64,000 nucleotides of DNA from Haloarchaeobius amylolyticus (lineage in GTDB: Archaea; Halobacteriota; Halobacteria; Halobacteriales; Natrialbaceae). The stretch spans positions 1-64,000 of the forward strand of contig NZ_JANHDH010000003.1 of NCBI RefSeq assembly GCF_026616195.1. The letters are read 5' to 3'. The notes beneath the pieces were generated by a model. The model made no database searches, was not told the DNA's origin, and worked only from the letters and a program-made list of their open reading frames with translations. Both the position numbers and the translations under genes were made by a program. Of this stretch, positions 1 through 64,000 are shown one piece after another. Numbering within the stretch: position 1 is the stretch's first letter; every line of letters starts with the position of its first letter.

Positions 1-224
1 CCCGGGAGGCGCTGGAGTCCCGTGGGGTCGTCGACGTCCGTGAGATGCTCACCAGCAAACGCAACCTCTTCATCGAGGCCGTCGCCACGGATACACAGGA
101 CCTCACGGACATCAGCAATCAACTGTCTGGACTCGGGTTCGATATCGAATCCTCCGAGATCATCACCAACCACCACACTCGCCCCTGGGCACATTTCGAG
201 TTTGGCAACGACGTCGGCGAGTGA
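1..224 (+). CDS. Lrp/AsnC-family regulator, C-terminal part only
   Basis: This open frame (reading from base 3) enters from the left edge and stops at 222-224, so only about 73 C-terminal residues are visible. The segment has the look of the ligand-sensing end of haloarchaeal Lrp/AsnC regulators: a 'RGVVDVREMLTSKRNLF' strand, then 'EAVATDTQDLTDISNQLSGLG', ending in the common 'RPWAHFEF' tail. Family members bind DNA through an N-terminal HTH that lies outside the window and sense amino acids or related metabolites. The target genes cannot be inferred. A different regulator with the same tail is possible because the DNA-binding half is not seen. Confidence 0.6.
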   Translation, partial: REALESRGVVDVREMLTSKRNLFIEAVATDTQDLTDISNQLSGLGFDIESSEIITNHHTRPWAHFEFGNDVGE

Positions 225-364
225 GAAGGGGCACTCCAGAGACCGACTGAGTTGCGAAAATCGCAGTTCCGGACCAGAATAATTCGGTAATAGCAGGTGA
301 TTGGTTGCGGTTTGCACAAGCCCTTTTGCTGTGGGACACATCAACACACACAGTGACTTCCGGG

Positions 365-574
365 ATGTCTTCGAACACGAAGCAGGACGGAACCCTGACC
401 GACGCCCAGCGGGAACTCCTCAGGAGTGCGGTCAGCGAGGGGTACTTCAAAGTGCCACGTGAGGTATCGCTGGTCGAACTAGCAGAGCTCAACGATATCT
501 CGGATAGAGAGCTGTCCCAGGAACTCAGACGCGGGCTGGACGTGGTCGTCCGGGACGCTACCCTCGAGGACTGA
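365..574 (+). CDS. Small stand-alone HTH_10 (bacterio-opsin-activator type) DNA-binding protein
   Basis: A 69-residue protein that is almost entirely one HTH_10 domain (about residues 11-60): 'LTDAQRELLRSAVSEGYF', 'VPREVSLVELAELNDISD' and 'LSQELRRG' are the helices typical of the Bat-type domain. Most HTH_10 proteins carry an N-terminal PAS/GAF or other sensor of 100 residues or more. This one has none, so it may act as a bare DNA-binding or dimerising protein. The start at 365 was preferred over the upstream in-frame ATG at 305 because the first 20 residues of the longer form are not domain-like. It is convergent with the MFS gene at 777-2168. The target is unknown. Confidence 0.7.
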   Translation: MSSNTKQDGTLTDAQRELLRSAVSEGYFKVPREVSLVELAELNDISDRELSQELRRGLDVVVRDATLED

Positions 575-660
575 ACCAGGCATCCCGAAATCGACGTTCT
601 CACACTCTCTGACGGTCGGTCGCTTCTTCGACGCAGAGTCGAACCAATCATACCCCGGTT

Positions 661-708
661 GCCGACTGCCTCCTCTTCTCGGTCGCCGACTGCATCCTCT
701 GTCTCTCG
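661..708. repeat. Imperfect tandem repeat, two about 24-nt units
   Basis: Two head-to-tail units beginning GCCGACTGC (at 661 and 684), each followed by a C/T-rich tract ending CTCGG, lie between the convergent genes ending at 574 and 777. The role is unknown. It may simply be C/T-rich intergenic DNA. Confidence 0.4.
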
Positions 709-723
709 GATACCGCTTCTGAC

Positions 724-740
724 AGGGCCGGTCCGGCCCT
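724..740. terminator. Perfect GC hairpin between convergent genes
   Basis: AGGGCCGG (724-731) and CCGGCCCT (733-740) are exact inverted copies around one base. The hairpin sits 37 nt beyond the stop of the minus-strand MFS gene and about 150 nt beyond the plus-strand HTH_10 gene. Its position suits an RNA 3' end, although no strong T-tract follows. Confidence 0.45.
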
Positions 741-776
741 CGGGAGTGAGGCTACGGACCGACACCGCTTCGCCTG

Positions 777-2168
777 TCACTCCGTCTCGGCCGAGACGGG
801 GTCGTCCTCGCTCGCTGCAGGAATCGACACCGCCTCGGGTCGGTCACCGGCAGCCTCGGCAGGTGGTCTCGCGGCCTCCTTCCCACCGGAGAGCGCTCGC
901 AGGGAGACGACCAGCCCCGCACCCGCGAGGACCAGGCCGCCCGCGAGTCCGAACGCGAACAGGTAGCCGACGGTCGCCGCCCAGCCGCCGAGGACGCCAC
1001 CGACGCCGCCCGCGACGGCGCCGAGGGCGGTGTGGACGCCCAGCACCTCGCCCCTGACCGCGGGGGGTGCGAGCCGGGTCACGATGGCCGTCCCGACGAC
1101 CGCGATGAACGCCCAGGTCGCGCCGATGGCGGCGAGGCCGACGCCGGCCACCCCCAGGCCGAGCGTCAGCGTCCCGATGCCCGTGACGAGGGCGACGGTC
1201 GGGAAGAGGACGCCCCGGGCCGCGAGTGCGCCGGACTGGAGGAGTCGGATGTCGAGTTTCCCCGCGAACGAACCGGCGCGCTCGTAGAGGACGGCCGAGC
1301 CGAGGCTGGAGGCGAGGTAGAGCGCGAACACCTGCCCCGAGTCGAACCGCAACTCGGTGAAGAACAGCGGGAGTGGCGCCCAGAACGCCGCCGAGCCGGT
1401 GAAGAAGAGCACGGCTGCCAGGAGGTACGTCGCCAGCGCCGGGTTCACCCGGCCGCGGAGCCGCCGCGGGTGGAACGCCTGCGTCGACCAGTAGAGGCGG
1501 TTCGGGGAGAACGCGAAGGTCGCACCCTTGACGCCGCGGCGCGAACTCGACAGCAGGCGCGCGACCTTCCGGACCTTCCGGTCGCTCGTGACGTGGTCCG
1601 CCGGGGCAGGGTTCGGCAGCGACCGGGCGGCCCCGAGGACGCTCAGGGCTGCACAGGCCGAGAGGAGCCAGAACAGGACGCGGGTGACCGCCTCGGCGCC
1701 CACGAGCTGTGTCGCGACCAGCGGCCAGACCGTCCCGAGGACGAGTCCGCCGGCCCAGCCGTACCCCTGGTACTTGTTCAACTGGCCGATGCGCTGGCTC
1801 CAGGCGGACTCCGGGGCGTCGTCGACCACGAGCATCGTCATCACTGGCGCGATGGACGCGACGAACAGCCAGAGCGCCGCGTTGGCGACGATGACGAGCG
1901 TGATGCTGGTGACCAGTGGAATCACGGCCAGAGCCACCGCGACGATGCCGAGCGTCGCCAGCACCAGTGGGCGCCGGTGGCCGACCCGGTTCGCGAGCTT
2001 CCCGAACAGGATGGCACCCGGGGCCCCGATGACGGCCGCGGTCGCCGCCAGGATACCGAGCTGGACCGGCGACGCGCCGAGCTGGACGATGTAGAGCGGG
2101 ACGAGCAGCGAGGCGCCGCCGAAGGCGACCGACCCGAGCGCCCACGAGTAGAGCCAGCGGTCTGTCAT
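777..2168 (-). CDS. MFS transporter
   Basis: A 463-residue hydrophobic protein with two clusters of membrane segments, the usual 12-helix MFS size. The N-terminal half has the first helices, 'VPLYIVQLGASPVQLG', and the loop 2-3 motif region 'GKLANRVGHRRPLV', the A-motif equivalent. A positively charged cytoplasmic stretch of about 65 residues (about 190-255) separates the halves. The C-terminus is acidic and proline-rich. The start was taken at the internal Met ('MTDRWLYSW') rather than four codons upstream because it begins directly before helix 1. The substrate cannot be deduced and no enzyme lies beside it. It has its own promoter region of about 115 nt shared with nothing obvious. Confidence 0.8.
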   Translation of the reverse strand: MTDRWLYSWALGSVAFGGASLLVPLYIVQLGASPVQLGILAATAAVIGAPGAILFGKLANRVGHRRPLVLATLGIVAVALAVIPLVTSITLVIVANAALWLFVASIAPVMTMLVVDDAPESAWSQRIGQLNKYQGYGWAGGLVLGTVWPLVATQLVGAEAVTRVLFWLLSACAALSVLGAARSLPNPAPADHVTSDRKVRKVARLLSSSRRGVKGATFAFSPNRLYWSTQAFHPRRLRGRVNPALATYLLAAVLFFTGSAAFWAPLPLFFTELRFDSGQVFALYLASSLGSAVLYERAGSFAGKLDIRLLQSGALAARGVLFPTVALVTGIGTLTLGLGVAGVGLAAIGATWAFIAVVGTAIVTRLAPPAVRGEVLGVHTALGAVAGGVGGVLGGWAATVGYLFAFGLAGGLVLAGAGLVVSLRALSGGKEAARPPAEAAGDRPEAVSIPAASEDDPVSAETE

Positions 2169-2283
2169 TGCCGTGACCATCTAGCATCGGCCAGAAAATC
2201 GTGCTGGTACAGGCAGGTGTGCCCTCGTGCTCGGCCTCCGTGGGCTCTGAGTGGGGGTTCGGAGCGGGGCGCCTCGAATGCGC

Positions 2284-2682
2284 CTACGCGTTCGGGCCCT
2301 CCGAGGAGAGGTACGCCGTCAGGTCGGTCGTCGTGACGACGCCGATGACCTCGGACTCGTCATCGACAACCGGCAGGTGGTGGAAGCCGTGTTCGAGCAT
2401 CACGTCGGCCGCGGTCTGGATGGACTCGTTGACCGTGGTCGTGATGACGTCGGTGCTCATCGCGCTGCCGACGGTGGCCGTCGGTTCCGAGTCACCGCGG
2501 GCGACGACGTGGACGAAGTCGGTCGCGGTGAGGATTCCCTCGAGACGGCCGTCGTCGTCGACGACGATGACGGACCCGATGCCGTTGTCGAGCATCAGGT
2601 TGCCTGCCTCCTCGATGGAGGCCGAGGCGTCGATGGTGTGTACCGGAGAGGACATCAGACTGCCGACAAAAACGTCACTCAT
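2284..2682 (-). CDS. CBS-domain-pair protein
   Basis: A 132-residue stand-alone Bateman module. CBS 1 spans about residues 6-60 ('SSPVHTIDASASIEEAGNLM', then 'IGSVIVVDDDGRLEGILTATDF') and CBS 2 about 68-125 ('VITTTVNESIQTAADVML', then 'HHLPVVDDESEVIGVVTTTDL'). Such pairs bind adenine nucleotides or S-adenosyl compounds and usually report energy state to a partner. The frame stays open 48 codons upstream, but that part is Arg/Pro-rich low-information sequence, so the start is set at 2682. The GntP permease gene lies just upstream on the same strand about 150 nt away. A regulatory link to it is only a guess. Confidence 0.85.
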   Translation of the reverse strand: MSDVFVGSLMSSPVHTIDASASIEEAGNLMLDNGIGSVIVVDDDGRLEGILTATDFVHVVARGDSEPTATVGSAMSTDVITTTVNESIQTAADVMLEHGFHHLPVVDDESEVIGVVTTTDLTAYLSSEGPNA

Positions 2683-2835
2683 GGGAGATGTGTTGTGCCG
2701 GGCGGCTGAAAAGGGTTGTCGTACCGACGGCCGCGACGAGACGATGCGACCCGGCCGGGGCGGCCCTGGTGACCGCCGCGGCGAGGCCGGGACCGCCGGA
2801 CGAGTCCACGTCGACTCGCCAGTCACGCGCTGGCT

Positions 2836-4230
2836 TCAGGCCAGCGGGAAGACCGTCGAGATGGCGAGCGTGGTGACCAGCCCGGTCACCGAGATGACCG
2901 TCGTGAGGACGGTCCAGGTCTTCAGCGTCTCGACCTGCGTGAGCCCGCCGATCTCCTTGACGAGCCAGAAGCCGCTGTCGTTGTACCACGAGCAGATGTT
3001 CCCACCGGCACCGATGGCCATCACGAGGAAGGCCGGATGGACGGCGAGTTGTGACACCTGCGGGGCCATGATGCCCGCGGTGGTGAGCATCGCCGCGGTC
3101 GCAGAGCCCTGCGCGATGCGGACGATGGCGGCGATGAGCCACGCGCTGACGATGAGGGGGATGCCGACGCCGGAGAGCGCGCCGGTGATGTAGTCACCGA
3201 CGCCGGAGGCGGCGAGCAGGGCCCCGAAGGCACCGCCGGCCGCGGTGATGGCCGCGATGTTGCCGCCGCTCTTCAGGGCCTCGGTGAGTTCGTCGCCCCA
3301 GGCGCTCCGGGAGAGGTCGCTGTACCGGTAGAACACCCAGGCGGCGGCCAGTGCCGCGATGGTCAACGCGACGTTCTTGTCCCCGAGGAAGGCCGCGTAG
3401 GGGCGGAGCGTCTCGAGGGCGGGGTAGGCCTCGTCGAACGCCTTGATGGCCGTGAGGGCACCGATGAGGCCGACCGCGACGAGGATGGGCGAGAGCGAGG
3501 CGACCATCCCCGGCAGTTCGCTGGTGTCGCGCTCGGCCAGTTCGTGCAGCTCGTCGGTCGAGGTCGCCATCGCGTCCCGGAGCGGGATGTCGAGCCGGCG
3601 GTTGATCCACCGACCGTAGCCGATGCCACCGACGAGGGCGGCCGGGAGCGCCACGGTGACGCCTATCAGCATCGTCATGCCGAGGTTGACGCCGATCTCG
3701 TCCGCGACCGCGAGGGGGCCGGGCGTCGGCGGGACGAACACGTGGGCCGTCGCCGCGCCGGCCCCGACGACCACGATGAACAGGGTGTAGTCACGTCCCA
3801 CGCGGGCCCGCATCGACCGGGCGAGGGGCGCCAGCAGGTAGAACACGCTGTCGAAGAACACCGGAATCGCGAGGATGCTGCTGCTCCCCCAGAGCGCGTA
3901 GTCGGCGTTCTCGCGCCCGAGGAGTGACTGGAAGCCGCGGACGATGCGCTGGGCCGCGCCGCTCTCGAGCATCGACTTCCCGATGACGGCCGCCATCAGG
4001 ATTGGTATCCCGATGCCGGCCATGCCGTTCCCGAACGCCGTCGCGACCGCGTCGGCCGCCTTCGTCGGTGTGAACTCGGGGACGAAGACGACGTTGATGA
4101 CGCCGACGAAGAACGCGGCGATGATGAGCCCCACGAACGCGGGGAGGTCCCACCGGACGAGCAACAGGATGACCGCGAGCAACGCGAGCACGAACGTCAA
4201 CAGCGGACTGTGTGCGAATTCGATTGCCAT
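2836..4230 (-). CDS. GntP-family gluconate/organic-acid permease
   Basis: A 464-residue integral membrane protein of the GntP (gluconate:H+ symporter) family, at the family's normal length. Recognisable conserved stretches are 'HVFVPPTPGPLAVAD' near residue 173, 'GSATAAMLTTAGI' near 380 and 'GNICSWYNDSGFW' near 415. Family members import gluconate, 2-keto-3-deoxygluconate or similar hydroxy acids with protons. Haloarchaea feed these into the semi-phosphorylated Entner-Doudoroff pathway. No sugar-acid enzyme lies beside it, so the substrate is open. The start is set at 4230 because the ten extra upstream residues are polar and precede the first helix. It is followed by the CBS-pair gene on the same strand. 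Confidence 0.88.
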   Translation of the reverse strand: MAIEFAHSPLLTFVLALLAVILLLVRWDLPAFVGLIIAAFFVGVINVVFVPEFTPTKAADAVATAFGNGMAGIGIPILMAAVIGKSMLESGAAQRIVRGFQSLLGRENADYALWGSSSILAIPVFFDSVFYLLAPLARSMRARVGRDYTLFIVVVGAGAATAHVFVPPTPGPLAVADEIGVNLGMTMLIGVTVALPAALVGGIGYGRWINRRLDIPLRDAMATSTDELHELAERDTSELPGMVASLSPILVAVGLIGALTAIKAFDEAYPALETLRPYAAFLGDKNVALTIAALAAAWVFYRYSDLSRSAWGDELTEALKSGGNIAAITAAGGAFGALLAASGVGDYITGALSGVGIPLIVSAWLIAAIVRIAQGSATAAMLTTAGIMAPQVSQLAVHPAFLVMAIGAGGNICSWYNDSGFWLVKEIGGLTQVETLKTWTVLTTVISVTGLVTTLAISTVFPLA

Positions 4231-4380
4231 GTGTCGTGATGCTGGGAAATCGGTGCTCACGACCGCTCAAAAGGCTGTCGCTCTCGGTTGATAAATTCAT
4301 GATATCGCCGCGAAAATTGGACGAATGTCACGAACGTTCCCGGTTGACACACCCAGATGACCGTTACCGCCCCCGGCCAG

Positions 4381-6183
4381 TCACTCCTCGGTGGTCTCTG
4401 TGTCCTCGTCCTCGTCGTCGCTCTCGTCCTCCTCCTCCTCCAGCAGGCCGTACTCGTGCGCTTCCTCGCGCCAGAACTCCTCGTACCCCTCCTCGTCGGG
4501 GTCGCGATGGACGGTCGTCTGGCCCTGGTGGACCTGGTCGAGCTTGAGGTGGACCTCCTGGAGCAGGCGCTCCGCCACGTCCGAGGTCAGGACACCGTTC
4601 AGCTCGGCGCTCTTGATGGCGCTCTGTTCCTGCTTCAGCAGTCGGCGCTCGCTCCCGAGGAGTTCGCGGTCGCGTATCTCGGGGTGGTCGTCGAGCAGGC
4701 GAGCGATGGCCCGGTTGAGGTCGGCCTTCTCGGACTCGTACTCCGCGGTGAAGCGGTCGTACACCGCCTCGGGTATCTCGTTCTTCGCCTCCAGTTCGTC
4801 CGCGGCGTCGAGGGCCTCGTCCACGGCCCGCGCCCGACCGATGAGCAACTGGTAGAGGCGCTCCTCCTCGGTCGTCGTGATGATGCCGAGCCGGCGGATG
4901 AGCGGCGCCATCGTCAGACCCTGGACGACCAGGCTGAACGCGGCGATACCGAAGACGAGCACGCGGAGCTGCTCGGTCGTGATGCTCCCGTACTGCGTCA
5001 GTGGGCTGGCCTCGCCCGACGGGATACCGAGGACCAGCGCGATGGGGATGGAGGCGTGCAGGCCGCCCCAGACGAGGACGTGCTGGTAGGACAGCGAGAG
5101 GCGCTGGCGGGGCTGCAGTTTGTTCACGACGTTCGTGAGCACGTAGACCGGGATGGCGCGCCCAACGAGTGCGAGCCCGATGGCGATGCCGAGCGGGGCG
5201 ATGTTCTCGACGAGTGCACTCACCGGCGTCCGCGCGCCGATGAGGACGAAGATGAACGTGTTGACGATGAAGGCGAACGTCTCCCAGGTGTTGAAGATGG
5301 AGAGCTTGGTCTGGGGGCTCATCGCCTCCTCGGCGCCGCGGTTCCCGATGAACAGCCCGGCGACGACCGTCGCGATGACCCCGGAGAACTGGATGCCGAT
5401 CCACTGGGGGACGTAGTGCTCGGCGAGGATGAACGCGCCGTAGGCGAGGATGAGCGTCAGGACGATCTCGGTCATGTGTTCGTCGAGGTCGCGCATCACG
5501 CTGTAGACGACGAAGGCCGCGGCGAACCCGACGAGTGCCCCGCCGAGTCCGGAGAACACCACGTCGATGACGACCCTCGCGAGGCTGTCGAGCGTCAGCA
5601 GGTCCTCGACGGTCGCGCCCTCGGCGACGAGGTCGTAGAGCGTGACGAAGATGACGACGGCGACCCCGTCGTTGAGCAGGCTCTCGCCCTCGACCAGCAC
5701 GGCGAGCCGTTCCGGCGCGCCGATCTCCTCGAACAGCGCGAGCACGGAGACGGGGTCGGTCGGAAGCACGATGGTCGCGAACAGGAGTGCGACCAGCAGT
5801 GGCATCCCGAGCACCCGGGTCGCAGCGGCCCCGACCAGCAGGATTGACGACACCAGCCCGACGACGGCGAGCGTGATGATGACCGGGAAGTTCTCGCGGA
5901 ACGCCTCCAGGTCGGTCGTGGCCGCCCCCTCGAACAACAGGGGTGGCAACAGCACGAGCAGGATGATGTCGTGCGAGAGCGGGATGGTCCCGAGCGCCTG
6001 CGACGCGCCGCCATCACCCGTCAGGGAGACGCCGATGGAGACGGCGAACCCGGCGAACAGCAGGGCGATGGTGTACGGGAACCGTCCGACCTTCGCGACG
6101 AAGATGCCGACCCCACCGGCGATGATGAACACCGCGAGCAGGTCGATGAGGCCGGCAGTGATGCCTCCACCGCCGGCTGTCAT
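4381..6183 (-). CDS. NhaP-type (CPA1) Na+/H+ antiporter
   Basis: A 600-residue cation:proton antiporter. The first about 415 residues form the membrane part with the CPA1 signatures 'PTDPVSV' (PTDP at 141-144) and 'EGESLLNDG' (N171-D172), which hold the transported-ion site. The C-terminal about 180 residues are soluble and charged: helical 'LLIGRARAVDEALDAADELEAK', an 'RDRELLGSERRLLKQE' region, and a strongly acidic tail of Glu/Asp. This is the architecture of long NhaP proteins in which the cytoplasmic tail tunes activity. It would help keep cytoplasmic Na+ low in a salt-in cell. The start at 6183 was chosen because upstream residues are low-complexity. It is divergent from the phosphate transporter gene at 6529. 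Confidence 0.9.
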   Translation of the reverse strand: MTAGGGGITAGLIDLLAVFIIAGGVGIFVAKVGRFPYTIALLFAGFAVSIGVSLTGDGGASQALGTIPLSHDIILLVLLPPLLFEGAATTDLEAFRENFPVIITLAVVGLVSSILLVGAAATRVLGMPLLVALLFATIVLPTDPVSVLALFEEIGAPERLAVLVEGESLLNDGVAVVIFVTLYDLVAEGATVEDLLTLDSLARVVIDVVFSGLGGALVGFAAAFVVYSVMRDLDEHMTEIVLTLILAYGAFILAEHYVPQWIGIQFSGVIATVVAGLFIGNRGAEEAMSPQTKLSIFNTWETFAFIVNTFIFVLIGARTPVSALVENIAPLGIAIGLALVGRAIPVYVLTNVVNKLQPRQRLSLSYQHVLVWGGLHASIPIALVLGIPSGEASPLTQYGSITTEQLRVLVFGIAAFSLVVQGLTMAPLIRRLGIITTTEEERLYQLLIGRARAVDEALDAADELEAKNEIPEAVYDRFTAEYESEKADLNRAIARLLDDHPEIRDRELLGSERRLLKQEQSAIKSAELNGVLTSDVAERLLQEVHLKLDQVHQGQTTVHRDPDEEGYEEFWREEAHEYGLLEEEEDESDDEDEDTETTEE

Positions 6184-6528
6184 GCCAGCCCTCCGCAGGC
6201 TGGTGGTTGACTCGCCCCGGTGCAGTGGCAGATAGAAGTCATGTCGGTACCGCGTAGAATCGTCCCACAGGTAAGCGTTCGGACTGTGTGGGTTCTGTGG
6301 TGTTCGCACCTGCTGGGCTGGGTCCCCCAGGGCAGCAGGCTCTCGTCTCCCCGACAAGGCTGAGACGATGACAATCAGTTATCGATATTATCCGCGTACT
6401 ACTCGGTGATATACCGGAATCCGACGGATTCATGGGTCTCTTCCATCGACCGCTGGACATGAACGAGCGGAGCAGTGGCCGACCGTCTTCGACGCCCCAG
6501 TGCCGGGCGACAGGCACGCGGTGAACAG
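6184..6528. other. Intergenic region between divergent transporter genes
   Basis: About 345 nt between nhaP-type (leftward) and pitA-type (rightward) genes. The middle (about 6370-6420) is A/T-rich compared with the flanks ('TTATCGATATTATCC', 'GTGATATACC') and probably carries the divergent TATA elements. No coding potential that I believe in, no structured RNA recognised. Confidence 0.5.
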
Positions 6529-7746
6529 ATGGCCTCCGTGGCACTCGTGCTCGCCATCGCCCTCCTGGCGGCCCTGTTCATGTCGTTCACCGTCGGCGCG
6601 AACAGCAACTCGGCACCCGTGGCCCCCGCGGTCGGCGCGAACTCACTGTCGGTCCTCCGGGCGGCCTTCCTCGTCGGCATCGTGGCCGGACTCGGCGCGG
6701 TCCTGCAGGGTGGGAGCATCTCCGAGACCATCGGCAGGGACCTCGTCGCCGGCGTCACCATCACACCGCTGGCGGCGGCGGCCGCGTTGCTGACCGCGGC
6801 GACGCTCATCACCATCGGGAACTCGAGAGGCTATCCCATCCCCTCGGCGTTCACCGTCACCGGGGCGATGGTCGGCGCCGGCATCGCCCTCGGCGGAGGA
6901 TTCGCCGTCCACGAGTACGTCGTCATCCTCGGGTTCTGGTTCACCATCCCGGTCGTCGAGGGCGTCCTCGCGTACGGCCTCGCCCGGGGCCTCCGGAGCG
7001 ACTCCGTCCCCGAGACCCTCGGAATTCCACTCCTCGGCGGCGCGGTCGGGTACGCCCTGGCCAACATCCAGCTCACGGTCATTCCGACCGCGAGTGGGGG
7101 CCAGGGGTCGGTCGCCCGGTACCTCGCCACCGCGTCCCACCTGTTCCCGACGACCGTCGGCGGCTCGTACACGCTCGGGATGGTCGCGGTGAGCGTGACC
7201 TGTGGCCTCGTCGCACTGGCCGGCACGCGGCTGATACTGCTGCGGAACGAGAGCGCGGGAATCGACCAGTTCCTCGTCGTGCTTGGGCTCGTCGTCGTGT
7301 TCACGAGCGGTGGCTCGCAGGTCGGGCTCGCGACCGGGCCACTCGAGGCCATCTTCGAGACGGACCTCCAGCTCCCCTCGATCTACCTGCTCGCGCTCGG
7401 TGGCGGCGGGATACTCCTCGGCGCGTGGATTCGCGGCCCGCGACTCGTCCAGGCGGTCTCGAACGAATACGCCTCGCTGGGGCCACGTCGGTCGATCGCG
7501 GCCCTGGTGCCCGCGTTCCTCATCGCACAACTCGCTATCGTGCTGGGCATCCCGATCTCGTTCAACAAGGTGATGATCGCGAGCATCGTCGGGAGCGGCC
7601 TCGCGACGGACTCCTCCGGCGGGAGTGGCGTCTCACCCCGGAAGGTCGGTATCACGCTGGGGTCCTGGGTGGGGTCGATGCTCGGTGCTGGCATCGTCAG
7701 CTACGGGCTGTACCACCTCCTGCACGTGCTGTCCGCCGGCGGGTAG
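6529..7746 (+). CDS. PiT-family inorganic phosphate transporter
   Basis: A 405-residue membrane protein with the two inverted PiT halves. The N-terminal signature reads 'GANSNSAPVAPAVGANS' (about residues 23-39) where bacterial and eukaryotic PiT proteins have GAND..N. The C-terminal copy is 'SFNKVMIASIVGSGLA' with 'VSPRKVG' following. PiT proteins carry metal-phosphate or phosphate in symport with H+ or Na+. The Asp-to-Ser change in the first signature is seen directly, and haloarchaeal paralogues often vary here. The start at 6529 is the ATG just before the first helix. It is convergent with, and one base from, the 7747-8070 gene. No pst or phoU gene is nearby. Confidence 0.85.
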   Translation: MASVALVLAIALLAALFMSFTVGANSNSAPVAPAVGANSLSVLRAAFLVGIVAGLGAVLQGGSISETIGRDLVAGVTITPLAAAAALLTAATLITIGNSRGYPIPSAFTVTGAMVGAGIALGGGFAVHEYVVILGFWFTIPVVEGVLAYGLARGLRSDSVPETLGIPLLGGAVGYALANIQLTVIPTASGGQGSVARYLATASHLFPTTVGGSYTLGMVAVSVTCGLVALAGTRLILLRNESAGIDQFLVVLGLVVVFTSGGSQVGLATGPLEAIFETDLQLPSIYLLALGGGGILLGAWIRGPRLVQAVSNEYASLGPRRSIAALVPAFLIAQLAIVLGIPISFNKVMIASIVGSGLATDSSGGSGVSPRKVGITLGSWVGSMLGAGIVSYGLYHLLHVLSAGG

Positions 7747-8070
7747 TCAGGAGACGACCTGGTCGATGATCTCCTCCTCTGCGGCCTGGGTCTTCATGCC
7801 CTCCCACGACTCGAAGTCGGTCGTGGCGGCGATGTACTCGTCGAGCTCCTCGCGCGAGACGTCCTGTACGTCGCTGGCGTCCTCGACCGGCCACGGGCAC
7901 CGGTCGCAGAAGGCGGCGAAGGAGTCGAACTCGGTGTGGTCGCGCATGAAGGGGTCCGAGAAGAAGGCGTCGGACTCGATGCGCGTCCCTGCCTGCAGTT
8001 CGCCGATACGTTCGAGCGCGCTCCCGACTCGTTCTTCGAGGTCTTCCAGTCCGCTGACCCGAAGGTCCAT
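7747..8070 (-). CDS. Conserved-looking haloarchaeal hypothetical protein, 107 aa
   Basis: A short soluble acidic protein (107 residues). No named domain recognised. It has an N-terminal amphipathic helix ('LEDLEERVGSALERIGELQ'), a central 'FAAFCDRCPWPV' with two Cys spaced by two residues, and a C-terminal helical tail rich in Glu. The TATA-like 'GACTTTTACC' (minus strand, 8097-8106) lies about 28 nt before the ATG, which fits a leaderless transcript and supports this start. It ends at the base after the phosphate transporter's stop, so the two are tightly convergent. The paired Cys could bind metal, but one pair alone is weak evidence. Confidence 0.6.
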   Translation of the reverse strand: MDLRVSGLEDLEERVGSALERIGELQAGTRIESDAFFSDPFMRDHTEFDSFAAFCDRCPWPVEDASDVQDVSREELDEYIAATTDFESWEGMKTQAAEEEIIDQVVS

Positions 8071-8323
8071 AGTACAGATGGTCTCTCGACGCTGGTAAAA
8101 GTCACGAACACTGTACCGAACCCGATTGGAGCCGCGGTAGAGCCCGGTAGCCTCCAGAGCACGACCGAATACTGGTCAGCAGGCGTGACCGTCTCAAGGC
8201 GTACCCCGCGACTCTATATCGTGAAATCCGATTTATGCTGTCTCGCCCCGTTACCTGGGGCCGCAAAGCGCGACCTCCGGAATCGGCCGTTCTGTGCGCT
8301 GGCGACGGGGTTCCGGCCCGGAA

Positions 8324-8329
8324 TTTATA
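8324..8329 (+). promoter_or_regulatory. TATA box for the recombinase-like gene
   Basis: TTTATA at 8324-8329 is 25-30 nt upstream of the GTG at 8354. This spacing puts transcription start at or next to the start codon, as is common for leaderless haloarchaeal mRNAs, and it decides the start of the next gene against the in-frame ATG at 8294, which lies upstream of the promoter. Confidence 0.65.
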
Positions 8330-8353
8330 CCCGACGCTCGTGATGAAGCGACC

Positions 8354-9616
8354 GTGACCGAGCACACGCCCGTAACCGGCGACACCGACGTCTCGTGGAC
8401 CAGCCTCGACCTCGACGGGCTCGTCGAGGCGTACTGGACGGTGGTCGCACCCGCCATGGAGGCCGACGGGCTCGACCCCGAGACGGAGAAACCGACCCAC
8501 GACTGGCTCCGAGAACACGGCTTCGATACGCTCCTCTACACGCTCAGGACCTACCACGACCGGACCTTCGGCGACTTCTGGAGCGACGACCTCGACTGCG
8601 AGCAGGCGGATGCCGGGTACGACTGGTCGACCGACGACGACCGGACCCTCGCCGCCCTGACCGACTTTCTGGACTCGCGCCGGACGCGCAAGGGTCTCGC
8701 CGAGTCCTCCCTCGACACCCTCAGATACCGCCTCGACCGCTACGTCCGGGCCTACCGCGACGCGAACGGGCACGCAGCCCTCCTCTCCCCGGTCGCGACT
8801 GAGGGCGATACCCCGGCACACGAGGCTGTCGACGAGTGCTGGGCCGCCTTCGACCGCCTGCACGCCGAGCTGGACTCCGGCCGGACGAAGCGGCGCATCC
8901 ACTCGGTCGTGGAGAACTGGTACGCCCACCTCGTGCGCCGGAAACTGGCCCGGACGAACCCCGCTTCGGGCCTCGACGAGGAGTACGACTGGCGCGAGGA
9001 GGACACGGACCCGCCGTATCTCGACGCCGGGCAGGTCCGGCGCCTCTACGAGACCGCAGGAAGCGAGCGCGAGGAACTGCTCGTGCTCGCGCTCTGTGCC
9101 TGGGGGCTTCGCTCGGGCGAGGTCGCCCGGTTGCACCGGTCCCAGTTCGTGCTGGACCCGGCCGACGGCGTGCCCCACATCCGGTTCGAGGAGCGGAAGA
9201 ACGGTCCCGGGCAGGTATCGCTGTTGTACGGCGTGGACCCGGTGAAACGCCGGTTCGCGGGGTTCGCCGACGAGACGGACTGGCAGGGATACCTCTTCCC
9301 GTCGCCGACGGCTGGCCGGGGCCACGTCGGTCGCTGGACCGTCTGGAACTGGTTCACCGACCTCGCGGAATCGGCCGGTATCGAGTCCGTCGACGGCCAG
9401 AACCCGGTTCCACAGATGGGGCGGCGGTTCTGGTACGACGCCTACTCGTCGTCGCACCGGGTCGTCGTCGAGGGACTGTCCGAGGTGGCGGCCGAGCAGG
9501 GGAGCGAGAGCCCCGAGGTCGTCCTCCAGAGCTATCTGTCCGAAGACCGCGCCCGGTCGCTCCGGCGAGAACACATGCGAGAACGGCTCTCCGACGCGTT
9601 CGAGGGTGTCGTCTGA
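8354..9616 (+). CDS. Tyrosine-recombinase/integrase-like protein
   Basis: A 420-residue protein with the outline of a phage-type integrase. An N-terminal SAM-like/core-binding half (about 60-195) is followed by a catalytic-type half. The visible catalytic candidates are Arg253 in 'GLRSGEVARLH', Lys282 in 'EERKNGPGQ', Arg357/358 in 'QMGRRFWYDAY' and Tyr394 in 'LQSYLSEDR'. The box II His that normally precedes the second Arg is Gln here, and the GH motif reads 'EQGSES', so the active site is only partly standard. It starts with GTG. No att repeats, tRNA target or phage genes flank it, so it looks like a resident chromosomal recombinase relative rather than part of a mobile element. Confidence 0.72.
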   Translation: MTEHTPVTGDTDVSWTSLDLDGLVEAYWTVVAPAMEADGLDPETEKPTHDWLREHGFDTLLYTLRTYHDRTFGDFWSDDLDCEQADAGYDWSTDDDRTLAALTDFLDSRRTRKGLAESSLDTLRYRLDRYVRAYRDANGHAALLSPVATEGDTPAHEAVDECWAAFDRLHAELDSGRTKRRIHSVVENWYAHLVRRKLARTNPASGLDEEYDWREEDTDPPYLDAGQVRRLYETAGSEREELLVLALCAWGLRSGEVARLHRSQFVLDPADGVPHIRFEERKNGPGQVSLLYGVDPVKRRFAGFADETDWQGYLFPSPTAGRGHVGRWTVWNWFTDLAESAGIESVDGQNPVPQMGRRFWYDAYSSSHRVVVEGLSEVAAEQGSESPEVVLQSYLSEDRARSLRREHMRERLSDAFEGVV

Positions 9617-10123
9617 CCTGCGAAGCGATTGCTCGGTCGGTGGAACCAGCCGGGAGGTAAACCACATGTCGCTATACCGAACACGGCTGCCACAGCGTTC
9701 GTTCTCGGGCTGGGGCCAGCTCCTGTCCGGCGTGCCGTGTGACACCGTCTCAGTGCACCACCAGACTTATTCTGGCTGCTCCTGAAACTTCGCCAGAACC
9801 GTCCTATGACTCACCGGCAGTCGTGTCGTCCGGTGTTCGACCCACTCTCGCCGCCGGCCGCCTGAGCGGCCCGGATAGCTGCAGCACTCGCATTCGCTTC
9901 GGTTCGCTACGCCCCGTAGTGCGGTCTTTCGCTACGCGTCGTAGCCGCAGTCTATCCGTCGAACACACGAGATGCCGACAACCGCTGGGTCTCCGGTACT
10001 CCGCCGGGGCTCGTCCGACCACGTATCGCGCACCGACCGACAGTCGCATCGCTCGCGGTCGCCACGACCGCCCGAACCGAACACGTCACCCGGGCGTCCG
10101 GGCCCGAACCGAGGTGGTCCGCG
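9617..10123. other. 507-nt intergenic region without a credible gene
   Basis: A reading frame crosses it but is Arg/Ser/Pro-rich and runs on in the wrong frame through the MFS gene, so it was rejected. The region holds a direct repeat of small palindromes (9903-9944, listed separately). No tRNA or mobile-element end seen. Confidence 0.5.
9903..9944. repeat. Two phased CTACG-N3-CGTAG palindromes in direct repeat
   Basis: TTCGCTACGCCCCGTAG (9903-9919) and TTCGCTACGCGTCGTAG (9928-9944) match at 15 of 17 bases and start 25 bp apart. Each contains a CTACG-N3-CGTAG inverted repeat. They lie about 180 bp upstream of the MFS gene at 10124 and could be a paired operator. Short tandem hairpins without function are the alternative. 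Confidence 0.45.
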
Positions 10124-11506
10124 GTGACGGACCCGGGGGCCACCAGTGGGTCGTCGCTGTGGCGCAACCGCGACTTCCGGCGGTTCTTCGCCGGGCAGTT
10201 CGTCACGAACGCCGGGGACAGCCTCTACACCGTCGCGGTCCTGTGGCTGGTCTTCGAGTTGAGCCAGTCGACCGTGCTCACGGGTCTCGCGAACTCGATA
10301 CTGCTGCTCCCGTGGCTCCTGCAGATTCTGGCGGGCCCAATCGTCGACCGGTTGCCGGTGAAGCCGGTCCTCGTGGGGTCGCAGGTGTTGCAGGGCGTGG
10401 TGGTGCTCGCGCTCCCGCTGGCCGCCGCGATGGGGCACCTGACCGTCGGTGTCCTGCTCGCTGTCGTGCCGATCCTGACGCTCGCGACGCTGCTGATGTC
10501 GCCGATGCAGACCACGATCCTCCCACGGATCGTCGAGGAGGGTCAGCTCTCGCGGGCGAACTCCGCCCTCGCGACCGTGACGCTCGGGCTGGACATGGTG
10601 TTCGACGCGCTGGGCGGGGCGTTCATCGCCGTCTTCGGCGTGACGACGCTGTTCCTGTTCGACTCGGTCACGTTCGCCGTGGCGAGCCTGCTGTTCGCGG
10701 GTATCGCCATCCCGGCGGCCGAGTACGATAGCTCGGCCGACGAGGTCGGGACCGTTGGTTGCACCGAAGAGCCTGCGGAGGGCCGGGCCGAAGCAACCGA
10801 CGGGGGGTCCGAGCTTCCGGACGACGACGAGGAGTCGCTCCGGGCCGTGTTCGACTCCTACGTCGACGACCTCCGGGAGGGTATCGAGGTGCTCCGGGGG
10901 ACCGTCTTCGTCGAACTGGTGCTGACGACGGCGGTCGCCAACTTCGCCGTCGGCGTGACGCTCGCCATCCTCCCGGCCTTCGGCGGGTCGCTGGGCGGCC
11001 CAGCGCTCTACGGCCTGCTGCTCGGCGCGCTGGGCATCGGCCGGCTCGTCGGCTCGCTCGTCGCGCCCTACGTCGAATCCGTCCCCTACGGCTACCTGCT
11101 GCTCGTCGGACACGGGTTCGGCGCGTGTAGCTGGCTCGCCGCGGTGTACGCGCCGTCGCCGGCACTCACCGTCCTGCTGTTCGGCCTGGCGTGGGTGCCC
11201 GCCGGGATGAGCGGTGTGCTCACCGCGACGCTGAACCAGACCGTCTTCCCCGCCGATATGCTCGCCCGCGTGTCCTCCACCAAGGGGACCGCGTCGGGTG
11301 CGACGCTGCCGCTGGGGTCGCTCCTCGGCGGGGTCGTCGGCGAGGTCCTGGGTACGACGACGACAATGGGCCTGACCGCCTTCGGGTTCGGCTTCACGGC
11401 CCTCTACGTTCTCGTGCGTCCCAGATTACGCGGCCTGCCCTCGGTCGCCGAGGCCGAGCCCGAGGACTTCGCTGTGACCGTGGATTCGAGCCAGACCGGC
11501 GACTGA
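10124..11506 (+). CDS. MFS efflux-type transporter (EntS/MFS_3-like)
   Basis: A 460-residue 12-helix MFS protein. The N-terminus 'SLWRNRDFRRFFAGQFVTNAGDSLYTVA' is the typical opening of the EntS/MFS_3 branch of exporters, with 'GPIVDRLPVKPVLVG' as the loop 2-3 motif. A long acidic cytoplasmic insert (about residues 205-250, rich in Glu and Asp) joins the two halves. The second half begins 'LREGIEVLRGTVFVELVL'. Members export siderophores, drugs or metabolites, but the substrate here is unknown. The start codon is GTG. The zinc-ribbon regulator follows on the same strand 85 nt downstream and could control it, although an operator of its own separates them. Confidence 0.8.
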   Translation: MTDPGATSGSSLWRNRDFRRFFAGQFVTNAGDSLYTVAVLWLVFELSQSTVLTGLANSILLLPWLLQILAGPIVDRLPVKPVLVGSQVLQGVVVLALPLAAAMGHLTVGVLLAVVPILTLATLLMSPMQTTILPRIVEEGQLSRANSALATVTLGLDMVFDALGGAFIAVFGVTTLFLFDSVTFAVASLLFAGIAIPAAEYDSSADEVGTVGCTEEPAEGRAEATDGGSELPDDDEESLRAVFDSYVDDLREGIEVLRGTVFVELVLTTAVANFAVGVTLAILPAFGGSLGGPALYGLLLGALGIGRLVGSLVAPYVESVPYGYLLLVGHGFGACSWLAAVYAPSPALTVLLFGLAWVPAGMSGVLTATLNQTVFPADMLARVSSTKGTASGATLPLGSLLGGVVGEVLGTTTTMGLTAFGFGFTALYVLVRPRLRGLPSVAEAEPEDFAVTVDSSQTGD

Positions 11507-11564
11507 GCCGGTTCAGCAGGACCCTCTTCCCTGCCTTCGAGATGCTCCCGGGCAGAACCAGTTT

Positions 11565-11579
11565 ACGTGATGCTCACGT
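11565..11579. promoter_or_regulatory. Palindromic operator candidate before the zinc-ribbon regulator
   Basis: ACGTGA-TGC-TCACGT is a perfect 6+3+6 inverted repeat ending 12 nt before the ATG at 11591, in the position where a bound protein would block transcription start. Autoregulation by the downstream winged-helix protein is a reasonable reading but is inferred. Confidence 0.5.
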
Positions 11580-11590
11580 GAGTTCGGACC

Positions 11591-12562
11591 ATGGGGGGCG
11601 ATGCGAACGACGCGGCCGATGCCCAGGACACCGTCACGCCCGACGAGGCGTTCGCGATGATCGGCCACGAGACCCGCGTACAGATCCTCGAGGTACTCGC
11701 GACGACCCACCGGGCCGACCGGCCGGTCCAGTTCTCGGAGATCCGCCGACAGCTCGGCGACATCGACTCGGCGCACTTCAACTACCACCTCGACAAACTG
11801 GTCGGCCACTTCCTCGAACAGACCGAGGCTGGCTACGACTTCCGGCGCCCGGGCCGACGCGTCGCCCAGGCCATCCTCTCCGGGTCGGTCCTCGGGAACC
11901 CCATCTCCGAGCTGACGCCGGTGGACCAGGAGTGCCACCACTGCGGGGGCCAACTCGAGGTGATGTACCATCGCGGGCGGATCGCTGTCTACTGTACCGA
12001 GTGCCCCGGCATCTACGAGCGTAGCAACTACCAGGCCGAGCACGACGACGTGCCCGACGAGTACGGCTTCCTCGGCCTGCACGACCTGCCGCCGGCCGGG
12101 ATGGGCGACCGGACGCCGACCGAGGCGCTCGAGGCCGCCCACCGGTTCACCCTCGCCGATACCCTCTCCGTGGCGAGCGACTGCTGTCCGCGCTGTGGCG
12201 GGACGTTCGACGACCGGGTCGACGTCTGCGAGGACCACGACGCCGCCGACGGCTGCTGCGACAGCTGCGGCTACCGCCATCAGGTCGTCTACACCGCACA
12301 CTGCCGGAACTGTACCTTCGACACGCGCCGGCCCTTCGGGACGATGCTGGTCGGGGCGACGCCCCTCCAGTCCTTCGTGACGGACCACGGCGTCAACCTC
12401 TCCGGGGCCGACTACGAGACCTCCTCTGGCGTGTTCATGACCTTCGACGAGGCGGTTGAGGAGACCGACCCGTTCGAGGCGGTGTTCACCTTCGCCATCG
12501 ACGGGGACGAGATCGACCTGACCGTCGGCGAGGACCTGACGGTCACGTCGGTCTCGCGGTGA
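11591..12562 (+). CDS. Winged-helix regulator with two Cys-rich zinc-ribbon-like regions
   Basis: A 323-residue protein. Residues about 18-95 form an ArsR-like winged helix ('AFAMIGHETRVQILEVLA', 'VQFSEIRRQLGDIDSAHFNYHLDKL', wing near 'AGYDFRRPGRRVAQAI'). A first zinc-ribbon candidate uses Cys115/118 and Cys135/138. A second Cys-dense block has Cys198, 199, 202, 213, 222, 223, 226, 238 and 241, enough ligands for one or two more metals. The rest is a C-terminal mixed domain of unknown fold. Proteins of this pattern are widespread in haloarchaea and are presumed transcription factors. Whether the Cys sites are structural zinc or a redox/metal sensor cannot be told. A palindrome lies directly upstream. 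It is convergent with the next MFS gene. Confidence 0.78.
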   Translation: MGGDANDAADAQDTVTPDEAFAMIGHETRVQILEVLATTHRADRPVQFSEIRRQLGDIDSAHFNYHLDKLVGHFLEQTEAGYDFRRPGRRVAQAILSGSVLGNPISELTPVDQECHHCGGQLEVMYHRGRIAVYCTECPGIYERSNYQAEHDDVPDEYGFLGLHDLPPAGMGDRTPTEALEAAHRFTLADTLSVASDCCPRCGGTFDDRVDVCEDHDAADGCCDSCGYRHQVVYTAHCRNCTFDTRRPFGTMLVGATPLQSFVTDHGVNLSGADYETSSGVFMTFDEAVEETDPFEAVFTFAIDGDEIDLTVGEDLTVTSVSR

Positions 12563-12591
12563 GTTATCAGGCGGGGGGTCGCGACGCGGTA

Positions 12592-13869
12592 TCAGTCGCC
12601 TGCTGAAAGGACGCCGGCGCGGTCGCTCCTGGGCTCTGGCGCCGTCCGGACCGGCGACGTGAAGACCCACACTACTCCACCGAGCAGCGACAGGACGACC
12701 CCGGCCACCGGCAGGAAGCCGACCGGGCCGAGCAGTTCCGTCCCGACACCGGCGACCAGCCGCGCCGCGCTCCCGACCAGTGCGAAGAACATCGACGCGC
12801 CGGAGAGCACGGTCGCCCGCCCCACGTCCTCCAGTCGTTCGTTCAGGTACTGGTTCGTGACCGGCCGGGTCATCGTCCGGAGGCCGCGGTTCAGGAACAG
12901 CACCGGAACCACGAGGACCGGCGCGATGGCGATGCTCGCGTAGGCGACGGCGTATATCGGTATCATCGCGCCCAGCACGCCCCGGGTCCCGATAGCGTCG
13001 TGGACCCGCCCGACCGACGATGCGACGCCTGCCGAGACGAGCTTGAAGGCGGCGTAGAGCACGCCGAACCCTGCCACGGGAACCCCGACCGCGTCGAGTG
13101 CCGGCTGCTCGTAGATGCGGGTGACCACGAACAGCGAGGAGAACGTCGCGCCGTACACCATGAACCACCGGACGGCCGGGCTGGCGAGCTGGAGGCGGAG
13201 CAGCCGCAGCGCGAGGGACATCGTCAGGGGGCCTCTGTCCTCGTTATCTCCGGCAACCTCGCCAGCCCTGTCGTCGTCCGGGTCCACGGAGAGCTTCGCG
13301 ATGCTCGGGAACGAGAACAGGACGGGGATGCCCACCAGCGCGATGGCCGCCGTCGCGACGAACGGGATGGCCATCTCCATGCTGTAGAGGACGCCGCCGG
13401 CGACAGCCGTCACGGCGTCGGTCACGAGCTTCAGGGTGTTCCCCCGGCTCTCGATGCGGGCGAAGTCCGACTCGTCGAACCGGGCCTGCAGTATCTCGTA
13501 CAGCCAGGCGTCCTGGGTCCCGGACCGGAACGACCGCCCGACTGCCCAGAGCACGTGCAGCCCGAGGTAGAGCGCCTCGCTCCCGAGGAACGGGTACACC
13601 CCGATGACGACCGCCCGGACCGCGCTCCCGATGGCGAGGCTCCCCCGCCGCCCGAGCCAGTCGCCGACGTAGCCGGTCGGCACCTCGAGCAGGAGCTTCG
13701 CCACGGCGTAGACCGCGTACGCGACGCCGACGAACCCCATCCCGAACTCCTTGTCCTGCAGGATGATGATGGCGACGGGGAGGAAGAACCCGGACGTGTT
13801 CGTCACCCGGAAGAGGTAGTAGCGGTGGATGAGGCTCCGGTCCTGTCCAGTCCCACCGTCGTCCGACAT
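12592..13869 (-). CDS. MFS transporter
   Basis: A 425-residue membrane protein, 12-helix MFS type. The N-terminus 'HRYYLFRVTNTSGFFLPVAIIILQD' leads into helix 1. The loop 2-3 motif is 'GYVGDWLGRRGSLAIG', close to the classic G-x3-D-x2-G-R-R consensus. A charged loop near residue 200 ('DPDDDRAGEVAGDNEDRG') separates the halves. The frame is open 111 codons further upstream, but that part is low-complexity and the ATG at 13869 begins the family-like sequence. A palindrome sits between the likely TATA and this start. Substrate unknown. Convergent with the zinc-ribbon regulator. Confidence 0.8.
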   Translation of the reverse strand: MSDDGGTGQDRSLIHRYYLFRVTNTSGFFLPVAIIILQDKEFGMGFVGVAYAVYAVAKLLLEVPTGYVGDWLGRRGSLAIGSAVRAVVIGVYPFLGSEALYLGLHVLWAVGRSFRSGTQDAWLYEILQARFDESDFARIESRGNTLKLVTDAVTAVAGGVLYSMEMAIPFVATAAIALVGIPVLFSFPSIAKLSVDPDDDRAGEVAGDNEDRGPLTMSLALRLLRLQLASPAVRWFMVYGATFSSLFVVTRIYEQPALDAVGVPVAGFGVLYAAFKLVSAGVASSVGRVHDAIGTRGVLGAMIPIYAVAYASIAIAPVLVVPVLFLNRGLRTMTRPVTNQYLNERLEDVGRATVLSGASMFFALVGSAARLVAGVGTELLGPVGFLPVAGVVLSLLGGVVWVFTSPVRTAPEPRSDRAGVLSAGD

Positions 13870-13898
13870 GTTCCAGTCGTGCGGCGGGACGGTATTGA

Positions 13899-13912
13899 CC
13901 TTTCCCGAAAGG
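13899..13912. promoter_or_regulatory. Palindrome at the MFS promoter
   Basis: CCTTTC-CC-GAAAGG is a perfect inverted repeat 30-43 nt upstream of the MFS ATG on the minus strand, just downstream of an A/T-rich stretch (about 13914-13925) that could be its TATA element. The position suits a repressor operator. Confidence 0.45.
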
Positions 13913-14251
13913 GGATTTGTGTAAGAAATCCTATGTTGGTTCCGACCGACGGACACCCGTGTCAGAAGTGGAGGTTGGCAGGTCGGACGACGCACCGTCT
14001 TCCCCCCGGAGTCGGTGCGCCGACCGTCGACGCCAGTCGAGAACGCCCCCGGGACGATGCCTTTCCAATGCGCTCGTCCGCGGGCACGCTCGGAGAACAG
14101 AGGCCGACGTCGGTGGCCAGACGAGCTCGCCTGGCAGCGTGACCGGTGGTACTGCCGTGCACGACCTGACCTGCCCCCATTCCCCCCGGAAGGGCAGTCC
14201 ACCGCCGGCCTCTACGAAGAGTAACGATACCTCGACAGTTCAACTCACCGA

Positions 14252-14278
14252 GTGACACGCGGTGTCACCCCGTGACAC
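14252..14278. promoter_or_regulatory. Three alternating GTGACAC/GTGTCAC half-sites at 10-bp spacing
   Basis: GTGACAC (14252-14258), GTGTCAC (14262-14268) and GTGACAC (14272-14278) are separated by exactly three bases each, so adjacent half-sites form two overlapping perfect palindromes one helical turn apart. The cluster is about 160 nt upstream of the STAND-like gene start. This regularity is that of a cooperative protein-binding site. The protein that binds is unknown. Confidence 0.6.
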
Positions 14279-14439
14279 CGCCGGTGCTCGCCACCCGGAT
14301 GCGTTCGTCTCACTGGCAAAGTTCGACCAGCCTGTTCGTGTTCCCCGTCGTGTCCGGCAACTCTGTACATCCGTGTGCCCTATCGGGACCGGTTGTCTCT
14401 TGGTATACATATTTCACCGAGCAGGTTCATGGGAGAGAC

Positions 14440-17400
14440 ATGGATGGGGACGACGTCTCGGATGCGCTGGAACTCCTGGACCGTCGCTACCGGTTCCTGG
14501 AGTGCATCGAGTCGGGGCCAGCGCACGTCCGGGACCTCACGGCGGCACTCGGCGTCTCCCGGTCGACGGTGAACCGGGGGGTCCGTGAACTCACGGAGGC
14601 GGGCTGGATCGCGCGGACGGACGAGGGATACGTGCTCACGACGGCGGGGTCGCTGGTCCTCGACCACCACCGGGACCACCTCGCCGGCCTGCGGGCGGTG
14701 CAGTCGAACCACGACCTCTTCGACCCGATTCCACCTGCGACACCGCTCGAACCGGCGGTCCTCGCCGGGGCGGACATCACCCTCTCGTCCTCGAATCGCC
14801 AGTACGAACTCCTCGAACAGATTCACGCGATGCTCGACCGGGCGACCTCGCTCCGTGCGCTCTGGCCGGTCGCGGCCGACGACCGGTCGCTGTCCGAGGT
14901 CGTCGGTATCGCTGCCCGCGGTGGTTCGGTCACCGTCGCGGCCGACCCCGACATCGCCGAACGCTTGCAGGCGGAGGCCGAGACGAACGGGGGCGTCGCG
15001 CAGGGGAGCTGGCACGTCGAGTCCTGCGACGTGCTCCCGCGGCGACTCGGCGTGGTCGACCTCGTGACGGACGACGAGCGGTGCGTCCTGCTCGTCGTGT
15101 ACTCCCCGACCGGGGGCATCCACGCGGTGGTCGAGAACGGGTCAGTGGGCGCGCGCCGGTGGGCAGACGACCTCTTCAGGCAGTACCTCGGCGCGTCGCA
15201 GGACCACCGTCTCGTCGACGGCCCGGTCGGCGAGACCGGGCAGCAGCCGGTCGACGAGCTGCCCGAGTCGGCGGCAGCTCCCGATGTCGTCACCGAGAGC
15301 GGCTTCCGACCGCTGTCGAGCGAGTACTTCGAGGGAACCGAGGTGCTCGCACCCGCGACGATGCTCCGGGCCGGCCCGCGCCTCGCCGAGGTACGGGCCG
15401 ACATGACGCTCGCCCGCGAACACGTCGTCGACGGCGACCGACGCGACTTCGTCGCCGACGTGCTGGCCGACGTCGCCGACGGCCACGACTCGGTCATCAT
15501 CGGCCTCCCGGGCAGTGGCAAGAGCACGTGCCTGAAACAGGCCGCCTACCGGTGGTGGCACGACGGGACCGGGCCCGTGGTCTACCGCGAGGCCGGCCGC
15601 GACGCCCCCATCGAGGACCCGACCGACCTCGCGTCGGCCCTGCGGGCGATGGACGGGCACGTCCTCGTGGCCGTCGAGGACGCGACCCGCGGCGACGTCT
15701 CGAGGCTCTTCACGCTGATACAGGAACTATCCGGGGACGCCGACGTCTCGTTCCTGCTCGATTCGCGTCGCTCCGAGTGGGCCGACCCCGACGAGTTGCT
15801 CGACGCGCGCCTCGAGACGTTCAGACAGGACGAGATACGCCCCGTCTCGGTCCCGGCGCTGGACGACACCGAACGCGACCGGTTCCACGCCCACGTCGAC
15901 CGACTGCTCCCGGGGTCGTTGCCACCCCGCGAGGAGTTCACCATGCCGACGTGGGACGATAGCGACGCCGAGGCCGGCGAACTGCTCATCCTCTCACACC
16001 GGTACGGCCTGTTCGCGGACCCGCAGGACGACCGCGACGCAGTCACCTCCCTCTCGCAGGACGTCCGGAGCGCCTACGCGGCGGTCGCGGACGACCCGGA
16101 CGCGCTCGTGGTCGCGACGCTCGTCAACGCCTGCAACGCGGCCGGGCTACCCGTCACGCCCGACCTGGTGTACGCACTCGCGGTGGACCCGGACGGCCCC
16201 GACCTGGACGCGGTCGATGCGGCCCTCGACGACCTCGACGGCCACGTCCTGTTCGGCCGCGTGAACGGTGCCTACCGGACGGTCCACGACGCCTGGTCGA
16301 CCGCGTTCCTCGACGAGGTCGTCTCGACGCTGGACCACGCGGTGGCCCACCGGCGGTTCGCCGGGGCGGTCAACGCGCTGCTGGCGCTCGGAGGGGACCC
16401 GGACCGACGCGACCGCATCCGGTCCCTGCGGCAGGGTGACGCCCCGGTCCTCGAGCAGGTCGAGGCCGACCCGGTGGCGTGGCTGACCGCGACCGCCGAA
16501 CGGCTCTTCTCGCTCGGTCGGGAGACGCCGGGACTGGCTCCCCTCTACGGCCACGGCCCCCACGCGAACCTGTCGTTCCCGGACGCCTGCCCGACCAGCA
16601 CGGTCCATTCCTGTCTGGTCGCCAGGGCGCGGATGTACAGCGACGCCGGCGACTACGAGGTGGCCCTGGCCGAGTGCGACTACCTCGAGGAGGTGGCCGA
16701 CGCCACGGCGGACGAGAACGCGAAAGCGCTCCTGCGGGCACGCGCCGACAAGATACGGAGTTACGTCTGGGACCGGCGCGGCGAGTTCGACGACGCCTGG
16801 GAGTACGGCCTCTCGAGCCTGGAGGGCTTCCGGGCCGCCGGCGACCGGCAGGGCGAGGCCCGGGCGCTCAACGGGGTCGGCGTCGTCGCCTGGCTCCGTG
16901 GCGACGTGGACGAGGCGAAGGCTCGCTTCGAGGCCGCACTCGACATCTACGACGAGATCACCGACCTCCGCGGCGAGGCGGACGTGCTGAACAACCTCGG
17001 CATGATACAGCGCGAACGCGGCGACCTCGACGGGGCGGTCGAACGCTTCGAGCAGAGCCACGAGATCCGCCACACCATCGGCGCCCGCGTCCAGGCGCTG
17101 GACAGTCTCATCAACCTGGGGGTCACCGCCCGCGACGTGGGCGACCTCGATGCGGCCATCGCCCGCTTCCGGCAGGCGGTCCAGGAGAGCAAGACCGTCG
17201 GCGCCCGCGAGGTCGAAGCCCACGCCCGGCGGGCGCTCGGCAACACCTACCGGCGGGCCGGCGACCTCGGCCGGAGCCGCGAGTCCCTCGAACGCGCCCT
17301 CGAGATGACCAGTGCCCAGGAGAACCGACACTCCCAGATGCTCTGTCTCCGCGGCCTGGCCGCGACCGCGTGCGACGACGGGCGGCTCGACGAGGCGGCC

Positions 17401-17802
17401 GACCACGTCGAGGCCTGTCTGGCACTGGTCGAGGAACTCGGCGACGAGCGCGACGAGGCCCTCGCGCTGGCCATCAGGGGACGCATCGCCCAGCAGCGCG
17501 GCGACCTCGACGTTGCCTGCGAGCACCTCTCGAGCGCCATCGAGATGCTCGAATCCCTCGACCGCTCGCCCGGCCTCGCGGAGACGTACCGCGACTACGC
17601 GTCGGTCTGCTCGGCCAACGGCGTGTACGAGAAGGCGTTCGATGCACTCGACGCCGCCATCGAGCGCTACGAGTCGGTCGGCGCGACCCCGTACCTGCGG
17701 GAGACGCTGACCGAGGCCGCCGAGATCGCCGAGGCCGCCGGTGACGAGGAACGGGTCACGGCCTCGCGAGAACGCCTGGAAGGCATGGCCGAGGCGGAGT
17801 GA
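14440..17802 (+). CDS. Large wHTH / P-loop NTPase / TPR regulator (STAND-like)
   Basis: A 1120-residue protein in four parts. Residues about 1-80 are a winged helix ('GPAHVRDLTAALGVSRSTVNRGVRELTEAGWI'). About 100-330 is an alpha/beta region resembling the sensor part of haloarchaeal wHTH regulators. About 335-690 is a P-loop NTPase with Walker A 'GLPGSGKST' (355-363) and a Walker B-like 'LVAVED' (409-414), followed by helical sequence. About 720-1110 is a run of TPR-type repeats ('GEARALNGVGVVAWLRGDVDEA', 'NNLGMIQRERGDLDGA' and others). This order, effector-NTPase-repeats, is that of STAND signalling ATPases such as MalT, in which the repeats bind a ligand and ATP-driven oligomerisation activates the effector, here DNA binding. 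The ligand is unknown. It stands alone with its own TATA and an unusual upstream site cluster. Confidence 0.78.
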   Translation: MDGDDVSDALELLDRRYRFLECIESGPAHVRDLTAALGVSRSTVNRGVRELTEAGWIARTDEGYVLTTAGSLVLDHHRDHLAGLRAVQSNHDLFDPIPPATPLEPAVLAGADITLSSSNRQYELLEQIHAMLDRATSLRALWPVAADDRSLSEVVGIAARGGSVTVAADPDIAERLQAEAETNGGVAQGSWHVESCDVLPRRLGVVDLVTDDERCVLLVVYSPTGGIHAVVENGSVGARRWADDLFRQYLGASQDHRLVDGPVGETGQQPVDELPESAAAPDVVTESGFRPLSSEYFEGTEVLAPATMLRAGPRLAEVRADMTLAREHVVDGDRRDFVADVLADVADGHDSVIIGLPGSGKSTCLKQAAYRWWHDGTGPVVYREAGRDAPIEDPTDLASALRAMDGHVLVAVEDATRGDVSRLFTLIQELSGDADVSFLLDSRRSEWADPDELLDARLETFRQDEIRPVSVPALDDTERDRFHAHVDRLLPGSLPPREEFTMPTWDDSDAEAGELLILSHRYGLFADPQDDRDAVTSLSQDVRSAYAAVADDPDALVVATLVNACNAAGLPVTPDLVYALAVDPDGPDLDAVDAALDDLDGHVLFGRVNGAYRTVHDAWSTAFLDEVVSTLDHAVAHRRFAGAVNALLALGGDPDRRDRIRSLRQGDAPVLEQVEADPVAWLTATAERLFSLGRETPGLAPLYGHGPHANLSFPDACPTSTVHSCLVARARMYSDAGDYEVALAECDYLEEVADATADENAKALLRARADKIRSYVWDRRGEFDDAWEYGLSSLEGFRAAGDRQGEARALNGVGVVAWLRGDVDEAKARFEAALDIYDEITDLRGEADVLNNLGMIQRERGDLDGAVERFEQSHEIRHTIGARVQALDSLINLGVTARDVGDLDAAIARFRQAVQESKTVGAREVEAHARRALGNTYRRAGDLGRSRESLERALEMTSAQENRHSQMLCLRGLAATACDDGRLDEAADHVEACLALVEELGDERDEALALAIRGRIAQQRGDLDVACEHLSSAIEMLESLDRSPGLAETYRDYASVCSANGVYEKAFDALDAAIERYESVGATPYLRETLTEAAEIAEAAGDEERVTASRERLEGMAEAE

Positions 17803-17855
17803 CCCGGGCACTGTTACTATCTCGCACCCCTCTCAGGCCGTCAGAATACGAATCC

Positions 17856-17863
17856 TTATTATT
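17856..17863 (+). promoter_or_regulatory. TATA box of the nikR-type gene
   Basis: TTATTATT at 17856-17863 is 22-29 nt before the ATG at 17885, so the mRNA is probably leaderless. The spacing supports that start. Confidence 0.65.
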
Positions 17864-17884
17864 TCTACCGCCGTCGGTTAATAC

Positions 17885-18304
17885 ATGACAGTCGTCAGTG
17901 TCTCGATGCCGGAGGAACTCCTCGAACGGATCGACGAGTTCGCAGAGACCCACGGGTACACCGGCCGGAGCGAGGTCATCCGGGAGGCCTCCCGGAACCT
18001 CCTCGGCGAGTTCGAGGACAAGAAGCTCGAGGACCGCAACCTCATGGGCGTGGTCACCGTGCTGTTCGACTACGAGTCCACGAACGTCGAACACCGGATG
18101 ATGAGCCTCCGCCATGAACACGAGGACCTCGTCGCCTCGAACGTCCACAACCACGTCGGCGACCACTACTGCATGGAGCTGTTCATCGTCGAGGGCTCGC
18201 TGGCGGACATCTCGACGTTCGTCGGGAAGATCCGCGCCACGAAGAACACCCTCTCGGTGGACTACTCGGTCATGCCCATCGACGAGGTCGGGAGCGTCCC
18301 CTGA
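17885..18304 (+). CDS. nikR: NikR-type nickel-responsive ribbon-helix-helix regulator
   Basis: A 139-residue protein of full NikR length. Residues 1-45 are the ribbon-helix-helix ('[19 protein letters not shown]', '[14 protein letters not shown]'). The rest is the ACT-like metal-sensing domain. The four planar-nickel ligands of the E. coli protein (His76, His87, His89, Cys95) fall at His77, His88, His90 and Cys96 here, so metal binding should be intact. The known role is to repress nickel uptake when Ni(II) is plentiful. No nickel transporter, hydrogenase or urease gene is in the window, so its target is elsewhere. It is convergent with the HerA-like gene. Confidence 0.9.
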
Positions 18305-18322
18305 TTCCGGCCGCCAACCCGC

Positions 18323-20017
18323 TCAGGGATTCCGCGTCTTCTCTTTGACCGCCGCCATGCGCTCGCGCTCGCGGTGGTCCGCGACCAGTCGTTCCATCGA
18401 CCCCCGGTCGAGTTCGTAGCGCCCTTTCTCGTCGCGGCGCACCACGTCGCGCTTTCGGAGTTCCGTGAGCGCACTCTGGATGCGCTGGCCGTCCGTGTCG
18501 ACGAGCGGTTCGACCTGGGCCACCGTCATCGGGGCCTTCTCGCCGAGGACCGCGATGGTGTCCCAGGTGTACGTCTCGTTGCACTCGGCCTCGTGGATGG
18601 CGTCCTCGACGCGCCCCTCCACGGGGTCGGCGTGGACCAGCTCGACGACGTCATCGAACTCGTCGCTCCCGGCCGTCGAATCGCTGGAACTCGACGGCTC
18701 CGAGAACCGCCGCTGGAGCTGTTCGAGCGCCATCTCCAGGAACGCGATGCGGTCGCGCTGGTCCTGGACGATGTCGGCCTCCTCGCCGTCCTCGTGGAGT
18801 TCGGCGTTCTCCTCGCGGAGCGTCTCGTTGCGCGATTCGAGGCGTTCGAGTTCGCCCTCGAGTTCGCGCACCCGCTTGCGAAGCTCGTTGCGTTCGGCCT
18901 CGATCTCGGCGTTCGTCTTCTCCTCGTCCGGTTTGTCGTCGTCCACCGCGGCCGCATCGTCGAGCGTCGTCTGCTCGCCCGGCGTCTCGATACCGGTGTT
19001 GCCCGCGATGGCGTCGGCCATCTGCTCCGCGGCCGAGGAGATGTCTCGCGCGCGTTCGAGTTCGTCCTCCAGCGTCGATATCTTCTGTTCTTTCTTCTCG
19101 AGTTCGTTCTCGAGTTCGATGATGCGGTTCTCGCGCTCGGCCTTCTCCTCGGTGATGTCCGAGAGGTCCTCGACCAGCGCGTCGCTGACCGACTTGAGTT
19201 CGGGACGCTCGAAGTCGTCGAGCCCCGGCGTCGCACCCGCGTCGAAGGTGCGCTTGCGGCGGAACTGGATGGTCCGGATGTCGGCCTCGGCCCAGTCCGA
19301 CATCATGAACGCCTGCCCGGCGTCGAGGTCGGTGATGCGGTTCTCGTACTCGCTCCCGAGGATGCGCCCGACGACCTTGGTGTCGTTCTCCCAGGTGAGG
19401 CGGTGCCAGACCAGCCAGTTCGCCTGCGTGATGAAGTCCTTCTTGACGTCGGCCGGGCGCTGGCTGATGCCCATGATGCCGAGGCCGTGCTTGCGCCCGC
19501 GCTTGCCGACCTTGATGAGCATCTTGCCCGTCTCGTCCATCCCGCCGCCCTCGGGGATGTACTCGTGGACCTCCTCGACGACTAGGAGGAAGGGCTTCTT
19601 GAGCTTCTTCTCCTTCGCGAAGAGGTGTTTAGTGGTCTCGAGGATGAGTTCGTTCGCGACGTCCTCGTCGAGGTAGCCCGACACGTCGAGGATGATGGGG
19701 ACGTTCTCCTCCAGCGCGAGGTGGGCCATGCGCTCGGCGTGCTCGGGGGCGATCTGGATGTCGCACTCCTCGTCGGCGCCGGCGTGCAGCAGTTCGTACT
19801 CCTCCTTCAGCCCGTAGTACTCCCCGTCGGTGTCGACGACGAGCAGGGGGTAGCCCGCCTCCAGCAGCTCCTCGGCGACGACGCTCGCGGTGTTCGACTT
19901 CCCGGAGCCCGACTTCCCAGTCACGAAGCCCCGGCCCGTCAGCAGTTCTACGACCGGTACCGTCACGGTCGACCCGTCCACCGTCTCGCCGATTGTAATC
20001 TGTCTCGTCTCGCTCAT
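18323..20017 (-). CDS. HerA/FtsK-like ATPase with coiled coil and C-terminal winged helix
   Basis: A 564-residue protein. The ATPase part (about 1-270, DUF87/HerA-like) has Walker A 'GKSGSGKS' (34-41) and Walker B 'LLVVEEVH' (144-151), then 'GKRGRKHGLGIMGISQRPADV', a sensor-like stretch typical of the HerA branch. From about 285 to 430 there are two coiled-coil blocks with heptad Leu/Glu/Lys, split by an acidic linker. The last about 90 residues form a winged helix ('MTVAQVEPLVDTDGQRIQSALTELRKRDVVRRDEKG'). It lacks the N-terminal HAS barrel of canonical HerA and has no nurA neighbour, so it is a haloarchaeal variant that may pump or tether DNA rather than resect ends. The start codon is followed closely by the first beta strand. 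Confidence 0.82.
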   Translation of the reverse strand: MSETRQITIGETVDGSTVTVPVVELLTGRGFVTGKSGSGKSNTASVVAEELLEAGYPLLVVDTDGEYYGLKEEYELLHAGADEECDIQIAPEHAERMAHLALEENVPIILDVSGYLDEDVANELILETTKHLFAKEKKLKKPFLLVVEEVHEYIPEGGGMDETGKMLIKVGKRGRKHGLGIMGISQRPADVKKDFITQANWLVWHRLTWENDTKVVGRILGSEYENRITDLDAGQAFMMSDWAEADIRTIQFRRKRTFDAGATPGLDDFERPELKSVSDALVEDLSDITEEKAERENRIIELENELEKKEQKISTLEDELERARDISSAAEQMADAIAGNTGIETPGEQTTLDDAAAVDDDKPDEEKTNAEIEAERNELRKRVRELEGELERLESRNETLREENAELHEDGEEADIVQDQRDRIAFLEMALEQLQRRFSEPSSSSDSTAGSDEFDDVVELVHADPVEGRVEDAIHEAECNETYTWDTIAVLGEKAPMTVAQVEPLVDTDGQRIQSALTELRKRDVVRRDEKGRYELDRGSMERLVADHRERERMAAVKEKTRNP

Positions 20018-20382
20018 ACCCGTCCCGTTACCGGCTACTCATCCCCGGCCCACCTGTATCTTTCGTGCGAGCAACCATTCTGACGGAAGAACACACCGTT
20101 TGAACGGTCTACACATTGTACACCGTGTGAGATGTGTCGTCGGCGTTCCGTGTATCCGCTATGCGTGAGAGGATGGACTCACACCAGCCCCAGATTCTCG
20201 AATAAATACTTACTCGGTTTCAGGTACTCTCAGGTTCTGTGGGAAAAGTCTCCATTTTAGTAGGATATACCGGTTCCATCTTGTTAATAGAATACATAAA
20301 ACAGTACTCTTGTTCTCGACTACCCCGAAACATTCGACCGCGAACCAGCACCTGCTTGGCTACCCCTAGCGCGTCAGGGGAC
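20018..20382. other. 365-nt intergenic region, A/T-rich centre
   Basis: It lies upstream of the HerA-like gene and downstream of lpdA. Near the HerA side, 'AAGATACAGG' (minus strand) is a plausible TATA. About 20200-20310 is markedly A/T-rich for this chromosome and has several TATA-like words but no gene I can support. CCGTT-TG-AACGG (20096-20107) is a weak palindrome. Confidence 0.45.
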
Positions 20383-21801
20383 TCACCGACCGACCGTGTG
20401 GATGGCCGCGCCCTGGGCGCTCGCGGCCGCCTCCATCACCGCCTCGGTCAGGGTCGGGTGGGTGTGAACCGTTGTCGCGACCTCCGCGAGCGTGGCGCCG
20501 GTCTCGACCGCGAGTGCGAACTCGGCGACCAGTTCGGACGCCTCGGGACAGACCAGTTGTGCACCGACGATGGTACCCGTGGTCCCGTTCGCGACGACCC
20601 GGACGAAGCCGTCGGTCTCGTCGAGGGTGAGCGCCCGGCCGGAGGCGCGCATGGGCATCCGACCGACGACCGGCTCCAGTCCCGCGTCCGCGGCCTCGGC
20701 CTCGGTCAGTCCGACCGTCGCGACCTCCGGGTCGGTGAAGACGGCGGCCGGGATGGCGCGGGTCGACATCGTCTCGTCCTCCCCGGCGATAGCGGCGGCG
20801 GCGACCTCACCCTCCTTGCTGGCTCGATGGGCCAGCATGGGCTCGCCGGCGACGTCACCGACGGCGAATATCGAGTCCGTGCTCGTTCTGGCCTGTTCGT
20901 CGGTCACGACGAACCCGCGCTCGTCGGTCTCGACGCCTGCGGCCGACAGGTCGAGTGTGCCCGTGACCGGCACGCGGCCGACGGCGACGACCACGCGGTC
21001 CGCCTCGTACTGGGCCTGGCCGTCGTCGTCGGACTGAGTCCTCACGCGCACTCCCCCGGTGGTCGGCGTCCACCCATCGGCTCGTTCGCCGAACCGGAAC
21101 GTGACCCCGAGCGATTCGGCTCGCCGCCTGACGACGCGGGCGACGTCGCGTTCGTACCCCGGGAGCACCCCGTCGAGCGCCTCGACGACCGTGACGTCGA
21201 CGCCGAGCTTGGCGAACACCGTCGAGAGCTCCATCCCGATGTAGCCCGCGCCGATGACGACCAGCCGGTCGGGGAGCGAGTCGAGTGCGAGCGCGTGGGT
21301 CGACGAGAGCACCTCCTCGCCGTCGAACGCGAACCCCGGTAGCTCGACCGGGCGCGACCCCGTGGCGACGATGGCGTGCTCGAAGTCGGTCGTCCCGACC
21401 GTCGTTCCCTGTCGGGTGACCCTGACCTGCTGTGTGTCGGTGAACGCGGCGGTCCCGTCGACGAGGGTCACGCCGTTCGCCCGGCAGAGCTTCTCGACAC
21501 CGCCTGTGAGACGGCTCACGACGCCCTCTTTCCAGTCGGTCATCGCCGCGAAGTCCACGTCGACCTCCGCGGTGATGCCCATCTCCTCGGCGGTGGTTGC
21601 CTCGTGGGCCACGTCGGTCGCCGTGATGAGCGCCTTCGAGGGGATGCACCCGACGTTGAGACAGGTGCCGCCGTAGGCGTCCTTCTCCACGAGCGTCACG
21701 TCGAACCCGGCCTGCGCCGCCCGGATCGCCGCGACGTATCCACCGGGGCCTGCACCGATAACCAGTACCTCCGTCTCTCTCGGCAGTGAGTGGTCAGCCA
21801 T
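20383..21801 (-). CDS. lpdA: Dihydrolipoyl dehydrogenase (E3)
   Basis: A 472-residue flavoprotein of normal E3 length. The FAD-binding 'GAGPGG' (16-21) is followed by the redox-active disulfide 'GGTCLNVGCIPSK' (Cys47 and Cys52). The NAD-binding 'GAGYIGMELS' lies near 180, a second FAD contact 'IFAVGDVAG' near 305, and the dimer-interface His-Glu region 'HTHPTLTEAV' near 450. It reoxidises the dihydrolipoyl arm of E2 and reduces NAD+. Its place next to E2, E1 and AcoX genes marks it as the E3 of that complex, although it can also serve other 2-oxoacid complexes or glycine cleavage. It is divergent from the esterase gene, with a likely TATA 'GTATAAGC' (minus strand, about 21843-21850). Confidence 0.95.
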   Translation of the reverse strand: MADHSLPRETEVLVIGAGPGGYVAAIRAAQAGFDVTLVEKDAYGGTCLNVGCIPSKALITATDVAHEATTAEEMGITAEVDVDFAAMTDWKEGVVSRLTGGVEKLCRANGVTLVDGTAAFTDTQQVRVTRQGTTVGTTDFEHAIVATGSRPVELPGFAFDGEEVLSSTHALALDSLPDRLVVIGAGYIGMELSTVFAKLGVDVTVVEALDGVLPGYERDVARVVRRRAESLGVTFRFGERADGWTPTTGGVRVRTQSDDDGQAQYEADRVVVAVGRVPVTGTLDLSAAGVETDERGFVVTDEQARTSTDSIFAVGDVAGEPMLAHRASKEGEVAAAAIAGEDETMSTRAIPAAVFTDPEVATVGLTEAEAADAGLEPVVGRMPMRASGRALTLDETDGFVRVVANGTTGTIVGAQLVCPEASELVAEFALAVETGATLAEVATTVHTHPTLTEAVMEAAASAQGAAIHTVGR

Positions 21802-21872
21802 CGTCTGTCGTACCTGCTGGCGTGTGCTACAGCGTCTCCCCGCTTATACTCTTCTGCTATCGGGGGGTACAG

Positions 21873-21878
21873 TTATAC
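21873..21878 (+). promoter_or_regulatory. TATA box for the alpha/beta-hydrolase gene
   Basis: TTATAC at 21873-21878 lies 30-35 nt before the ATG at 21908, giving a very short leader or none. It supports this start over the in-frame ATG at 21824, which would lie upstream of the promoter. Confidence 0.6.
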
Positions 21879-21907
21879 CGCTCTATCCGAATAGTGTAAT
21901 CGACGCG

Positions 21908-22870
21908 ATGTCATCGACACTTCACCCCCAGGTACAGGAGTACCTCCACGGACTGACGGACGAGGGCCTGCCACCACTGTATCGCCTCTCGCTCGAGGAC
22001 GCTCGCCAGACGTACCGCGACCTCAGCGTGCCGGACGAACCACCGGACGAGGTCGCGTCGGTTCGGGACCGTACGGTCCCGGGCCCCGACGGGGACATAC
22101 CGGTCCGACTCTACCGGCCGGTCGGGGACGACCCTATCGCGCCACTCGTGTTCTGCCACGGCGGCGGCTGGATGCTGGGCGGCCTCGAGACCCACGACGC
22201 CCTCTGCCGGGCGCTCGCGAACGCCACGAACTGTCTGGTCGTCGCCGTCGACTACCGCCTCGCGCCCGAGCACCGGTTCCCCGCCGGTCTCGAGGACTGC
22301 TACGCCGCGACGTGCTGGGTCGCGAACGACGAGGAGACGCTCGACGTCGACGCCGACTCGCTGGTCGTCGCGGGCGACAGTGCCGGGGCGACGCTCGCGA
22401 TGGGGGTCGCGATGCTGGCGCGCGACCGTGACGGCCCGGCCATCGACTACCAGGTCCTCGCCTACCCGGCGACCAACTACGCGTTCGACACGGCGTCGTA
22501 CGAGGAGAACGCACAGGGGTACTTCCTCACCCGGAAGGACATGGAGCGGTTCTGGGACGGGTACCTCCGGAGCGACCTGGACGCCACGCACGCCTACGCC
22601 TCGCCACACCGGGCGGAGAGCATGGCGGACCTCCCGCCGTCGCTGGTGGTGACCTGTGGGTTCGACCCGCTCCGCGACGACGGGCGCGCGCTCGCCGACC
22701 GGCTGTCGGACGCCGGTGTCCCGACGAAGCACGTCGAGTACGAGGACATGATCCACGGCTTCCTGACGATGCTCTCGGACCCGGACCTGGACCGCGCCCG
22801 CGAGGCAATCGAGGAGATCGGTGAGACGGTCCAGCACGAGGTGCGACAGGCGGCGCAGGTACCGCAATGA
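21908..22870 (+). CDS. Alpha/beta-hydrolase, hormone-sensitive-lipase (HSL) esterase family
   Basis: A 320-residue esterase. It has the HSL oxyanion motif HGGGW (84-88), nucleophile Ser158 in GDSAG (156-160), and the other triad candidates Asp253 ('CGFDPLRDDG') and His283 ('MIHGFLTM'). 'DYRLAPEHRFPA' near 115-126 is another HSL-family mark. No signal peptide, so it acts in the cytoplasm on short-chain esters. It sits between the E3 and E2 genes of the acetoin/2-oxoacid dehydrogenase locus. Hydrolysis of an ester or lactone that feeds that pathway is possible but is only inferred from location. Confidence 0.88.
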   Translation: MSSTLHPQVQEYLHGLTDEGLPPLYRLSLEDARQTYRDLSVPDEPPDEVASVRDRTVPGPDGDIPVRLYRPVGDDPIAPLVFCHGGGWMLGGLETHDALCRALANATNCLVVAVDYRLAPEHRFPAGLEDCYAATCWVANDEETLDVDADSLVVAGDSAGATLAMGVAMLARDRDGPAIDYQVLAYPATNYAFDTASYEENAQGYFLTRKDMERFWDGYLRSDLDATHAYASPHRAESMADLPPSLVVTCGFDPLRDDGRALADRLSDAGVPTKHVEYEDMIHGFLTMLSDPDLDRAREAIEEIGETVQHEVRQAAQVPQ

Positions 22871-23020
22871 GGGTCCGCACGACTCCACGAGTCCGACTCG
22901 GCAGTGGTCTCGGGGGAGGCAGCCACTGATCACCGACCGACGGTCCGCCTCGAATCGGGGGGCATGGCACTGATGTCGTCGTCCCCGCCTGTGAGTGAAG
23001 GGTTGCCACGGTAAACACGC

Positions 23021-23030
23021 TTTTGTATGA
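23021..23030 (+). promoter_or_regulatory. TATA region of the E2 gene
   Basis: TTTTGTATGA at 23021-23030 is centred about 27 nt before the ATG at 23053, consistent with a leaderless transcript. Confidence 0.55.
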
Positions 23031-23052
23031 TGAAGTAGTTGTGTGGTTTATA

Positions 23053-24411
23053 ATGGCAATTATTGTCAAGATGCCAAAACTGGGGCTCGAGATGGAGCAG
23101 GGGACCGTGCTCGAGTGGTTCGTCGACCCCGGCCAACCGGTGTCGGAAGGCGACGTGATAGCCGAGGTCGAATCCGAGAAGAGCATCGGCGAGGTCGAAG
23201 CCCGCGAGGACGGCGAACTCCGCCGCATCTACCTCGAGGAGGGCGAGTCCATCCCACCGGGGAAACCCATCGGCATCCTCGCGAACGGGGACGCCGACAT
23301 CGCCGACCTCGAGGCCGAGGTCGAATCGGAACTCGGCGGCGCGGCCGACACCGGCCAGGAGAGCTCCAGCGACGAGGCAGCGACCGGTGAGACCGGGACG
23401 GCAAGCGGCGATTCCGGTACAGCACAGACCGCGACTGCTGGGGCCGCACCCGACGGGGCGTCGGCAGCGGTGAAGGCCTCGCCCCGGGCCAAGAAGCGAG
23501 CCGAGGAGCTATCGGTCGACCTCTCGACGGTCGAGGGGACCGGCCCGATGGATTCGGTGACGGAGGCTGACGTCGAGGCCGCCGCAGAGAGCGGTACCAC
23601 GGCCGAGAGCGACTCCGCCGCCGAGGAGGTCAAGGCATCCCCCCGTGCGAAGAAACGCGCCGAGGAACTCGGTGTCGACCTCACGACGGTCGAGGGGACC
23701 GGCCCGATGGATTCGGTGACCGAGGACGACGTCGAGGCCGCCGCGGAGGCTGGGTCGGGCGCCGAACCGGTGGCGGCCCAGCGGGTCGACACCGGCGGAG
23801 TTGCGACGTCCCGGTTCCAGCAGGTCACCGAGGTGGCAGCCCCCGACGCCGGTGAGGCACTGCTGGAGACGACCGAGGCGGTCCGTGCAGCCTTCGAGGA
23901 CCGGGTGACGACCACCGACCTGTTGCTCGTCGTCGCCTCGGCGGCGCTTGCCGACACGCCGGTCGTGAACGGGACCTACGGCGAGTCCACCCACCAGGTC
24001 GTCGCCGACCACGACATCGCGCTCGTGACCGAGGCCGACGGGGAACTCACCACGGGCGTGATTCCGGCGGTCGACGAGAAGTCGCTCACCCAGCTCGTCG
24101 AGGCGCGCGAGGGCCTCGTGGGCGACGAGGACGAACGGCCGTCGTTCACGCTGGCCGAGCCGGCAGGCGACGACGCCGAGGGACTGCTCGTCAACCGGCC
24201 CGCCGTCGCCGCGCTGGAGGTCGACCTCTCCGGACAGCGGGCCGTGCCCGGTGACGACGGCGTCGACCTCCGGCCACTCGTCACCGCGACCCTGACCTAC
24301 GACACGCGTGCCATCGGCCGGTCCGAGGCGACCGCGTTCCTGGACAGTTTCTTCGAGCGAGCAGCCGAGTCGTCGACGCTGGTGCTGGATTCGTACCGCG
24401 GCACGGAGTAA
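23053..24411 (+). CDS. 2-oxoacid/acetoin dehydrogenase E2-like protein with duplicated E3-binding domain and altered active site
   Basis: A 452-residue protein. Residues 1-80 are a lipoyl domain with the modified Lys43 in 'VESEKSIGEVEA'. Two near-identical peripheral-subunit-binding domains follow at about 140-181 and 193-234, each starting 'VKASPRAKKRAEEL' and containing 'TVEGTGPMDSVTE'. The remaining about 200 residues align with the E2 acyltransferase core from 'TTTDLLLVVASAAL' and 'SFTLAEPAGDD' onward, but the core's first part is much shortened. The catalytic motif DHRVIDG reads DTRAIGR (417-423), so the active-site His and Asp are both absent. It probably still carries lipoyl groups and binds E1/E3, but acyl transfer by the usual mechanism looks doubtful. 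The start at 23053 begins the lipoyl strand and suits the TATA spacing. Confidence 0.88.
   Translation: MAIIVKMPKLGLEMEQGTVLEWFVDPGQPVSEGDVIAEVESEKSIGEVEAREDGELRRIYLEEGESIPPGKPIGILANGDADIADLEAEVESELGGAADTGQESSSDEAATGETGTASGDSGTAQTATAGAAPDGASAAVKASPRAKKRAEELSVDLSTVEGTGPMDSVTEADVEAAAESGTTAESDSAAEEVKASPRAKKRAEELGVDLTTVEGTGPMDSVTEDDVEAAAEAGSGAEPVAAQRVDTGGVATSRFQQVTEVAAPDAGEALLETTEAVRAAFEDRVTTTDLLLVVASAALADTPVVNGTYGESTHQVVADHDIALVTEADGELTTGVIPAVDEKSLTQLVEAREGLVGDEDERPSFTLAEPAGDDAEGLLVNRPAVAALEVDLSGQRAVPGDDGVDLRPLVTATLTYDTRAIGRSEATAFLDSFFERAAESSTLVLDSYRGTE
23470..23749 (+). repeat. In-gene duplication encoding two E3-binding domains
   Basis: Two in-frame copies offset by 159 nt (53 codons). A 37-nt block is identical in both (23525-23561 and 23684-23720), while other positions differ mostly at third bases. 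This suggests a fairly recent duplication or gene conversion. Confidence 0.8.
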
Positions 24412-24598
24412 CCGCCGGCCGGTCGCCGGGGCTCGTCCCGGGTACTCGGCACGTCTCGCCTGTTCTGCACCTTCTCCGTCTTCTCTGGTTCCGGTCTGGA
24501 CCCTGCGCCCACGTCCGGAGAGCCGCGGAGCTATCACTGAGCAACAGAATCCGTCCCACAGGAAGGGTGGGCGCTGGGGAAGGGTGGATGGACAGCGA

Positions 24599-25615
24599 CT
24601 ACTCGGTGGCAGCCGCCCCGTGCCGGAGCATCATCCCGTCGTCCGGCGCGGCGCGAAGCGTCGCGTCCACGTCGACGAGCCGGGGCCCGTCGGCGCTGAG
24701 CGTCATCGAGACGGTCGCGTCGGTGAGTTCGAGTTCGCGCTCGCCGTCGGCGCCGACGACGCCGTCGGTCACCTGGAACGTCGCCGTCTCGCCCCAGTCG
24801 AGCGTGTCGTACTCGGCGATGCCGACGGTATCGGTCATCCCCGGGGCGAGGATCGCCCGCACCGACCGCGGGGTCTCCTCGGGGGCACCGAGTGTCAGTG
24901 CGATGCCGCCGGGGGCGTCCGGCGCCAGCGGCTCGATACAGCCCGCGGCGCTGGTGAGGCCGATCTCGGCCGGGTGGGCCCGCGAGACGACGCCGCCGAG
25001 CAGCTCCGACGGGTCGATGACCGCCCGGGTCCCGACGAACGGCCTGTCGGTGATACCGATGGCTGCCAGCCCCGTCAGGGACTTCTCGCCGGAGACGTCG
25101 TCGGCGTGGACGTCGATACGACCGTGTCTGTAGGTCGCGGTGTCGGCGTCGACCATGCCGTCCGCGATGACGGCGGCCGCCGCGCCCGCGACGGTCCCGT
25201 CCACCGGTGTCGGCACGACGTTGTTCGTCCCCGTCGAGACCGACAACAGGGGGACGTCACCGACTTCGAGCGCGGCGTCGCGGGTGGTACCGTCGCCGCC
25301 CAGCACGACGACCGCGTCCGCCGTCTCGCGGAAGCGTTCGGCCGCTCTGCGCGTGTCCGCAGCCGTCTCGTGGATGGGCATCTCCACCAGCTCGACGTCC
25401 ATCTCCGGCGGTGCCGCCTCGACGGCGTGGGTGGCGATGTCCACCCGGTCTGGCATGACCGCCACGCTGGGTGTCTCGTCGACCAGGGTCAGGCCGTGCA
25501 GGACGCACTCGGCGACGCGGCGTTTCGCGTAGTTGTCCACGATGCTCGCGCCGCCCGTGAGCCGACGGATGTCACGGCCTGCCGACGGGTTGACGATGAG
25601 TCCAACGTGGGCCAT
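24599..25615 (-). CDS. acoX: ATP-NAD/AcoX-family kinase-like protein
   Basis: A 338-residue protein of the ATP-NAD kinase/AcoX group. It opens 'MAHVGLIVNPSAGRD', has the diagnostic GGDGT at 106-110 ('VVLGGDGTTRDAA') and 'SVSTGTNN' about 20 residues later, where NAD kinases have their substrate loop. AcoX proteins are encoded in acetoin dehydrogenase operons. Their exact reaction is not settled. The gene follows E1beta by 4 nt on the same strand, and this linkage is the main reason to call the whole locus acetoin-type. The start at 25615 begins the Rossmann strand. The upstream frame is a shadow of E1beta. Confidence 0.85.
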   Translation of the reverse strand: MAHVGLIVNPSAGRDIRRLTGGASIVDNYAKRRVAECVLHGLTLVDETPSVAVMPDRVDIATHAVEAAPPEMDVELVEMPIHETAADTRRAAERFRETADAVVVLGGDGTTRDAALEVGDVPLLSVSTGTNNVVPTPVDGTVAGAAAAVIADGMVDADTATYRHGRIDVHADDVSGEKSLTGLAAIGITDRPFVGTRAVIDPSELLGGVVSRAHPAEIGLTSAAGCIEPLAPDAPGGIALTLGAPEETPRSVRAILAPGMTDTVGIAEYDTLDWGETATFQVTDGVVGADGERELELTDATVSMTLSADGPRLVDVDATLRAAPDDGMMLRHGAAATE

Positions 25616-25619
25616 CGCT

Positions 25620-26633
25620 TCACGTGATCCGCCGGATGGCAGCCTCGACCTCGTCGCCGTCCGGGAGCACCTCCTGCTCCAGTGGCGGGCTGAACGGGAT
25701 GTGGGTGTCCGGCGTGCCGACGCGCTGGATGGGCGCGTCGAGGCTGAAGAACGCCTCCTCCTGGGCACGTGCGATGACCTCGGCGTGGACGCCGTACGAG
25801 AGCGGGCTCTCGTCCGCGACCACCATCCGGCCGGTCTTCCGGAGACTCTCGACGATGGTCTCGGTGTCCAGCGGATAGAGCGAGCGTGGGTCGATGACCT
25901 CGACGCTCACGTCACCGGCCAGGTTCTCCGCGACGTCGAGCGACTCGCCGACCATGCGCTGGGTCGCGACCACGGTGACGTCGGCGCCCTCGCGCTCGAC
26001 GGCCGCCTCGCCGATGGGGATGGTGAAGTCCGGGTCGGTCGGCACCTCGCCCTTCTGCTCGTATATCATCTTGTTCTCGAAGACGAACACGGGGTCGTCC
26101 GACCGGATGGCCGCCTTGGTCAGGCCCTTCGCGGCCGCGGCGGTGCCCGGCGCGACCGCCTTCAGGCCGGGGAACTGCGCGATCCAGGCGTGGACCGTCC
26201 CGGAGTGCTGGCTGGCGGCGCCCATGCCACCGCCCTCGGTGGTGCGGACGGTGACGGGCATCTCCGTCTTGCCGCCGAACATGTAGCGCATCTTCGCCAT
26301 CTGGTTCATGATCTGCTCCATCGAGACGCCCATGAAGTCAGAGAACATGATCTCGACGACGGGGCGCGTCCCGGTCGCGGCCGCGCCGGTCGCGGCGCCC
26401 GTGAACCCGGCCTCGGCGATGGGCGTGTCGCGGATGCGTTCCTCGCCGAACTCCTCGATGAGGTCACCGGTGACCTCGAGGACGCCGCCGAAGTCGCCGA
26501 CGTCCTCGCCCATCACGAACACGTCCTCGTCGCGGCGCAGTTCCTCACGGAGTGCGAGTCGGATAGATTCGCGAACCGTCAACCGCTCGGTCTCCATGCC
26601 GTCGAGTTCGGCCGCGGCGGTCTGGGCGCTCAT
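25620..26633 (-). CDS. acoB: Acetoin/2-oxoacid dehydrogenase E1 component, beta subunit
   Basis: A 337-residue transketolase-like E1beta. Conserved parts are 'VFVMGEDVGDFGGVLEVT', 'RIRDTPIAEAGFTGAATGAA', 'EIMFSDFMGVSMEQIMNQ' and 'TTEGGGMGAASQHSGT', followed by the C-terminal domain 'VEVIDPRSLYPLD'. With E1alpha it forms the alpha2beta2 thiamin-diphosphate enzyme that decarboxylates or cleaves the substrate and acylates the lipoyl arm. It starts 4 nt inside the E1alpha stop (ATGA-type overlap), so the two are translationally coupled. The 'GDFGG' and 'FMGVSMEQIMNQ' forms resemble acetoin-type E1beta, but substrate choice (acetoin, pyruvate, branched 2-oxoacid) cannot be proven from sequence. 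Confidence 0.9.
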   Translation of the reverse strand: MSAQTAAAELDGMETERLTVRESIRLALREELRRDEDVFVMGEDVGDFGGVLEVTGDLIEEFGEERIRDTPIAEAGFTGAATGAAATGTRPVVEIMFSDFMGVSMEQIMNQMAKMRYMFGGKTEMPVTVRTTEGGGMGAASQHSGTVHAWIAQFPGLKAVAPGTAAAAKGLTKAAIRSDDPVFVFENKMIYEQKGEVPTDPDFTIPIGEAAVEREGADVTVVATQRMVGESLDVAENLAGDVSVEVIDPRSLYPLDTETIVESLRKTGRMVVADESPLSYGVHAEVIARAQEEAFFSLDAPIQRVGTPDTHIPFSPPLEQEVLPDGDEVEAAIRRIT

Positions 26634-27676
26634 CGCGCATCACCTCCGCGCTCGCCACCGTCGGTGCGGAGGCGCTCTGCGAACTGCTCGATCTCTGGAA
26701 CTGGCTCGGCGAACATGTCGTCGTAGGCGTCCTCCTGCGCGGGCAGGTCGGAGTCCATCGCGAACTCGATGGCGTCGGCGATGGTCTCCTGGACCTCTGC
26801 CTCCAGCTCCTCGAACTCCTCCTCGGTGAGTTCGCCGCGGTCGATGAGGCGCTGGCTGAACGAGTCTATCGGGTCTCGGTCCTTCCACTGCTGGAGTTCC
26901 TCGTCGGTCCGGTAGTTCTGTTCGTCACCCTCGTAGTGTCCGTGGTAGCGGTAGGTGTTCGCCTCGATGAGCGTGGGACCGTCGCCAGCTCGGGCTCGCT
27001 TTCGTGCCTCGGTGACGGCCTCGTTGACGGCCGTCACGTCCATCCCGTCGACGGTCACGCCGGGGATGTCGTAGGCGCCCGCGGTGTCGCTGAGGTTGGC
27101 GACGTTGTGCTGCTTTTCGACCGGCGTCGCCTCGCCGTACTGGTTGTTCTCGATGAGGAAGATGGCGGGAAGGTCCCAGGTCGCGGCCATGTTGATGGAC
27201 TCGTGGACCTGCCCCTGGGCGGTCGCGCCGTCGCCGAAGAAGGCCAGTGCCACCTGGTCGCGGTCCTGGTAGTCGATGGTGAGTGCGGCACCTGTCGCGA
27301 GTGGTGGCCCCGCCCCGACGATGCCGTTGGCACCGAGCATCCCCGAATCGACGTCCGCGATGTGCATCGACCCGCCCTTGCCCTTGCAGTAGCCGGTCTC
27401 CCGGCCGAACAGTTCGGCCATCATCAGGTTCGGGTCCAGCCCCTTCGCGATACAGTGGCCGTGCCCGCGGTGTGTGCTGCTGATGTAGTCGTCCGGTTCG
27501 AGTGCGGCGCAGGTCCCGGTCGCGACCGCCTCCTCCCCGATGTAGAGGTGCACGAACCCGGGAATCTCGCCGTCGGCGAAGTACTGTCCCGCGCGGGTGT
27601 CGAACTCGCGGATCGTCAACATCCGGCGCAGGGCCTCGATTCTCCCCTCTGCTGTGTCCAGGCTATAATCTGCCAT
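26630..27676 (-). CDS. acoA: Acetoin/2-oxoacid dehydrogenase E1 component, alpha subunit
   Basis: A 348-residue thiamin-diphosphate enzyme subunit. The TPP-binding motif runs from GDG (148-150) to NN (177-178). 'GKGGSMHIADVDSGMLGANGIVG' (about 99-121) is a strong mark of the acetoin-dehydrogenase/pyruvate-dehydrogenase E1alpha group. 'YRYHGHYEGDEQNYR' is the phosphorylation-loop-like region. First gene of the alpha-beta-acoX unit. A TATA-like CTTAATACATC (minus strand, 27702-27712) is centred about 30 nt from the ATG. In the cell it pairs with E1beta and passes the two-carbon unit to lipoyl-E2. Confidence 0.92.
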   Translation of the reverse strand: MADYSLDTAEGRIEALRRMLTIREFDTRAGQYFADGEIPGFVHLYIGEEAVATGTCAALEPDDYISSTHRGHGHCIAKGLDPNLMMAELFGRETGYCKGKGGSMHIADVDSGMLGANGIVGAGPPLATGAALTIDYQDRDQVALAFFGDGATAQGQVHESINMAATWDLPAIFLIENNQYGEATPVEKQHNVANLSDTAGAYDIPGVTVDGMDVTAVNEAVTEARKRARAGDGPTLIEANTYRYHGHYEGDEQNYRTDEELQQWKDRDPIDSFSQRLIDRGELTEEEFEELEAEVQETIADAIEFAMDSDLPAQEDAYDDMFAEPVPEIEQFAERLRTDGGERGGDAR

Positions 27677-27813
27677 GCTACGTTAACAGTTCACATGGAA
27701 TGATGTATTAAGAATATCGATTACTGCAACATATTACTCGGTTGTGATACATGGTCACTCGTTGCGGTACGTTCCTGCCCGCCCCATCGACGCAGGCGAG
27801 GCAGTGCCGGGGG

Positions 27814-28581
27814 TCACGAGTACTCGTGGTTCCCCCGGATGATGTCCGCGTACTCCTGGACGACGGCGGGGTACTCCTCGAAGAACACCTCGTCCTCGAG
27901 TCGGTTCGGCGGCCCGTACAGTGCGATGCCGGCGAGGACGTCGTCGGACCGGCTCGTGATCGGCACGCCGATGCCCCGCATCCCGTCGAAGCACTCCTCG
28001 TCGTCGAACGCGTACCCGCGCTGTCGGACCTGGTCGATGTCGTCGAGGAGTGCCTCGACGTCGGTCAGCGTGTTCTGTGTCTTCGGGTGGAGGCCGTACT
28101 GCTCGACGATGTCCCGGATCTTCGCGTCGGGGAGCTGGGACAGTATCGCCTTCCCGTAGGCCGTCGTGTGGAGCCGGGACTTGACGCCCGGGTAGGTCCG
28201 GCTGACCTGCAGTCGCTTCACCTTCTCGCCCTTCTTCATCGAGAGCAACACACCGAGGTCGTTCTCCTCGATCATCAGCCCCGCGAACTCGCCGGTCTCC
28301 TCGGCCAGCCGTCGGAGTTCGGGTTCCGCCGTCGAGTAGATGTCGTGGTTCCGCCGGACGCGGTTGCCGACCTCGAGGAACGACGAACTCACGCGGTAGC
28401 GGCCGTCCGGCTGCTTCGTGATGTAGTTGATCGTCTCGAGGGTGTTGACGTACTCGTACATCGTGCTCAGGGGCATATCGAACTCAGCCGCGAGTTCGCT
28501 GACCGTGGCCGCCTGCATCTCGACGAGTCTCTCGATGACCCGGTTCGCGCGAACGAGCGACTTGAGCGGCTTCGAAGGCAT
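27814..28581 (-). CDS. IclR-family transcriptional regulator
   Basis: A 255-residue protein of normal IclR length. The N-terminal winged helix (about 5-65) includes 'ATVSELAAEFDMPLSTMYEYVNTLE'. The effector domain (about 80-250) has 'RLHTTAYGKAILSQLPD' and 'GIGVPITSRSDDVLAGIALYGP', the usual ligand-pocket stretches. IclR proteins sense small carboxylic or aromatic metabolites. It lies upstream of the acetoin-type E1 genes on the same strand (138 nt apart) and is the likely controller of that locus. The start at 28581 gives the family N-terminus. Three matching 19-bp palindromes lie in its upstream region, the nearest abutting a TATA-like ACAATTATGA (minus strand, 28605-28614), which points to autoregulation. 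Confidence 0.9.
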   Translation of the reverse strand: MPSKPLKSLVRANRVIERLVEMQAATVSELAAEFDMPLSTMYEYVNTLETINYITKQPDGRYRVSSSFLEVGNRVRRNHDIYSTAEPELRRLAEETGEFAGLMIEENDLGVLLSMKKGEKVKRLQVSRTYPGVKSRLHTTAYGKAILSQLPDAKIRDIVEQYGLHPKTQNTLTDVEALLDDIDQVRQRGYAFDDEECFDGMRGIGVPITSRSDDVLAGIALYGPPNRLEDEVFFEEYPAVVQEYADIIRGNHEYS

Positions 28582-28612
28582 ATCATGACACACCAGCGCA
28601 ACCATCATAATT

Positions 28613-28631
28613 GTTCTGGATATATCGGAAC
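28613..28631. promoter_or_regulatory. IclR operator candidate, copy 1
   Basis: GTTCTGGATATATCGGAAC, 16 of 19 bases as in copy 3, with 5- to 7-bp inverted arms. It touches the upstream edge of the presumed iclR TATA element, about 32 nt from the start codon. Confidence 0.6.
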
Positions 28632-28705
28632 GAGCGTCGGAGAGGCCCGATTTCGGTCGGTTCGTGCCTACCGGGGACCGGTGGTCCGGGCTCGCCATCG
28701 CCACC

Positions 28706-28724
28706 GTTTCGAAATACTCGGAGC
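28706..28724. promoter_or_regulatory. IclR operator candidate, copy 2
   Basis: GTTTCGAAATACTCGGAGC, the weakest of the three (14 of 19 bases as in copy 3). Its centre is 93 bp from that of copy 1. Confidence 0.5.
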
Positions 28725-28777
28725 GAATGTGCCATGTGGGCACATCTCGTTGTCTTCCGGGGGTCGGCGGATCGACC

Positions 28778-28796
28778 GTTCCGAATATCTCGGAAC
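28778..28796. promoter_or_regulatory. IclR operator candidate, copy 3 (perfect palindrome)
   Basis: GTTCCGA-ATATC-TCGGAAC, 7-bp arms with no mismatch. It is the best of the three related sites and the natural consensus. Its centre is 72 bp from copy 2. Confidence 0.6.
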
Positions 28797-28810
28797 AGGG
28801 GGCGAGGTAG

Positions 28811-28871
28811 GTTACACCCGTACTACTGTAACAGCTCGTGAACCATGGTGTTACGAGTATATGCGTGTAAC
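28811..28871. promoter_or_regulatory. Pair of GTTAC-N12-GTAAC inverted repeats
   Basis: GTTAC (28811-28815) and GTAAC (28828-28832), then GTTAC (28850-28854) and GTAAC (28867-28871). Both pairs have a 12-bp spacer and start 39 bp apart. Widely spaced dyads like this suit a dimeric regulator contacting two successive major grooves. They are distinct from the three IclR-type palindromes. Confidence 0.5.
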
Positions 28872-29123
28872 ATGAGTCTGGGGCATACCGATACGCCTCC
28901 TCAGCTCGGTCGAGGGACCGAGCCACTGGTGAAGTCACCGACCGATAACCGAGCGGAAAATTCAGTAGCATCGATATGATTCGATGGATTCGATGGACGA
29001 AGACGGGCTCGGAGGGCGGATTTTTTCTATTTCGCTTCATACAGGATATCCCTCTGTCACGCCCTCGACGGGCAGGACTGGGCTGGACCCATGCGGGAAC
29101 CAGTCCAGATGGTTCAACAACAG

Positions 29124-29130
29124 TTATGTA
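29124..29130 (+). promoter_or_regulatory. TATA box for the Tat lipoprotein gene
   Basis: TTATGTA at 29124-29130 is centred 27 nt before the ATG at 29154, which selects that start over in-frame upstream codons at 29091 and 29109 that would not be in the mRNA. Confidence 0.6.
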
Positions 29131-29153
29131 GTATGTTCCGCAACTATCGTGGT

Positions 29154-30458
29154 ATGCCTGCTAACAGTTCTCGTGGTCTCTCCAGGCGCTCGCTCGTCCG
29201 GGCCGCGCTCGCCATCGGGGGGTCGAGCGCGCTTGCGGCCTGCCAGGCGGCCGAGCGCGGACCCGACGAGGAGCCGAGTGACTCGCCCGCGTATCCACGC
29301 GGGGTCGACGACCCGGCCGAACTACCCGACCGCCAGCACGCCTGGGACGACTACCTCGTGAACAGCGTCCACGGAACGACGACCCAGAGCCAGCACCAGT
29401 TGCTCCTCGGGCTCAGCTACGAGGGGTCGATTCCGCCGACGACAGCCGAGCGCGACCAGGTGGAGAACGCGCTTCGTGGGCTCGAACGAGCATTCCAGTG
29501 GGGGAGCGGCCTCGACACCAGCGGGAGCGTCAACAACGGCTTGCTGTTCATGCTCGGCTACGCGCCCCGGTACCTCGACCGGGTCGACATCGCGGTCGAC
29601 GGGTTGCAGCCGCCGGAGACGCTGCTCGAGGAACTCGACGAGGACCCGGCGATGGCCGCGGACTTCGACGCGTTGTTGTTGCTCGACAGCGACTACGCCT
29701 CGGTCCTGCTGGCGGCCGAGGAGGCCCTGTTCGGGGAGAAAGAGACCCTGAACGGTGTCCCGGTCGAGGACCGGCTGACGGGAGTCTTCGACGTGACGAC
29801 CAGGCGGACTGGCGTCATCGGCAAGGGTCGGCCCGCACAGGAGCTCGACAATGACGACATCCCCGAGGACGCCCCGCTGTCGATGGGGTTCCGGGCAGGC
29901 TTCGACAACAGCCTCCCCCCGGAGGACATCGCGACACGCTCGTCGGGCCAGTTCGCGGGTGGCACGACGCTCGTGGTCTCGCGCATCAAGACCCACCTCG
30001 ACGACTGGTACGAGCAGTCCCACCGCCAGCGCATGAAGGAGATGTACTGTCCGGCCCACGACTACGAGGACGTGGGCGACATCGGCGACCGGATGGGCGA
30101 CCACAGCGGCATCACCGAGGAGAACGTCGGAGACCTCGAGGAACTGGCGGCCGAACACGGCATCGTCGGGCACGCCCAGAAGGTCGCCTCCGCGAGGGAC
30201 GAGGACTTCCAGCCGAAGATCCTCCGGCGGTCCGAAGGCGTCGCCACCGACGACGTTGACGGGTCGTCGTTCAACTTCTCGTCCATCCAGACGGACACCC
30301 GGAAGTTCCTCGCGGTCCGCAGGGCGATGCAGACCGACGAGTACGACGTCGACGTCCCGGCCGACCGACACGGTATCGTCGACTACCTCGGCACTCGCTC
30401 GCGAAGCACCTTCCTCGTGCCACCCCGGGCCCAGCGCGCCCTCCCGAGCAACCGATGA
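29154..30458 (+). CDS. Tat-exported lipoprotein related to Dyp-type peroxidases
   Basis: A 434-residue exported protein. Twin Arg (11-12) in 'LSRRSLVRAAL' precedes a hydrophobic stretch and the lipobox LAAC with Cys30, so it should be folded inside, moved by Tat and lipid-anchored outside. The mature part resembles the Dyp peroxidase fold: 'MGFRAGFDNSLPP' in the place of the GFRDG motif, then 'GGTTLVVSRIKTHLDDWYEQS', 'GHAQKV' as the likely haem-His region and 'KILRRSEG' near the C-terminus. The catalytic Asp of GxxDG is Ala here. I believe it belongs to a haloarchaeal Dyp-like family of unknown function. It overlaps the CRTAC1 gene by 4 nt and forms an operon with it. Confidence 0.72.
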   Translation: MPANSSRGLSRRSLVRAALAIGGSSALAACQAAERGPDEEPSDSPAYPRGVDDPAELPDRQHAWDDYLVNSVHGTTTQSQHQLLLGLSYEGSIPPTTAERDQVENALRGLERAFQWGSGLDTSGSVNNGLLFMLGYAPRYLDRVDIAVDGLQPPETLLEELDEDPAMAADFDALLLLDSDYASVLLAAEEALFGEKETLNGVPVEDRLTGVFDVTTRRTGVIGKGRPAQELDNDDIPEDAPLSMGFRAGFDNSLPPEDIATRSSGQFAGGTTLVVSRIKTHLDDWYEQSHRQRMKEMYCPAHDYEDVGDIGDRMGDHSGITEENVGDLEELAAEHGIVGHAQKVASARDEDFQPKILRRSEGVATDDVDGSSFNFSSIQTDTRKFLAVRRAMQTDEYDVDVPADRHGIVDYLGTRSRSTFLVPPRAQRALPSNR

Positions 30459-32158
30459 GACGGTCGCTGCCCGGTTCTCCGCGGTCAGCCCCTCGGCCGT
30501 GGCTCGCGGTGGCGCTGACGCTGGTGCTGGTGGTCTCTGCAGGGTGTACCGGCCTGACGCCCTCGACAGTCGCCCCCGACACCAGCATCGAGTTCCAGGA
30601 CGCGACCGCGGCGGCCGGCCTCGACTACGAGACCGACGGGGGTGGCGCGGGCAACGGGGACGACGGCGTGTACGTCGCGGACTACGACCGCGATGGCTGG
30701 CGGGACCTGCTGGTGGTCGGCGGTGACAGCCCGGTCCTGTTCCGGAACGCGGAGGGCACGTTCACTCGCGCGCAGAACTTCTCGTCCCTTGGCGATTCGG
30801 TCAAGAGCGCGCTCTTCTTCGACTACGACGGCGACGGCTGGACGGACCTGCTGTTCCTCCGGTCGCACGCCGAACCGGTCCTGTTCCACAACGACGGCGG
30901 CGAGTTCGAGCGCACCGACGACGCGTTCGGCGAGCTGGCGTTCCCGATGGGCGCGACTGCGGCCGACTACGACGGCGACGGCGACCTCGACCTGCTCGTC
31001 TACCAGTCGGGGGACTGGGCGACCACCAAGCCCGAGGGATACTTCAGCCTCAACGAGACGCTGGCCCGCGATAACGGTCACCGGAACCTGCTCTACGAGA
31101 ACACCGGGGACGGCTTCGAGCGCGTCGAGGGGTCCGGACTGAGCGCGGCGCGTCGCTGGAGCCTCGCCGCGAGTTTCGTCGACCTGAACGGTGACGGCCG
31201 CCCGGACGTCCACGTCGCGAACGACTTCAACACCGACACGGTGTACGTCAACGATGGCGACGGGACGTTCACCGAGCGGCCTCTGCGTGGCAACACGTCC
31301 CGGAACGGGATGTCCTCCGAGGTCGCCGACGTGAACGGCGACGGGGCTCAGGACGTGTTCACGACGAACATCTACCTGCCGCTCGACGAGGTCAGGGACG
31401 ATGAGCGTCGGGAGCGCTTCCGCTACCTCTTCGGTTACGTCATCAAGTCCCAGCGGACCCGGGGCAACACGCTCATGTTGAACGACGGGAGCGGCGGGCT
31501 GTCGGACGCCGCGGTCTCGTACGGCGTCCGGGAGGGCGGCTGGGGCTGGGCGTCGAGTCTGACCGACCTCGACAACGACGGTGACCGCGACCTGGTCCAC
31601 GCGACCCAGCACGTCGTCCGCATCGACCGCGAGGACCCCCACTACACCTACCCGATGCTGTTCGAACGCGACGGGAACGGGTTCGAGAACCTCGACGCGA
31701 GCGCCCACGGGCTCGGCGAACAGGACGGCCGCGGGCTCGTGACGCTGGATTACGACCGGGACGGCGACCGCGACATCGTCGTGGCCCCCTACGATGGTCG
31801 GGTCCGCCTCTACGAGAACGTGGGTGCGGCCGCGAACAGCATCGCGTTCCGGGTGGTCGACGACGCTGGGGCGACGGTCTACGGCGCCGAGGTCACCGTG
31901 TCGGCCGGGAGCCAGTCCACCGTCGTCCAGCAGACGGTCCAGTCGGACTTCCTCTCGCAGGAGAGCCGCGTCTCTCATCTCGGACTGGCAGGCCACGAGC
32001 AGGTCGACCTGACGGTCACCTTCCCCGATGGCACCACGCGGACGTTCGAGGGCGTCGAGGCGAACCAGCAGGTCCGGCTCTCGGCCGGTGGGCTGGAGAC
32101 CGTCACGACGTGGAATGGAACCGGGGCGGGAACTGCGACTTCTGGGGAGGGGTCGTAG
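30455..32158 (+). CDS. CRTAC1-family lipoprotein with FG-GAP/VCBS repeats
   Basis: A 567-residue secreted protein. The N-terminus has a Sec-type hydrophobic stretch and a lipobox ending 'VSAGC' (Cys31). The body is a run of FG-GAP/VCBS units with repeated Ca-binding D-x-D-x-D-G signatures ('DYDRDGWRDLLVV', 'DYDGDGWTDLLF', 'DYDGDGDLDLLV', 'DLNGDGRPDVHV', 'DVNGDGAQDVFT', 'DLDNDGDRDLVH', 'DYDRDGDRDIVV'), which fold into a seven-bladed propeller. The last about 100 residues ('VYGAEVTVSAGSQ', 'VTFPDGTTRTFEGV') are the ASPIC/UnbV-type domain. Such proteins are cell-surface binding or scaffold proteins. Its start overlaps the Dyp-like gene, so the pair is probably one surface complex. Confidence 0.85.
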   Translation: MRRSLPGSPRSAPRPWLAVALTLVLVVSAGCTGLTPSTVAPDTSIEFQDATAAAGLDYETDGGGAGNGDDGVYVADYDRDGWRDLLVVGGDSPVLFRNAEGTFTRAQNFSSLGDSVKSALFFDYDGDGWTDLLFLRSHAEPVLFHNDGGEFERTDDAFGELAFPMGATAADYDGDGDLDLLVYQSGDWATTKPEGYFSLNETLARDNGHRNLLYENTGDGFERVEGSGLSAARRWSLAASFVDLNGDGRPDVHVANDFNTDTVYVNDGDGTFTERPLRGNTSRNGMSSEVADVNGDGAQDVFTTNIYLPLDEVRDDERRERFRYLFGYVIKSQRTRGNTLMLNDGSGGLSDAAVSYGVREGGWGWASSLTDLDNDGDRDLVHATQHVVRIDREDPHYTYPMLFERDGNGFENLDASAHGLGEQDGRGLVTLDYDRDGDRDIVVAPYDGRVRLYENVGAAANSIAFRVVDDAGATVYGAEVTVSAGSQSTVVQQTVQSDFLSQESRVSHLGLAGHEQVDLTVTFPDGTTRTFEGVEANQQVRLSAGGLETVTTWNGTGAGTATSGEGS

Positions 32159-32237
32159 GGGTGGACACGCCGGCACACGGTTCGTACCGGGCGTGCAGCC
32201 GGGGGAACTAAGACGCGAACCGTCGAACGATTCCAGC

Positions 32238-32591
32238 ATGAGCCGGTACGAACCCGAGTGCGAGGACGGGACGCTCTTTCTCGTCTCGGCAGACGACCGC
32301 ATCGAGATCGGGGCGCTCGACGACATCGTCGACGTGGTCGGTGGCGAGACGTACACCATCGCGTACGACGAGGACCAGCAGCGACAGCCGTGGCTGGAGA
32401 CCTCCGACGGGGAACTGTCGGTCGATGTCCGCGAGACCGTGACGACGATGTCCCACCCCGAAGCGGTGGCTGCGTCGCTGCGGAACGTGGACATGGACGC
32501 CGACCGTTACGGAATCCCGACGCGGACGGTCGAGTTCGCGAACCGGCTGGTGGACGTGCTCGACTCGCAGGGCGCCGATACTGACGGCTAG
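32238..32591 (+). CDS. Hypothetical haloarchaeal protein, 117 aa
   Basis: A small acidic soluble protein. No family recognised. The sequence 'SRYEPECEDGTLFLVSADDRIEIGALDDIVDVVGGETYTIAYDEDQ' is beta-rich, followed by a helical C-terminal half ('DADRYGIPTRTVEFANRLVDVLDSQ'). The start was placed at 32238 because the upstream frame is Arg/Gly-rich shadow of the CRTAC1 gene. The codon pattern (G/C third positions) fits a real gene. It follows the CRTAC1 gene by 79 nt on the same strand and may be read through from it. Confidence 0.6.
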   Translation: MSRYEPECEDGTLFLVSADDRIEIGALDDIVDVVGGETYTIAYDEDQQRQPWLETSDGELSVDVRETVTTMSHPEAVAASLRNVDMDADRYGIPTRTVEFANRLVDVLDSQGADTDG

Positions 32592-32764
32592 AACACTCGT
32601 GCAAGGGGTCAGGCGGGATGCCTCCCGGGACTCTCCGAGAGGACGGAAGTGGGTGACAGCGTGGGGCTGACGCCCTCGTGCGAGAGGCCCGGTCTGTTGC
32701 ACGACAGGACTGGTGGGCCTCACAGCACTCCCAGTGCGTGACCGTCACGCGGTGGCAGTCTCAG

Positions 32765-32800
32765 GCATGACAGGTTCTGGCTCACTGCCAGAAGCCATGC
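32765..32800. other. Nested hairpin upstream of the stress-protein promoter
   Basis: An inner stem TTCTGGC-TCACT-GCCAGAA (32775-32793, 7 perfect pairs) sits inside an outer GCATG (32765-32769)/CATGC (32796-32800) stem. It may be the 3' end of the preceding transcript. No T-tract follows directly. Confidence 0.45.
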
Positions 32801-32801
32801 G

Positions 32802-32815
32802 AGACGTATACGTCT
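32802..32815. promoter_or_regulatory. Perfect 14-bp palindrome upstream of the TATA box of the universal stress protein gene
   Basis: AGACGTATACGTCT reads the same on both strands. It ends 13 nt before the TATA element at 32829, a usual place for an activator or repressor in archaea. Confidence 0.55.
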
Positions 32816-32828
32816 GACTTCAAATATC

Positions 32829-32838
32829 TTTATATATT
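32829..32838 (+). promoter_or_regulatory. TATA box of the universal stress protein gene
   Basis: TTTATATATT at 32829-32838, a strong archaeal TATA box. Transcription would start near 32860, leaving a leader of about 25 nt before the ATG at 32887. Confidence 0.6.
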
Positions 32839-32886
32839 GTGCGTTTGCACGCGAAGCTTTTTGTCGGTCGGTCTGGATGTCGTGGT

Positions 32887-33345
32887 ATGGAGCATGCCCT
32901 CGTCGTTCTAGAGGATACGCCAGCTAGCAAAGCACTCGTCAGGGAGGCCGGGTCGTACGCGACCGCCGAGGACGCCACCCTCTCCATCCTCGTGCTGGTG
33001 ACCGAGGACGAGGTCGAACGGTCCGTCTCCACCCTCGAGACTATCGGCCAGGTCGAGAACACCTCCTACGGAACGGAGACGGCACTGAAGGGCGCACTGG
33101 CCTTCGTCGACGAGGTCGCAGCGGAAGCCTTCGACGGGCTCGACGTGGAGTACGAGCGCCTCTGTGAGGTCGTCGAGACGTCCGACCGGGCCGAGGTGAC
33201 GCTCGACGTGGCCCGGGAACACGGCTGCGACCACATCTTCACGACAGGGCGCAAGCGGTCCCCGACGGGCAAGGCGCTGTTCGGCGACTTCGTGCAGTCG
33301 CTGGTCCTCTCCTTCGATGGGCGCGTGACGGTCGACCTCCAGTGA
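32887..33345 (+). CDS. Universal stress protein (UspA family)
   Basis: A 152-residue single-domain Usp protein. The N-terminal strand is 'MEHALVVLEDTPASKALVREA'. The C-terminal nucleotide-binding signature G-x2-G-x9-G-(S/T) has the variant 'TGRKRSPTGKALFGDFVQSLVL', with the loop Gly residues and a Ser after the second spacing, so ATP binding is plausible. Usp proteins dimerise and respond to starvation or energy stress. A strong TATA and a perfect palindrome lie upstream, which suggests its own regulated promoter. The start at 32887 is the first Met of the domain. The frame upstream passes through the promoter. Confidence 0.85.
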   Translation: MEHALVVLEDTPASKALVREAGSYATAEDATLSILVLVTEDEVERSVSTLETIGQVENTSYGTETALKGALAFVDEVAAEAFDGLDVEYERLCEVVETSDRAEVTLDVAREHGCDHIFTTGRKRSPTGKALFGDFVQSLVLSFDGRVTVDLQ

Positions 33346-33655
33346 GGTGTCTGGTGGCCGGGCGCGAAGATCGGCGTCGGCGAACAGCCAGAATAAACTT
33401 TTACCTGATTTCACATTACAGTTTTACGGCATTCTGAATCTCCTGAACCTCTGGAAAGTTAGCGAAACTCTGGACATTAAATGGGTAATTCACGATATAA
33501 CTGGTATTGTATTCTATATAGAGAAGATGAGGCTGAATAGGAAACTCGAAGATAGTTGTAAAATGGTCGTCCCCGCTGGTCCGGTCCCCCGCGGCTCGTG
33601 GCGGCTCTTGCCGTGGCTCAGAAGTTTCATGTGGCGCTGCGGAGTGTGTCAGTCC
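33346..33655. other. 310-nt A/T-rich intergenic region before the TrmB gene
   Basis: About 33390-33580 is much richer in A/T than the surroundings and has several TATA-like words ('GATATAACTGG', 'TTCTATATAGAG'). The trmB-type frame is open through it, but the sequence has no domain character. CTATATAG-type symmetry at about 33514-33521 is probably promoter DNA. Confidence 0.45.
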
Positions 33656-34744
33656 ATGGACCGGGAGACACTGGCACAGGCGCTCGAGTACGCCGACCTG
33701 ACCGAGTACCAGGCGGAGGCGTACCTCTGCCTGCTCGACATGGGGGTATCACCGGCGATCGAGGTCGGCCGCGAGAGTTCGGTGCCCGTCTCGCAGGTCT
33801 ACGACGTGCTGCGGAGTCTGGAGTCGAAGGGGTACGTCGAGACCATCGACCGCGAGAAGCTCTACGTCCGCCCGTGTGACCCCAACGTCTCCATGACAGA
33901 CCTGGAGGCACGCGGCGAGCTCCTGCACGACGCCGCCGAGGAGATACGCGAACGCTACCGGAAGCCGAACCGGATGGACGCCCGCGTCGGGGTGACCAAG
34001 CGCGGCGAGACCGCCGTCGAGAACGCCCGCGACCTCATCGGGGACGCCGACACGGTCGTCGAACTCGCCGGGACGTACGAGCAGCTCGAACAGCTCTTCC
34101 CGGCGCTCCGGGAGGCCCGCGAGCAGGGCGTCATCGTCCGCGCCTCCGTCTACGTCGAGGACGGCCAGACGCCACCCGAGGGCTTCGACCCGACCGGGGC
34201 GCTCTCGGAACTGCGGGCGTGCAGCATCCCCGGGCCGTTCCTCGTCATCGTCGACCGGCACCGGACCTGCTTCGCGCCGAACACGCGCTCCGACGAGGAC
34301 TACGGCGTCATGATCTACGACCGCATCCTCCCGTTCGTCTTCCACTGGTACTACCTGACCTGCCTGTGGAACCTCTACCCGACGCTGTTCGCGGCCGACT
34401 CCGACCGCGTCACCTACGTCACGATGGAGGAGTTCATGTGCGACTGCCACTTCCTGTGGGAGGCCGGCTACGAACTGGAGGTCGTCGTCGACGGCGTCGA
34501 CATCGACACCGAGGTCCGTCGGACCGTCGAAGGCGTCGTCGTCGGCCTCTCGTACTTCCACGACGACCAGGACCTCTCGCGGCTGGCGCTCTCGGACATG
34601 GGCGCCTACAAGAGCGTCGTCCTCGCCACGGGCGACGGGACGGTCGAGGTCGGCGGCTGGGGGGCCGTCTTCGAGGACATCGAGATGCGGACCATCTCGC
34701 TGGTCGGCATCGACCCCGGTAGCGCACCCTTCAGCAACGGCTGA
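33656..34744 (+). CDS. TrmB-family sugar-responsive transcriptional regulator
   Basis: A 362-residue protein with TrmB architecture. The N-terminal winged helix (about 5-80) opens 'LAQALEYADLTEYQAEAYLCLLDMG' and includes 'VPVSQVYDVLRSLESKGYVE'. A short helical linker follows, then a PLD-like effector domain (about 110-250; 'ELAGTYEQLEQLFPALREAREQGVIVRASVYVE') and a C-terminal sugar-binding domain ('VRRTVEGVVVGLSYFHDDQDLSRLALSDM'). TrmB proteins bind sugars and switch transport and glycolytic genes. It lies tail to tail with the seven-gene beta-glucan operon, so control of that operon is the obvious proposal. The start at 33656 gives the family N-terminus. Confidence 0.9.
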   Translation: MDRETLAQALEYADLTEYQAEAYLCLLDMGVSPAIEVGRESSVPVSQVYDVLRSLESKGYVETIDREKLYVRPCDPNVSMTDLEARGELLHDAAEEIRERYRKPNRMDARVGVTKRGETAVENARDLIGDADTVVELAGTYEQLEQLFPALREAREQGVIVRASVYVEDGQTPPEGFDPTGALSELRACSIPGPFLVIVDRHRTCFAPNTRSDEDYGVMIYDRILPFVFHWYYLTCLWNLYPTLFAADSDRVTYVTMEEFMCDCHFLWEAGYELEVVVDGVDIDTEVRRTVEGVVVGLSYFHDDQDLSRLALSDMGAYKSVVLATGDGTVEVGGWGAVFEDIEMRTISLVGIDPGSAPFSNG

Positions 34745-34769
34745 CGGGAACTGGAACGTCGATTCTCAG

Positions 34770-34775
34770 AAAAAA
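34770..34775 (-). terminator. Oligo-T end of the beta-glucan operon
   Basis: AAAAAA on the plus strand at 34770-34775 is a T6 tract 45 nt beyond the GH3 stop on the minus strand. Short T-tracts are the usual archaeal termination signal. Confidence 0.5.
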
Positions 34776-34819
34776 GACCGCAGGACAGTGGTGGCTGCGA
34801 ATGGTTCGAGTCGTGCGGC

Positions 34820-37042
34820 TCAGTCCTGGTCGACCACCTCCAGCGACGTCTCCGTGGATTCACACCAGAGGGAGACCTTCCCTGCCTCGAACCGGCGCGA
34901 GCCGTCGGGGTGGACCACGTCGAAGGTGTCCGTCCCGAGCTCGAAGGTCACGGTGACCTCCTCACCGGGGTCGAGCGACACGCGCTCGAAGTCGACCAGC
35001 TCCCGGACCGGCGTGACGACCGACGAGTAGTCCCGGCCGGCGAAGAGCTGGACGACCTCGTCGCCCTCGCGGTCGCCCGTGTTCGCGAGCGTCACGGCGG
35101 CCGTCACGGAGTCGTCTCGCGCGAGCGAGTCCGCGGAGACCGAGAGGTCGCGGTACTCGAACTCGGTGTACGAGAGCCCGTGGCCGAACGGGAACAGCGG
35201 GTCGTACGACGGGAGGTGTTCGTCCTCGCCGATGGGCGTCGGGTTCGGGAGGTGGTTGTGCCGCACCGGGAGGTGGCCCTCCGACCGCGGGACCGAGATG
35301 GGCAACTTCCCGGCCGGGTTGTTCGCGCCGAAGAGCGTCTCGGCGACGGCCCGCCCACCCTGGGCTCCGGGGTAGTACGCCTGCAGGATGGCGTCGACGT
35401 GCTCGGCCGCCCACGGGATGGCCAGTGGGCGCCCCGTGACGAGCACGAGCGCGGTCGGCGTCCCGGTGTCGAGAACCGCCTCGAGCAGGTCGCGTTGCGC
35501 CTCGGGCAGGGTGAGTTCGGCGCGGTTCGGGAAGGCGTCGGTCGGACCGGTGACGTCCTGTGGCCCGAACTCGTGGATGTACCAGTTCTCGCCGAGGACG
35601 ACCACGGCGGCGTCCGCGTCGCTCGCGGCGTCGGCGGCCGCGTCGACGTCGCCCGGCTCGTCGATGCCGGCGCCGGGTTCGTGGGTGACCGTGCTCTCGG
35701 GCCCGAGGAACTCCTCGATGCCCTCGCGGATGGTCGTACCCGTGAGTTCGTGCTCCTCCTTCACGCTCCAGCCGCCGACCTGGTTGACCAGCGAGTCGGC
35801 GTTGGGCCCGGTGACGACCACCTCGTCGGCGTCGTCGTCGAACGGGAGCAGGTCGCGCTCGTTCTTGAGCAGTGTCATCGACTCCCGGGCGGCCTCGAGC
35901 GAGACCTGCCGGTGGGTCGGTTTCCCGAGCGTGTCCGCGGACTCGTCGGGGTCGACGAACGGGTCGTCGAACAGCCCGAGGTCGGCCTTGAGTTCGAGCA
36001 CGCGCCGGACCGATTCGTCGACCGCCGCCTCGGAGACGGCGCCGGATTCGACGAGTTCGACGAGGCTGTCGACGTGGTCGACCTCGCCCAGCGAGTGGAC
36101 GTCGACACCGGCGTCGAACGACTGGCGGATGGCGTCGGTGCCCGACGTCGCGACCCGGTGGTCGTCGTGGAGCATGTTGATGCCGTTCCAGTCGGAGGCG
36201 ACGTAGCCCTCGAACCCGAACTCGTCGCGGAGCACGTCGGTCAGCCAGTGGCTGGAGCCGTGAGAGGGCTCGCCGTTGATGGCGTTGTAACTCGGCATGA
36301 TGCCCTCGACGCCGGCCTCGATGACCTGCTGGAACGACGGCACGAAGTCGCGGTAGAGCGACGAGACCGAGCGGTCGACGGGCGCGGTGTCCTCGCCGCG
36401 CTCGGGTTCGCCGTAGGCCGGGAAGTGCTTCGCCATCGCGGCCACGTCGACCGAGGCCTCGTGGATGCCACGGACCTTCGCGGACGCGAGTTCACCGACG
36501 AGCGAGGGTGATTCGCCGAAGGTCTCGAAGGTGCGGCCCCAGCGCGGGTCGCGAGCCACGTCGCAGGTCGGGCCGTAGGTCAGGCTCGACCCGGTGGCGG
36601 CGACCTCGGTCGCGGTGACGGCGCCGACCTGCTCGACGAGGTCGCGGTCGCGGGCGGCCGCGACGCCGAGGTTGTGCGGGAAGACCGTCGTGTCCTCGAC
36701 GTAGGCGTTGCCGTGGATGGCGTCGACCGGGATGAGGATGGGGATGCCGAGGCGTGACTCCTCGCGGGCGACCCGCTGGAGTTCGTTGGCGATCTCGACC
36801 ACCTCGGCCGAGTCCCGGTGCGGGGAGGCCCCGTACCCGAAGGGGGTCACGAAGCCGAGACCGTGCTCGCGGACCATCTCCTCTGCGTCTTCGAGGGTGC
36901 GTGTCTCGCCCATCGTGCCGACGTAGGTGCCGGCGAGCTGGGCGGCCTTCTCGCGGACGGTCATCTCGTCGATGAGGGTCTCGACCCGGTCGGCCGTCTC
37001 TTCGCGCTGCGTCTGTGATACCTGGGTTTCTCGCGTCGTCAT
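34820..37042 (-). CDS. Glycoside hydrolase family 3 beta-glucosidase
   Basis: A 740-residue GH3 enzyme with no signal peptide, so cytoplasmic. The TIM-barrel-like domain contains 'GIPILIPVDAIHGNAYV', 'TYGPTCDVARDPRWGRTFETFGESP', 'MAKHFPAYGEPERGED' and the nucleophile Asp284 in 'YVASDWNGI'. The alpha/beta sandwich domain (about 390-580) and a C-terminal fibronectin-III-like domain ('YRDLSVSADSLARDDSVTAAVTLANTGDREGDEVVQLF') complete the three-domain GH3 form. It should release glucose from the non-reducing end of imported beta-gluco-oligosaccharides. It is the last gene of the operon and its start overlaps the GH81 stop by 4 nt. Confidence 0.93.
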   Translation of the reverse strand: MTTRETQVSQTQREETADRVETLIDEMTVREKAAQLAGTYVGTMGETRTLEDAEEMVREHGLGFVTPFGYGASPHRDSAEVVEIANELQRVAREESRLGIPILIPVDAIHGNAYVEDTTVFPHNLGVAAARDRDLVEQVGAVTATEVAATGSSLTYGPTCDVARDPRWGRTFETFGESPSLVGELASAKVRGIHEASVDVAAMAKHFPAYGEPERGEDTAPVDRSVSSLYRDFVPSFQQVIEAGVEGIMPSYNAINGEPSHGSSHWLTDVLRDEFGFEGYVASDWNGINMLHDDHRVATSGTDAIRQSFDAGVDVHSLGEVDHVDSLVELVESGAVSEAAVDESVRRVLELKADLGLFDDPFVDPDESADTLGKPTHRQVSLEAARESMTLLKNERDLLPFDDDADEVVVTGPNADSLVNQVGGWSVKEEHELTGTTIREGIEEFLGPESTVTHEPGAGIDEPGDVDAAADAASDADAAVVVLGENWYIHEFGPQDVTGPTDAFPNRAELTLPEAQRDLLEAVLDTGTPTALVLVTGRPLAIPWAAEHVDAILQAYYPGAQGGRAVAETLFGANNPAGKLPISVPRSEGHLPVRHNHLPNPTPIGEDEHLPSYDPLFPFGHGLSYTEFEYRDLSVSADSLARDDSVTAAVTLANTGDREGDEVVQLFAGRDYSSVVTPVRELVDFERVSLDPGEEVTVTFELGTDTFDVVHPDGSRRFEAGKVSLWCESTETSLEVVDQD

Positions 37043-39807
37043 AGGTTCGTGGTGCTGGTTTGCTCGTTGCCTGCTGCGTCGACGGCGGTCACCGCGACCG
37101 TCGTCGGGGTCGATTTCGTCCGGAGCTGGGTCGTGCCCGAGGCACTCCCGCCGGAGACGGCGGTGCTCGCCGAGTCGAGCGTGGCTCCGGAACTGTCGCG
37201 GAGTTCGACCGTCACCGACTGGAGGTCGCCGTCCGCGTCGGACACCGCCCAGTCGACGGTGACGTCGGTCCAGGGCCCCTTCTGCGTGCTCGACGTGGAG
37301 ATCGAGTCGACCGTGGGGGCCGTAGAGCCGCTGCCGCCGTCGCCGGAGTCGGACCCGCTGGTCGTCGTCGCGAGGTCGTTCGCGGGGACCGAGAGCGAGG
37401 TCCCGTCGGAGAACGTGACGGTCGTCGACGCGTCGCCCGCGTTGTAGGCGACGTAGGTCGTCGTGGTGCCGTCGTCGAAGACGGCGGCGAGTGGCGTGTC
37501 GGCGGTCACCTCGTCGTGGACCGCGCCGAGGCCGTCCATCGCCGTCAGGAAGCGGTAGGTGTGTGCTTTCGATTCACCGAACTCGACGGGGTAGGAGGCG
37601 GCCTCGGCCTCGAAGAGGCTCAGGGCGTCCGCCGGGTCGCTGAAGGAGCGGTACTGCCAGAGGATGTCGGGCCAGTAGTCGAAACTGTCGCCGCCGTTGG
37701 CGGTCACGAGTTCCTGGTAGGTCGCTTCGGCGGCGGCCCGGTCGCGGCCGAGCGAGAGCGTGTGCCCGCCGACCGGCAGGACGTTGATGCCGTGGATGGC
37801 CTCCACGTCGTCCGTCCACCAGGTGTCGTACTTGTAGCCGCCACCCCAGACCATGCCGGCGTAGCTGTAGTCCCAGCCGCTGGGGTGGTTCTCCTCGTCG
37901 ACGTCGTACCAGTACTCGTCGACCGCGGTGGTCTCGTGGGCGAGCAGGTACGCGCCCACGTCCCGGAGTTCCGTGTCGCCGAGGTACTCGCCGTACATGA
38001 AGACGGCGGCGTAGGCGTTGACGGCCTCGGAGGAGGATTCCTGGTTGTTCCCGATGTCGAAGGCGGGGTTGCCGGCGGCCCAGGAGTGGCCCTCGTAGGG
38101 CGAGAAGTTCCGCAGGAACGGGAACATCGAATCGCTCCGGGAGGGGTTCGCGAAGTCCCGGATGAGCAGGTCGACCATCCCGCCCCAGTTGGCGTCGTCG
38201 GCCCACGTGGGGTTCGTCCGGGCGATCTCGGCGGCCGCCTTGACGAAGTAGCCGTAGTGGAAGTGGTGGTCGTTCAGCTCGGGGCCCGAGCCGAAGGAGT
38301 CGTTGTAGCCGATGAGCGTCCCCCAGGTGTCGTCGTAGTAGAAGACGTCCTCGGAGTCCGAGGAGCCGGAGACGGTGGCGTCCAGCCAGGTCTCCAGCTC
38401 GTCGCGCATCGCCGTGACGAAGGTGTCGGCGGCCGCGGTGTCACCGACCTGTTCGGCGATGGGCCGCAACTGGAGCAGGCGTTCGTAGTTCTTGCCGGTC
38501 CAGTAGGTCCCGTCGCCGGGGTCCTCGGGGCCCTTCCGGACGAGGGGTGACTCGGCCTCGACGTCGTCGACGTAGCCCGCGAGCCGGGACTCGTCGTAGT
38601 TCCCGACCGCCGGCATGAACGGGAGGATCGGCGGCAGGTCGAGTTGCGTCTCGAACGACGACCCCGTGACCGTCTGCATGGTCCCGCGCGGGGAGACGAA
38701 GGTGTCTCCGTCGAGGGTCGCGTCCGTGTTCTTGTGCTGGTGCGGGTAGAGCGCGGCGATGGTACCCGTCGTCGAGGACTCGGCGCGGGCGGTCGTCTCG
38801 AAGGTATGGGTCGTCCGCACTTCCGAAGTCGCCTCGTCGTAGGTCCATGAGACGCTCGTCCCGGTCAGCGTGTTGTACGCGTAGGACTCGTACCGCGAGA
38901 GGGCGGTCGTCGTCGCCTCGGGCAGTGCCGCGACGGTGAGGTAACCCTCGCCAGCGAGGGCGCTGGTCAGGGTGTTCGAGCCGATACCGGACCAGGTCGC
39001 GCCACTGGGCGCGAAGACGCCGTAGTGGTGGCCGTTGACCGTCACACCGAGGACGTTGCCCTGGTCGGCCCAGACCTCCGGCGTCGCGGCGAACGTGAGT
39101 TCGGCGTCGGCGCCCGACACCTCGGCGAAGACGTAGGGCGAGCCCTGCGCCATCGTCGCGTCGAGCGTCGGCGTGGACGCGTCGCCCGCGCCCCAGCGCA
39201 CGTCGACGTGCCAGTCGCCCCAGCCGGCACACCTGGCATCGACGAACGACGCGCCGGTGGTGCCCAGCGTGAGGTCGCCGCTGGGGTCCATCTCGGCGAT
39301 GTTCCCCCGGTTCTTGTCGCCGTTGACCTGGGTGAAGGTCCAGTCGGTCGGGTGGACGATGTCGAGCCCCTCGCTGGTCGGGGTACCGACGAGCGGGTGG
39401 GCCCACATCGGCGCGCCGAACTGGGCGCGGAGCAGGTTGCTCCACCACTCGTTGGTCGGGTACGGTGCCGACACGTCGGCCGTGGCGTACACCTGTTCCG
39501 GCGGGTGCTCCTCGCCCGAGGGGACCGTCGTCGTGTAGCTCCCGTTGCCGACCGAGACCACGTCGGCTGCGGCCGACGCCTGGGTATCGGACGCGGTGGC
39601 GGTGGTCGTCGCGTCGGTCCCCGCGGTGGTCGTCTCGGTCGCGTCGCTGGTGCCGGTACAGCCGGCGATGCCGATGTTCCCGATGGCACCGACGCCGGCG
39701 AGGTAGCGGCGGCGCGACAGCGTCTGCTCGTCGCGCCAGTTCTGGTCGGTTGCCTGTTCCTCGGTCGTGTCGTCGTGGTCGTGGTCGTGACTCTCGTGGT
39801 GTGTCAT
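37039..39807 (-). CDS. Tat-exported GH81 endo-beta-1,3-glucanase (laminarinase), lipoprotein
   Basis: A 922-residue exported enzyme. The unusual His/Asp-rich N-terminus (residues 1-12) precedes a Tat motif 'SRRRYLAG' (31-38) and lipobox ending 'GIAGC' with Cys50, followed by a Thr-rich stalk. The GH81 domain (about 90-790) includes 'YPTNEWWSNLLRAQFG', Asp513 in 'NDHHFHYGYF' and the two Glu of 'NNQESSSEA' (590 and 594), the catalytic region of the family. 'FDYWPDILWQYRS' closes the core. A Ser/Gly linker and a C-terminal beta-sandwich of about 100 residues ('VDSISTSSTQKGPWTDVTVDWAVSD') may bind substrate or wall. GH81 enzymes cut beta-1,3-glucans such as laminarin or curdlan. It begins one base after the transporter ATPase stop. 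Confidence 0.93.
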   Translation of the reverse strand: MTHHESHDHDHDDTTEEQATDQNWRDEQTLSRRRYLAGVGAIGNIGIAGCTGTSDATETTTAGTDATTTATASDTQASAAADVVSVGNGSYTTTVPSGEEHPPEQVYATADVSAPYPTNEWWSNLLRAQFGAPMWAHPLVGTPTSEGLDIVHPTDWTFTQVNGDKNRGNIAEMDPSGDLTLGTTGASFVDARCAGWGDWHVDVRWGAGDASTPTLDATMAQGSPYVFAEVSGADAELTFAATPEVWADQGNVLGVTVNGHHYGVFAPSGATWSGIGSNTLTSALAGEGYLTVAALPEATTTALSRYESYAYNTLTGTSVSWTYDEATSEVRTTHTFETTARAESSTTGTIAALYPHQHKNTDATLDGDTFVSPRGTMQTVTGSSFETQLDLPPILPFMPAVGNYDESRLAGYVDDVEAESPLVRKGPEDPGDGTYWTGKNYERLLQLRPIAEQVGDTAAADTFVTAMRDELETWLDATVSGSSDSEDVFYYDDTWGTLIGYNDSFGSGPELNDHHFHYGYFVKAAAEIARTNPTWADDANWGGMVDLLIRDFANPSRSDSMFPFLRNFSPYEGHSWAAGNPAFDIGNNQESSSEAVNAYAAVFMYGEYLGDTELRDVGAYLLAHETTAVDEYWYDVDEENHPSGWDYSYAGMVWGGGYKYDTWWTDDVEAIHGINVLPVGGHTLSLGRDRAAAEATYQELVTANGGDSFDYWPDILWQYRSFSDPADALSLFEAEAASYPVEFGESKAHTYRFLTAMDGLGAVHDEVTADTPLAAVFDDGTTTTYVAYNAGDASTTVTFSDGTSLSVPANDLATTTSGSDSGDGGSGSTAPTVDSISTSSTQKGPWTDVTVDWAVSDADGDLQSVTVELRDSSGATLDSASTAVSGGSASGTTQLRTKSTPTTVAVTAVDAAGNEQTSTTNL

Positions 39808-40935
39808 TCAGAGTTCAGCTCCGTCGAGCGGGTCGCTGTTCCAGTACGCCTCGTCCTCGGTCGCCCGGTAGCAGGCGACGCGGTGGTCGCCCTCGGCCTG
39901 GCCGTCGACGTCGCCGTCGACCGACGTCACCTCCGGTGCGGCCGTGCGGCACTGCTCGGTGGCGTTCGGGCAGCGCGTGTGGAACCGGCAGCCAGAGGGC
40001 GGGTTCACCGGGTCCGGGATGTCTATCTCGCGCACCGGCGGGCCGGCGGCGTCCTCCGCGATGCCGAGCTCCGGGGTCGCCCACTTCAGCACCTTCGTGT
40101 AGGGGTGCTGGGGGTTCCCGAGGACCTCCTCGACGGGGCCGATCTCGACCAGTTCGCCGAGGTACATGACGCCGAGGCGGCCCCCGGCGTGCTCCGCGAT
40201 GTAGCGCGCGTTCGAGAGGTCGTGACTGATGAACAGGAACGAGGTGTCGAACTGGTCCTGGAGTTCGAGCATCAGGTCCATCATCTCGACGCGAAGGCTC
40301 ACGTCGAGGGCGCTCACCGCCTCGTCCGCGAGGATGAGGTCGGGGTTCATCAGCAGCGCCCGGATGAGGGCGACGCGCTGTTTCTCGCCGCCAGAGAGCT
40401 GGTGCGGGTAGCGGTTCGCGTAGTCCTCCGGCGGCGACATCCCCACGCGCTTCAGGAAGTGGTAGACGCGCGCCTCGCGGTCCTCCGGGCCGAGGTCCGG
40501 CTTCCAGCGCTTCAGCGGCGCCGAGAGCGAGGAGACGACGGTCCGGTTCGGGTTCAGGGAGGCACCGGGGTCCTGGTGGATGATCTGGAGCGAGCGCCGG
40601 ATCTGCTCGAAGGGGATGTCGGGGTCCGCCCGCCAGCCCTTCGCCTCCCAGATGTCCTGGCCCCAGTACTCGATGCTGCCGCTGGTCGGCTTCTGGAGCC
40701 CGACGGCCGTCTTGCCGAGCGTGGTCTTGCCACTGCCGGACTCGCCGACGATGGCGACCACGTCGTTCTGGCGGATCTCGAGGTCGACGCCGTCGACGGC
40801 TCGGACCGTGGGCCGGTCGGCGAAGGGGTTCAGGCCGCCGCCGTCTTTCTCGAAGTGGACGTCGACGTCCGACATCGAGAGGACCGGCTGGTCCGCGTGC
40901 ATCGGGTCGTCCCCGGGGGGCGTGTCAGTGCTCAT
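39808..40935 (-). CDS. Dpp/Opp-type ABC transporter ATPase (second ATPase)
   Basis: A 375-residue ABC ATPase of the oligopeptide/oligosaccharide (DppF/OppF) type. Walker A GESGSGKTT (64-72), signature 'LSGGEKQR', Walker B 'PDLILADEAVSALD' and the C-terminal family extension with 'RFHTRCPNATEQC', a Cys motif that can hold a [4Fe-4S]-like site in this family. Members of this branch carry beta-gluco-oligosaccharides in several archaea and Thermotogae, in place of peptides. Here the operon with GH81, GH3 and TrmB supports that role. The start (40935) overlaps the previous ATPase stop by 4 nt. Confidence 0.9.
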   Translation of the reverse strand: MSTDTPPGDDPMHADQPVLSMSDVDVHFEKDGGGLNPFADRPTVRAVDGVDLEIRQNDVVAIVGESGSGKTTLGKTAVGLQKPTSGSIEYWGQDIWEAKGWRADPDIPFEQIRRSLQIIHQDPGASLNPNRTVVSSLSAPLKRWKPDLGPEDREARVYHFLKRVGMSPPEDYANRYPHQLSGGEKQRVALIRALLMNPDLILADEAVSALDVSLRVEMMDLMLELQDQFDTSFLFISHDLSNARYIAEHAGGRLGVMYLGELVEIGPVEEVLGNPQHPYTKVLKWATPELGIAEDAAGPPVREIDIPDPVNPPSGCRFHTRCPNATEQCRTAAPEVTSVDGDVDGQAEGDHRVACYRATEDEAYWNSDPLDGAEL

Positions 40936-41987
40936 CGGTCCACCCCCGTCGAGAGCGATATCTCGTCGTCGACGTCGCGCCAGTGGTGGCAGGCGACCTC
41001 GTGGGTCGCCGACGCCGCCTCCATGTCCGGCTTGTCGTCCTCGCACCGCGGGGTCGCCATGGGACAGCGTTCGTGGTACGGGCAACCGGCCGGGACGTTG
41101 ACCGGGTCGGGTGCCGACCCTTCGATGGGGCGCATCTCCGAGAGCGGTGCATCGAGGTTCGGGGTGGCGTTGAGCAGGGCACGGGTGTAGGGATGCTTCG
41201 GGTCGGAGACCAGCTCGGTCGTCTCGCCGACCTCCGCGAACTCGAAGGCGTACAGCACCCCGATACGGTCCGCCAACTTGGTGACCAGCGGGAGGTCGTG
41301 GGTGATGAACACCATCGTGAGGTCGTACTTGTCGCGAAGGTCCGACAGCAGGCTGATGATGGAGCGCTGCATCAGCAGGTCGAGCGCGGCCGTCGGCTCG
41401 TCCATCACGAGCACCTCGGGTTCGAGCACCAGCGCGAGCGCGATGAGCGCCCGCTGCTTCATGCCCCCGGAGAGCTCGTGCGGGTACGAGTCCATGACCC
41501 GCTCGGGGTCGAGGTAGAGGTCCGCGAGGAGTTCCCTGGCGCGGTCGAGGCCGGCCGCGACGTCGTAGTCGTGGGCCTCGAGCGTCTCCACGAAGTGCTC
41601 GCGGAAGTCCATCGTCGGGTTGAACGAACTCATCGCGCCCTGGAACACCATCGAGATGTCTTCCCACCGGAGGTTCCGGAGGTCGCGCTTGCCGAGGTCG
41701 AGCACGTCGACCGGCTCGCCCTCGGGCGGGCGGTAGGTGATGTCTCCGTCGGTCTGGCCGGGTTCGACCACGGCGTTCAGCAGGGCCGACGCGAACATCG
41801 ACTTGCCACTGCCGGACTCGCCGACGATACCGAGTATCTCGCCGCGCCGGATGTCCATCTCGACGCCGTTGAGGACGCGGGAGGTCCCGCGGTCCATATC
41901 GAACGAGACCGTCAGGTCGCTGACCTCGAGGATGACGTCCTCGTCGCTGTGCTGCGTCGTCGTGGGGGTCGTGGTGCTTCGGCTCAT
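40932..41987 (-). CDS. Dpp/Opp-type ABC transporter ATPase (first ATPase)
   Basis: A 351-residue DppD/OppD-type ATPase. Walker A GESGSGKS (56-63), Q-loop 'DISMVFQGAMSSFNP', signature 'LSGGMKQRALIA', Walker B 'PEVLVMDEPTAALD', H-loop 'TMVFITHDL', and the C-terminal 'CPYHERCPMATPRC' Cys cluster of the Dpp/Opp family. The Thr/Ser-rich N-terminal 15 residues are typical of haloarchaeal ATPases. It pairs with the following ATPase under the two permeases. Overlaps at both ends (4 nt each) indicate tight translational coupling. Confidence 0.92.
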   Translation of the reverse strand: MSRSTTTPTTTQHSDEDVILEVSDLTVSFDMDRGTSRVLNGVEMDIRRGEILGIVGESGSGKSMFASALLNAVVEPGQTDGDITYRPPEGEPVDVLDLGKRDLRNLRWEDISMVFQGAMSSFNPTMDFREHFVETLEAHDYDVAAGLDRARELLADLYLDPERVMDSYPHELSGGMKQRALIALALVLEPEVLVMDEPTAALDLLMQRSIISLLSDLRDKYDLTMVFITHDLPLVTKLADRIGVLYAFEFAEVGETTELVSDPKHPYTRALLNATPNLDAPLSEMRPIEGSAPDPVNVPAGCPYHERCPMATPRCEDDKPDMEAASATHEVACHHWRDVDDEISLSTGVDR

Positions 41988-43108
41988 CTGTCAGCTCCGC
42001 CGCCCATGTTCACGTTCGGGACGGTGTTCGTCGTCTCCGCAGGTTCGCCGGCGTCGTCGCCGGTGGTCTTCGCGTGTCGGGCCCGGACGCGGGGGTTGAA
42101 CACGCGGTCCATCCCCTGCGCGAACAGGATGAGGCCCATCGAGAGCAGGATGATGCAGAGCATCGGAACGACGAGCCAGTGCGCGGCGTCGAGCGTCAGC
42201 AGTCCGCCGTTGGAGTACGCCAGCTGGAGCATGACGCCCCAGTTGACGACCTTCGAGAACGGCAGGAGGCCGAGGAAGTACAGGCCGACGGAGGCGAAGA
42301 TGACGCCACGCATCGCGCCGACCATGTTGATCATCACGAACGGCATGATGTTCGGGACGATCTCCTTGCCGACGATGGTCGGCGTGGACAGGCCCATCGC
42401 CCGTGCCGACTCCACGTAGGAGGTCGACCGGAGGGTCAGGACCTGTGACCGGATGGCGCGGGCCATCCCGGCCCAGCCCTGCAGCGACAGCACGATACCC
42501 AGCACGATGGGGTTCTTGGGCTGGAGCAGCGCCACCAGGATGAGCAGGATGGGCAGTCCCGGCAGCGTCAGCACGATGTCGATGATGGTCGAGAGGAACT
42601 GGTCGAGGCGGCCGCCGGTGTAGCCGGCGAGGGCCCCGATGCTCGTCCCGAGGACGGTGACGAACAGGCCGGCGCTCGTGATCATCAGGAGCATCCGCGG
42701 GGTCGCGTGGACCGCCTGTTCGAGGATGCCGCGCCCGACGTTGTCGGTCCCGAGCGGGTAGTAGATAGAGACCCAGGGGACCGAGATGCCGAGCAGCGAC
42801 GCGCTGGTGAACTCGTACCAGCTGCCGCCGATGATGCCGCCCTGGAACGGCCCGACGAGCAGTCCCGCCTGGCCGATGCGCGGCTCGACGACGACCATCG
42901 GCCCGACGACGCCCATGATGATGAACCCGAGGACGAGTGCGGTGCCGATGCGGGCGCGCACGTCGTTCCAGACGACCTTCGCCGGCGCCACGAGCCAGAG
43001 GTCGACGAGCTTCTGCAACCGCCCGACGCGGCCGAGCGAGGAGTCGGCGACCGTGCCGAATCCGCTGCCGTCCTCGGGGAAGTTGCTCACCTTGTTCTCG
43101 CGGCTCAC
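41984..43108 (-). CDS. Dpp/Opp-type ABC transporter permease (DppC-like)
   Basis: A 374-residue permease with an N-terminal cytoplasmic stretch, one early membrane helix ('IGTALVLGFIIMGVVGPMVVV'), a periplasm-side loop ending 'YPLGTDNVGRGILEQAVHATP' (the DppC TDxxGRD-like motif) and the five-helix transport domain. The EAA-type coupling loop is 'RSTSYVESARAMGLSTPTIVGKEIVPNI'. It forms the translocation pore with the DppB-like partner. Its stop overlaps the first ATPase start by 4 nt and its own start overlaps the DppB-like stop by 4 nt. Confidence 0.92.
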   Translation of the reverse strand: MSRENKVSNFPEDGSGFGTVADSSLGRVGRLQKLVDLWLVAPAKVVWNDVRARIGTALVLGFIIMGVVGPMVVVEPRIGQAGLLVGPFQGGIIGGSWYEFTSASLLGISVPWVSIYYPLGTDNVGRGILEQAVHATPRMLLMITSAGLFVTVLGTSIGALAGYTGGRLDQFLSTIIDIVLTLPGLPILLILVALLQPKNPIVLGIVLSLQGWAGMARAIRSQVLTLRSTSYVESARAMGLSTPTIVGKEIVPNIMPFVMINMVGAMRGVIFASVGLYFLGLLPFSKVVNWGVMLQLAYSNGGLLTLDAAHWLVVPMLCIILLSMGLILFAQGMDRVFNPRVRARHAKTTGDDAGEPAETTNTVPNVNMGGGADR

Positions 43109-44130
43109 TGTGCATCACCTCCGGTGGTGACGCGCGGGTCGACCAGCCCGTAGGTCATGTCGGCGACGAACGCGCCGAAGACGACCGCGAGCGTGAGGAG
43201 CACGAACGACCCCATCATCAGCGGGTAGTCGCGTGTCTCGACCGCGGCGACGATGTAGTAGCCGAGCCCGGGGTAGACGAAGATCTCCTCGAGGATGGCC
43301 GAGCCGCCGATGACCGCCCCGAACGAGAGCAGGATGCTGGTGTACATCGGCAGGATGGCGTTGCGGGCGACGTACCGCAGGGCGATACGGGTGTCAGAGA
43401 GCCCGCGGAGGCGCGCCACCCGGAGGTAGTCCTCGCCAAGTACCTGGATGCTGTTCCCGCGCATCCCGAGGGCGACACCACCGAAGCCGGTGATGACGAC
43501 CGCCGCGATGATGAGGCTCGCGTGGTAGAGCGCGTCGGCGACGAACTGGAACGTCGCCACCGGGCGCAGGGGGTCGACGATGGCCACGACCTGCGAGGAG
43601 TGGTGGCCGTTCGTCGGGAACCACCCCAGCGTGAAGCCGAAGACGTAGAGGAATATCAGCGCGGTCACGTAGTTCGGCGTGGAGTTGAGGAAGATGCCGA
43701 TACCGGTCGCGCTCATGTCGAACCGGCTGCCCTCCCAGTAGGCCATTATGGACCCGAGGGCGATGCCGAACGCGAACATCAGTGCGATGGCGATGGAGAA
43801 CGCGAACACCGTCCACGGGAGCGCTTCGCCGAGTATCTCCGCGACGGGCGCGTTCTGGCTGAGCGACTGGCCGAGGTCGCCCTGGAGGACGCTGCCCACG
43901 TAGTCGAGGTACTGCTGGTGCAGCGGTTCGGAGAGGTCGATGCTGATGAAGTTCTCGACGCGGCGGTTCACCTCCTGCTGGGAGAGGTCCGGGTTGTTCC
44001 GGATGAGCTGACCGCGCAGCTGGTCGGCCGGGTTCCCCGGCATGAGTCTGACCAGCGCGAACGAGAGCGACAGCACGAAGAACGCCGTGAAGAGCGCCTG
44101 TACTGTGCGCTTGACGAAGTACTCGTACAT
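43105..44130 (-). CDS. Dpp/Opp-type ABC transporter permease (DppB-like)
   Basis: A 341-residue permease that opens 'MYEYFVKRTVQALFTAFFVLSLSFALVRLMPGNPADQLRG' in the DppB manner, with the long extracytoplasmic loop ('SIDLSEPLHQQYLDYVGSVLQGDLGQSL') and an EAA-like loop 'GEDYLRVARLRGLSDTRIALRYVARNAILP'. Six membrane segments predicted by eye. It lies 4 nt from the stop of the solute-binding protein gene. It should accept beta-gluco-oligosaccharides delivered by that lipoprotein. Confidence 0.92.
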   Translation of the reverse strand: MYEYFVKRTVQALFTAFFVLSLSFALVRLMPGNPADQLRGQLIRNNPDLSQQEVNRRVENFISIDLSEPLHQQYLDYVGSVLQGDLGQSLSQNAPVAEILGEALPWTVFAFSIAIALMFAFGIALGSIMAYWEGSRFDMSATGIGIFLNSTPNYVTALIFLYVFGFTLGWFPTNGHHSSQVVAIVDPLRPVATFQFVADALYHASLIIAAVVITGFGGVALGMRGNSIQVLGEDYLRVARLRGLSDTRIALRYVARNAILPMYTSILLSFGAVIGGSAILEEIFVYPGLGYYIVAAVETRDYPLMMGSFVLLTLAVVFGAFVADMTYGLVDPRVTTGGDAQ

Positions 44131-44134
44131 CGTC

Positions 44135-45952
44135 TCACTTGGGCTTGGCCGTGAGCTTCCCCTCGCGCGGCAGGTAGTACGGCGGCCAGTCGACGATGGC
44201 GTCCTCGTCTTCGGGCTTGATGGTGTTCCAGTGGTCCGTGGTCAGCCAGGACTGGTCGAGCTTCTCCATCAGCGGCGCCATCGGGAGGTGGCGGTTGACG
44301 ATCCAGGCGAGCTCCTGGGTCTTCTGCTTCGCCTCCTCGCCGGTCAGCCCCGCCAGCTCCTTCAGTTCGGGTTCGAGTTCGACGGTTCGCTTCTGTCCGT
44401 TCGGCTCGCCGAGTGGCGTCACCTCGACCTTCCGGGGGAACTTGAGGATGGTCCGCGACCGGAAGCCGTTCAGGAGCTTGTTGAGCGTGAAGTAGGGGTA
44501 GACCTTCCCGTCCGCCCAGCCGAGACCGGCGACGGTGTAGTTCTGGTTGCCGTAGATGTCGCCCCAGTAGGACTGGCTCGGGTTGAGCGACGCCTCGATG
44601 CCGAAGTCGTTCAGGTCCTGCACGATGGACTGGCCGCCGGCGGTCCAGTCGTTCCAGCCCGCGGGGATCTTGTACGGGAACTTCAGCGTCTTCCCGCTGG
44701 CGTCCATCCAGGTACCGTTCTTCTTCTCGAAGCCGGCCTCGCGGAGGAGGCTGGCGGCCTTCTCCTGGTTCGGCTCGTACTTGTCGAACTGCGACATCGA
44801 GTCGCCGAGCCACTCCTCGTAGCTCCCGTTGAAGTTGCCGGGGAGGCCACTGGGGACGTCGACCGGGACGTGCATCTTCGAGCCGGCACTGCGGGCGAGC
44901 TTCTCGCGGTCGATGACGTACTGGACCGCGCGCTTGACGTTCTGCTGGCCGTAGTGCTCGTGCTCGTGGTTGAACATGATGCCCATCCCCCAGTTGGCGG
45001 GCATCGGGATCTCGCGGACGTGGTCGCCGTAGGACTTCGCGATGTTCTGGGGCGTGAAGACGTTGTCAATCCCGTCCACGGTGTTGGTGCGCAGTGCCTG
45101 CCACTGCTTCTGGTTGGACGACAGGTAGTTCCACTTCATCCGCGGGAAGTTGACGTTGTCGGCGTCCGGGTGGTCGGCGAAGCGCTCGGCGACGACCTCC
45201 TGGTTCCCCGCGCGGACGAACTCGAAGGGGCCCGTCCCGTTCGGCTCCTCGATCTTCAGCTCGGTGAGGCCGGGGGCCTCGCCGTCGGACTCGTAGGCGT
45301 CGAGGAACTTCTGGAACGTCTTCGGCGGCGTGTCGAGCGCGATGGGCTTGAGCGAATAGAGGAAGACCTCGTCGGAGACCGTGCGCTGGAGCCCGAGTTC
45401 GACGGTCGAGTCGTCGACGACGCTGACGTCCTTCGCCTCGACGATGTTGCTGAGCGCCGCGCCGTCGTAGATCTCGAGCTTGAGCTTGAACGCGACGTCC
45501 TCAGCCGTGACGGCGTTCCCGTTGTGCCAATGGTAGCCGTCGCGGACCGAGAGCGTGACCGTGTCGCTGCCGATGTCCCAGGACTCCAGGACGCCCGGCA
45601 TGAACTTGCTCGTCGCCTCGTTGACGTAGATGAGGTTCTCGAAGAGCGCGAACGCGATGCGCTCGGGGTACTTCTGGCCGTACGGGTTGAACTGCATGTC
45701 CTTCGGGACGTCGGCGGTCGCGGTGACGAACGTCCGGTCGGTCATGGGCAGCTCCTCCGCGGCGGTCGTGGTGCCGCCGCCACCCCCGCCCCCACCGCCG
45801 CCGGTATCGTCGCCGGTGGTGGTGTCGGTGTCCGTGTTCGAACCGGCACAGCCGGCGAGGCCGGCGACGCCGGCTGCGCCCGCCGCTTGCAGGAAGCGGC
45901 GACGAGTCTTTCGCAGGCTTCGTTCCCTCTCGTCCGTGTGATGGTCGGACAT
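44135..45952 (-). CDS. Tat-exported solute-binding lipoprotein (SBP_bac_5 family) of the beta-glucan operon
   Basis: A 605-residue ABC solute-binding protein, family 5 (peptide/oligosaccharide type). Tat motif 'KTRRRFLQAAG' (RRR 17-19) and lipobox 'GLAGC' with Cys35, then a Thr/Asp and ten-Gly linker that tethers the domain to the membrane. The mature part has the family's opening 'NPYGQKYPERIAFALFENLIYVNEATSKFMPGVLESW', the motif 'TVTLSVRDGYHWHNGNAVTAEDVAF', and 'IEEPNGTGPFEFV'. It is the first gene of the operon, so it is expected to be made in the highest amount. Ligand assignment to beta-gluco-oligosaccharide rests on the operon, not on the protein alone. Confidence 0.92.
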   Translation of the reverse strand: MSDHHTDERERSLRKTRRRFLQAAGAAGVAGLAGCAGSNTDTDTTTGDDTGGGGGGGGGGTTTAAEELPMTDRTFVTATADVPKDMQFNPYGQKYPERIAFALFENLIYVNEATSKFMPGVLESWDIGSDTVTLSVRDGYHWHNGNAVTAEDVAFKLKLEIYDGAALSNIVEAKDVSVVDDSTVELGLQRTVSDEVFLYSLKPIALDTPPKTFQKFLDAYESDGEAPGLTELKIEEPNGTGPFEFVRAGNQEVVAERFADHPDADNVNFPRMKWNYLSSNQKQWQALRTNTVDGIDNVFTPQNIAKSYGDHVREIPMPANWGMGIMFNHEHEHYGQQNVKRAVQYVIDREKLARSAGSKMHVPVDVPSGLPGNFNGSYEEWLGDSMSQFDKYEPNQEKAASLLREAGFEKKNGTWMDASGKTLKFPYKIPAGWNDWTAGGQSIVQDLNDFGIEASLNPSQSYWGDIYGNQNYTVAGLGWADGKVYPYFTLNKLLNGFRSRTILKFPRKVEVTPLGEPNGQKRTVELEPELKELAGLTGEEAKQKTQELAWIVNRHLPMAPLMEKLDQSWLTTDHWNTIKPEDEDAIVDWPPYYLPREGKLTAKPK

Positions 45953-45983
45953 ACCTCGAAGGAAAACCGGCAGGTATGTATGT

Positions 45984-46007
45984 ATTTTCGATGATATTTT
46001 TGATGTA
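45984..46007. promoter_or_regulatory. Tandem 12-bp repeat in the beta-glucan operon promoter region
   Basis: ATTTTCGATGAT (45984-45995) is followed directly by ATTTTTGATGTA (45996-46007), 9 of 12 bases alike. It lies 32-55 nt upstream of the operon's first ATG in an A/T-rich stretch, so it overlaps or adjoins the promoter. A regulator site or just the TATA/BRE region. Confidence 0.4.
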
Positions 46008-46102
46008 GTGGCCCAATAAATACTTTAACCGACATATCTCCGCCAGCGGTGATTCTGTCGCGAGGCCGGGGCTACGGGCCCCTGAGTGCCACTCCGGCGG
46101 GT

Positions 46103-46387
46103 TCAGGGCTCGTAGAACGGTCCGCCACGCCGGATGACGACCGCCAGGCCGACGATGGTCGCGAGCAGAACGACGAACGAGACCTGCGAGATGGCGCGTT
46201 CTGGCGATCCCGGGTCGGTGAACTGGTACCCGAGGCCCAGGAGCACCAGCAGGACGATATCGAGCGCGAAGAGGACGGAGAGGAAGGTTCTGGACACGAG
46301 TGGGTGCGCGAGAGCCACGATGAAAAGCGTATCGCCCGCGGCTGCCGTCCCGCGACAATTCAGGGGGATTCGAATGGGATTTAACAT
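46103..46387 (-). CDS. Small two-helix membrane protein
   Basis: Up to 94 residues. Two hydrophobic segments are clear: 'FLSVLFALDIVLLVLLGLGY' and 'ISQVSFVVLLATIVGLAVVI', with a short polar loop 'QFTDPGSPERA' between and a positive C-terminus 'RRGGPFYEP'. The first 23 residues before the GTG at 46318 are not membrane-like, so the true start may be that GTG, giving 71 residues. No family recognised. It lies upstream of the beta-glucan operon on the same strand but 150 nt away, and divergent from the aldolase gene. Confidence 0.6.
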   Translation of the reverse strand: MLNPIRIPLNCRGTAAAGDTLFIVALAHPLVSRTFLSVLFALDIVLLVLLGLGYQFTDPGSPERAISQVSFVVLLATIVGLAVVIRRGGPFYEP

Positions 46388-46443
46388 CAGGCTGACACTG
46401 GTGGCAGACCGCGGGACCCGCCGCCGTCCCCCACGGCTAAGCC

Positions 46444-46464
46444 GGTTCACCGAGTGGGTGAACC
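46444..46464. promoter_or_regulatory. Inverted repeat touching the aldolase start codon
   Basis: GGTTCACC (46444-46451), five-base spacer, GGTGAACC (46457-46464), perfect 8-bp arms ending one base before the ATG at 46466. A protein bound here would cover transcription start of a leaderless mRNA. A hairpin at the 5' end of a longer mRNA is the alternative. Confidence 0.55.
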
Positions 46465-46465
46465 C

Positions 46466-47266
46466 ATGGAGCATCTCGACGACGCGACCGCGGTACGCGA
46501 ATCGATTCGCCGTGGCGAACAGGTACTCGGCGGCTGGGTCTCCATCGGCCATCCAGCAGTTGCAGAGATAACCGCCGGGGCCGACTTCGACTTCGTGACC
46601 ATCGACGTGGAGCACGCGTCGATGAGCATCGAGACCGTCGAGAACCTCGTCCGTGCCGTCCACACCGTGCCCGGAGAGACGGTCCCGTTCGTCAGGCCGC
46701 CCTCGGCCGACCCGGTCGCCATCAAGCGCGTGCTGGACACCGGGGCCGGCGGCCTGCTCGTCCCGCGGGTCGACTCGGCCGCCGAGGCGAAGCAGGTCGT
46801 CGAGGCGTCGACGTACCCGCCGGATGGTATCCGCGGGACCGGCGCGGGCCGGGCTGCGGCCTACGGAGCGGACCTGCCAGCATATCTCGAGTCCGCCGAC
46901 GAGGCACTGACGCGCATCGTCCAGATAGAGACGGAAGCCGCGGTCGACGCCGCGGCCGACATCGCCGCGGTCGACGGTATCGACGCGCTGTTCGTCGGGC
47001 CGGCCGACCTCTCCGCCGCGCTCGACTGTCACCTCGACTTCTCAGACTCGAGGTTCGAGGAGGCGGTCGAGACGGTCTTCGAGGCCGGCGACGCACACGA
47101 CGTGCCAGTCGGTGTGTTCGCGACGGAGCCACAGCAGGTCGTCGACTGGATCCAGTCCGGCTACGACTTCGCCATCGTCGGCTACGACGCGAAGTTCCTG
47201 CGGGAGGGCACGGCCGAACTGGTCGACGCGTTCGAGGCCGGAATCTACGGATTCGACGAACCCTGA
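46466..47266 (+). CDS. HpcH/HpaI-family aldolase
   Basis: A 266-residue class II (metal-dependent) aldolase of the HpcH/HpaI family. Visible marks are 'GGWVSIGHPAVAEITAGADFDFVTIDVEHASMS', 'GAGGLLVPRVDSAAEA' and the metal ligands Glu in 'IVQIETEAAVD' and Asp in 'LFVGPADLSAAL'. Family members cleave 2-keto-3-deoxy acids or 2,4-dihydroxy acids to pyruvate and an aldehyde. 2-dehydro-3-deoxyglucarate-type substrates are common, but the substrate is not set by sequence. An in-frame GTG four codons upstream (46454) is possible. The ATG was kept because of the inverted repeat just before it. The small membrane gene is divergent. Confidence 0.88.
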   Translation: MEHLDDATAVRESIRRGEQVLGGWVSIGHPAVAEITAGADFDFVTIDVEHASMSIETVENLVRAVHTVPGETVPFVRPPSADPVAIKRVLDTGAGGLLVPRVDSAAEAKQVVEASTYPPDGIRGTGAGRAAAYGADLPAYLESADEALTRIVQIETEAAVDAAADIAAVDGIDALFVGPADLSAALDCHLDFSDSRFEEAVETVFEAGDAHDVPVGVFATEPQQVVDWIQSGYDFAIVGYDAKFLREGTAELVDAFEAGIYGFDEP

Positions 47267-47351
47267 CGGGCTACCGACCTGAACCTGGTGGATTACTCGG
47301 TAGTATCACCCAATGATAACTCTTTTCGTGCCCGTCGCGCAACTGCCCGGT

Positions 47352-48017
47352 ATGGCGTTCACGGACGAGATACGACCGGAAGCCGAGGCGTACTGGGAGG
47401 CCATCGTCGACCACCCGATGGTCCAGCGGCTCGGCGAGGGAAGCCTGGACGAGGAGCCGTTCCGGTACTGGGTGCGACAGGACTACGTCTACCTCGTCGA
47501 GTACAGCCGGCTGTTCGCGCTCGGGGCCGCGAAGGCACCCGACCTGGAGACGATGGGGAAGTTCGCGGAACTACTGGACTCGACGGTGAACTCAGAGATG
47601 GACCTCCACCGGTCCTACGCGGCCGAGTTCGGCATCGAGGAGGCAGAGCTGGAGGCGACCAGGCCGTCGCCGACGACGCAGGCCTACACCGACTTCCTCG
47701 TGCGGACGGCATCGCATGGGACGTTCGGCGACCTCGTGGCAGCCCTGCTCCCGTGCATGTGGGGTTTCAACGAAACCGGGAAGCGACTCGAAGCGCAGGG
47801 CATGCCGGACCACGAGCAGTACGCGGCGTGGGTCGAGATGTACGCCGGCGAGGAGTTCACCGAACTCACCGAGTGGTGCAAGGACCTGCTCGACCAGGTG
47901 GCCGCGGACGCGACCGAGACCGACCGGGTTCGCTACTGGGAGCTGTTCCGCACCTCGGCGCAGTACGAGTACCTGTTCTGGGACGCGGCCTGGCAACAGG
48001 AGGACTGGCCCTTATGA
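47352..48017 (+). CDS. tenA: TenA-family thiaminase II (TenA_C type)
   Basis: A 221-residue helical enzyme. The active-site residues known for Bacillus TenA are at nearly the same numbers: Asp44 and Tyr47 in 'VRQDYVYLVEY', the nucleophile Cys135 in 'ALLPCMWGF', and Glu206 in 'QYEYLFWD'. Tyr139 is Phe here. TenA_C enzymes hydrolyse 4-amino-5-aminomethyl-2-methylpyrimidine to the hydroxymethyl form, so that base-damaged thiamin can be reused. The start at 47352 was chosen over 47313 because it opens the first helix. It overlaps the next gene by 4 nt and heads a three-gene unit. Confidence 0.92.
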   Translation: MAFTDEIRPEAEAYWEAIVDHPMVQRLGEGSLDEEPFRYWVRQDYVYLVEYSRLFALGAAKAPDLETMGKFAELLDSTVNSEMDLHRSYAAEFGIEEAELEATRPSPTTQAYTDFLVRTASHGTFGDLVAALLPCMWGFNETGKRLEAQGMPDHEQYAAWVEMYAGEEFTELTEWCKDLLDQVAADATETDRVRYWELFRTSAQYEYLFWDAAWQQEDWPL

Positions 48018-48739
48018 CCGGGGACTTCGAGAGCTTCGCGGCGGCTCGCGGCGAGGGAGCCCGGTTCACCGACTGGCTCCGCGAGCGGTGCGGCGACGAC
48101 TGGCAGGCCGCGACCGAGCACCGCTTCACCCGCGAGCTCGGGGCCGAGGACCTCGACGACGCGGTGTTCGAGCGCTACCTCGTGCAGGACTACGCGTTCC
48201 TGAACACGCTGGTCGGCACGTTCGGCCACGCGGTCGGCGAGGCACCGACGATGGCGGCGAAGTCCCGGCTCGTCGACTTCCTCGGCGTCCTCACCGCCGA
48301 CGAGAACGACTACTTCGAGCGCTCGTTCGCCGCCCTCGGCGTCCCCGAGACGGAGTACGCTGACCCCGCGCTCGAACCCGTCACCCGGGCGTTCGAGGAC
48401 CTGCTCCGGCGGGCGGCCCACGAGGGCGGCTACCCCGAGACGCTGGCCGTGCTGGTGCCCGCGGAGTGGGTGTACCTCGAATGGGCGTCGGCCGTGGCCG
48501 ACCAGGAGCCGTCGCGCTTCTACCTCGCGGAGTGGATCGACCTGCATACCACCGCCGGGTTCGAGTCGTTCGTCGGCTGGCTGCGCTCGGAACTCGACGA
48601 GGCAGGCGCGGCGGCCGCACCGCGACGCCAGACCCGTCTCGACCGTCTGTTCCGGCGCACGGTCGAACTCGAGGTCGCGTTCTTCGACATGGCCTACGGC
48701 GAGACGACCGCACTCGCCGGGGGGTGGGACCGATGGTGA
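48014..48739 (+). CDS. TenA_E-type paralogue (catalytic Cys replaced)
   Basis: A 241-residue second TenA-like protein. It has the helical pattern and the Asp59 of 'VQDYAFLNTLVG', but the position of the nucleophile Cys reads Pro-Ala-Glu151 ('VLVPAEWVYLEWA'), as in the TenA_E subfamily in which a Glu stands in for the Cys. A C-terminal 'RRTVELEVAFFDMAYGE' matches the family end. TenA_E proteins are thought to act with TenA_C on formylamino/aminopyrimidine breakdown products of thiamin. Its ATG overlaps the TenA_C stop (ATGA), and its own stop lies inside the transporter gene, so it is translationally coupled to both. Confidence 0.85.
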   Translation: MTGDFESFAAARGEGARFTDWLRERCGDDWQAATEHRFTRELGAEDLDDAVFERYLVQDYAFLNTLVGTFGHAVGEAPTMAAKSRLVDFLGVLTADENDYFERSFAALGVPETEYADPALEPVTRAFEDLLRRAAHEGGYPETLAVLVPAEWVYLEWASAVADQEPSRFYLAEWIDLHTTAGFESFVGWLRSELDEAGAAAAPRRQTRLDRLFRRTVELEVAFFDMAYGETTALAGGWDRW

Positions 48740-50268
48740 GCACGACCCTCGCGCTCGGGCTCACGGTCGCGACGCTCGTCGTCTTCACGGGCCTCGGGCT
48801 GTGGCACTCGCGGGGTCGCGTGGGTTCCGTCGAGGACCTCATCACGGCCCGGAACTCGACGGGCCGGCGTCGGACCACCGCCACGCTGGTCGCCTCCGTC
48901 ATGGGCGTCTGGATACTGTTCTCCGCACCCGAGGCGGGTGCCGGCTTCGGCATCGCGGCCGTCGTGGGCTACGCCATTGGCGAGGCCGTCCCGATGCTCG
49001 CGTACTCGAGACTCGGCCCCCGGATTCGGACACTCATCCCGGAGGGGCACTCGCTCACCGAGTATGCCCACGCCCGGTACGGCGACGCGATGTACGGGTT
49101 CGTCGTCCTCGTGAGCGCGCTCTACATGTTCATCTTCCTCGCGGCCGAGTTGACGGGTATCGCCGGCGCGCTGGCGCTGGTCGCGGGCGTCCCGCAGTGG
49201 CAGACCGCGGTCCTCGTCGGCGGGTTCGTGCTGCTGTATACTGGCTACGGCGGGCTCCGGGCGAGCCTGTTCACCGACACGGTCCAGGCCCTGTTCGTCC
49301 TGCCCCTGCTCCTGTTGACGTTCGTCGGGGCGCTCGTCGCGCTGGGCGGGCCGACCGAGGTCTACCGGGGCGTCCAGTCCGCCAACCCGACGCTGCTCGA
49401 CCCCGGGTTCGCCGCCGGCCTCCAGTTCGGCGTCGCCCTCGCGTTCGCCATCCTCGGCGCGGAACTGCTCAACCAGACGTGGTGGCAGCGCATCTACGCC
49501 GGGGCCGACGACGAGACGGTCGCGAGTAGCTTCCGGTCGGCGAGCCTCCTCAACGGCGGCCTCGTGTTCCTCGCCGCCCTCTTCGGCGTCATCGCGGCCG
49601 GGAACGCCGACGTGGTCGCGGACGTGACGAGTGCGGGCTACAACGCCGACGTGGCGTTCTTCGTCCTCCTGCAGGGCGCGTTCCCCGAGTGGCTCGTCCT
49701 CGCCGTGGTCCTGCTGGCGCTCTTGCTCGTGATGAGTTCGGTCGACTCGCTGTTCAACGCACTGTCGAGCCTCGTGACGGCCGACCTCGCCCGCCTGCTC
49801 TCGCGCCCGAGCGACCGCCAGCTCGCCCTGGGCTCGCGGGTCTTCACGGTCGTCGTCGCGGTCGCGGCCATCTACGTCAGCCTGCGGGCCCAGAGCGTCC
49901 TCCGGCTGTTCTTCCTCGCCGACCTGCTCGGCGCCGCGGTCGCGTTCCCCCTCGTCTACGGCCTCTACTCCGAGCGCATCACCGGCCCCGGCGCGCTGGC
50001 GAGTAGCCTCGGCGGACTTGCCGTGGGGCTGGCGTACTTCCCCGACCTGCGGGGGTACATCACCGCGGTCCCGGTCGTCGGGGACCTCCTTCCGGCTGCC
50101 GACCCGCTCTATCTCACCTCCTTCGCCGGTGCGTTCCTGGTCTCTGCGGGACTTGCACTCGCGGCGGCCCGGGTCGCCGATGCCGACTTCGACTTCGACC
50201 GGCTCTCGCGGGAGATCCGGCGGCTGGACGAGCCGATGACGGACGGTGGGCGAGACCGCGAGGACTGA
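48733..50268 (+). CDS. Sodium:solute symporter (SSS family), likely pyrimidine or thiamin-fragment importer
   Basis: A 511-residue SSS-family protein with about 13 membrane segments. Family marks include 'SVEDLITARNSTGRRRTTATL', 'GEAVPMLAYSRLGPRIR', 'GYGGLRASLFTDTVQALFVL' and 'QTWWQRIYAGADDETVASSF', then 'LLLVMSSVDSLFNALSSLV', where the Ser residues fit the Na2 site region. The soluble C-terminus is short and charged. The gene overlaps the TenA_E gene by 7 nt, so it is in one operon with the two TenA proteins. Uptake of an aminopyrimidine or thiamin breakdown product with Na+ is inferred from that linkage. SSS proteins in general carry very different substrates. Confidence 0.85.
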   Translation: MVSTTLALGLTVATLVVFTGLGLWHSRGRVGSVEDLITARNSTGRRRTTATLVASVMGVWILFSAPEAGAGFGIAAVVGYAIGEAVPMLAYSRLGPRIRTLIPEGHSLTEYAHARYGDAMYGFVVLVSALYMFIFLAAELTGIAGALALVAGVPQWQTAVLVGGFVLLYTGYGGLRASLFTDTVQALFVLPLLLLTFVGALVALGGPTEVYRGVQSANPTLLDPGFAAGLQFGVALAFAILGAELLNQTWWQRIYAGADDETVASSFRSASLLNGGLVFLAALFGVIAAGNADVVADVTSAGYNADVAFFVLLQGAFPEWLVLAVVLLALLLVMSSVDSLFNALSSLVTADLARLLSRPSDRQLALGSRVFTVVVAVAAIYVSLRAQSVLRLFFLADLLGAAVAFPLVYGLYSERITGPGALASSLGGLAVGLAYFPDLRGYITAVPVVGDLLPAADPLYLTSFAGAFLVSAGLALAAARVADADFDFDRLSREIRRLDEPMTDGGRDRED

Positions 50269-50432
50269 CCTCCCCGGCTACCCACGCGAATCCTGGCCCG
50301 GGCCGCGGTCCCGGCTGCAGCAGGGTCGTCGTGTGTACAACGTCTGGGTGGTCCCAGTAATAGCCGGGTTCTGTTCCAGAAGTTTGGTAATCCAGCACAC
50401 GATTTTTCTCCTCCTCGTGAGAGTGCTAGTGT

Positions 50433-51215
50433 ATGTCTCTCACATCCGAGCGACTGGAGCCACTGGACAGAACGCCACTTGAGGGGAAGACCTGCGTCGT
50501 CACGGGGTCGTCGCGGGGCATCGGCCGGAAGATCGCACTCGAGCTGGCGCGCTGTGGGGGCGCGGTCGCGGTCAACTACAACACGTCCGAGGAGCGCGCC
50601 CGAGAGGTCACCGACCTCATCGAGGCGAACGACGGCACGGCCATGTCCGTCGGGGCGGACGTCTCCGACCCGGAGCAGGTCGAACGCATGGCCGACGAGG
50701 TCCACGACGAGTTCGGGCAGATCGACGTGCTGGTCAACAACGCCGGCATCACGCGAGACCGCACCTTCGAGGAGATGAGCTACGACGACTGGAACCGCGT
50801 CATGGCCGTCAACCTGAACGGTGCGTTCAACTGCACGAAGGCGTTCTACGAGGACATCAAGGCGACCGACGGGGGGCGGCTCATCAACATCTCGAGCGTC
50901 GTCGGCCAGCAGGGGAACTACGGGCAGGCGAACTACGCAACCTCGAAGGGCGGGCTCATCGCGTTCACGCGGACCATCGCGCTCGAACTCGCCCGGCACG
51001 ACTCGACCGCGAACTGCGTCGCGCCCGGCTTCACCGAGACGGACATGCTGGAGGAGGTCCCCGACCGCGTCCGGGACAAGATACGCCAGAAGATACCGCT
51101 GGACCGGTTCGCCGACCCGGAGGACATCGTGGGCCTCGTCCGGTTCCTCGCCAGCGACCAGTCGAGCTACATGACCGGGCAGGTGCTGGGCGTCAACGGC
51201 GGCATGGAGTGGTAA
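50433..51215 (+). CDS. SDR reductase, FabG/PhaB-like (3-oxoacyl/acetoacetyl-CoA reductase)
   Basis: A 260-residue classical short-chain dehydrogenase. The cofactor motif TGSSRGIG is at 24-31, NNAG at 102-105, and the catalytic set Ser154, Tyr168 and Lys172 in 'NYATSKGG'. 'QQGNYGQANYATSK' and the C-terminal 'SYMTGQVLGVNGGMEW' are those of FabG/PhaB proteins. Haloarchaea make no bacterial-type fatty acids, so members of this group in them often act as NADPH-dependent acetoacetyl-CoA reductases in polyhydroxyalkanoate synthesis. No PHA synthase gene is next to it, so this is family inference only. Confidence 0.85.
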   Translation: MSLTSERLEPLDRTPLEGKTCVVTGSSRGIGRKIALELARCGGAVAVNYNTSEERAREVTDLIEANDGTAMSVGADVSDPEQVERMADEVHDEFGQIDVLVNNAGITRDRTFEEMSYDDWNRVMAVNLNGAFNCTKAFYEDIKATDGGRLINISSVVGQQGNYGQANYATSKGGLIAFTRTIALELARHDSTANCVAPGFTETDMLEEVPDRVRDKIRQKIPLDRFADPEDIVGLVRFLASDQSSYMTGQVLGVNGGMEW

Positions 51216-51243
51216 GGGCTGTTCTCGACCGGGTGCCCCCCGG

Positions 51244-51798
51244 TCATTCGAGTTCGACGATGCGCCCCGCCCACACCCGAAGCCGCACCAGCGCCTCGCG
51301 CTCGTTCCGCGACACCGCGTCCTCGACGCCCAGTTCGTCGCTCTCGAAGGCGTTGAGCACCGCCACGTCGGCGCGGTCGCAGTAGTCTGTCAGTCGGTCG
51401 GTCGCGTCCGCGTCGGCCTGCAACGCGATGGTCGCGTCGTTGACGAAGACCGCGGTCGGGTCGGCCGGCGCCGCGTCGAGCAACTGGACGGCTCGCGTCG
51501 CGTTCTCTTCGGCCAGCTCCATCGCGCCCGCCTCGGAGTCGCTGTCCGCCCGCGGTGCGTGGGCCTCCAGCACCCCGTGCCAGGCCGCATCGGGAACGTC
51601 GGTGAACCGCGAGAGTCGCCCGCCGAGGAGGACGCCCTCACGCTCGACCTCGGGCGCGAAATCCAGCACGACCACGCCCTCGGGGCCGTGTTCGGCGACC
51701 CAGTCGTCGAGCGCCTGCGCGGTCAGCCGGGTCTTCCCCGTGTTCGAGGCCCCGACGACGAGGGTCGACCCCGACAGGGGGAACGGCAGGTCCGGCAT
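51244..51798 (-). CDS. Small P-loop NTPase-like protein of the PhyH-transporter operon
   Basis: A 184-residue soluble protein with a P-loop 'GASNTGKT' at 16-23, a beta strand 'GVVVLDFAPEVE' as a Walker-B-like Asp, and 'DPTAVFVNDATIALQADAD' further on. The C-terminus is rich in Arg and Glu. No specific GTPase motifs (NKxD) are seen, so an ATPase or nucleotide-binding role is more likely. The ATG overlaps the stop of the transporter gene by one base (TGATG), so it is co-translated with it. It may energise or regulate the transporter or be a chaperone of the dioxygenase, but this is guesswork. Confidence 0.7.
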   Translation of the reverse strand: MPDLPFPLSGSTLVVGASNTGKTRLTAQALDDWVAEHGPEGVVVLDFAPEVEREGVLLGGRLSRFTDVPDAAWHGVLEAHAPRADSDSEAGAMELAEENATRAVQLLDAAPADPTAVFVNDATIALQADADATDRLTDYCDRADVAVLNAFESDELGVEDAVSRNEREALVRLRVWAGRIVELE

Positions 51799-53159
51799 CA
51801 GTCGAGCGATTCCTGGGCGGCCGGTTCCTGCCTGCTCCGGTTCCGGACGAACAGCGCCAGCAGGCCGAGCATCGCCACGGCCAGCACGCTCGCGAAGCCG
51901 ACGACGAACAGGGTCAGCGGGTCCCAGATACCGGCCTGGACCTGCCCGCGGAGGAACGACCCGGCCGTGACGGTGGTGACGCCGATGAGCACCAGCCCCG
52001 CGACGTTCGCGGCGACCGAGTTCGTCTCCGGCACCGTGCCGGGGTCGTTGAGCAGGAACAGGACGAGCGCGATGGCGAAGGGCGTCCCGACGAGCCCGAA
52101 CGCGAGCACCAGCACCAGCAGTGGGAAGAACGCGCCGCCGAGGAACACACCGCCGATACCCACGAGGGCCGTCACGACGATGGCGGTCCGGTACCGCGAG
52201 TCCGAGACGTCCTGCTCCCAGCCGAGCTTGTCGGCGAGCAGGTACGGCGGGACCGTCGTGTTCCCGCCGAGGGTGGAGATGGCCGCGCCCCACAGGCCGA
52301 GCAGGAACAGCCATTTCGCGTTCTCGCCGACGAGGGGGCCGAGGGCCTGTGCGGCTGCGGTCGCGGTGAGGTCGCCCGGGGAGACCGAGCCCGCCGAGTG
52401 CAGGACGCCCGCGGCGACGAGGAAGATGGCGAGGCTGTAGACGCCGAAGGCGAGCAGCATCGACCCGCCGATGTCGGCGATGGCGAGGTCCGAATCCTCG
52501 CGGGTCCAGCCCCGAGCGCGCATCGTGTACGACTGCATCGTCACGAGGGTGATGTGGACCGCGCCGCCGAGGATGCCCGCCGCGGCGAGCGCGCCGCTGG
52601 TACCGCCCGGGATGCGCGGGACGAGGCCGGTCGCGGCCGCGCCGAGGTCGACCGGGACGATGACCAGCGAGGCCACGAAGGCGAGCACCACGAGGGAGAC
52701 GAGCACCTTCGCGCCCGTCTCGGCGATGTGGTAGCCGCCGCCGGCGAGCCCGACCGCGAGGACGACCCCCCAGACGACCGCCCAGACCACGGCGTCGATG
52801 CCCGTGATGGTCGCGCTCACGTCGGCGACCGTCTTCATGATGACGAGCTGGGCGAGTCCGGAGGCCAGCACCGCGTCGGCGACGAGCAGCCACGCCCAGC
52901 GCGAGCCGAGGCGCTCTTCGACCACGGAGACGATGCCGGCCTCGGTCAGCAGGCCGAGCCGCGTCGCGAGGAATTGCGCGGTCGCGCCGAGGAGGGCCGA
53001 CAGCAGGACGATCCACAGGAGCGTGTAGCCGTAGCCCGCCCCCGCCGTCAGGAGGCTCGCCATGGTCGCCGGCCCGGCCGCGATGGCGCCGGCGAGCCAC
53101 GTCGGGCCCATCTGCGAGAGCAACGAGTCGAGGCGGCCTGCACCGTCTTCGGTCGCCAT
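51798..53159 (-). CDS. NRAMP-fold transporter lacking the canonical metal-binding motifs
   Basis: A 453-residue membrane protein of the NRAMP/SLC11 fold with about 11 segments. The helix 1 stretch 'AAGPATMASLLTAGAGYGYTLLW' aligns with the NRAMP 'DPGN-AT--QAGA-FGY-LLW' region but the DPGN ligands read GPAT, so Asp and Asn are lost. In helix 6 'ILGGAVHITLVTMQSYTMRAR' replaces 'ILGATVMPHNLYLHS', with the Met ligand changed to His. The transported species therefore need not be Mn2+ or Fe2+. The gene begins 1 nt after the PhyH stop and ends on the P-loop gene start, so the three form one operon. Start at 53159 from family alignment; the upstream frame is a shadow of phyH. Confidence 0.8.
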   Translation of the reverse strand: MATEDGAGRLDSLLSQMGPTWLAGAIAAGPATMASLLTAGAGYGYTLLWIVLLSALLGATAQFLATRLGLLTEAGIVSVVEERLGSRWAWLLVADAVLASGLAQLVIMKTVADVSATITGIDAVVWAVVWGVVLAVGLAGGGYHIAETGAKVLVSLVVLAFVASLVIVPVDLGAAATGLVPRIPGGTSGALAAAGILGGAVHITLVTMQSYTMRARGWTREDSDLAIADIGGSMLLAFGVYSLAIFLVAAGVLHSAGSVSPGDLTATAAAQALGPLVGENAKWLFLLGLWGAAISTLGGNTTVPPYLLADKLGWEQDVSDSRYRTAIVVTALVGIGGVFLGGAFFPLLVLVLAFGLVGTPFAIALVLFLLNDPGTVPETNSVAANVAGLVLIGVTTVTAGSFLRGQVQAGIWDPLTLFVVGFASVLAVAMLGLLALFVRNRSRQEPAAQESLD

Positions 53160-53160
53160 C

Positions 53161-53940
53161 TCAGACGCACCCCGCGAACTCTTTCCCAGCGATGTGGTGG
53201 CTGTCGACCCACTCGGGCGGCTCCTCGTCGGTGAACCGCGACCGCGACCGCATGTAGGCGAGGATGAACGCGCGCCGCCAGTCGTCGGTCGTGTTCGGCG
53301 CGGTGTAGTGGGGCAACAGGCAGTGCTGGAACAGCACGTCGCCCGGTTCCATCGGGAGTGCCACCGTGTCCTCGGGTCCGTAGTCACGTCCGGTCAGGGT
53401 GATGTCGGTGTCGTACTCGAGCGCCTCGTGGGTGAGCAGGCCGTCGGTGTGTGCCCCCGGTACCACCTGCATACAGCCGTTCTCCGTGGTCGCCTCGTCC
53501 AGCGCGACCCAGACCGTGACGTGGTCCATCGGGTGGATGGGGTAGTACGCCGCGTCCTGGTGGAACTTCTTCTCGCTGCCGACCCTGGGTGGCTTCAGCA
53601 TCGCCGCGCTCCGCAGGAGCTTCAGGTTCGGCCCCTGGAGGTCCTGGACCACCGAGACGATGTCCTCGTGGTGGGCGAGGTCGGCGAACACCTCGTCCTC
53701 GCGCACCATGTCCAGTCCCTCGAACTTCCGGACGGGTTCTGCCTCGCTGCCGGCACCCTCCGGCAGCGACTCGGCGTCCGGTTCGAGCATCCGGCTGAAC
53801 CCCTGTTCCGTGCGCTCGCCGGCGACGTACTCCCGCAGTCGCTCGCTGGTTCGCTCGACGACCGCCTCGTCGAGGAGGTCCTCCACCACCACGTACCCCT
53901 CGCGCTGGTAGTGGGCGAACTGGCTGTCTATGAGCTGCAT
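53161..53940 (-). CDS. Phytanoyl-CoA dioxygenase (PhyH)-family Fe(II)/2-oxoglutarate enzyme
   Basis: A 259-residue double-stranded beta-helix oxygenase. The iron triad is His127 and Asp129 ('FHQDAAYY') and His211 ('LLPHYTAPN'), with Arg222/223 as the 2-oxoglutarate anchor. 'GYVVVEDLLDEAVVE' is the usual opening. PhyH-family enzymes hydroxylate acyl-CoAs, amino acids (for example ectoine hydroxylase) or other small molecules. It heads an operon with an atypical NRAMP-fold transporter and a small P-loop protein, so its substrate may be the solute that the transporter moves. The start at 53940 begins the helix before the core. An A/T-rich stretch just upstream ('AAGGTATTATCTCC') holds the likely TATA. 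Confidence 0.88.
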   Translation of the reverse strand: MQLIDSQFAHYQREGYVVVEDLLDEAVVERTSERLREYVAGERTEQGFSRMLEPDAESLPEGAGSEAEPVRKFEGLDMVREDEVFADLAHHEDIVSVVQDLQGPNLKLLRSAAMLKPPRVGSEKKFHQDAAYYPIHPMDHVTVWVALDEATTENGCMQVVPGAHTDGLLTHEALEYDTDITLTGRDYGPEDTVALPMEPGDVLFQHCLLPHYTAPNTTDDWRRAFILAYMRSRSRFTDEEPPEWVDSHHIAGKEFAGCV

Positions 53941-54086
53941 ACCACAAGGTATTATCTCCAAGTAATAAGATGGTTGGTTCCTGCCGGGCAGGTGGCCGGG
54001 CGTCGATTTCACGTCGTCTCGGGCCGGAATCTCCGCTGCTCTGGGGGGTCTACGGGCTTTTCGCTCATCGTCGCGTATCTCTCCCC

Positions 54087-54500
54087 ATGGCAAGTGTCAG
54101 TACACGTCTCGTCGGTCGGTACCGGTCGATGAGCACGCTGGAGTCCGTCGCCGTCCTGCTCGTCCTCGTCACCGCGCTGGTCCACCTGTACGAGGGCGTC
54201 GAGGACTTCAACGAGGGGGTCCTCGGCATCCTGTTCCTGCTCGCCGGGCTGGGGTTCCTCGGCGCCATCGTGCTGTTCTTCCTCGACTTCCCACGACTCC
54301 CGCTCTACATCGTCGGCATCTTCTACACCGGCCTCCAGTTCGTGCTCTACTTCGTGCTGCGCTGGCCGGAGGTCTACGACACCCTCGGCGTGTTCGACAA
54401 GGCGGTCCAGTTCGTGCTCATGCTCGTCCTCGTGGAGTTGTTCCGGTCCGAACGCGCGAAATCGGACGAGGAGACCGCGGGCGAAGAGACGGCCGAGTGA
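54087..54500 (+). CDS. Haloarchaeal four-helix membrane protein, 137 aa
   Basis: A 137-residue protein with four hydrophobic helices: 'STLESVAVLLVLVTALVHLY', 'GVLGILFLLAGLGFLGAIVLFF', 'LYIVGIFYTGLQFVLYFVLR' and 'AVQFVLMLVLVELF'. Short loops, acidic C-terminal tail 'KSDEETAGEETAE'. The His in 'LVHLYEG' and Tyr/Trp in 'YFVLRWPEVYD' are notable polar residues in or near the membrane. No family name is certain, and it resembles small conserved haloarchaeal membrane proteins. It is divergent from phyH, with its own upstream region of about 145 nt, and upstream of proC. Confidence 0.65.
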   Translation: MASVSTRLVGRYRSMSTLESVAVLLVLVTALVHLYEGVEDFNEGVLGILFLLAGLGFLGAIVLFFLDFPRLPLYIVGIFYTGLQFVLYFVLRWPEVYDTLGVFDKAVQFVLMLVLVELFRSERAKSDEETAGEETAE

Positions 54501-54587
54501 CAGGAGCCCCGGCCGCCTTCCGGCCCTCCCAAATCCTGCAAGAACCATAGTGTCTATCCGCGATGAGCGACCTATAGGATGCATAGA

Positions 54588-55367
54588 ATGGTCTACGTGA
54601 GCGTTATCGGCTGTGGAAACATGGGGAGCGCCCTGATAGAGGGCCTCTCGACGGCCGGCGGGTATTCCGTGACGGCCTGCGACCTCGACCCCGACGCGCG
54701 CGACCGCGTCGCGGAGTTCTCCGACGAGACGACCGACGACCCGGCAGCGGCGACGAAAGGCGCCGACATCGTCGTCGTCGCCGTCAAACCAGACATCGTC
54801 GGCCCGGTGCTGGAGTCCATCGACCTCTCGCCGGACCAGACGCTCGTCACCTTCGCGGCCGGCGTCCGCCGTGAGTACGTCCGCGCCCGCACCGAGGCGA
54901 CCGTCGTCCGGGTGATGCCGAACATCGCGGCCGCCTACGGCAGCATGGCCGCGGCGGCCGTGGCCGAGGGCCTCACCGACGAGGTCCGGGACATGCTCTC
55001 GGCCGTCGGCATCTACGTCGAGGTCGAGGAGTCCCTGATGGATATCGCGACCGCGGTCAACGGGAGCGGCCCGGCGTTCGTCTTCTATCTCCTCGAGGCG
55101 ATGAAGGACGCCGGTATCGAGAGCGGTCTCACCCCGGAGCAGGCGGAGTTGCTCGCCGCACAGACGTTCAGGGGTGCGGCCGACATCGTCCTCGCCGACG
55201 ACCGCAGCGTGGACGAACTCATCGACGCGGTCTGTTCGCCCAACGGCACGACCATCGAGGGCATGAAGGTCCTCCGGGCGAGCGACGCGGACACCGCGAT
55301 GATGGACGCCGTCGAGGCAGCACGCGTGCGGTCGGTGGAACTCGCGGAGGAGTTCAGAGATGACTGA
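54588..55367 (+). CDS. proC: Pyrroline-5-carboxylate reductase
   Basis: A 259-residue enzyme of normal ProC length. Rossmann motif '[17 protein letters not shown]' at the N-terminus, '[26 protein letters not shown]', then '[18 protein letters not shown]' and the P5C-binding '[15 protein letters not shown]', ending '[15 protein letters not shown]'. It carries out the last step of proline synthesis. An in-frame ATG three codons upstream (54579) is possible. It overlaps proB by 8 nt and is the first of proC-proB-proA, so all three proline enzymes are made from one mRNA. Confidence 0.95.
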
Positions 55368-56208
55368 GGTCGTCGACAGCAGCGTGGTCGACGACGACGT
55401 CGTCTCGGCGGTCCGGACGCAGGCGGCCGGCGCGAACCGCGTCGTCGTCAAGGCCGGGACGAACTCGCTGACCGACGAGGACTCCAACCTCGACGACGCG
55501 AAGCTCGACAAGCTCGTCGACGACATCAACGACCTCCGCGAACGCGGCAAGGAGGTCCTGCTGGTCTCCTCGGGTGCCATCGGCGCCGGCGCCGGCCGGG
55601 TCGGTCACACGACCAGCACGGTCGAGGAATCGCAGGCGCTCTCGACGGTCGGGCAGAGTCACCTGATGCACCGCTACACCGAGAGCTTCGAGCGCTACGA
55701 CATCAAGGTCGCCCAGATACTGCTCACCCAGCAGGACCTCGACAACCCAGAGCGCTTCACGAACTTCCGGAACACCGTCGAGAAACTGCTGGACTGGGGT
55801 ATCGTGCCCATCATCAACGAGAACGACGCAGTCGCCACCGAGGAGATCCAGATCGGCGACAACGACATGATCGCGGCCTCGGTCGCCATCGGCGTCGGCG
55901 TCGACCTGCTGGTGACCCTGACCGACGTGCCCGGCGTCTACACCGGCAACCCGAAGCACGACCCCGAGGCGGAACGTATTCCGGCCGTCGGCGAGAACTA
56001 CGACGTGGTGCAGGACATCATCGCGAAGAGTGCGACCGACGGGTTCGGTGGCATCCGGACCAAGGTCGAGGGCGCACGCGACGTGAGCGAACACGGCATC
56101 CCCGCCATCATCGCGGAGTCGACCGAGCCCGGCGTCCTGGAACGCATCGCCAACGCCGAGTCGGTCGGGACCATCTTCCTCCCCATCAACGGTGACCACG
56201 ATGACTGA
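55360..56208 (+). CDS. proB: Glutamate 5-kinase without PUA domain
   Basis: A 282-residue amino-acid kinase. Marks are '[14 protein letters not shown]', '[16 protein letters not shown]', '[11 protein letters not shown]', '[27 protein letters not shown]' and '[21 protein letters not shown]', with '[12 protein letters not shown]' for the feedback/catalytic loop. Bacterial ProB often has a C-terminal PUA domain of about 100 residues. It is absent here, which may alter proline feedback or oligomerisation. Its stop overlaps proA by 8 nt. It makes glutamyl phosphate for ProA. Confidence 0.95.
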
Positions 56209-57532
56209 GAACGACACACTCGCACAGGTCAGAGAGGCACAGACCGCATCGCTCGAACTGGCGAAACTGTCCGAGGAGACCCGGAACGAGGCACTCCGGA
56301 ACGTCGCCGACGCCATCGAGGCGAACTACGAACGCATCCTCGAGGCGAACGAGACGGACGTCGTCGAGGCAGAGGAACTGCTCGAACAGGGCGAGTACAC
56401 CCAGGCGCTCGTCGACCGCCTGAAGCTCTCGCCGTCGAAGCTCGACAGCATCGTCGAGATGGTCCGGAGCGTCGCCGGGCAGGACGACCCGCTCGGGGAG
56501 ACGCTCTCGGCCCGCGAACTCGACGACGGGCTCGAACTCTACAAGGTCTCGGTGCCCATCGGCGTCATCGGGACCGTCTTCGAGTCCCGGCCGGACGCCC
56601 TCGTCCAGATCGCCGCGCTCAGCCTGAAGTCCGGCAACGCGGTCATGCTCAAGGGCGGTAGCGAGGCCGCGAACTCGAACCGCGTCCTCTACGAGATCAT
56701 CCGCGAGGCGACGAGCGACGTCCCCGGCGGCTGGGCACAGCTCATCGAGGCCCGCGAGGACGTCGACCGGATGCTGGAGATGGACGAGTACATCGACCTG
56801 CTGATGCCCCGCGGGAGTTCCGCGTTCGTCGAGTACATCCAGGACAACACCTCCATCCCCGTCCTCGGCCACACAGAGGGCGTCTGTCACGTCTACGTCG
56901 ACAGCGCGGCCGACCTCGACATGGCCAGCGACATCGCCTACGACGCGAAGTGCCAGTACCCGGCGGTCTGCAACGCGGTCGAGACGCTGCTCGTCCACGA
57001 GGACGTGGCCGCGGACTTCCTCGTCGACGTGGCCGAGCGCTACGAGGACGCCGGCGTCGAACTGCGCGGGGACGCGCGAACCCGTGAGGTCATCGACGTC
57101 GAGGAGGCATCCGAGGAGGACTGGTCGACCGAGTACGGCGACCTCATCCTCTCCATCCGCGTCGTCGACTCGCTCTCGGACGCCATCGACCACATCACGA
57201 CCTACAGCTCGAAGCACACCGAGTCCATCGTCACCGAGGACCACGAGCGCGCTGCCCGGTTCATGCGTAGCCTCGACTCCGCGAGCGTCTTCCACAACGC
57301 CTCCACCCGGTTCGCCGACGGCTACCGCTACGGCCTGGGCGCCGAGGTCGGCATCAGCACCGGCAAGACCCACGCCCGCGGCCCGGTCGGCCTCGAGGGG
57401 CTGACGACCTACAAGTACCACCTCGAAGGCGACGGCCACGTCGTCGGCGACTACGCCGGCGAGGACGCGATACCGTTCACCCATCGCGAGTTCGAGGGCG
57501 AGTGGCGCCCCGGGCGGCTGTCGGACGAGTAG
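56201..57532 (+). CDS. proA: Glutamate-5-semialdehyde dehydrogenase (gamma-glutamyl phosphate reductase)
   Basis: A 443-residue ALDH-fold enzyme of ProA type. '[20 protein letters not shown]' opens it; '[31 protein letters not shown]' is the cofactor-side signature, '[14 protein letters not shown]' holds the catalytic Cys, and the C-terminus has '[45 protein letters not shown]', all standard. It reduces glutamyl phosphate to the semialdehyde. The ATG at 56201 overlaps the proB stop. A GTG at 56192 in the same frame is also possible. It ends the operon. Two bases into the next gap begins the convergent kinase gene region. Confidence 0.95.
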
Positions 57533-57548
57533 GACCCCGAACGGACAG

Positions 57549-58571
57549 CTATCTTTCTTCGGCGGCGTCGTGGAACTCGAACCGGGCACCGCCCTCCTTG
57601 CTTTCGGTGAGCGACACCGTCCAGCCGTGGACCTCGGCGATCCGGCTGACGATGGTCAGCCCGAACCCGCTCCCTTCGTAACTGGTGGTGAATCCATGGT
57701 CGAATACCGCCTCACGTTCCTCGGGTGGGATTCCGACCCCCGTATCTTCCACGTAGAACCCGTGCTCGAGTGCCCCGACACGCACGGTCACGCCGTCGCC
57801 GCCGTGGCCGACTGCGTTCGTGAAGAGGTTCTCGAAGAGGGCTGACAGTTGACTCTCCTGTGCACTGATGATGACTGGCTCGGTGACTAGTGCCGCCGAC
57901 CGGGTGGCGACCATCTCCCAGGCCTGGAGTGCGACCTCGTCCAGGTCCACCGATTCGGACTCGGTCTCCGCGGCCTCTCCCCGGGCCAGTGAGAGGAGGT
58001 CCTCGGTGAGTTCGTCGATGCGTCCGAGTGCTGACTCCACGTCGGCCAGCGCCGAATCGTCCCCGTTCTCCTGATACACCTGCAGGCTCGCAATCGCCAT
58101 CGAGAGCGGGTTCCGCAGGTCGTGGGTCAGGAGGCTGGCGAACTGGTCGAGACGCTCGTTCTGACGCTTCAACTGGCGTTCGGTCTCGCGTTTCGCCGTC
58201 ACCTCCTGGGTTGTCAGAATCCCGTATGACTCGCCCTCGAGGCGAACCGGTCTCGTCTCGACGTGGTGGACCCGTTCCTCGTGTTCGACGTCCAGCGACC
58301 GTTGTTCGCCATCGATGGTGGCTTCGAGCGCCGGTTCGAGTTCGCCACACGTCTCCGCGGAAAACAGTTCGTAGATGGTCTCTCCAACCATATCAGCGGC
58401 TCGTCGCCCGGAGAACGGGAGGGTCTCGGGTCCGACCAGCCGGTACCGAAGGTCCGCGTCGAACAGCACGAGAACCCCGTTCGGGAAGTTCTCGACGATG
58501 ACGCGGCGGCCACCGGGAGGCTCGATTACATAGTCATCTGATTCTTCCAATCTCCTGTAATTATAGGACAT
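57549..58571 (-). CDS. PAS-type sensor histidine kinase
   Basis: A 340-residue soluble kinase with no membrane segment. PAS domain at about 20-125 ('IVENFPNGVLVLFDADLRYRLVGPETLPF', 'MVGETIYELFSAETC'), a coiled helix, then the dimerisation/phosphoacceptor motif 'LLTHDLRNPLSMAIASLQ' (His in HDLRNP). The ATPase part has N-box 'LFENLFTNAVGHG', G1 'VEDTGVGIPPEER' and G2 'GSGFGLTIV'. No receiver domain and no adjacent response regulator, as is common in haloarchaea. The signal is unknown. It is divergent from another PAS kinase across about 200 nt, and convergent with proA. Confidence 0.88.
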   Translation of the reverse strand: MSYNYRRLEESDDYVIEPPGGRRVIVENFPNGVLVLFDADLRYRLVGPETLPFSGRRAADMVGETIYELFSAETCGELEPALEATIDGEQRSLDVEHEERVHHVETRPVRLEGESYGILTTQEVTAKRETERQLKRQNERLDQFASLLTHDLRNPLSMAIASLQVYQENGDDSALADVESALGRIDELTEDLLSLARGEAAETESESVDLDEVALQAWEMVATRSAALVTEPVIISAQESQLSALFENLFTNAVGHGGDGVTVRVGALEHGFYVEDTGVGIPPEEREAVFDHGFTTSYEGSGFGLTIVSRIAEVHGWTVSLTESKEGGARFEFHDAAEER

Positions 58572-58772
58572 GATGCATATAAGGATGCTGGCTTATAAGA
58601 TTTCGAAAAATGACCTGAATTTCGAATACGATGTGGCTCTGACTTTAGAACCAGCACGATTCGGTCGATGTGTGGCTCCAAATCGCCTTCAGGTGTCTGG
58701 GTAATCCTGATGAGGTACTGAGAACTTAGGAGAACCTAACATTTAGGTAATGTGAAAATATTAACTAGGTCA
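58572..58772. other. Divergent A/T-rich promoter region between two histidine kinase genes
   Basis: About 200 nt, strongly A/T-rich near 58560-58640 and 58720-58765 ('TTATAAGATTTCG', 'GTGAAAATATTAACTAGG'). It should hold both kinase promoters. No gene seen. Confidence 0.5.
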
Positions 58773-59807
58773 ATGCGTGACACCGTTGAATTGCCCCCCT
58801 TGCTGGCTGATCTGGATGTCGGTATCGTCGTTCATGACCCCGGGCAGGGAGTGATCTTGGGGGCCAACGAGCGGACCGAGGACCTCTACGGGTACTCGAG
58901 TTCGGAACTCCGGACAATGACTATCGCTGATTTCACCGCACCATCGACGCGGTTCTCACAGGACGAAGCAGTGCGTCGAATACGGCGAGCTGCTGACGGT
59001 GACCAGCAGGTATTCGAGTGGCGTATCGAACGGAATAACGGGGAACGGCGATGGTTACGGGTACATCTCACCCGGACAACCATCGACGCGGCGACATACG
59101 TCATCGCACAGGTGACAGATATCACGGAGTACAGGGCCCGCGAGCGCCGGTTGCGACTTCTGAGCCGCATCCTGCGGCACAACCTCCGAAACCGGATGAC
59201 CGTCCTCATGGGCTACGCTGACACCGTCCGCGGAGCCATCGAGGACGAGTCGGTGGAGGACGAACTCGAGACCATCGTCGACATCACGAGGGAGGTAGGG
59301 ACGCTCAGCAAGTCGGTACGGCAACTCGAGGAGATTGCGAACCCGGATGTGACCGAGCGACGCCACTTCGATCTTCGGCAGGTCGTCGAGGACGTCGTCC
59401 AGACGGTCGAACCGGAGTACACCGACATCGACATCACTGTCGCGGGGGCCGCCGAAGTTCTGGTGGTCGCCGACGAAGGCCTCACCTATGCCGTCGAACA
59501 GGGTCTCCGGAACGCCATCGAGCACAACGACCAAGAGACCCCGGTCGTCTCCATCACCATCGAGAGGAATGAGGCGGAAGCAGCAGGTGAGATACGGATC
59601 GCGGACAACGGGCCACCGATTCCACCGAGCGAGATAGAGGTTCTGGACGACGAGGTCGAGACTAACAGCACGTACCACGGGTCCGGGGTTGGTCTCTGGG
59701 TGATGCAGTGGTGTCTCACGTCTCTCGGGGGCGAACTGCGGTTCGAGGAGAACGACCCACGAGGCAACGTCGTGTCGATGCTGCTCCCGAGAGCCGACGG
59801 GGAATAG
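58773..59807 (+). CDS. PAS-type sensor histidine kinase
   Basis: A 344-residue soluble kinase. A PAS domain at about 10-120 ('LADLDVGIVVHDPGQGVILGANERTEDLYGYSSSEL', 'IERNNGERRWLRVHLTRT') and the PAC tail 'TDITEYRARERRLRLL' lead into the phosphoacceptor helix 'RILRHNLRNRMTVLMGYAD', the HNLRN type common in haloarchaea. ATPase part: N-box 'GLRNAIEHND', G1 'IADNGPPIP', G2 'GSGVGLWVMQW'. A GTG at 58752, seven codons upstream, is an alternative start, since the A/T-rich DNA there may be promoter. Its G+C is a little lower than that of its neighbours. Partner regulator unknown. Confidence 0.86.
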   Translation: MRDTVELPPLLADLDVGIVVHDPGQGVILGANERTEDLYGYSSSELRTMTIADFTAPSTRFSQDEAVRRIRRAADGDQQVFEWRIERNNGERRWLRVHLTRTTIDAATYVIAQVTDITEYRARERRLRLLSRILRHNLRNRMTVLMGYADTVRGAIEDESVEDELETIVDITREVGTLSKSVRQLEEIANPDVTERRHFDLRQVVEDVVQTVEPEYTDIDITVAGAAEVLVVADEGLTYAVEQGLRNAIEHNDQETPVVSITIERNEAEAAGEIRIADNGPPIPPSEIEVLDDEVETNSTYHGSGVGLWVMQWCLTSLGGELRFEENDPRGNVVSMLLPRADGE

Positions 59808-59851
59808 CGTGTTTGCGAACGCTGGTGTGCTGTTCGTGGCTCACCCAACCG

Positions 59852-60562
59852 TCAATCCAGGTTCGCGGGCTTCAGCACGCCAGCCTCGTCTCCCTCGGGT
59901 TCCACCGGTAGCGTCGGTTCGCCGCCTCGGAGCTGTGGCCGGATCCAGTCGTGGGTGTTCACCACGCTGTCTTCGACCGTTTCGCCCGCCTCGGTCACGA
60001 CCCTGATACCGTCCTCTCGGAGCCGGCTCACCGACACTTGCTCGCCGTACTCGCGGATAGGCCCGAAGGCGATGAACCGGCCGGCGTCGCCGGCGGCGGT
60101 CAGGCCGACCGCCCCGAGTGCGCCGATGACGCCGTCGCCGGTGCCGCCGTACTCGTCGAGGAACACGTCGGCGGCCGCGGCCACCTCGTACGCCTCGGCC
60201 TTCTCGACCACGGATTCCTGTGCGCGGTAGCCCCAGTCGGTCACCTCGGCGGGCACGTCGTGGGCAGGAGCGACGCAGAGGCCGGGGTCGGCCACGTCGG
60301 CCATGATCTCCGCCAGGAACAGCCCGGCATCGTCGATGATGCGGTCGATGGGAGGCGCCTCGGCTTCGAACACCAGACACGCCGCGCTGTTGTGGGTGGT
60401 GTAGGGGACGCGGTCGTCCACCAGGAACTGCTGGCGGACGCTCCCGATCCAGTCGAGGTCGTGGTCGTCGGCCAGTTGTGCCCCCAGCATCCGGCTCACC
60501 CGCCCGGTGCCGTGGTCGCTGTCGAGCGAGTCCGTGTCGTCGATACCGACGAGCAGTCGCAT
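59852..60562 (-). CDS. Short TiaS-like protein (ATPase-domain relative)
   Basis: A 236-residue protein that opens 'MRLLVGIDDTDSLDSDHGTGRVSRML', the same beginning as the archaeal tRNA(Ile2) 2-agmatinylcytidine synthetase TiaS (IGIDDTDS..GT). The body continues as the TiaS-like alpha/beta domain ('YGGTGDGVIGALGAVGLTAAGDAGRFIAFGPIREYG'). Full TiaS proteins are over 400 residues, with a zinc ribbon and an OB-fold for tRNA. Both are missing here, so it is probably a paralogue with another job. It is divergent from the ABC solute-binding protein gene with about 54 nt between, which suggests a regulatory or functional tie to that importer. Confidence 0.7.
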   Translation of the reverse strand: MRLLVGIDDTDSLDSDHGTGRVSRMLGAQLADDHDLDWIGSVRQQFLVDDRVPYTTHNSAACLVFEAEAPPIDRIIDDAGLFLAEIMADVADPGLCVAPAHDVPAEVTDWGYRAQESVVEKAEAYEVAAAADVFLDEYGGTGDGVIGALGAVGLTAAGDAGRFIAFGPIREYGEQVSVSRLREDGIRVVTEAGETVEDSVVNTHDWIRPQLRGGEPTLPVEPEGDEAGVLKPANLD

Positions 60563-60616
60563 TGGACCCTCTCGACGCCGAATCCTTTTAGTCGTTGTGC
60601 GCCTCTCGTTGTTTCA

Positions 60617-61879
60617 ATGAGGGAACAACGCTCGCGCCGGCGGGTCCTCCGGGGCCTCGGCGCGCTGACCGTGGGTGGGGCGACCGCACTGGCAGGCTGC
60701 AGTACGACCTCCGAGGCGCCGGAGACGGGGAACGGCGCGACGGACACGCAGACCGGGACGGGAACCGACACGCCGGGCGACGGCGACGAGGGGAAGGCCG
60801 GCGAGCAGACGGTGACCGACGCCGCCGGCAGAGAGGTGACGATTCCGGGCGAGGTCGACCGGGTGGTCGGCCTCGGTTCCGGCGCGCTCCGGTTCGTGGT
60901 CTACGCGGGCGGCGTCGACCGGGTGGTCGGCGTCGAGCAACTGGAGACCTCCGATGCGGACCGGCCCTTCCGGCCCTACACGCTGGCGAACATGCAACTC
61001 ACCGAGTTGCCGACCGTCGGCACCCGGAAGAGTCCGGACCTCGAACGCGTCCTCCAGCAGGACCCCGACGTGGTCATCGCGGGCTACGCGAGCAAGTCCG
61101 ACGCGAACACGATGCAGGACCAGCTCGGCGTGCCCGTCGTCTCCATCCGGCCGGGCGGGCTGACCCCGGACCTCCGGGACTCCTTCTTCGGGTCGCTCGA
61201 CCTGCTCGGGACGGTGCTCGGGACCGAGGACCGGGTCGACGACCTCCGGACCTACGTCGAGGACACGCTGGCCGACCTGCAGTCGCGCGCCGATTCGGTC
61301 GACTCGAAACCGCAGGGCTACGTCGGCTACCTCGGCCGCGGCAAGCACGGCCTGACGTTCACCCAGCCGGGCTACGTCCCGTTCGCCTTCGGCGGCGTCG
61401 CCAACGTGGCCGCTGATGCCACCGGCAGTGGCGATGGTGGCGGTGGTGGCGGTGGTGGCGATGGTGACGGAGGCGGCGGAGGTGGCGGCGGCGGTGGAGG
61501 GGGCGGTGGTGGTGGCGGTGGCCGCAAGGGCGCTACCCGCATCGAGATCGACCCCGAGACGCTCATCAAGTGGAACCCGGAGGTGCTGTTCGTCGACCTC
61601 GGCACCGAGACGTACGAGGCGCTCGACGCCCCCGAGTACCAAGACGTCACCGCCATCGCGAACGACGACATCTACGCAGTGATGCCGACCCGCGACTACG
61701 GGACGAACTTCGGGACCGTCATCGCCGACGCCTACGCCGTCGGCGCGTCCGCCAACCCGGACGCCTACGACGTGGACCCCGCCGCGAAGGCGAACGAGCT
61801 CTACGAGCAGTTCGTCGGCGAGGGCGTCTACGAGGGCGTGGTCGACGCGTACGGCCGCGGCTACGGCCCGATGCGCTGA
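60617..61879 (+). CDS. Tat-exported BtuF/FhuD-type solute-binding lipoprotein with an 18-Gly insert
   Basis: A 420-residue cobalamin/siderophore-type binding protein. Tat motif 'QRSRRRVLRGLG' (RRR 7-9) and lipobox 'ALAGC' with Cys28, then an acidic Thr/Gly linker. The first lobe includes 'VTDAAGREVTIPGEVDRVVGLGSGALRFVVYAGGVDRVVGVE' and 'DPDVVIAGYASKSDANTMQDQLGVPVVSI'. A glycine tract (residues about 275-302, 18 Gly in a row at the end) interrupts the domain between 'GGVANVAADATGSGD' and 'RKGATRIEIDPETLIKWNPEVLFVD', where the family has a short loop. The second lobe then completes the fold. Ligand (B12, haem or Fe-siderophore) is undecided. It is followed 2 nt later by the permease. Confidence 0.88.
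   Translation: MREQRSRRRVLRGLGALTVGGATALAGCSTTSEAPETGNGATDTQTGTGTDTPGDGDEGKAGEQTVTDAAGREVTIPGEVDRVVGLGSGALRFVVYAGGVDRVVGVEQLETSDADRPFRPYTLANMQLTELPTVGTRKSPDLERVLQQDPDVVIAGYASKSDANTMQDQLGVPVVSIRPGGLTPDLRDSFFGSLDLLGTVLGTEDRVDDLRTYVEDTLADLQSRADSVDSKPQGYVGYLGRGKHGLTFTQPGYVPFAFGGVANVAADATGSGDGGGGGGGGDGDGGGGGGGGGGGGGGGGGGRKGATRIEIDPETLIKWNPEVLFVDLGTETYEALDAPEYQDVTAIANDDIYAVMPTRDYGTNFGTVIADAYAVGASANPDAYDVDPAAKANELYEQFVGEGVYEGVVDAYGRGYGPMR
61469..61522 (+). repeat. GGN-type microsatellite encoding 18 consecutive glycines
   Basis: Eighteen glycine codons in a row (GGA/GGC/GGT/GGG mixed), preceded by a second run of eight (61436-61459) with Asp between. The region is prone to slippage, so length variation between strains is likely. 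Confidence 0.85.
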
Positions 61880-61881
61880 CC

Positions 61882-63003
61882 GTGACGGAATCCGAGGTTT
61901 CGGGCACGACGGACACGCGGCGGGGCGGCGCAGAGACCGGGGACCACCCGGTCGGGAGCGACGCGGTCGACGCCTACGAGCGCCACGTCCGCCAGAAGGT
62001 CCTCGTCGTCGGGGGCATCGTCGCGGTGTTGCTGGTGCTCGCGACGTACGCGCTCCTGAGCGGCCCCATCTCCATTCCACTGCGGTCGCTGCCCGAGATT
62101 CTGCTCGGGCAGACCGGTGGTCGGGGCGCGACCGTCATCTGGAACATCCGGCTGCCCCGAATCGTCGCCGCTGTCGGGGCGGGGTTCGGCCTCGCGGTCG
62201 CCGGGACCGTGCTTCAGAGCCTCCTGCGGAACCCCCTCGCGTCGCCCTACACGCTGGGTATCTCGCAGGCAGCGGCCTTCGGCGCGGCCGTCTCCATCGT
62301 CGTGTTCGGCGCCGGCTCTGCGACGAGCAGTTCGCCGCTGGACTGGGTGCCCTACCTGACGACCGCGAGCGCGTTCGCCAGCGCCCTGCTCTCGACGGTC
62401 GCCATCCTCCTCGTCGCGCGGCTCAAGCGCGCGACGCCCGAGACGCTGGTGCTCACCGGCATCGCGCTCGGGGCGTTCTTCGCGGCCGGGACCTCCGCGC
62501 TGGAGTACTTCGCGACGAACGTCCAGCTCGCTGCCCTCATCGCCTGGAAGTTCGGGACGGTCTCGGGGGCGACGTGGGACGGCAACCTCGTGCTCTGGGT
62601 GGTCGTCGTCGCGGCGAGCATCTACTTCGTCCGCCGGGCGTGGACCTACGAGGTGCTCGACGCGGGCGACGACACCGCCAGGTCGCTCGGGGTCGACGTG
62701 ACCCGGGTCCGGCTCGTGGGGATGATCGTCGCCTCGCTGGTGACCGCGGTCGTCGTCTCGCTGTTCGGCGTCATCGGGTTCGTCGGCCTCGTGGTCCCGC
62801 ACATCGTGCGGCGGGTCATCGGCGGCGACGAGCGCTTCCTCGTCGTGGCCTCCAGCGTGGCCGGTGGCGCTCTCTTGCTCGCCTCCGACATCGTGGCGCG
62901 GGCCATCATCGCGCCGGTCGTGCTCCCAGTCGGTATCGTCACCGCCTTCGTCGGCGTGCCACTGTTCCTGTACCTCATCGTCAACGGGAGGGAATACTGG
63001 TGA
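61882..63003 (+). CDS. BtuC/FecCD-type ABC importer permease
   Basis: A 373-residue permease. An acidic N-terminal stretch of about 45 residues precedes about ten membrane helices. FecCD family marks are 'SGPISIPLRSLPEILLG', 'WNIRLPRIVAAVGAGFGLAVAGTVLQSLLRNPLASPYTLGIS' and 'GFVGLVVPHIVRRVIGGDERFLV', ending 'LPVGIVTAFVGVPLFLYLI'. It starts with GTG at 61882, two bases after the binding-protein stop. Its stop shares bases with the ATPase GTG (GTGA). It would carry a cobalamin- or siderophore-type ligand inward. Confidence 0.92.
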   Translation: MTESEVSGTTDTRRGGAETGDHPVGSDAVDAYERHVRQKVLVVGGIVAVLLVLATYALLSGPISIPLRSLPEILLGQTGGRGATVIWNIRLPRIVAAVGAGFGLAVAGTVLQSLLRNPLASPYTLGISQAAAFGAAVSIVVFGAGSATSSSPLDWVPYLTTASAFASALLSTVAILLVARLKRATPETLVLTGIALGAFFAAGTSALEYFATNVQLAALIAWKFGTVSGATWDGNLVLWVVVVAASIYFVRRAWTYEVLDAGDDTARSLGVDVTRVRLVGMIVASLVTAVVVSLFGVIGFVGLVVPHIVRRVIGGDERFLVVASSVAGGALLLASDIVARAIIAPVVLPVGIVTAFVGVPLFLYLIVNGREYW

Positions 63004-63764
63004 TACGCCTCGAGTCGGTCACGGTCGGCTACGACGACCCGGTCGTCTCGGACGCCTCGTTCACCATCGACCGCGGCGAGTGCGTCGCCCTGCTCGGGCC
63101 GAACGGGGTCGGGAAGTCGACGCTCCTCCGGACCGTCCTCGGTCTGCAGGACCCGCTCTCGGGAACCATCACCGTCGACAAGGACGACGTGACGACGCTG
63201 GAACGGGGGGCCGTCGCCAACAGGCTGGGATACGTCCCACAGTCGGAGTCGGGCGGACTCCCGTCGACGGTGTTCGAGACGGTGCTCACGGGCCGAAAGC
63301 CCCACACGTCGTGGCGGCCGACCGAGCGTGACCGCGAGGTCGTCGGCGACGTGCTGGCCCAGGTCGGCATCACGGACCTGGCGATGCGCTCGCTCGCGGA
63401 CCTCTCGGGCGGCCAGCGCCAGCAGGTCCGGCTGGCCCGGGCGCTGGCGCAGGAACCGGACGGGCTCGTCCTCGACGAACCGACGAGCAGTCTGGACCTG
63501 CGCCACCAGCTCGACGTGCTCGACCACGTCCGGGCACTGGCCGACGACGGGCTGGCCGTCGTCTTCGCGCTCCACGACCTCGAACTGGCGGTCCGGTACG
63601 CCGACACGCTGGTCTTCCTCGCCGACGGGGCGGTCGTGGAGGTCGGTGGGCCGGAGGTCGTCACCAGCGACCTCGTCTCGGCGGTGTACGGCGTCGAGGC
63701 GCGGGTGGTCGAGGTGGACGGCCACACCGTCGTCATCCCGGACTCCGAGCGCGTCACCAACTAG
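63000..63764 (+). CDS. BtuD/FecE-type ABC importer ATPase
   Basis: A 254-residue ABC ATPase. Walker A 'GPNGVGKST', Q-loop 'RLGYVPQSESGGLPSTVFETVLTGRKPH' (the BtuD-type form), signature 'LSGGQRQQVRLARALAQEPDGLVLDEPTSSLD' including Walker B, and H-loop 'VVFALHDLELAVRYAD'. GTG start at 63000 overlaps the permease stop by 4 nt, so the importer is a three-gene unit (binding protein, permease, ATPase). A C-terminal tail of about 30 residues ('VYGVEARVVEVDGHTVVIP') is typical of the haem/B12 branch. Confidence 0.93.
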   Translation: MIRLESVTVGYDDPVVSDASFTIDRGECVALLGPNGVGKSTLLRTVLGLQDPLSGTITVDKDDVTTLERGAVANRLGYVPQSESGGLPSTVFETVLTGRKPHTSWRPTERDREVVGDVLAQVGITDLAMRSLADLSGGQRQQVRLARALAQEPDGLVLDEPTSSLDLRHQLDVLDHVRALADDGLAVVFALHDLELAVRYADTLVFLADGAVVEVGGPEVVTSDLVSAVYGVEARVVEVDGHTVVIPDSERVTN

Positions 63765-63780
63765 CACACCACCCCGGCCG

Positions 63781-63788
63781 TTTATTGG
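63781..63788 (+). promoter_or_regulatory. TATA box of the last, partial gene
   Basis: TTTATTGG at 63781-63788 is centred about 27 nt before the ATG at 63812, consistent with a leaderless transcript and supporting that start. Confidence 0.6.
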
Positions 63789-63811
63789 AGCGACCCGTCT
63801 CTCTGTTCGTC

Positions 63812-64000
63812 ATGACAGCGCGGCCACTCTCCGTCTCCGCGAGCCCGGACGCGCTCGGTGCGGTCGCCCCGCGGGTCGATGGCGTCGAACTCAAACTCGA
63901 CTGGGAGGACGTCGACGCCCTGCTCACCGAGCAGTCCGTGACGGCGGTCTGCCGCGAACAGGGGGTCGACCCCACTAAAATCCGGAGCATCCACCTCCCG
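63812..64000 (+). CDS. Partial gene, N-terminal 63 codons; possible TIM-barrel sugar-phosphate isomerase-like protein
   Basis: The frame runs off the right edge. Visible residues: 'MTARPLSVSASPDALGAVAPRVDGVELKLDW' and then a helical segment ending 'KIRSIHLP'. A strand-helix-strand opening with 'VDGVELKLDW' and 'IRSIHLP' would fit the first strands of an AP-endonuclease-2/sugar-phosphate isomerase-type TIM barrel, but this is a weak call on 63 residues. It has its own TATA and lies 47 nt after the importer ATPase. Confidence 0.5.
   Translation, partial: MTARPLSVSASPDALGAVAPRVDGVELKLDWEDVDALLTEQSVTAVCREQGVDPTKIRSIHLP

Follow-up and report, generated by a model that had tools for sequence, protein, structure and literature searches.

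Described systems closest to the locus

E2 cores normally serve as scaffold and acyltransferase at once. In the bacterial acetoin dehydrogenase, the third component, AcoC (NF011457/PRK14875), is encoded in an acoX-E1 alpha-E1 beta context, and the lipoyl arm is served by an alpha/beta hydrolase and not by an E2 core; AcoC is a single chain with an Abhydrolase_1 domain and, by Pfam, has neither a subunit-binding domain nor an E2 core. In the mitochondrial PDH complex, E3BP (PDHX, protein X) consists of a lipoyl domain, a subunit-binding domain, and an E2-like core that lacks the catalytic His, and it partners an active E2 within the same complex. ABHD11, an alpha/beta hydrolase of human mitochondria, is a glutaryl-lipoyl thioesterase (PMC12643935), acting as a repair enzyme on the acylated lipoyl group of a 2-oxoacid dehydrogenase complex with a working E2. 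Of the haloarchaeal 2-oxoacid dehydrogenase complexes, no substrate is firmly known except for an indirect isoleucine link (PMC8305020).

The window (the whole stretch of 64,000 nucleotides that was analyzed) carries a locus in which an E2-like protein without the catalytic His is encoded beside an alpha/beta hydrolase of the hormone-sensitive lipase (HSL) type. The reading preferred here, which is given a probability of roughly 0.6, is that the E2-like protein would act as a lipoyl carrier and scaffold, with the adjoining hydrolase deacylating the acyl-dihydrolipoyl group in trans. The features of the locus are as follows.

20383..21801, minus strand: dihydrolipoyl dehydrogenase (E3), in divergent orientation to the hydrolase gene; TIGR01350, 521 bits (cut-off, 409)
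21908..22870, plus strand: HSL/LipP1-type alpha/beta hydrolase; NCBIfam LipP1 (NF058653), 432 bits (cut-off, 350); PF07859
23053..24411, plus strand: E2-like protein, a single open frame of 452 aa with a lipoyl domain, two subunit-binding domains, and a degenerate acyltransferase core
23065..23277, plus strand: lipoyl domain (aa 5-75); Pfam PF00364 Biotin_lipoyl, 1.9e-17; PF00364 match at the same coordinates in a search of the genome itself; alignment
23476..23583, plus strand: first subunit-binding domain (about aa 142-177); PF02817; alignment
23629..23736, plus strand: second subunit-binding domain (aa 193-228); PF02817, best stretch
23809..24408, plus strand: degenerate acyltransferase core; PF00198; first helix absent, active-site Thr changed to Ala, DHRxxDG changed to DTRAIGR
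24599..25615, minus strand: AcoX (NAD-kinase-like), convergent to the E2-like gene; PF01513; 34% identity with the AcoX proteins of bacterial aco operons
25620..26633, minus strand: E1 beta; PF02779/PF02780
26630..27676, minus strand: E1 alpha; PF00676; overlaps E1 beta by 4 bases
27814..28710, minus strand: IclR-type regulator upstream of E1 alpha; PF01614

Gene order and probable substrate

The E1 alpha, E1 beta, and AcoX genes form a tight operon (27676-24599, minus strand), with a spacing of 4 bases between E1 beta and AcoX, and provide the acoX-E1 alpha-E1 beta context in which AcoC is found. The E2-like gene is convergent to this operon and lies downstream of the hydrolase gene on the same strand. 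The E3 gene, located beyond the hydrolase, was found in only some of the related loci (group A, described below). The window E1 alpha is 48-49% identical to bacterial AcoA, compared with 31% to the PDH E1 alpha of the same genome. In L038, L039, and L040, a Zn-alcohol dehydrogenase gene adjoins the cassette, and in L038 and L039 an SDR gene sits between the hydrolase and E2 genes (coordinates of this observation in L038, 2864-3937 and 8851-9660); these genes fit acetoin/butanediol catabolism. Given the AcoX context, the closeness of E1 alpha to AcoA, and the presence in some loci of genes for a Zn-alcohol dehydrogenase and an SDR, the substrate of the complex is probably acetoin-like.

Architecture and lesion of the E2-like protein

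The E2-like protein retains the lipoyl domain, with K43 in the motif ESEKS as the predicted lipoyl-lysine, which is invariant across group A. The earlier note on this DNA had described two near-identical subunit-binding domains in tandem, and E3_binding (PF02817) was indeed matched in two stretches (1.9e-26). The note had also read the DHRVIDG-type motif as DTRAIGR without the catalytic His and the acyltransferase core as shortened at its front, and both readings hold. The active-site motif is D417-T-R-A-I-G-R423, encoded at 24301-24321, in which the His and the second Asp of DHRxxDG are gone and the Asp preceding the His (D417) is kept. The 2-oxoacid_dh (PF00198) match covers aa 269-435 (7e-13) and begins at profile position 40 of 232, so that about 40 positions (1-39) are missing from the front of the core. 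The protein thus has the lipoyl-lysine and the peripheral subunit-binding domain (two copies) of an E2 and no catalytic DHRxxDG in a complete core. An AlphaFold model of the core, made from an alignment of the window protein and one bacterial E2, has a pLDDT of 39.

In the Escherichia coli E2o, the single substitutions H375A and D379A leave 2.1% and 9.5% of the activity, respectively (PMC5986005). With several lesions combined here, the E2 core is likely to be inactive. The motif had been called destroyed; in view of the activities that the E2o mutants retain, "severely impaired, probably inactive" is the better wording. In addition, the lipoyl domain of E. coli E2p binds in a cleft flanked by the first core helix (PMC9681731), so without this helix the core may have lost its docking site for the lipoyl domain in addition to its chemistry.

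Conservation of the lesion among haloarchaea

Relatives were gathered from family-wide and order-wide genome searches and from annotated plasmids; a scan of genome contigs found only two distant relatives. Two groups of E2-like genes were recognized beside E1 alpha-E1 beta-AcoX. Group A, which includes the window, comprises 22 distinct haloarchaeal loci with at least six family codes, among them those of Natrinema gelatinilyticum (G054, NZ_CP100757), Haladaptatus halobius, and Halocatena marina. Group B comprises 31 sister E2s with DHRVVDG, DHRIVDG, or a similar motif. The catalytic His is present in 0/22 group A proteins versus 31/31 of group B, its place being taken in group A by Thr (15 proteins), Ala (4), Ser (2), or Pro (1). 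The second Asp of the motif is retained in 6 of the 22, the active-site Thr/Ser is changed to Ala in 17 of the 22, and the first core helix is missing from every group A sequence printed in the alignment. Both the loss of residues and its conservation are direct observations.

An alignment of the haloarchaeal acoX-linked E2-like proteins had been proposed earlier as a check, and in it the lesion extends to 22 loci and no catalytic His appears elsewhere in the core. H314, the only core His conserved in group A, was rejected as a relocated catalytic residue because every one of the 31 intact sisters has it too. Neither chance nor a sequencing error accounts for the lesion, which is common to 22 loci and shows four different His replacements. 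Two binding domains do not mark inactivated cores, because sister E2s with an intact motif have tandem copies too. Compared with canonical E2s, including the sister haloarchaeal E2s that carry an OsmC domain (E2-OsmC), the window protein has the same domain order and a homologous core, and it shares the two binding domains with the sisters; unlike them, it has lost the catalytic His, lacks the OsmC domain, and has an HSL hydrolase alongside.

The pairwise dN/dS of the group A core ranges from 0.17 to 0.53, being below 1 in every pair and above the lipoyl and E1 values in most pairs, which means that the core is kept under purifying selection with relaxed constraint. There is only a slim chance that the core is a functionless, decaying remnant and that the lipoyl and binding domains alone matter. 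The faster evolution of the core relative to the lipoyl domain or E1 would fit such decay, as would the copy in G023 with a frame break between the lipoyl domain and the remainder, but the dN/dS of the core, which stays far below 1 in each pair, and the invariance of the C-terminal tail and some core residues across species argue against it. In the G023 copy (L044, 7052-8562), the group A E2 is split across two frames after the lipoyl domain, which could be a genuine frameshift or an artefact of the assembly.

Having E2 topology without the catalytic His (the criterion of PMC10156792), the window protein also resembles E3BP/PDHX, although its core has lost the first helix as well and it has two binding domains. 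This resemblance raises the question of a mixed core, in which the His-less subunit would be accompanied by another cellular E2 that performs the acyl transfer. Animal E3BP, an inactive E2 paralogue without the catalytic His (PMC10156792), is a precedent, and the genome encodes an intact PDH-type E2 (DHRLVDG). However, E3BP partners an active E2, whereas the window locus encodes none, and the only other PF00198 protein of G005 is the PDH-type E2. In addition, bovine cores are reported not to co-assemble across complexes (PMC9681731), and a mixed core would leave the hydrolase linkage and the fusions described below unexplained. This arrangement is therefore considered highly improbable.

Linkage of the HSL-type hydrolase to the His-less E2s

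The hydrolase frame is open from 21824, and its homologues begin at MSSTLHPQ. The triad S186-D281-H311 and the HGGG motif are present (348-aa numbering), in agreement with its LipP1 hormone-sensitive lipase membership, and in a census of the triad the Ser, Asp, His, and HGGG were intact in 22/22 cluster hydrolases. A hydrolase more than 50% identical to that of the window and within about 5.5 kb lies beside the E2 in 22/22 group A loci versus 0/30 intact AcoX-linked group B loci (30 group B loci were counted). The one-tailed value of 2e-15 overstates the independence of these counts, since the loci are related and 22/22 does not stand for 22 independent events. In the family-wide hydrolase search, the nine group A genomes came top with 68-100% identity, followed by matches of 56% at unlinked places; in the order-wide search, the top 20 genomes were those of group A, and the next set included G223 and G241. 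This strict linkage, a direct observation, supports the suggestion of the earlier note that another enzyme releases the acyl group, and the comparative evidence adds a candidate that the note did not name, the linked hydrolase at 21908-22870.

The same counts bear on a role in repair, in which the hydrolase would clear wrong or stalled lipoyl adducts and residual activity of the core would transfer the acyl group to CoA. ABHD11, which is associated with OGDHc, clears glutaryl adducts from lipoyl (PMC12643935, PMC7426941), and the activities kept by E2o H375A and D379A (PMC5986005) leave some room for such transfer. A repair enzyme would be expected beside intact E2s too, yet it is found in 0/30, and since the loss of the His and of the first helix is mostly compounded by loss of the Asp and of the Thr, any residual activity should be very low. 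Repair is thus an unlikely explanation.

Natural fusions of lipoyl domain and hydrolase

In G170, a gap-free frame encodes a protein of 503 aa with a lipoyl domain and a single E3_binding domain in its N-terminal part and the HSL-type (Abhydrolase_3) hydrolase as its C-terminal part, and this genome also carries a separate His-less E2. G241, which has a different family code from G170, encodes the same lipoyl-E3_binding-Abhydrolase_3 fusion, also gap-free, upstream of E1 alpha. G223 carries a probable fusion, with a run of N in its linker; a His-less E2 (His changed to Pro) is also present. In the acoX operons of Paraburkholderia and Chelatococcus, AcoC consists of a lipoyl domain and Abhydrolase_1 without an E2 core (Pfam). 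The haloarchaeal fusions of G170 and G241, which were observed directly, repeat this layout with another hydrolase family; together with bacterial AcoC, they therefore show that the layout of lipoyl arm plus alpha/beta hydrolase exists with two hydrolase families. The window system differs from AcoC in that it retains the impaired E2 core and encodes its hydrolase, of the Abhydrolase_3 (HSL) family, as a protein of its own. The window protein is not an AcoC by NF011457 (72.7 bits against a cut-off of 307), the two fusions that were scored likewise fall under this cut-off, and the one-chain form occurs only in G170, in G241, and probably in G223. In a solved alpha/beta hydrolase, PDB 7qjm_A (entry name '202'), residues 32-80 show similarity to the second subunit-binding domain (E, 3.4e-4), and this protein is perhaps another binding domain-hydrolase fusion.

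Catabolic clusters often contain carboxylesterases. The LipP1/HSL family consists of carboxylesterases, and the hydrolase might accordingly free the substrate of the complex from an ester without any relation to the lipoyl arm. This is very unlikely, as the hydrolase occurs fused to lipoyl and subunit-binding domains and is strictly absent beside intact E2s.

In the phylogenetic analyses, the cluster hydrolases formed a single clade (99) distinct from other HSLs; residues marking this clade concentrate in the N-terminal part (positions 33-64). The group A E2s also form one clade (100). One loss is counted by the E2 and hydrolase trees and two by the E1/AcoX tree, while the single-gene trees of E1 alpha, E1 beta, and AcoX disagree (2-4 changes). 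The catalytic residues were thus lost once or twice; the two changes demanded by the E1/AcoX tree could reflect a second loss or a lateral replacement.

Proposed mechanism and significance

A lipoyl carrier or scaffold with acyl release elsewhere, or with a non-CoA product, had been proposed for this protein, and the linkage of 22/22 versus 0/30 and the fusions support this proposal. Under the preferred reading of a carrier with a linked hydrolase, the complex would be of the acetoin/2-oxoacid dehydrogenase type, with its E2 turned into a pseudo-acyltransferase. E1 would load the acyl group onto the lipoyl arm by standard chemistry. The E2-like protein would hold this arm and the two docking domains for E1/E3, possibly still forming the core scaffold. 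The HSL-type hydrolase would then strip the acyl group from acyl-dihydrolipoyl by means of its Ser-Asp-His triad, with CoA or water as the presumed acceptor, and E3 would reoxidize the arm. We infer the deacylation step, its substrate, and its product. Lipoyl deacylation chemistry has a precedent, since ABHD11 strips glutaryl from lipoyl; ABHD11 is likened here by function and not by sequence. Counting against the carrier and hydrolase model, the known members of the HSL family are for the most part carboxylesterases, D417 is retained, and a normal E2 with a single substitution keeps a few percent of its activity. The more specific idea of a CoA-independent complex, in which the HSL-type esterase would free an acid instead of acyl-CoA and the former E2 would be only a carrier and scaffold, is tentative and rather doubtful.

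The scaffold and acyltransferase jobs appear to be divided between proteins here, with the chemistry passed to an unrelated fold. The AcoC family in bacteria and HSL in haloarchaea appear to have been separately recruited to the lipoyl arm, and this separate recruitment offers a direct test of the alpha/beta hydrolase role in such complexes. A defined cassette of five genes offers a practical starting point, because haloarchaeal complexes have long been without known substrates (PMC8305020).

OsmC-bearing sisters and split E2s

Most group B E2s end in a C-terminal OsmC domain (PF02566), which the window protein lacks, and among the OsmC E2s of L046, L048, L049, L166, and L178-L197, those inspected retain both Cys. 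OsmC/Ohr peroxidases are known to draw reducing power from lipoylated proteins, so the E2-OsmC sisters might link the complex to the removal of peroxide. In L065 (6713-7654), L053 (6748-7563), and L054 (6564-7355), E2 catalytic cores that have no lipoyl or subunit-binding domain adjoin E1 alpha/E1 beta. The E2 of L065 is split, with a separate lipoyl-domain frame just upstream of the core; an E1 beta-lipoyl fusion is not supported there, since the Pfam search of this frame yielded the lipoyl domain and nothing else. Short haloarchaeal proteins made up of lipoyl and OsmC domains only, without an E2 core, are encoded in L055, L060, L061, L063, and L064.
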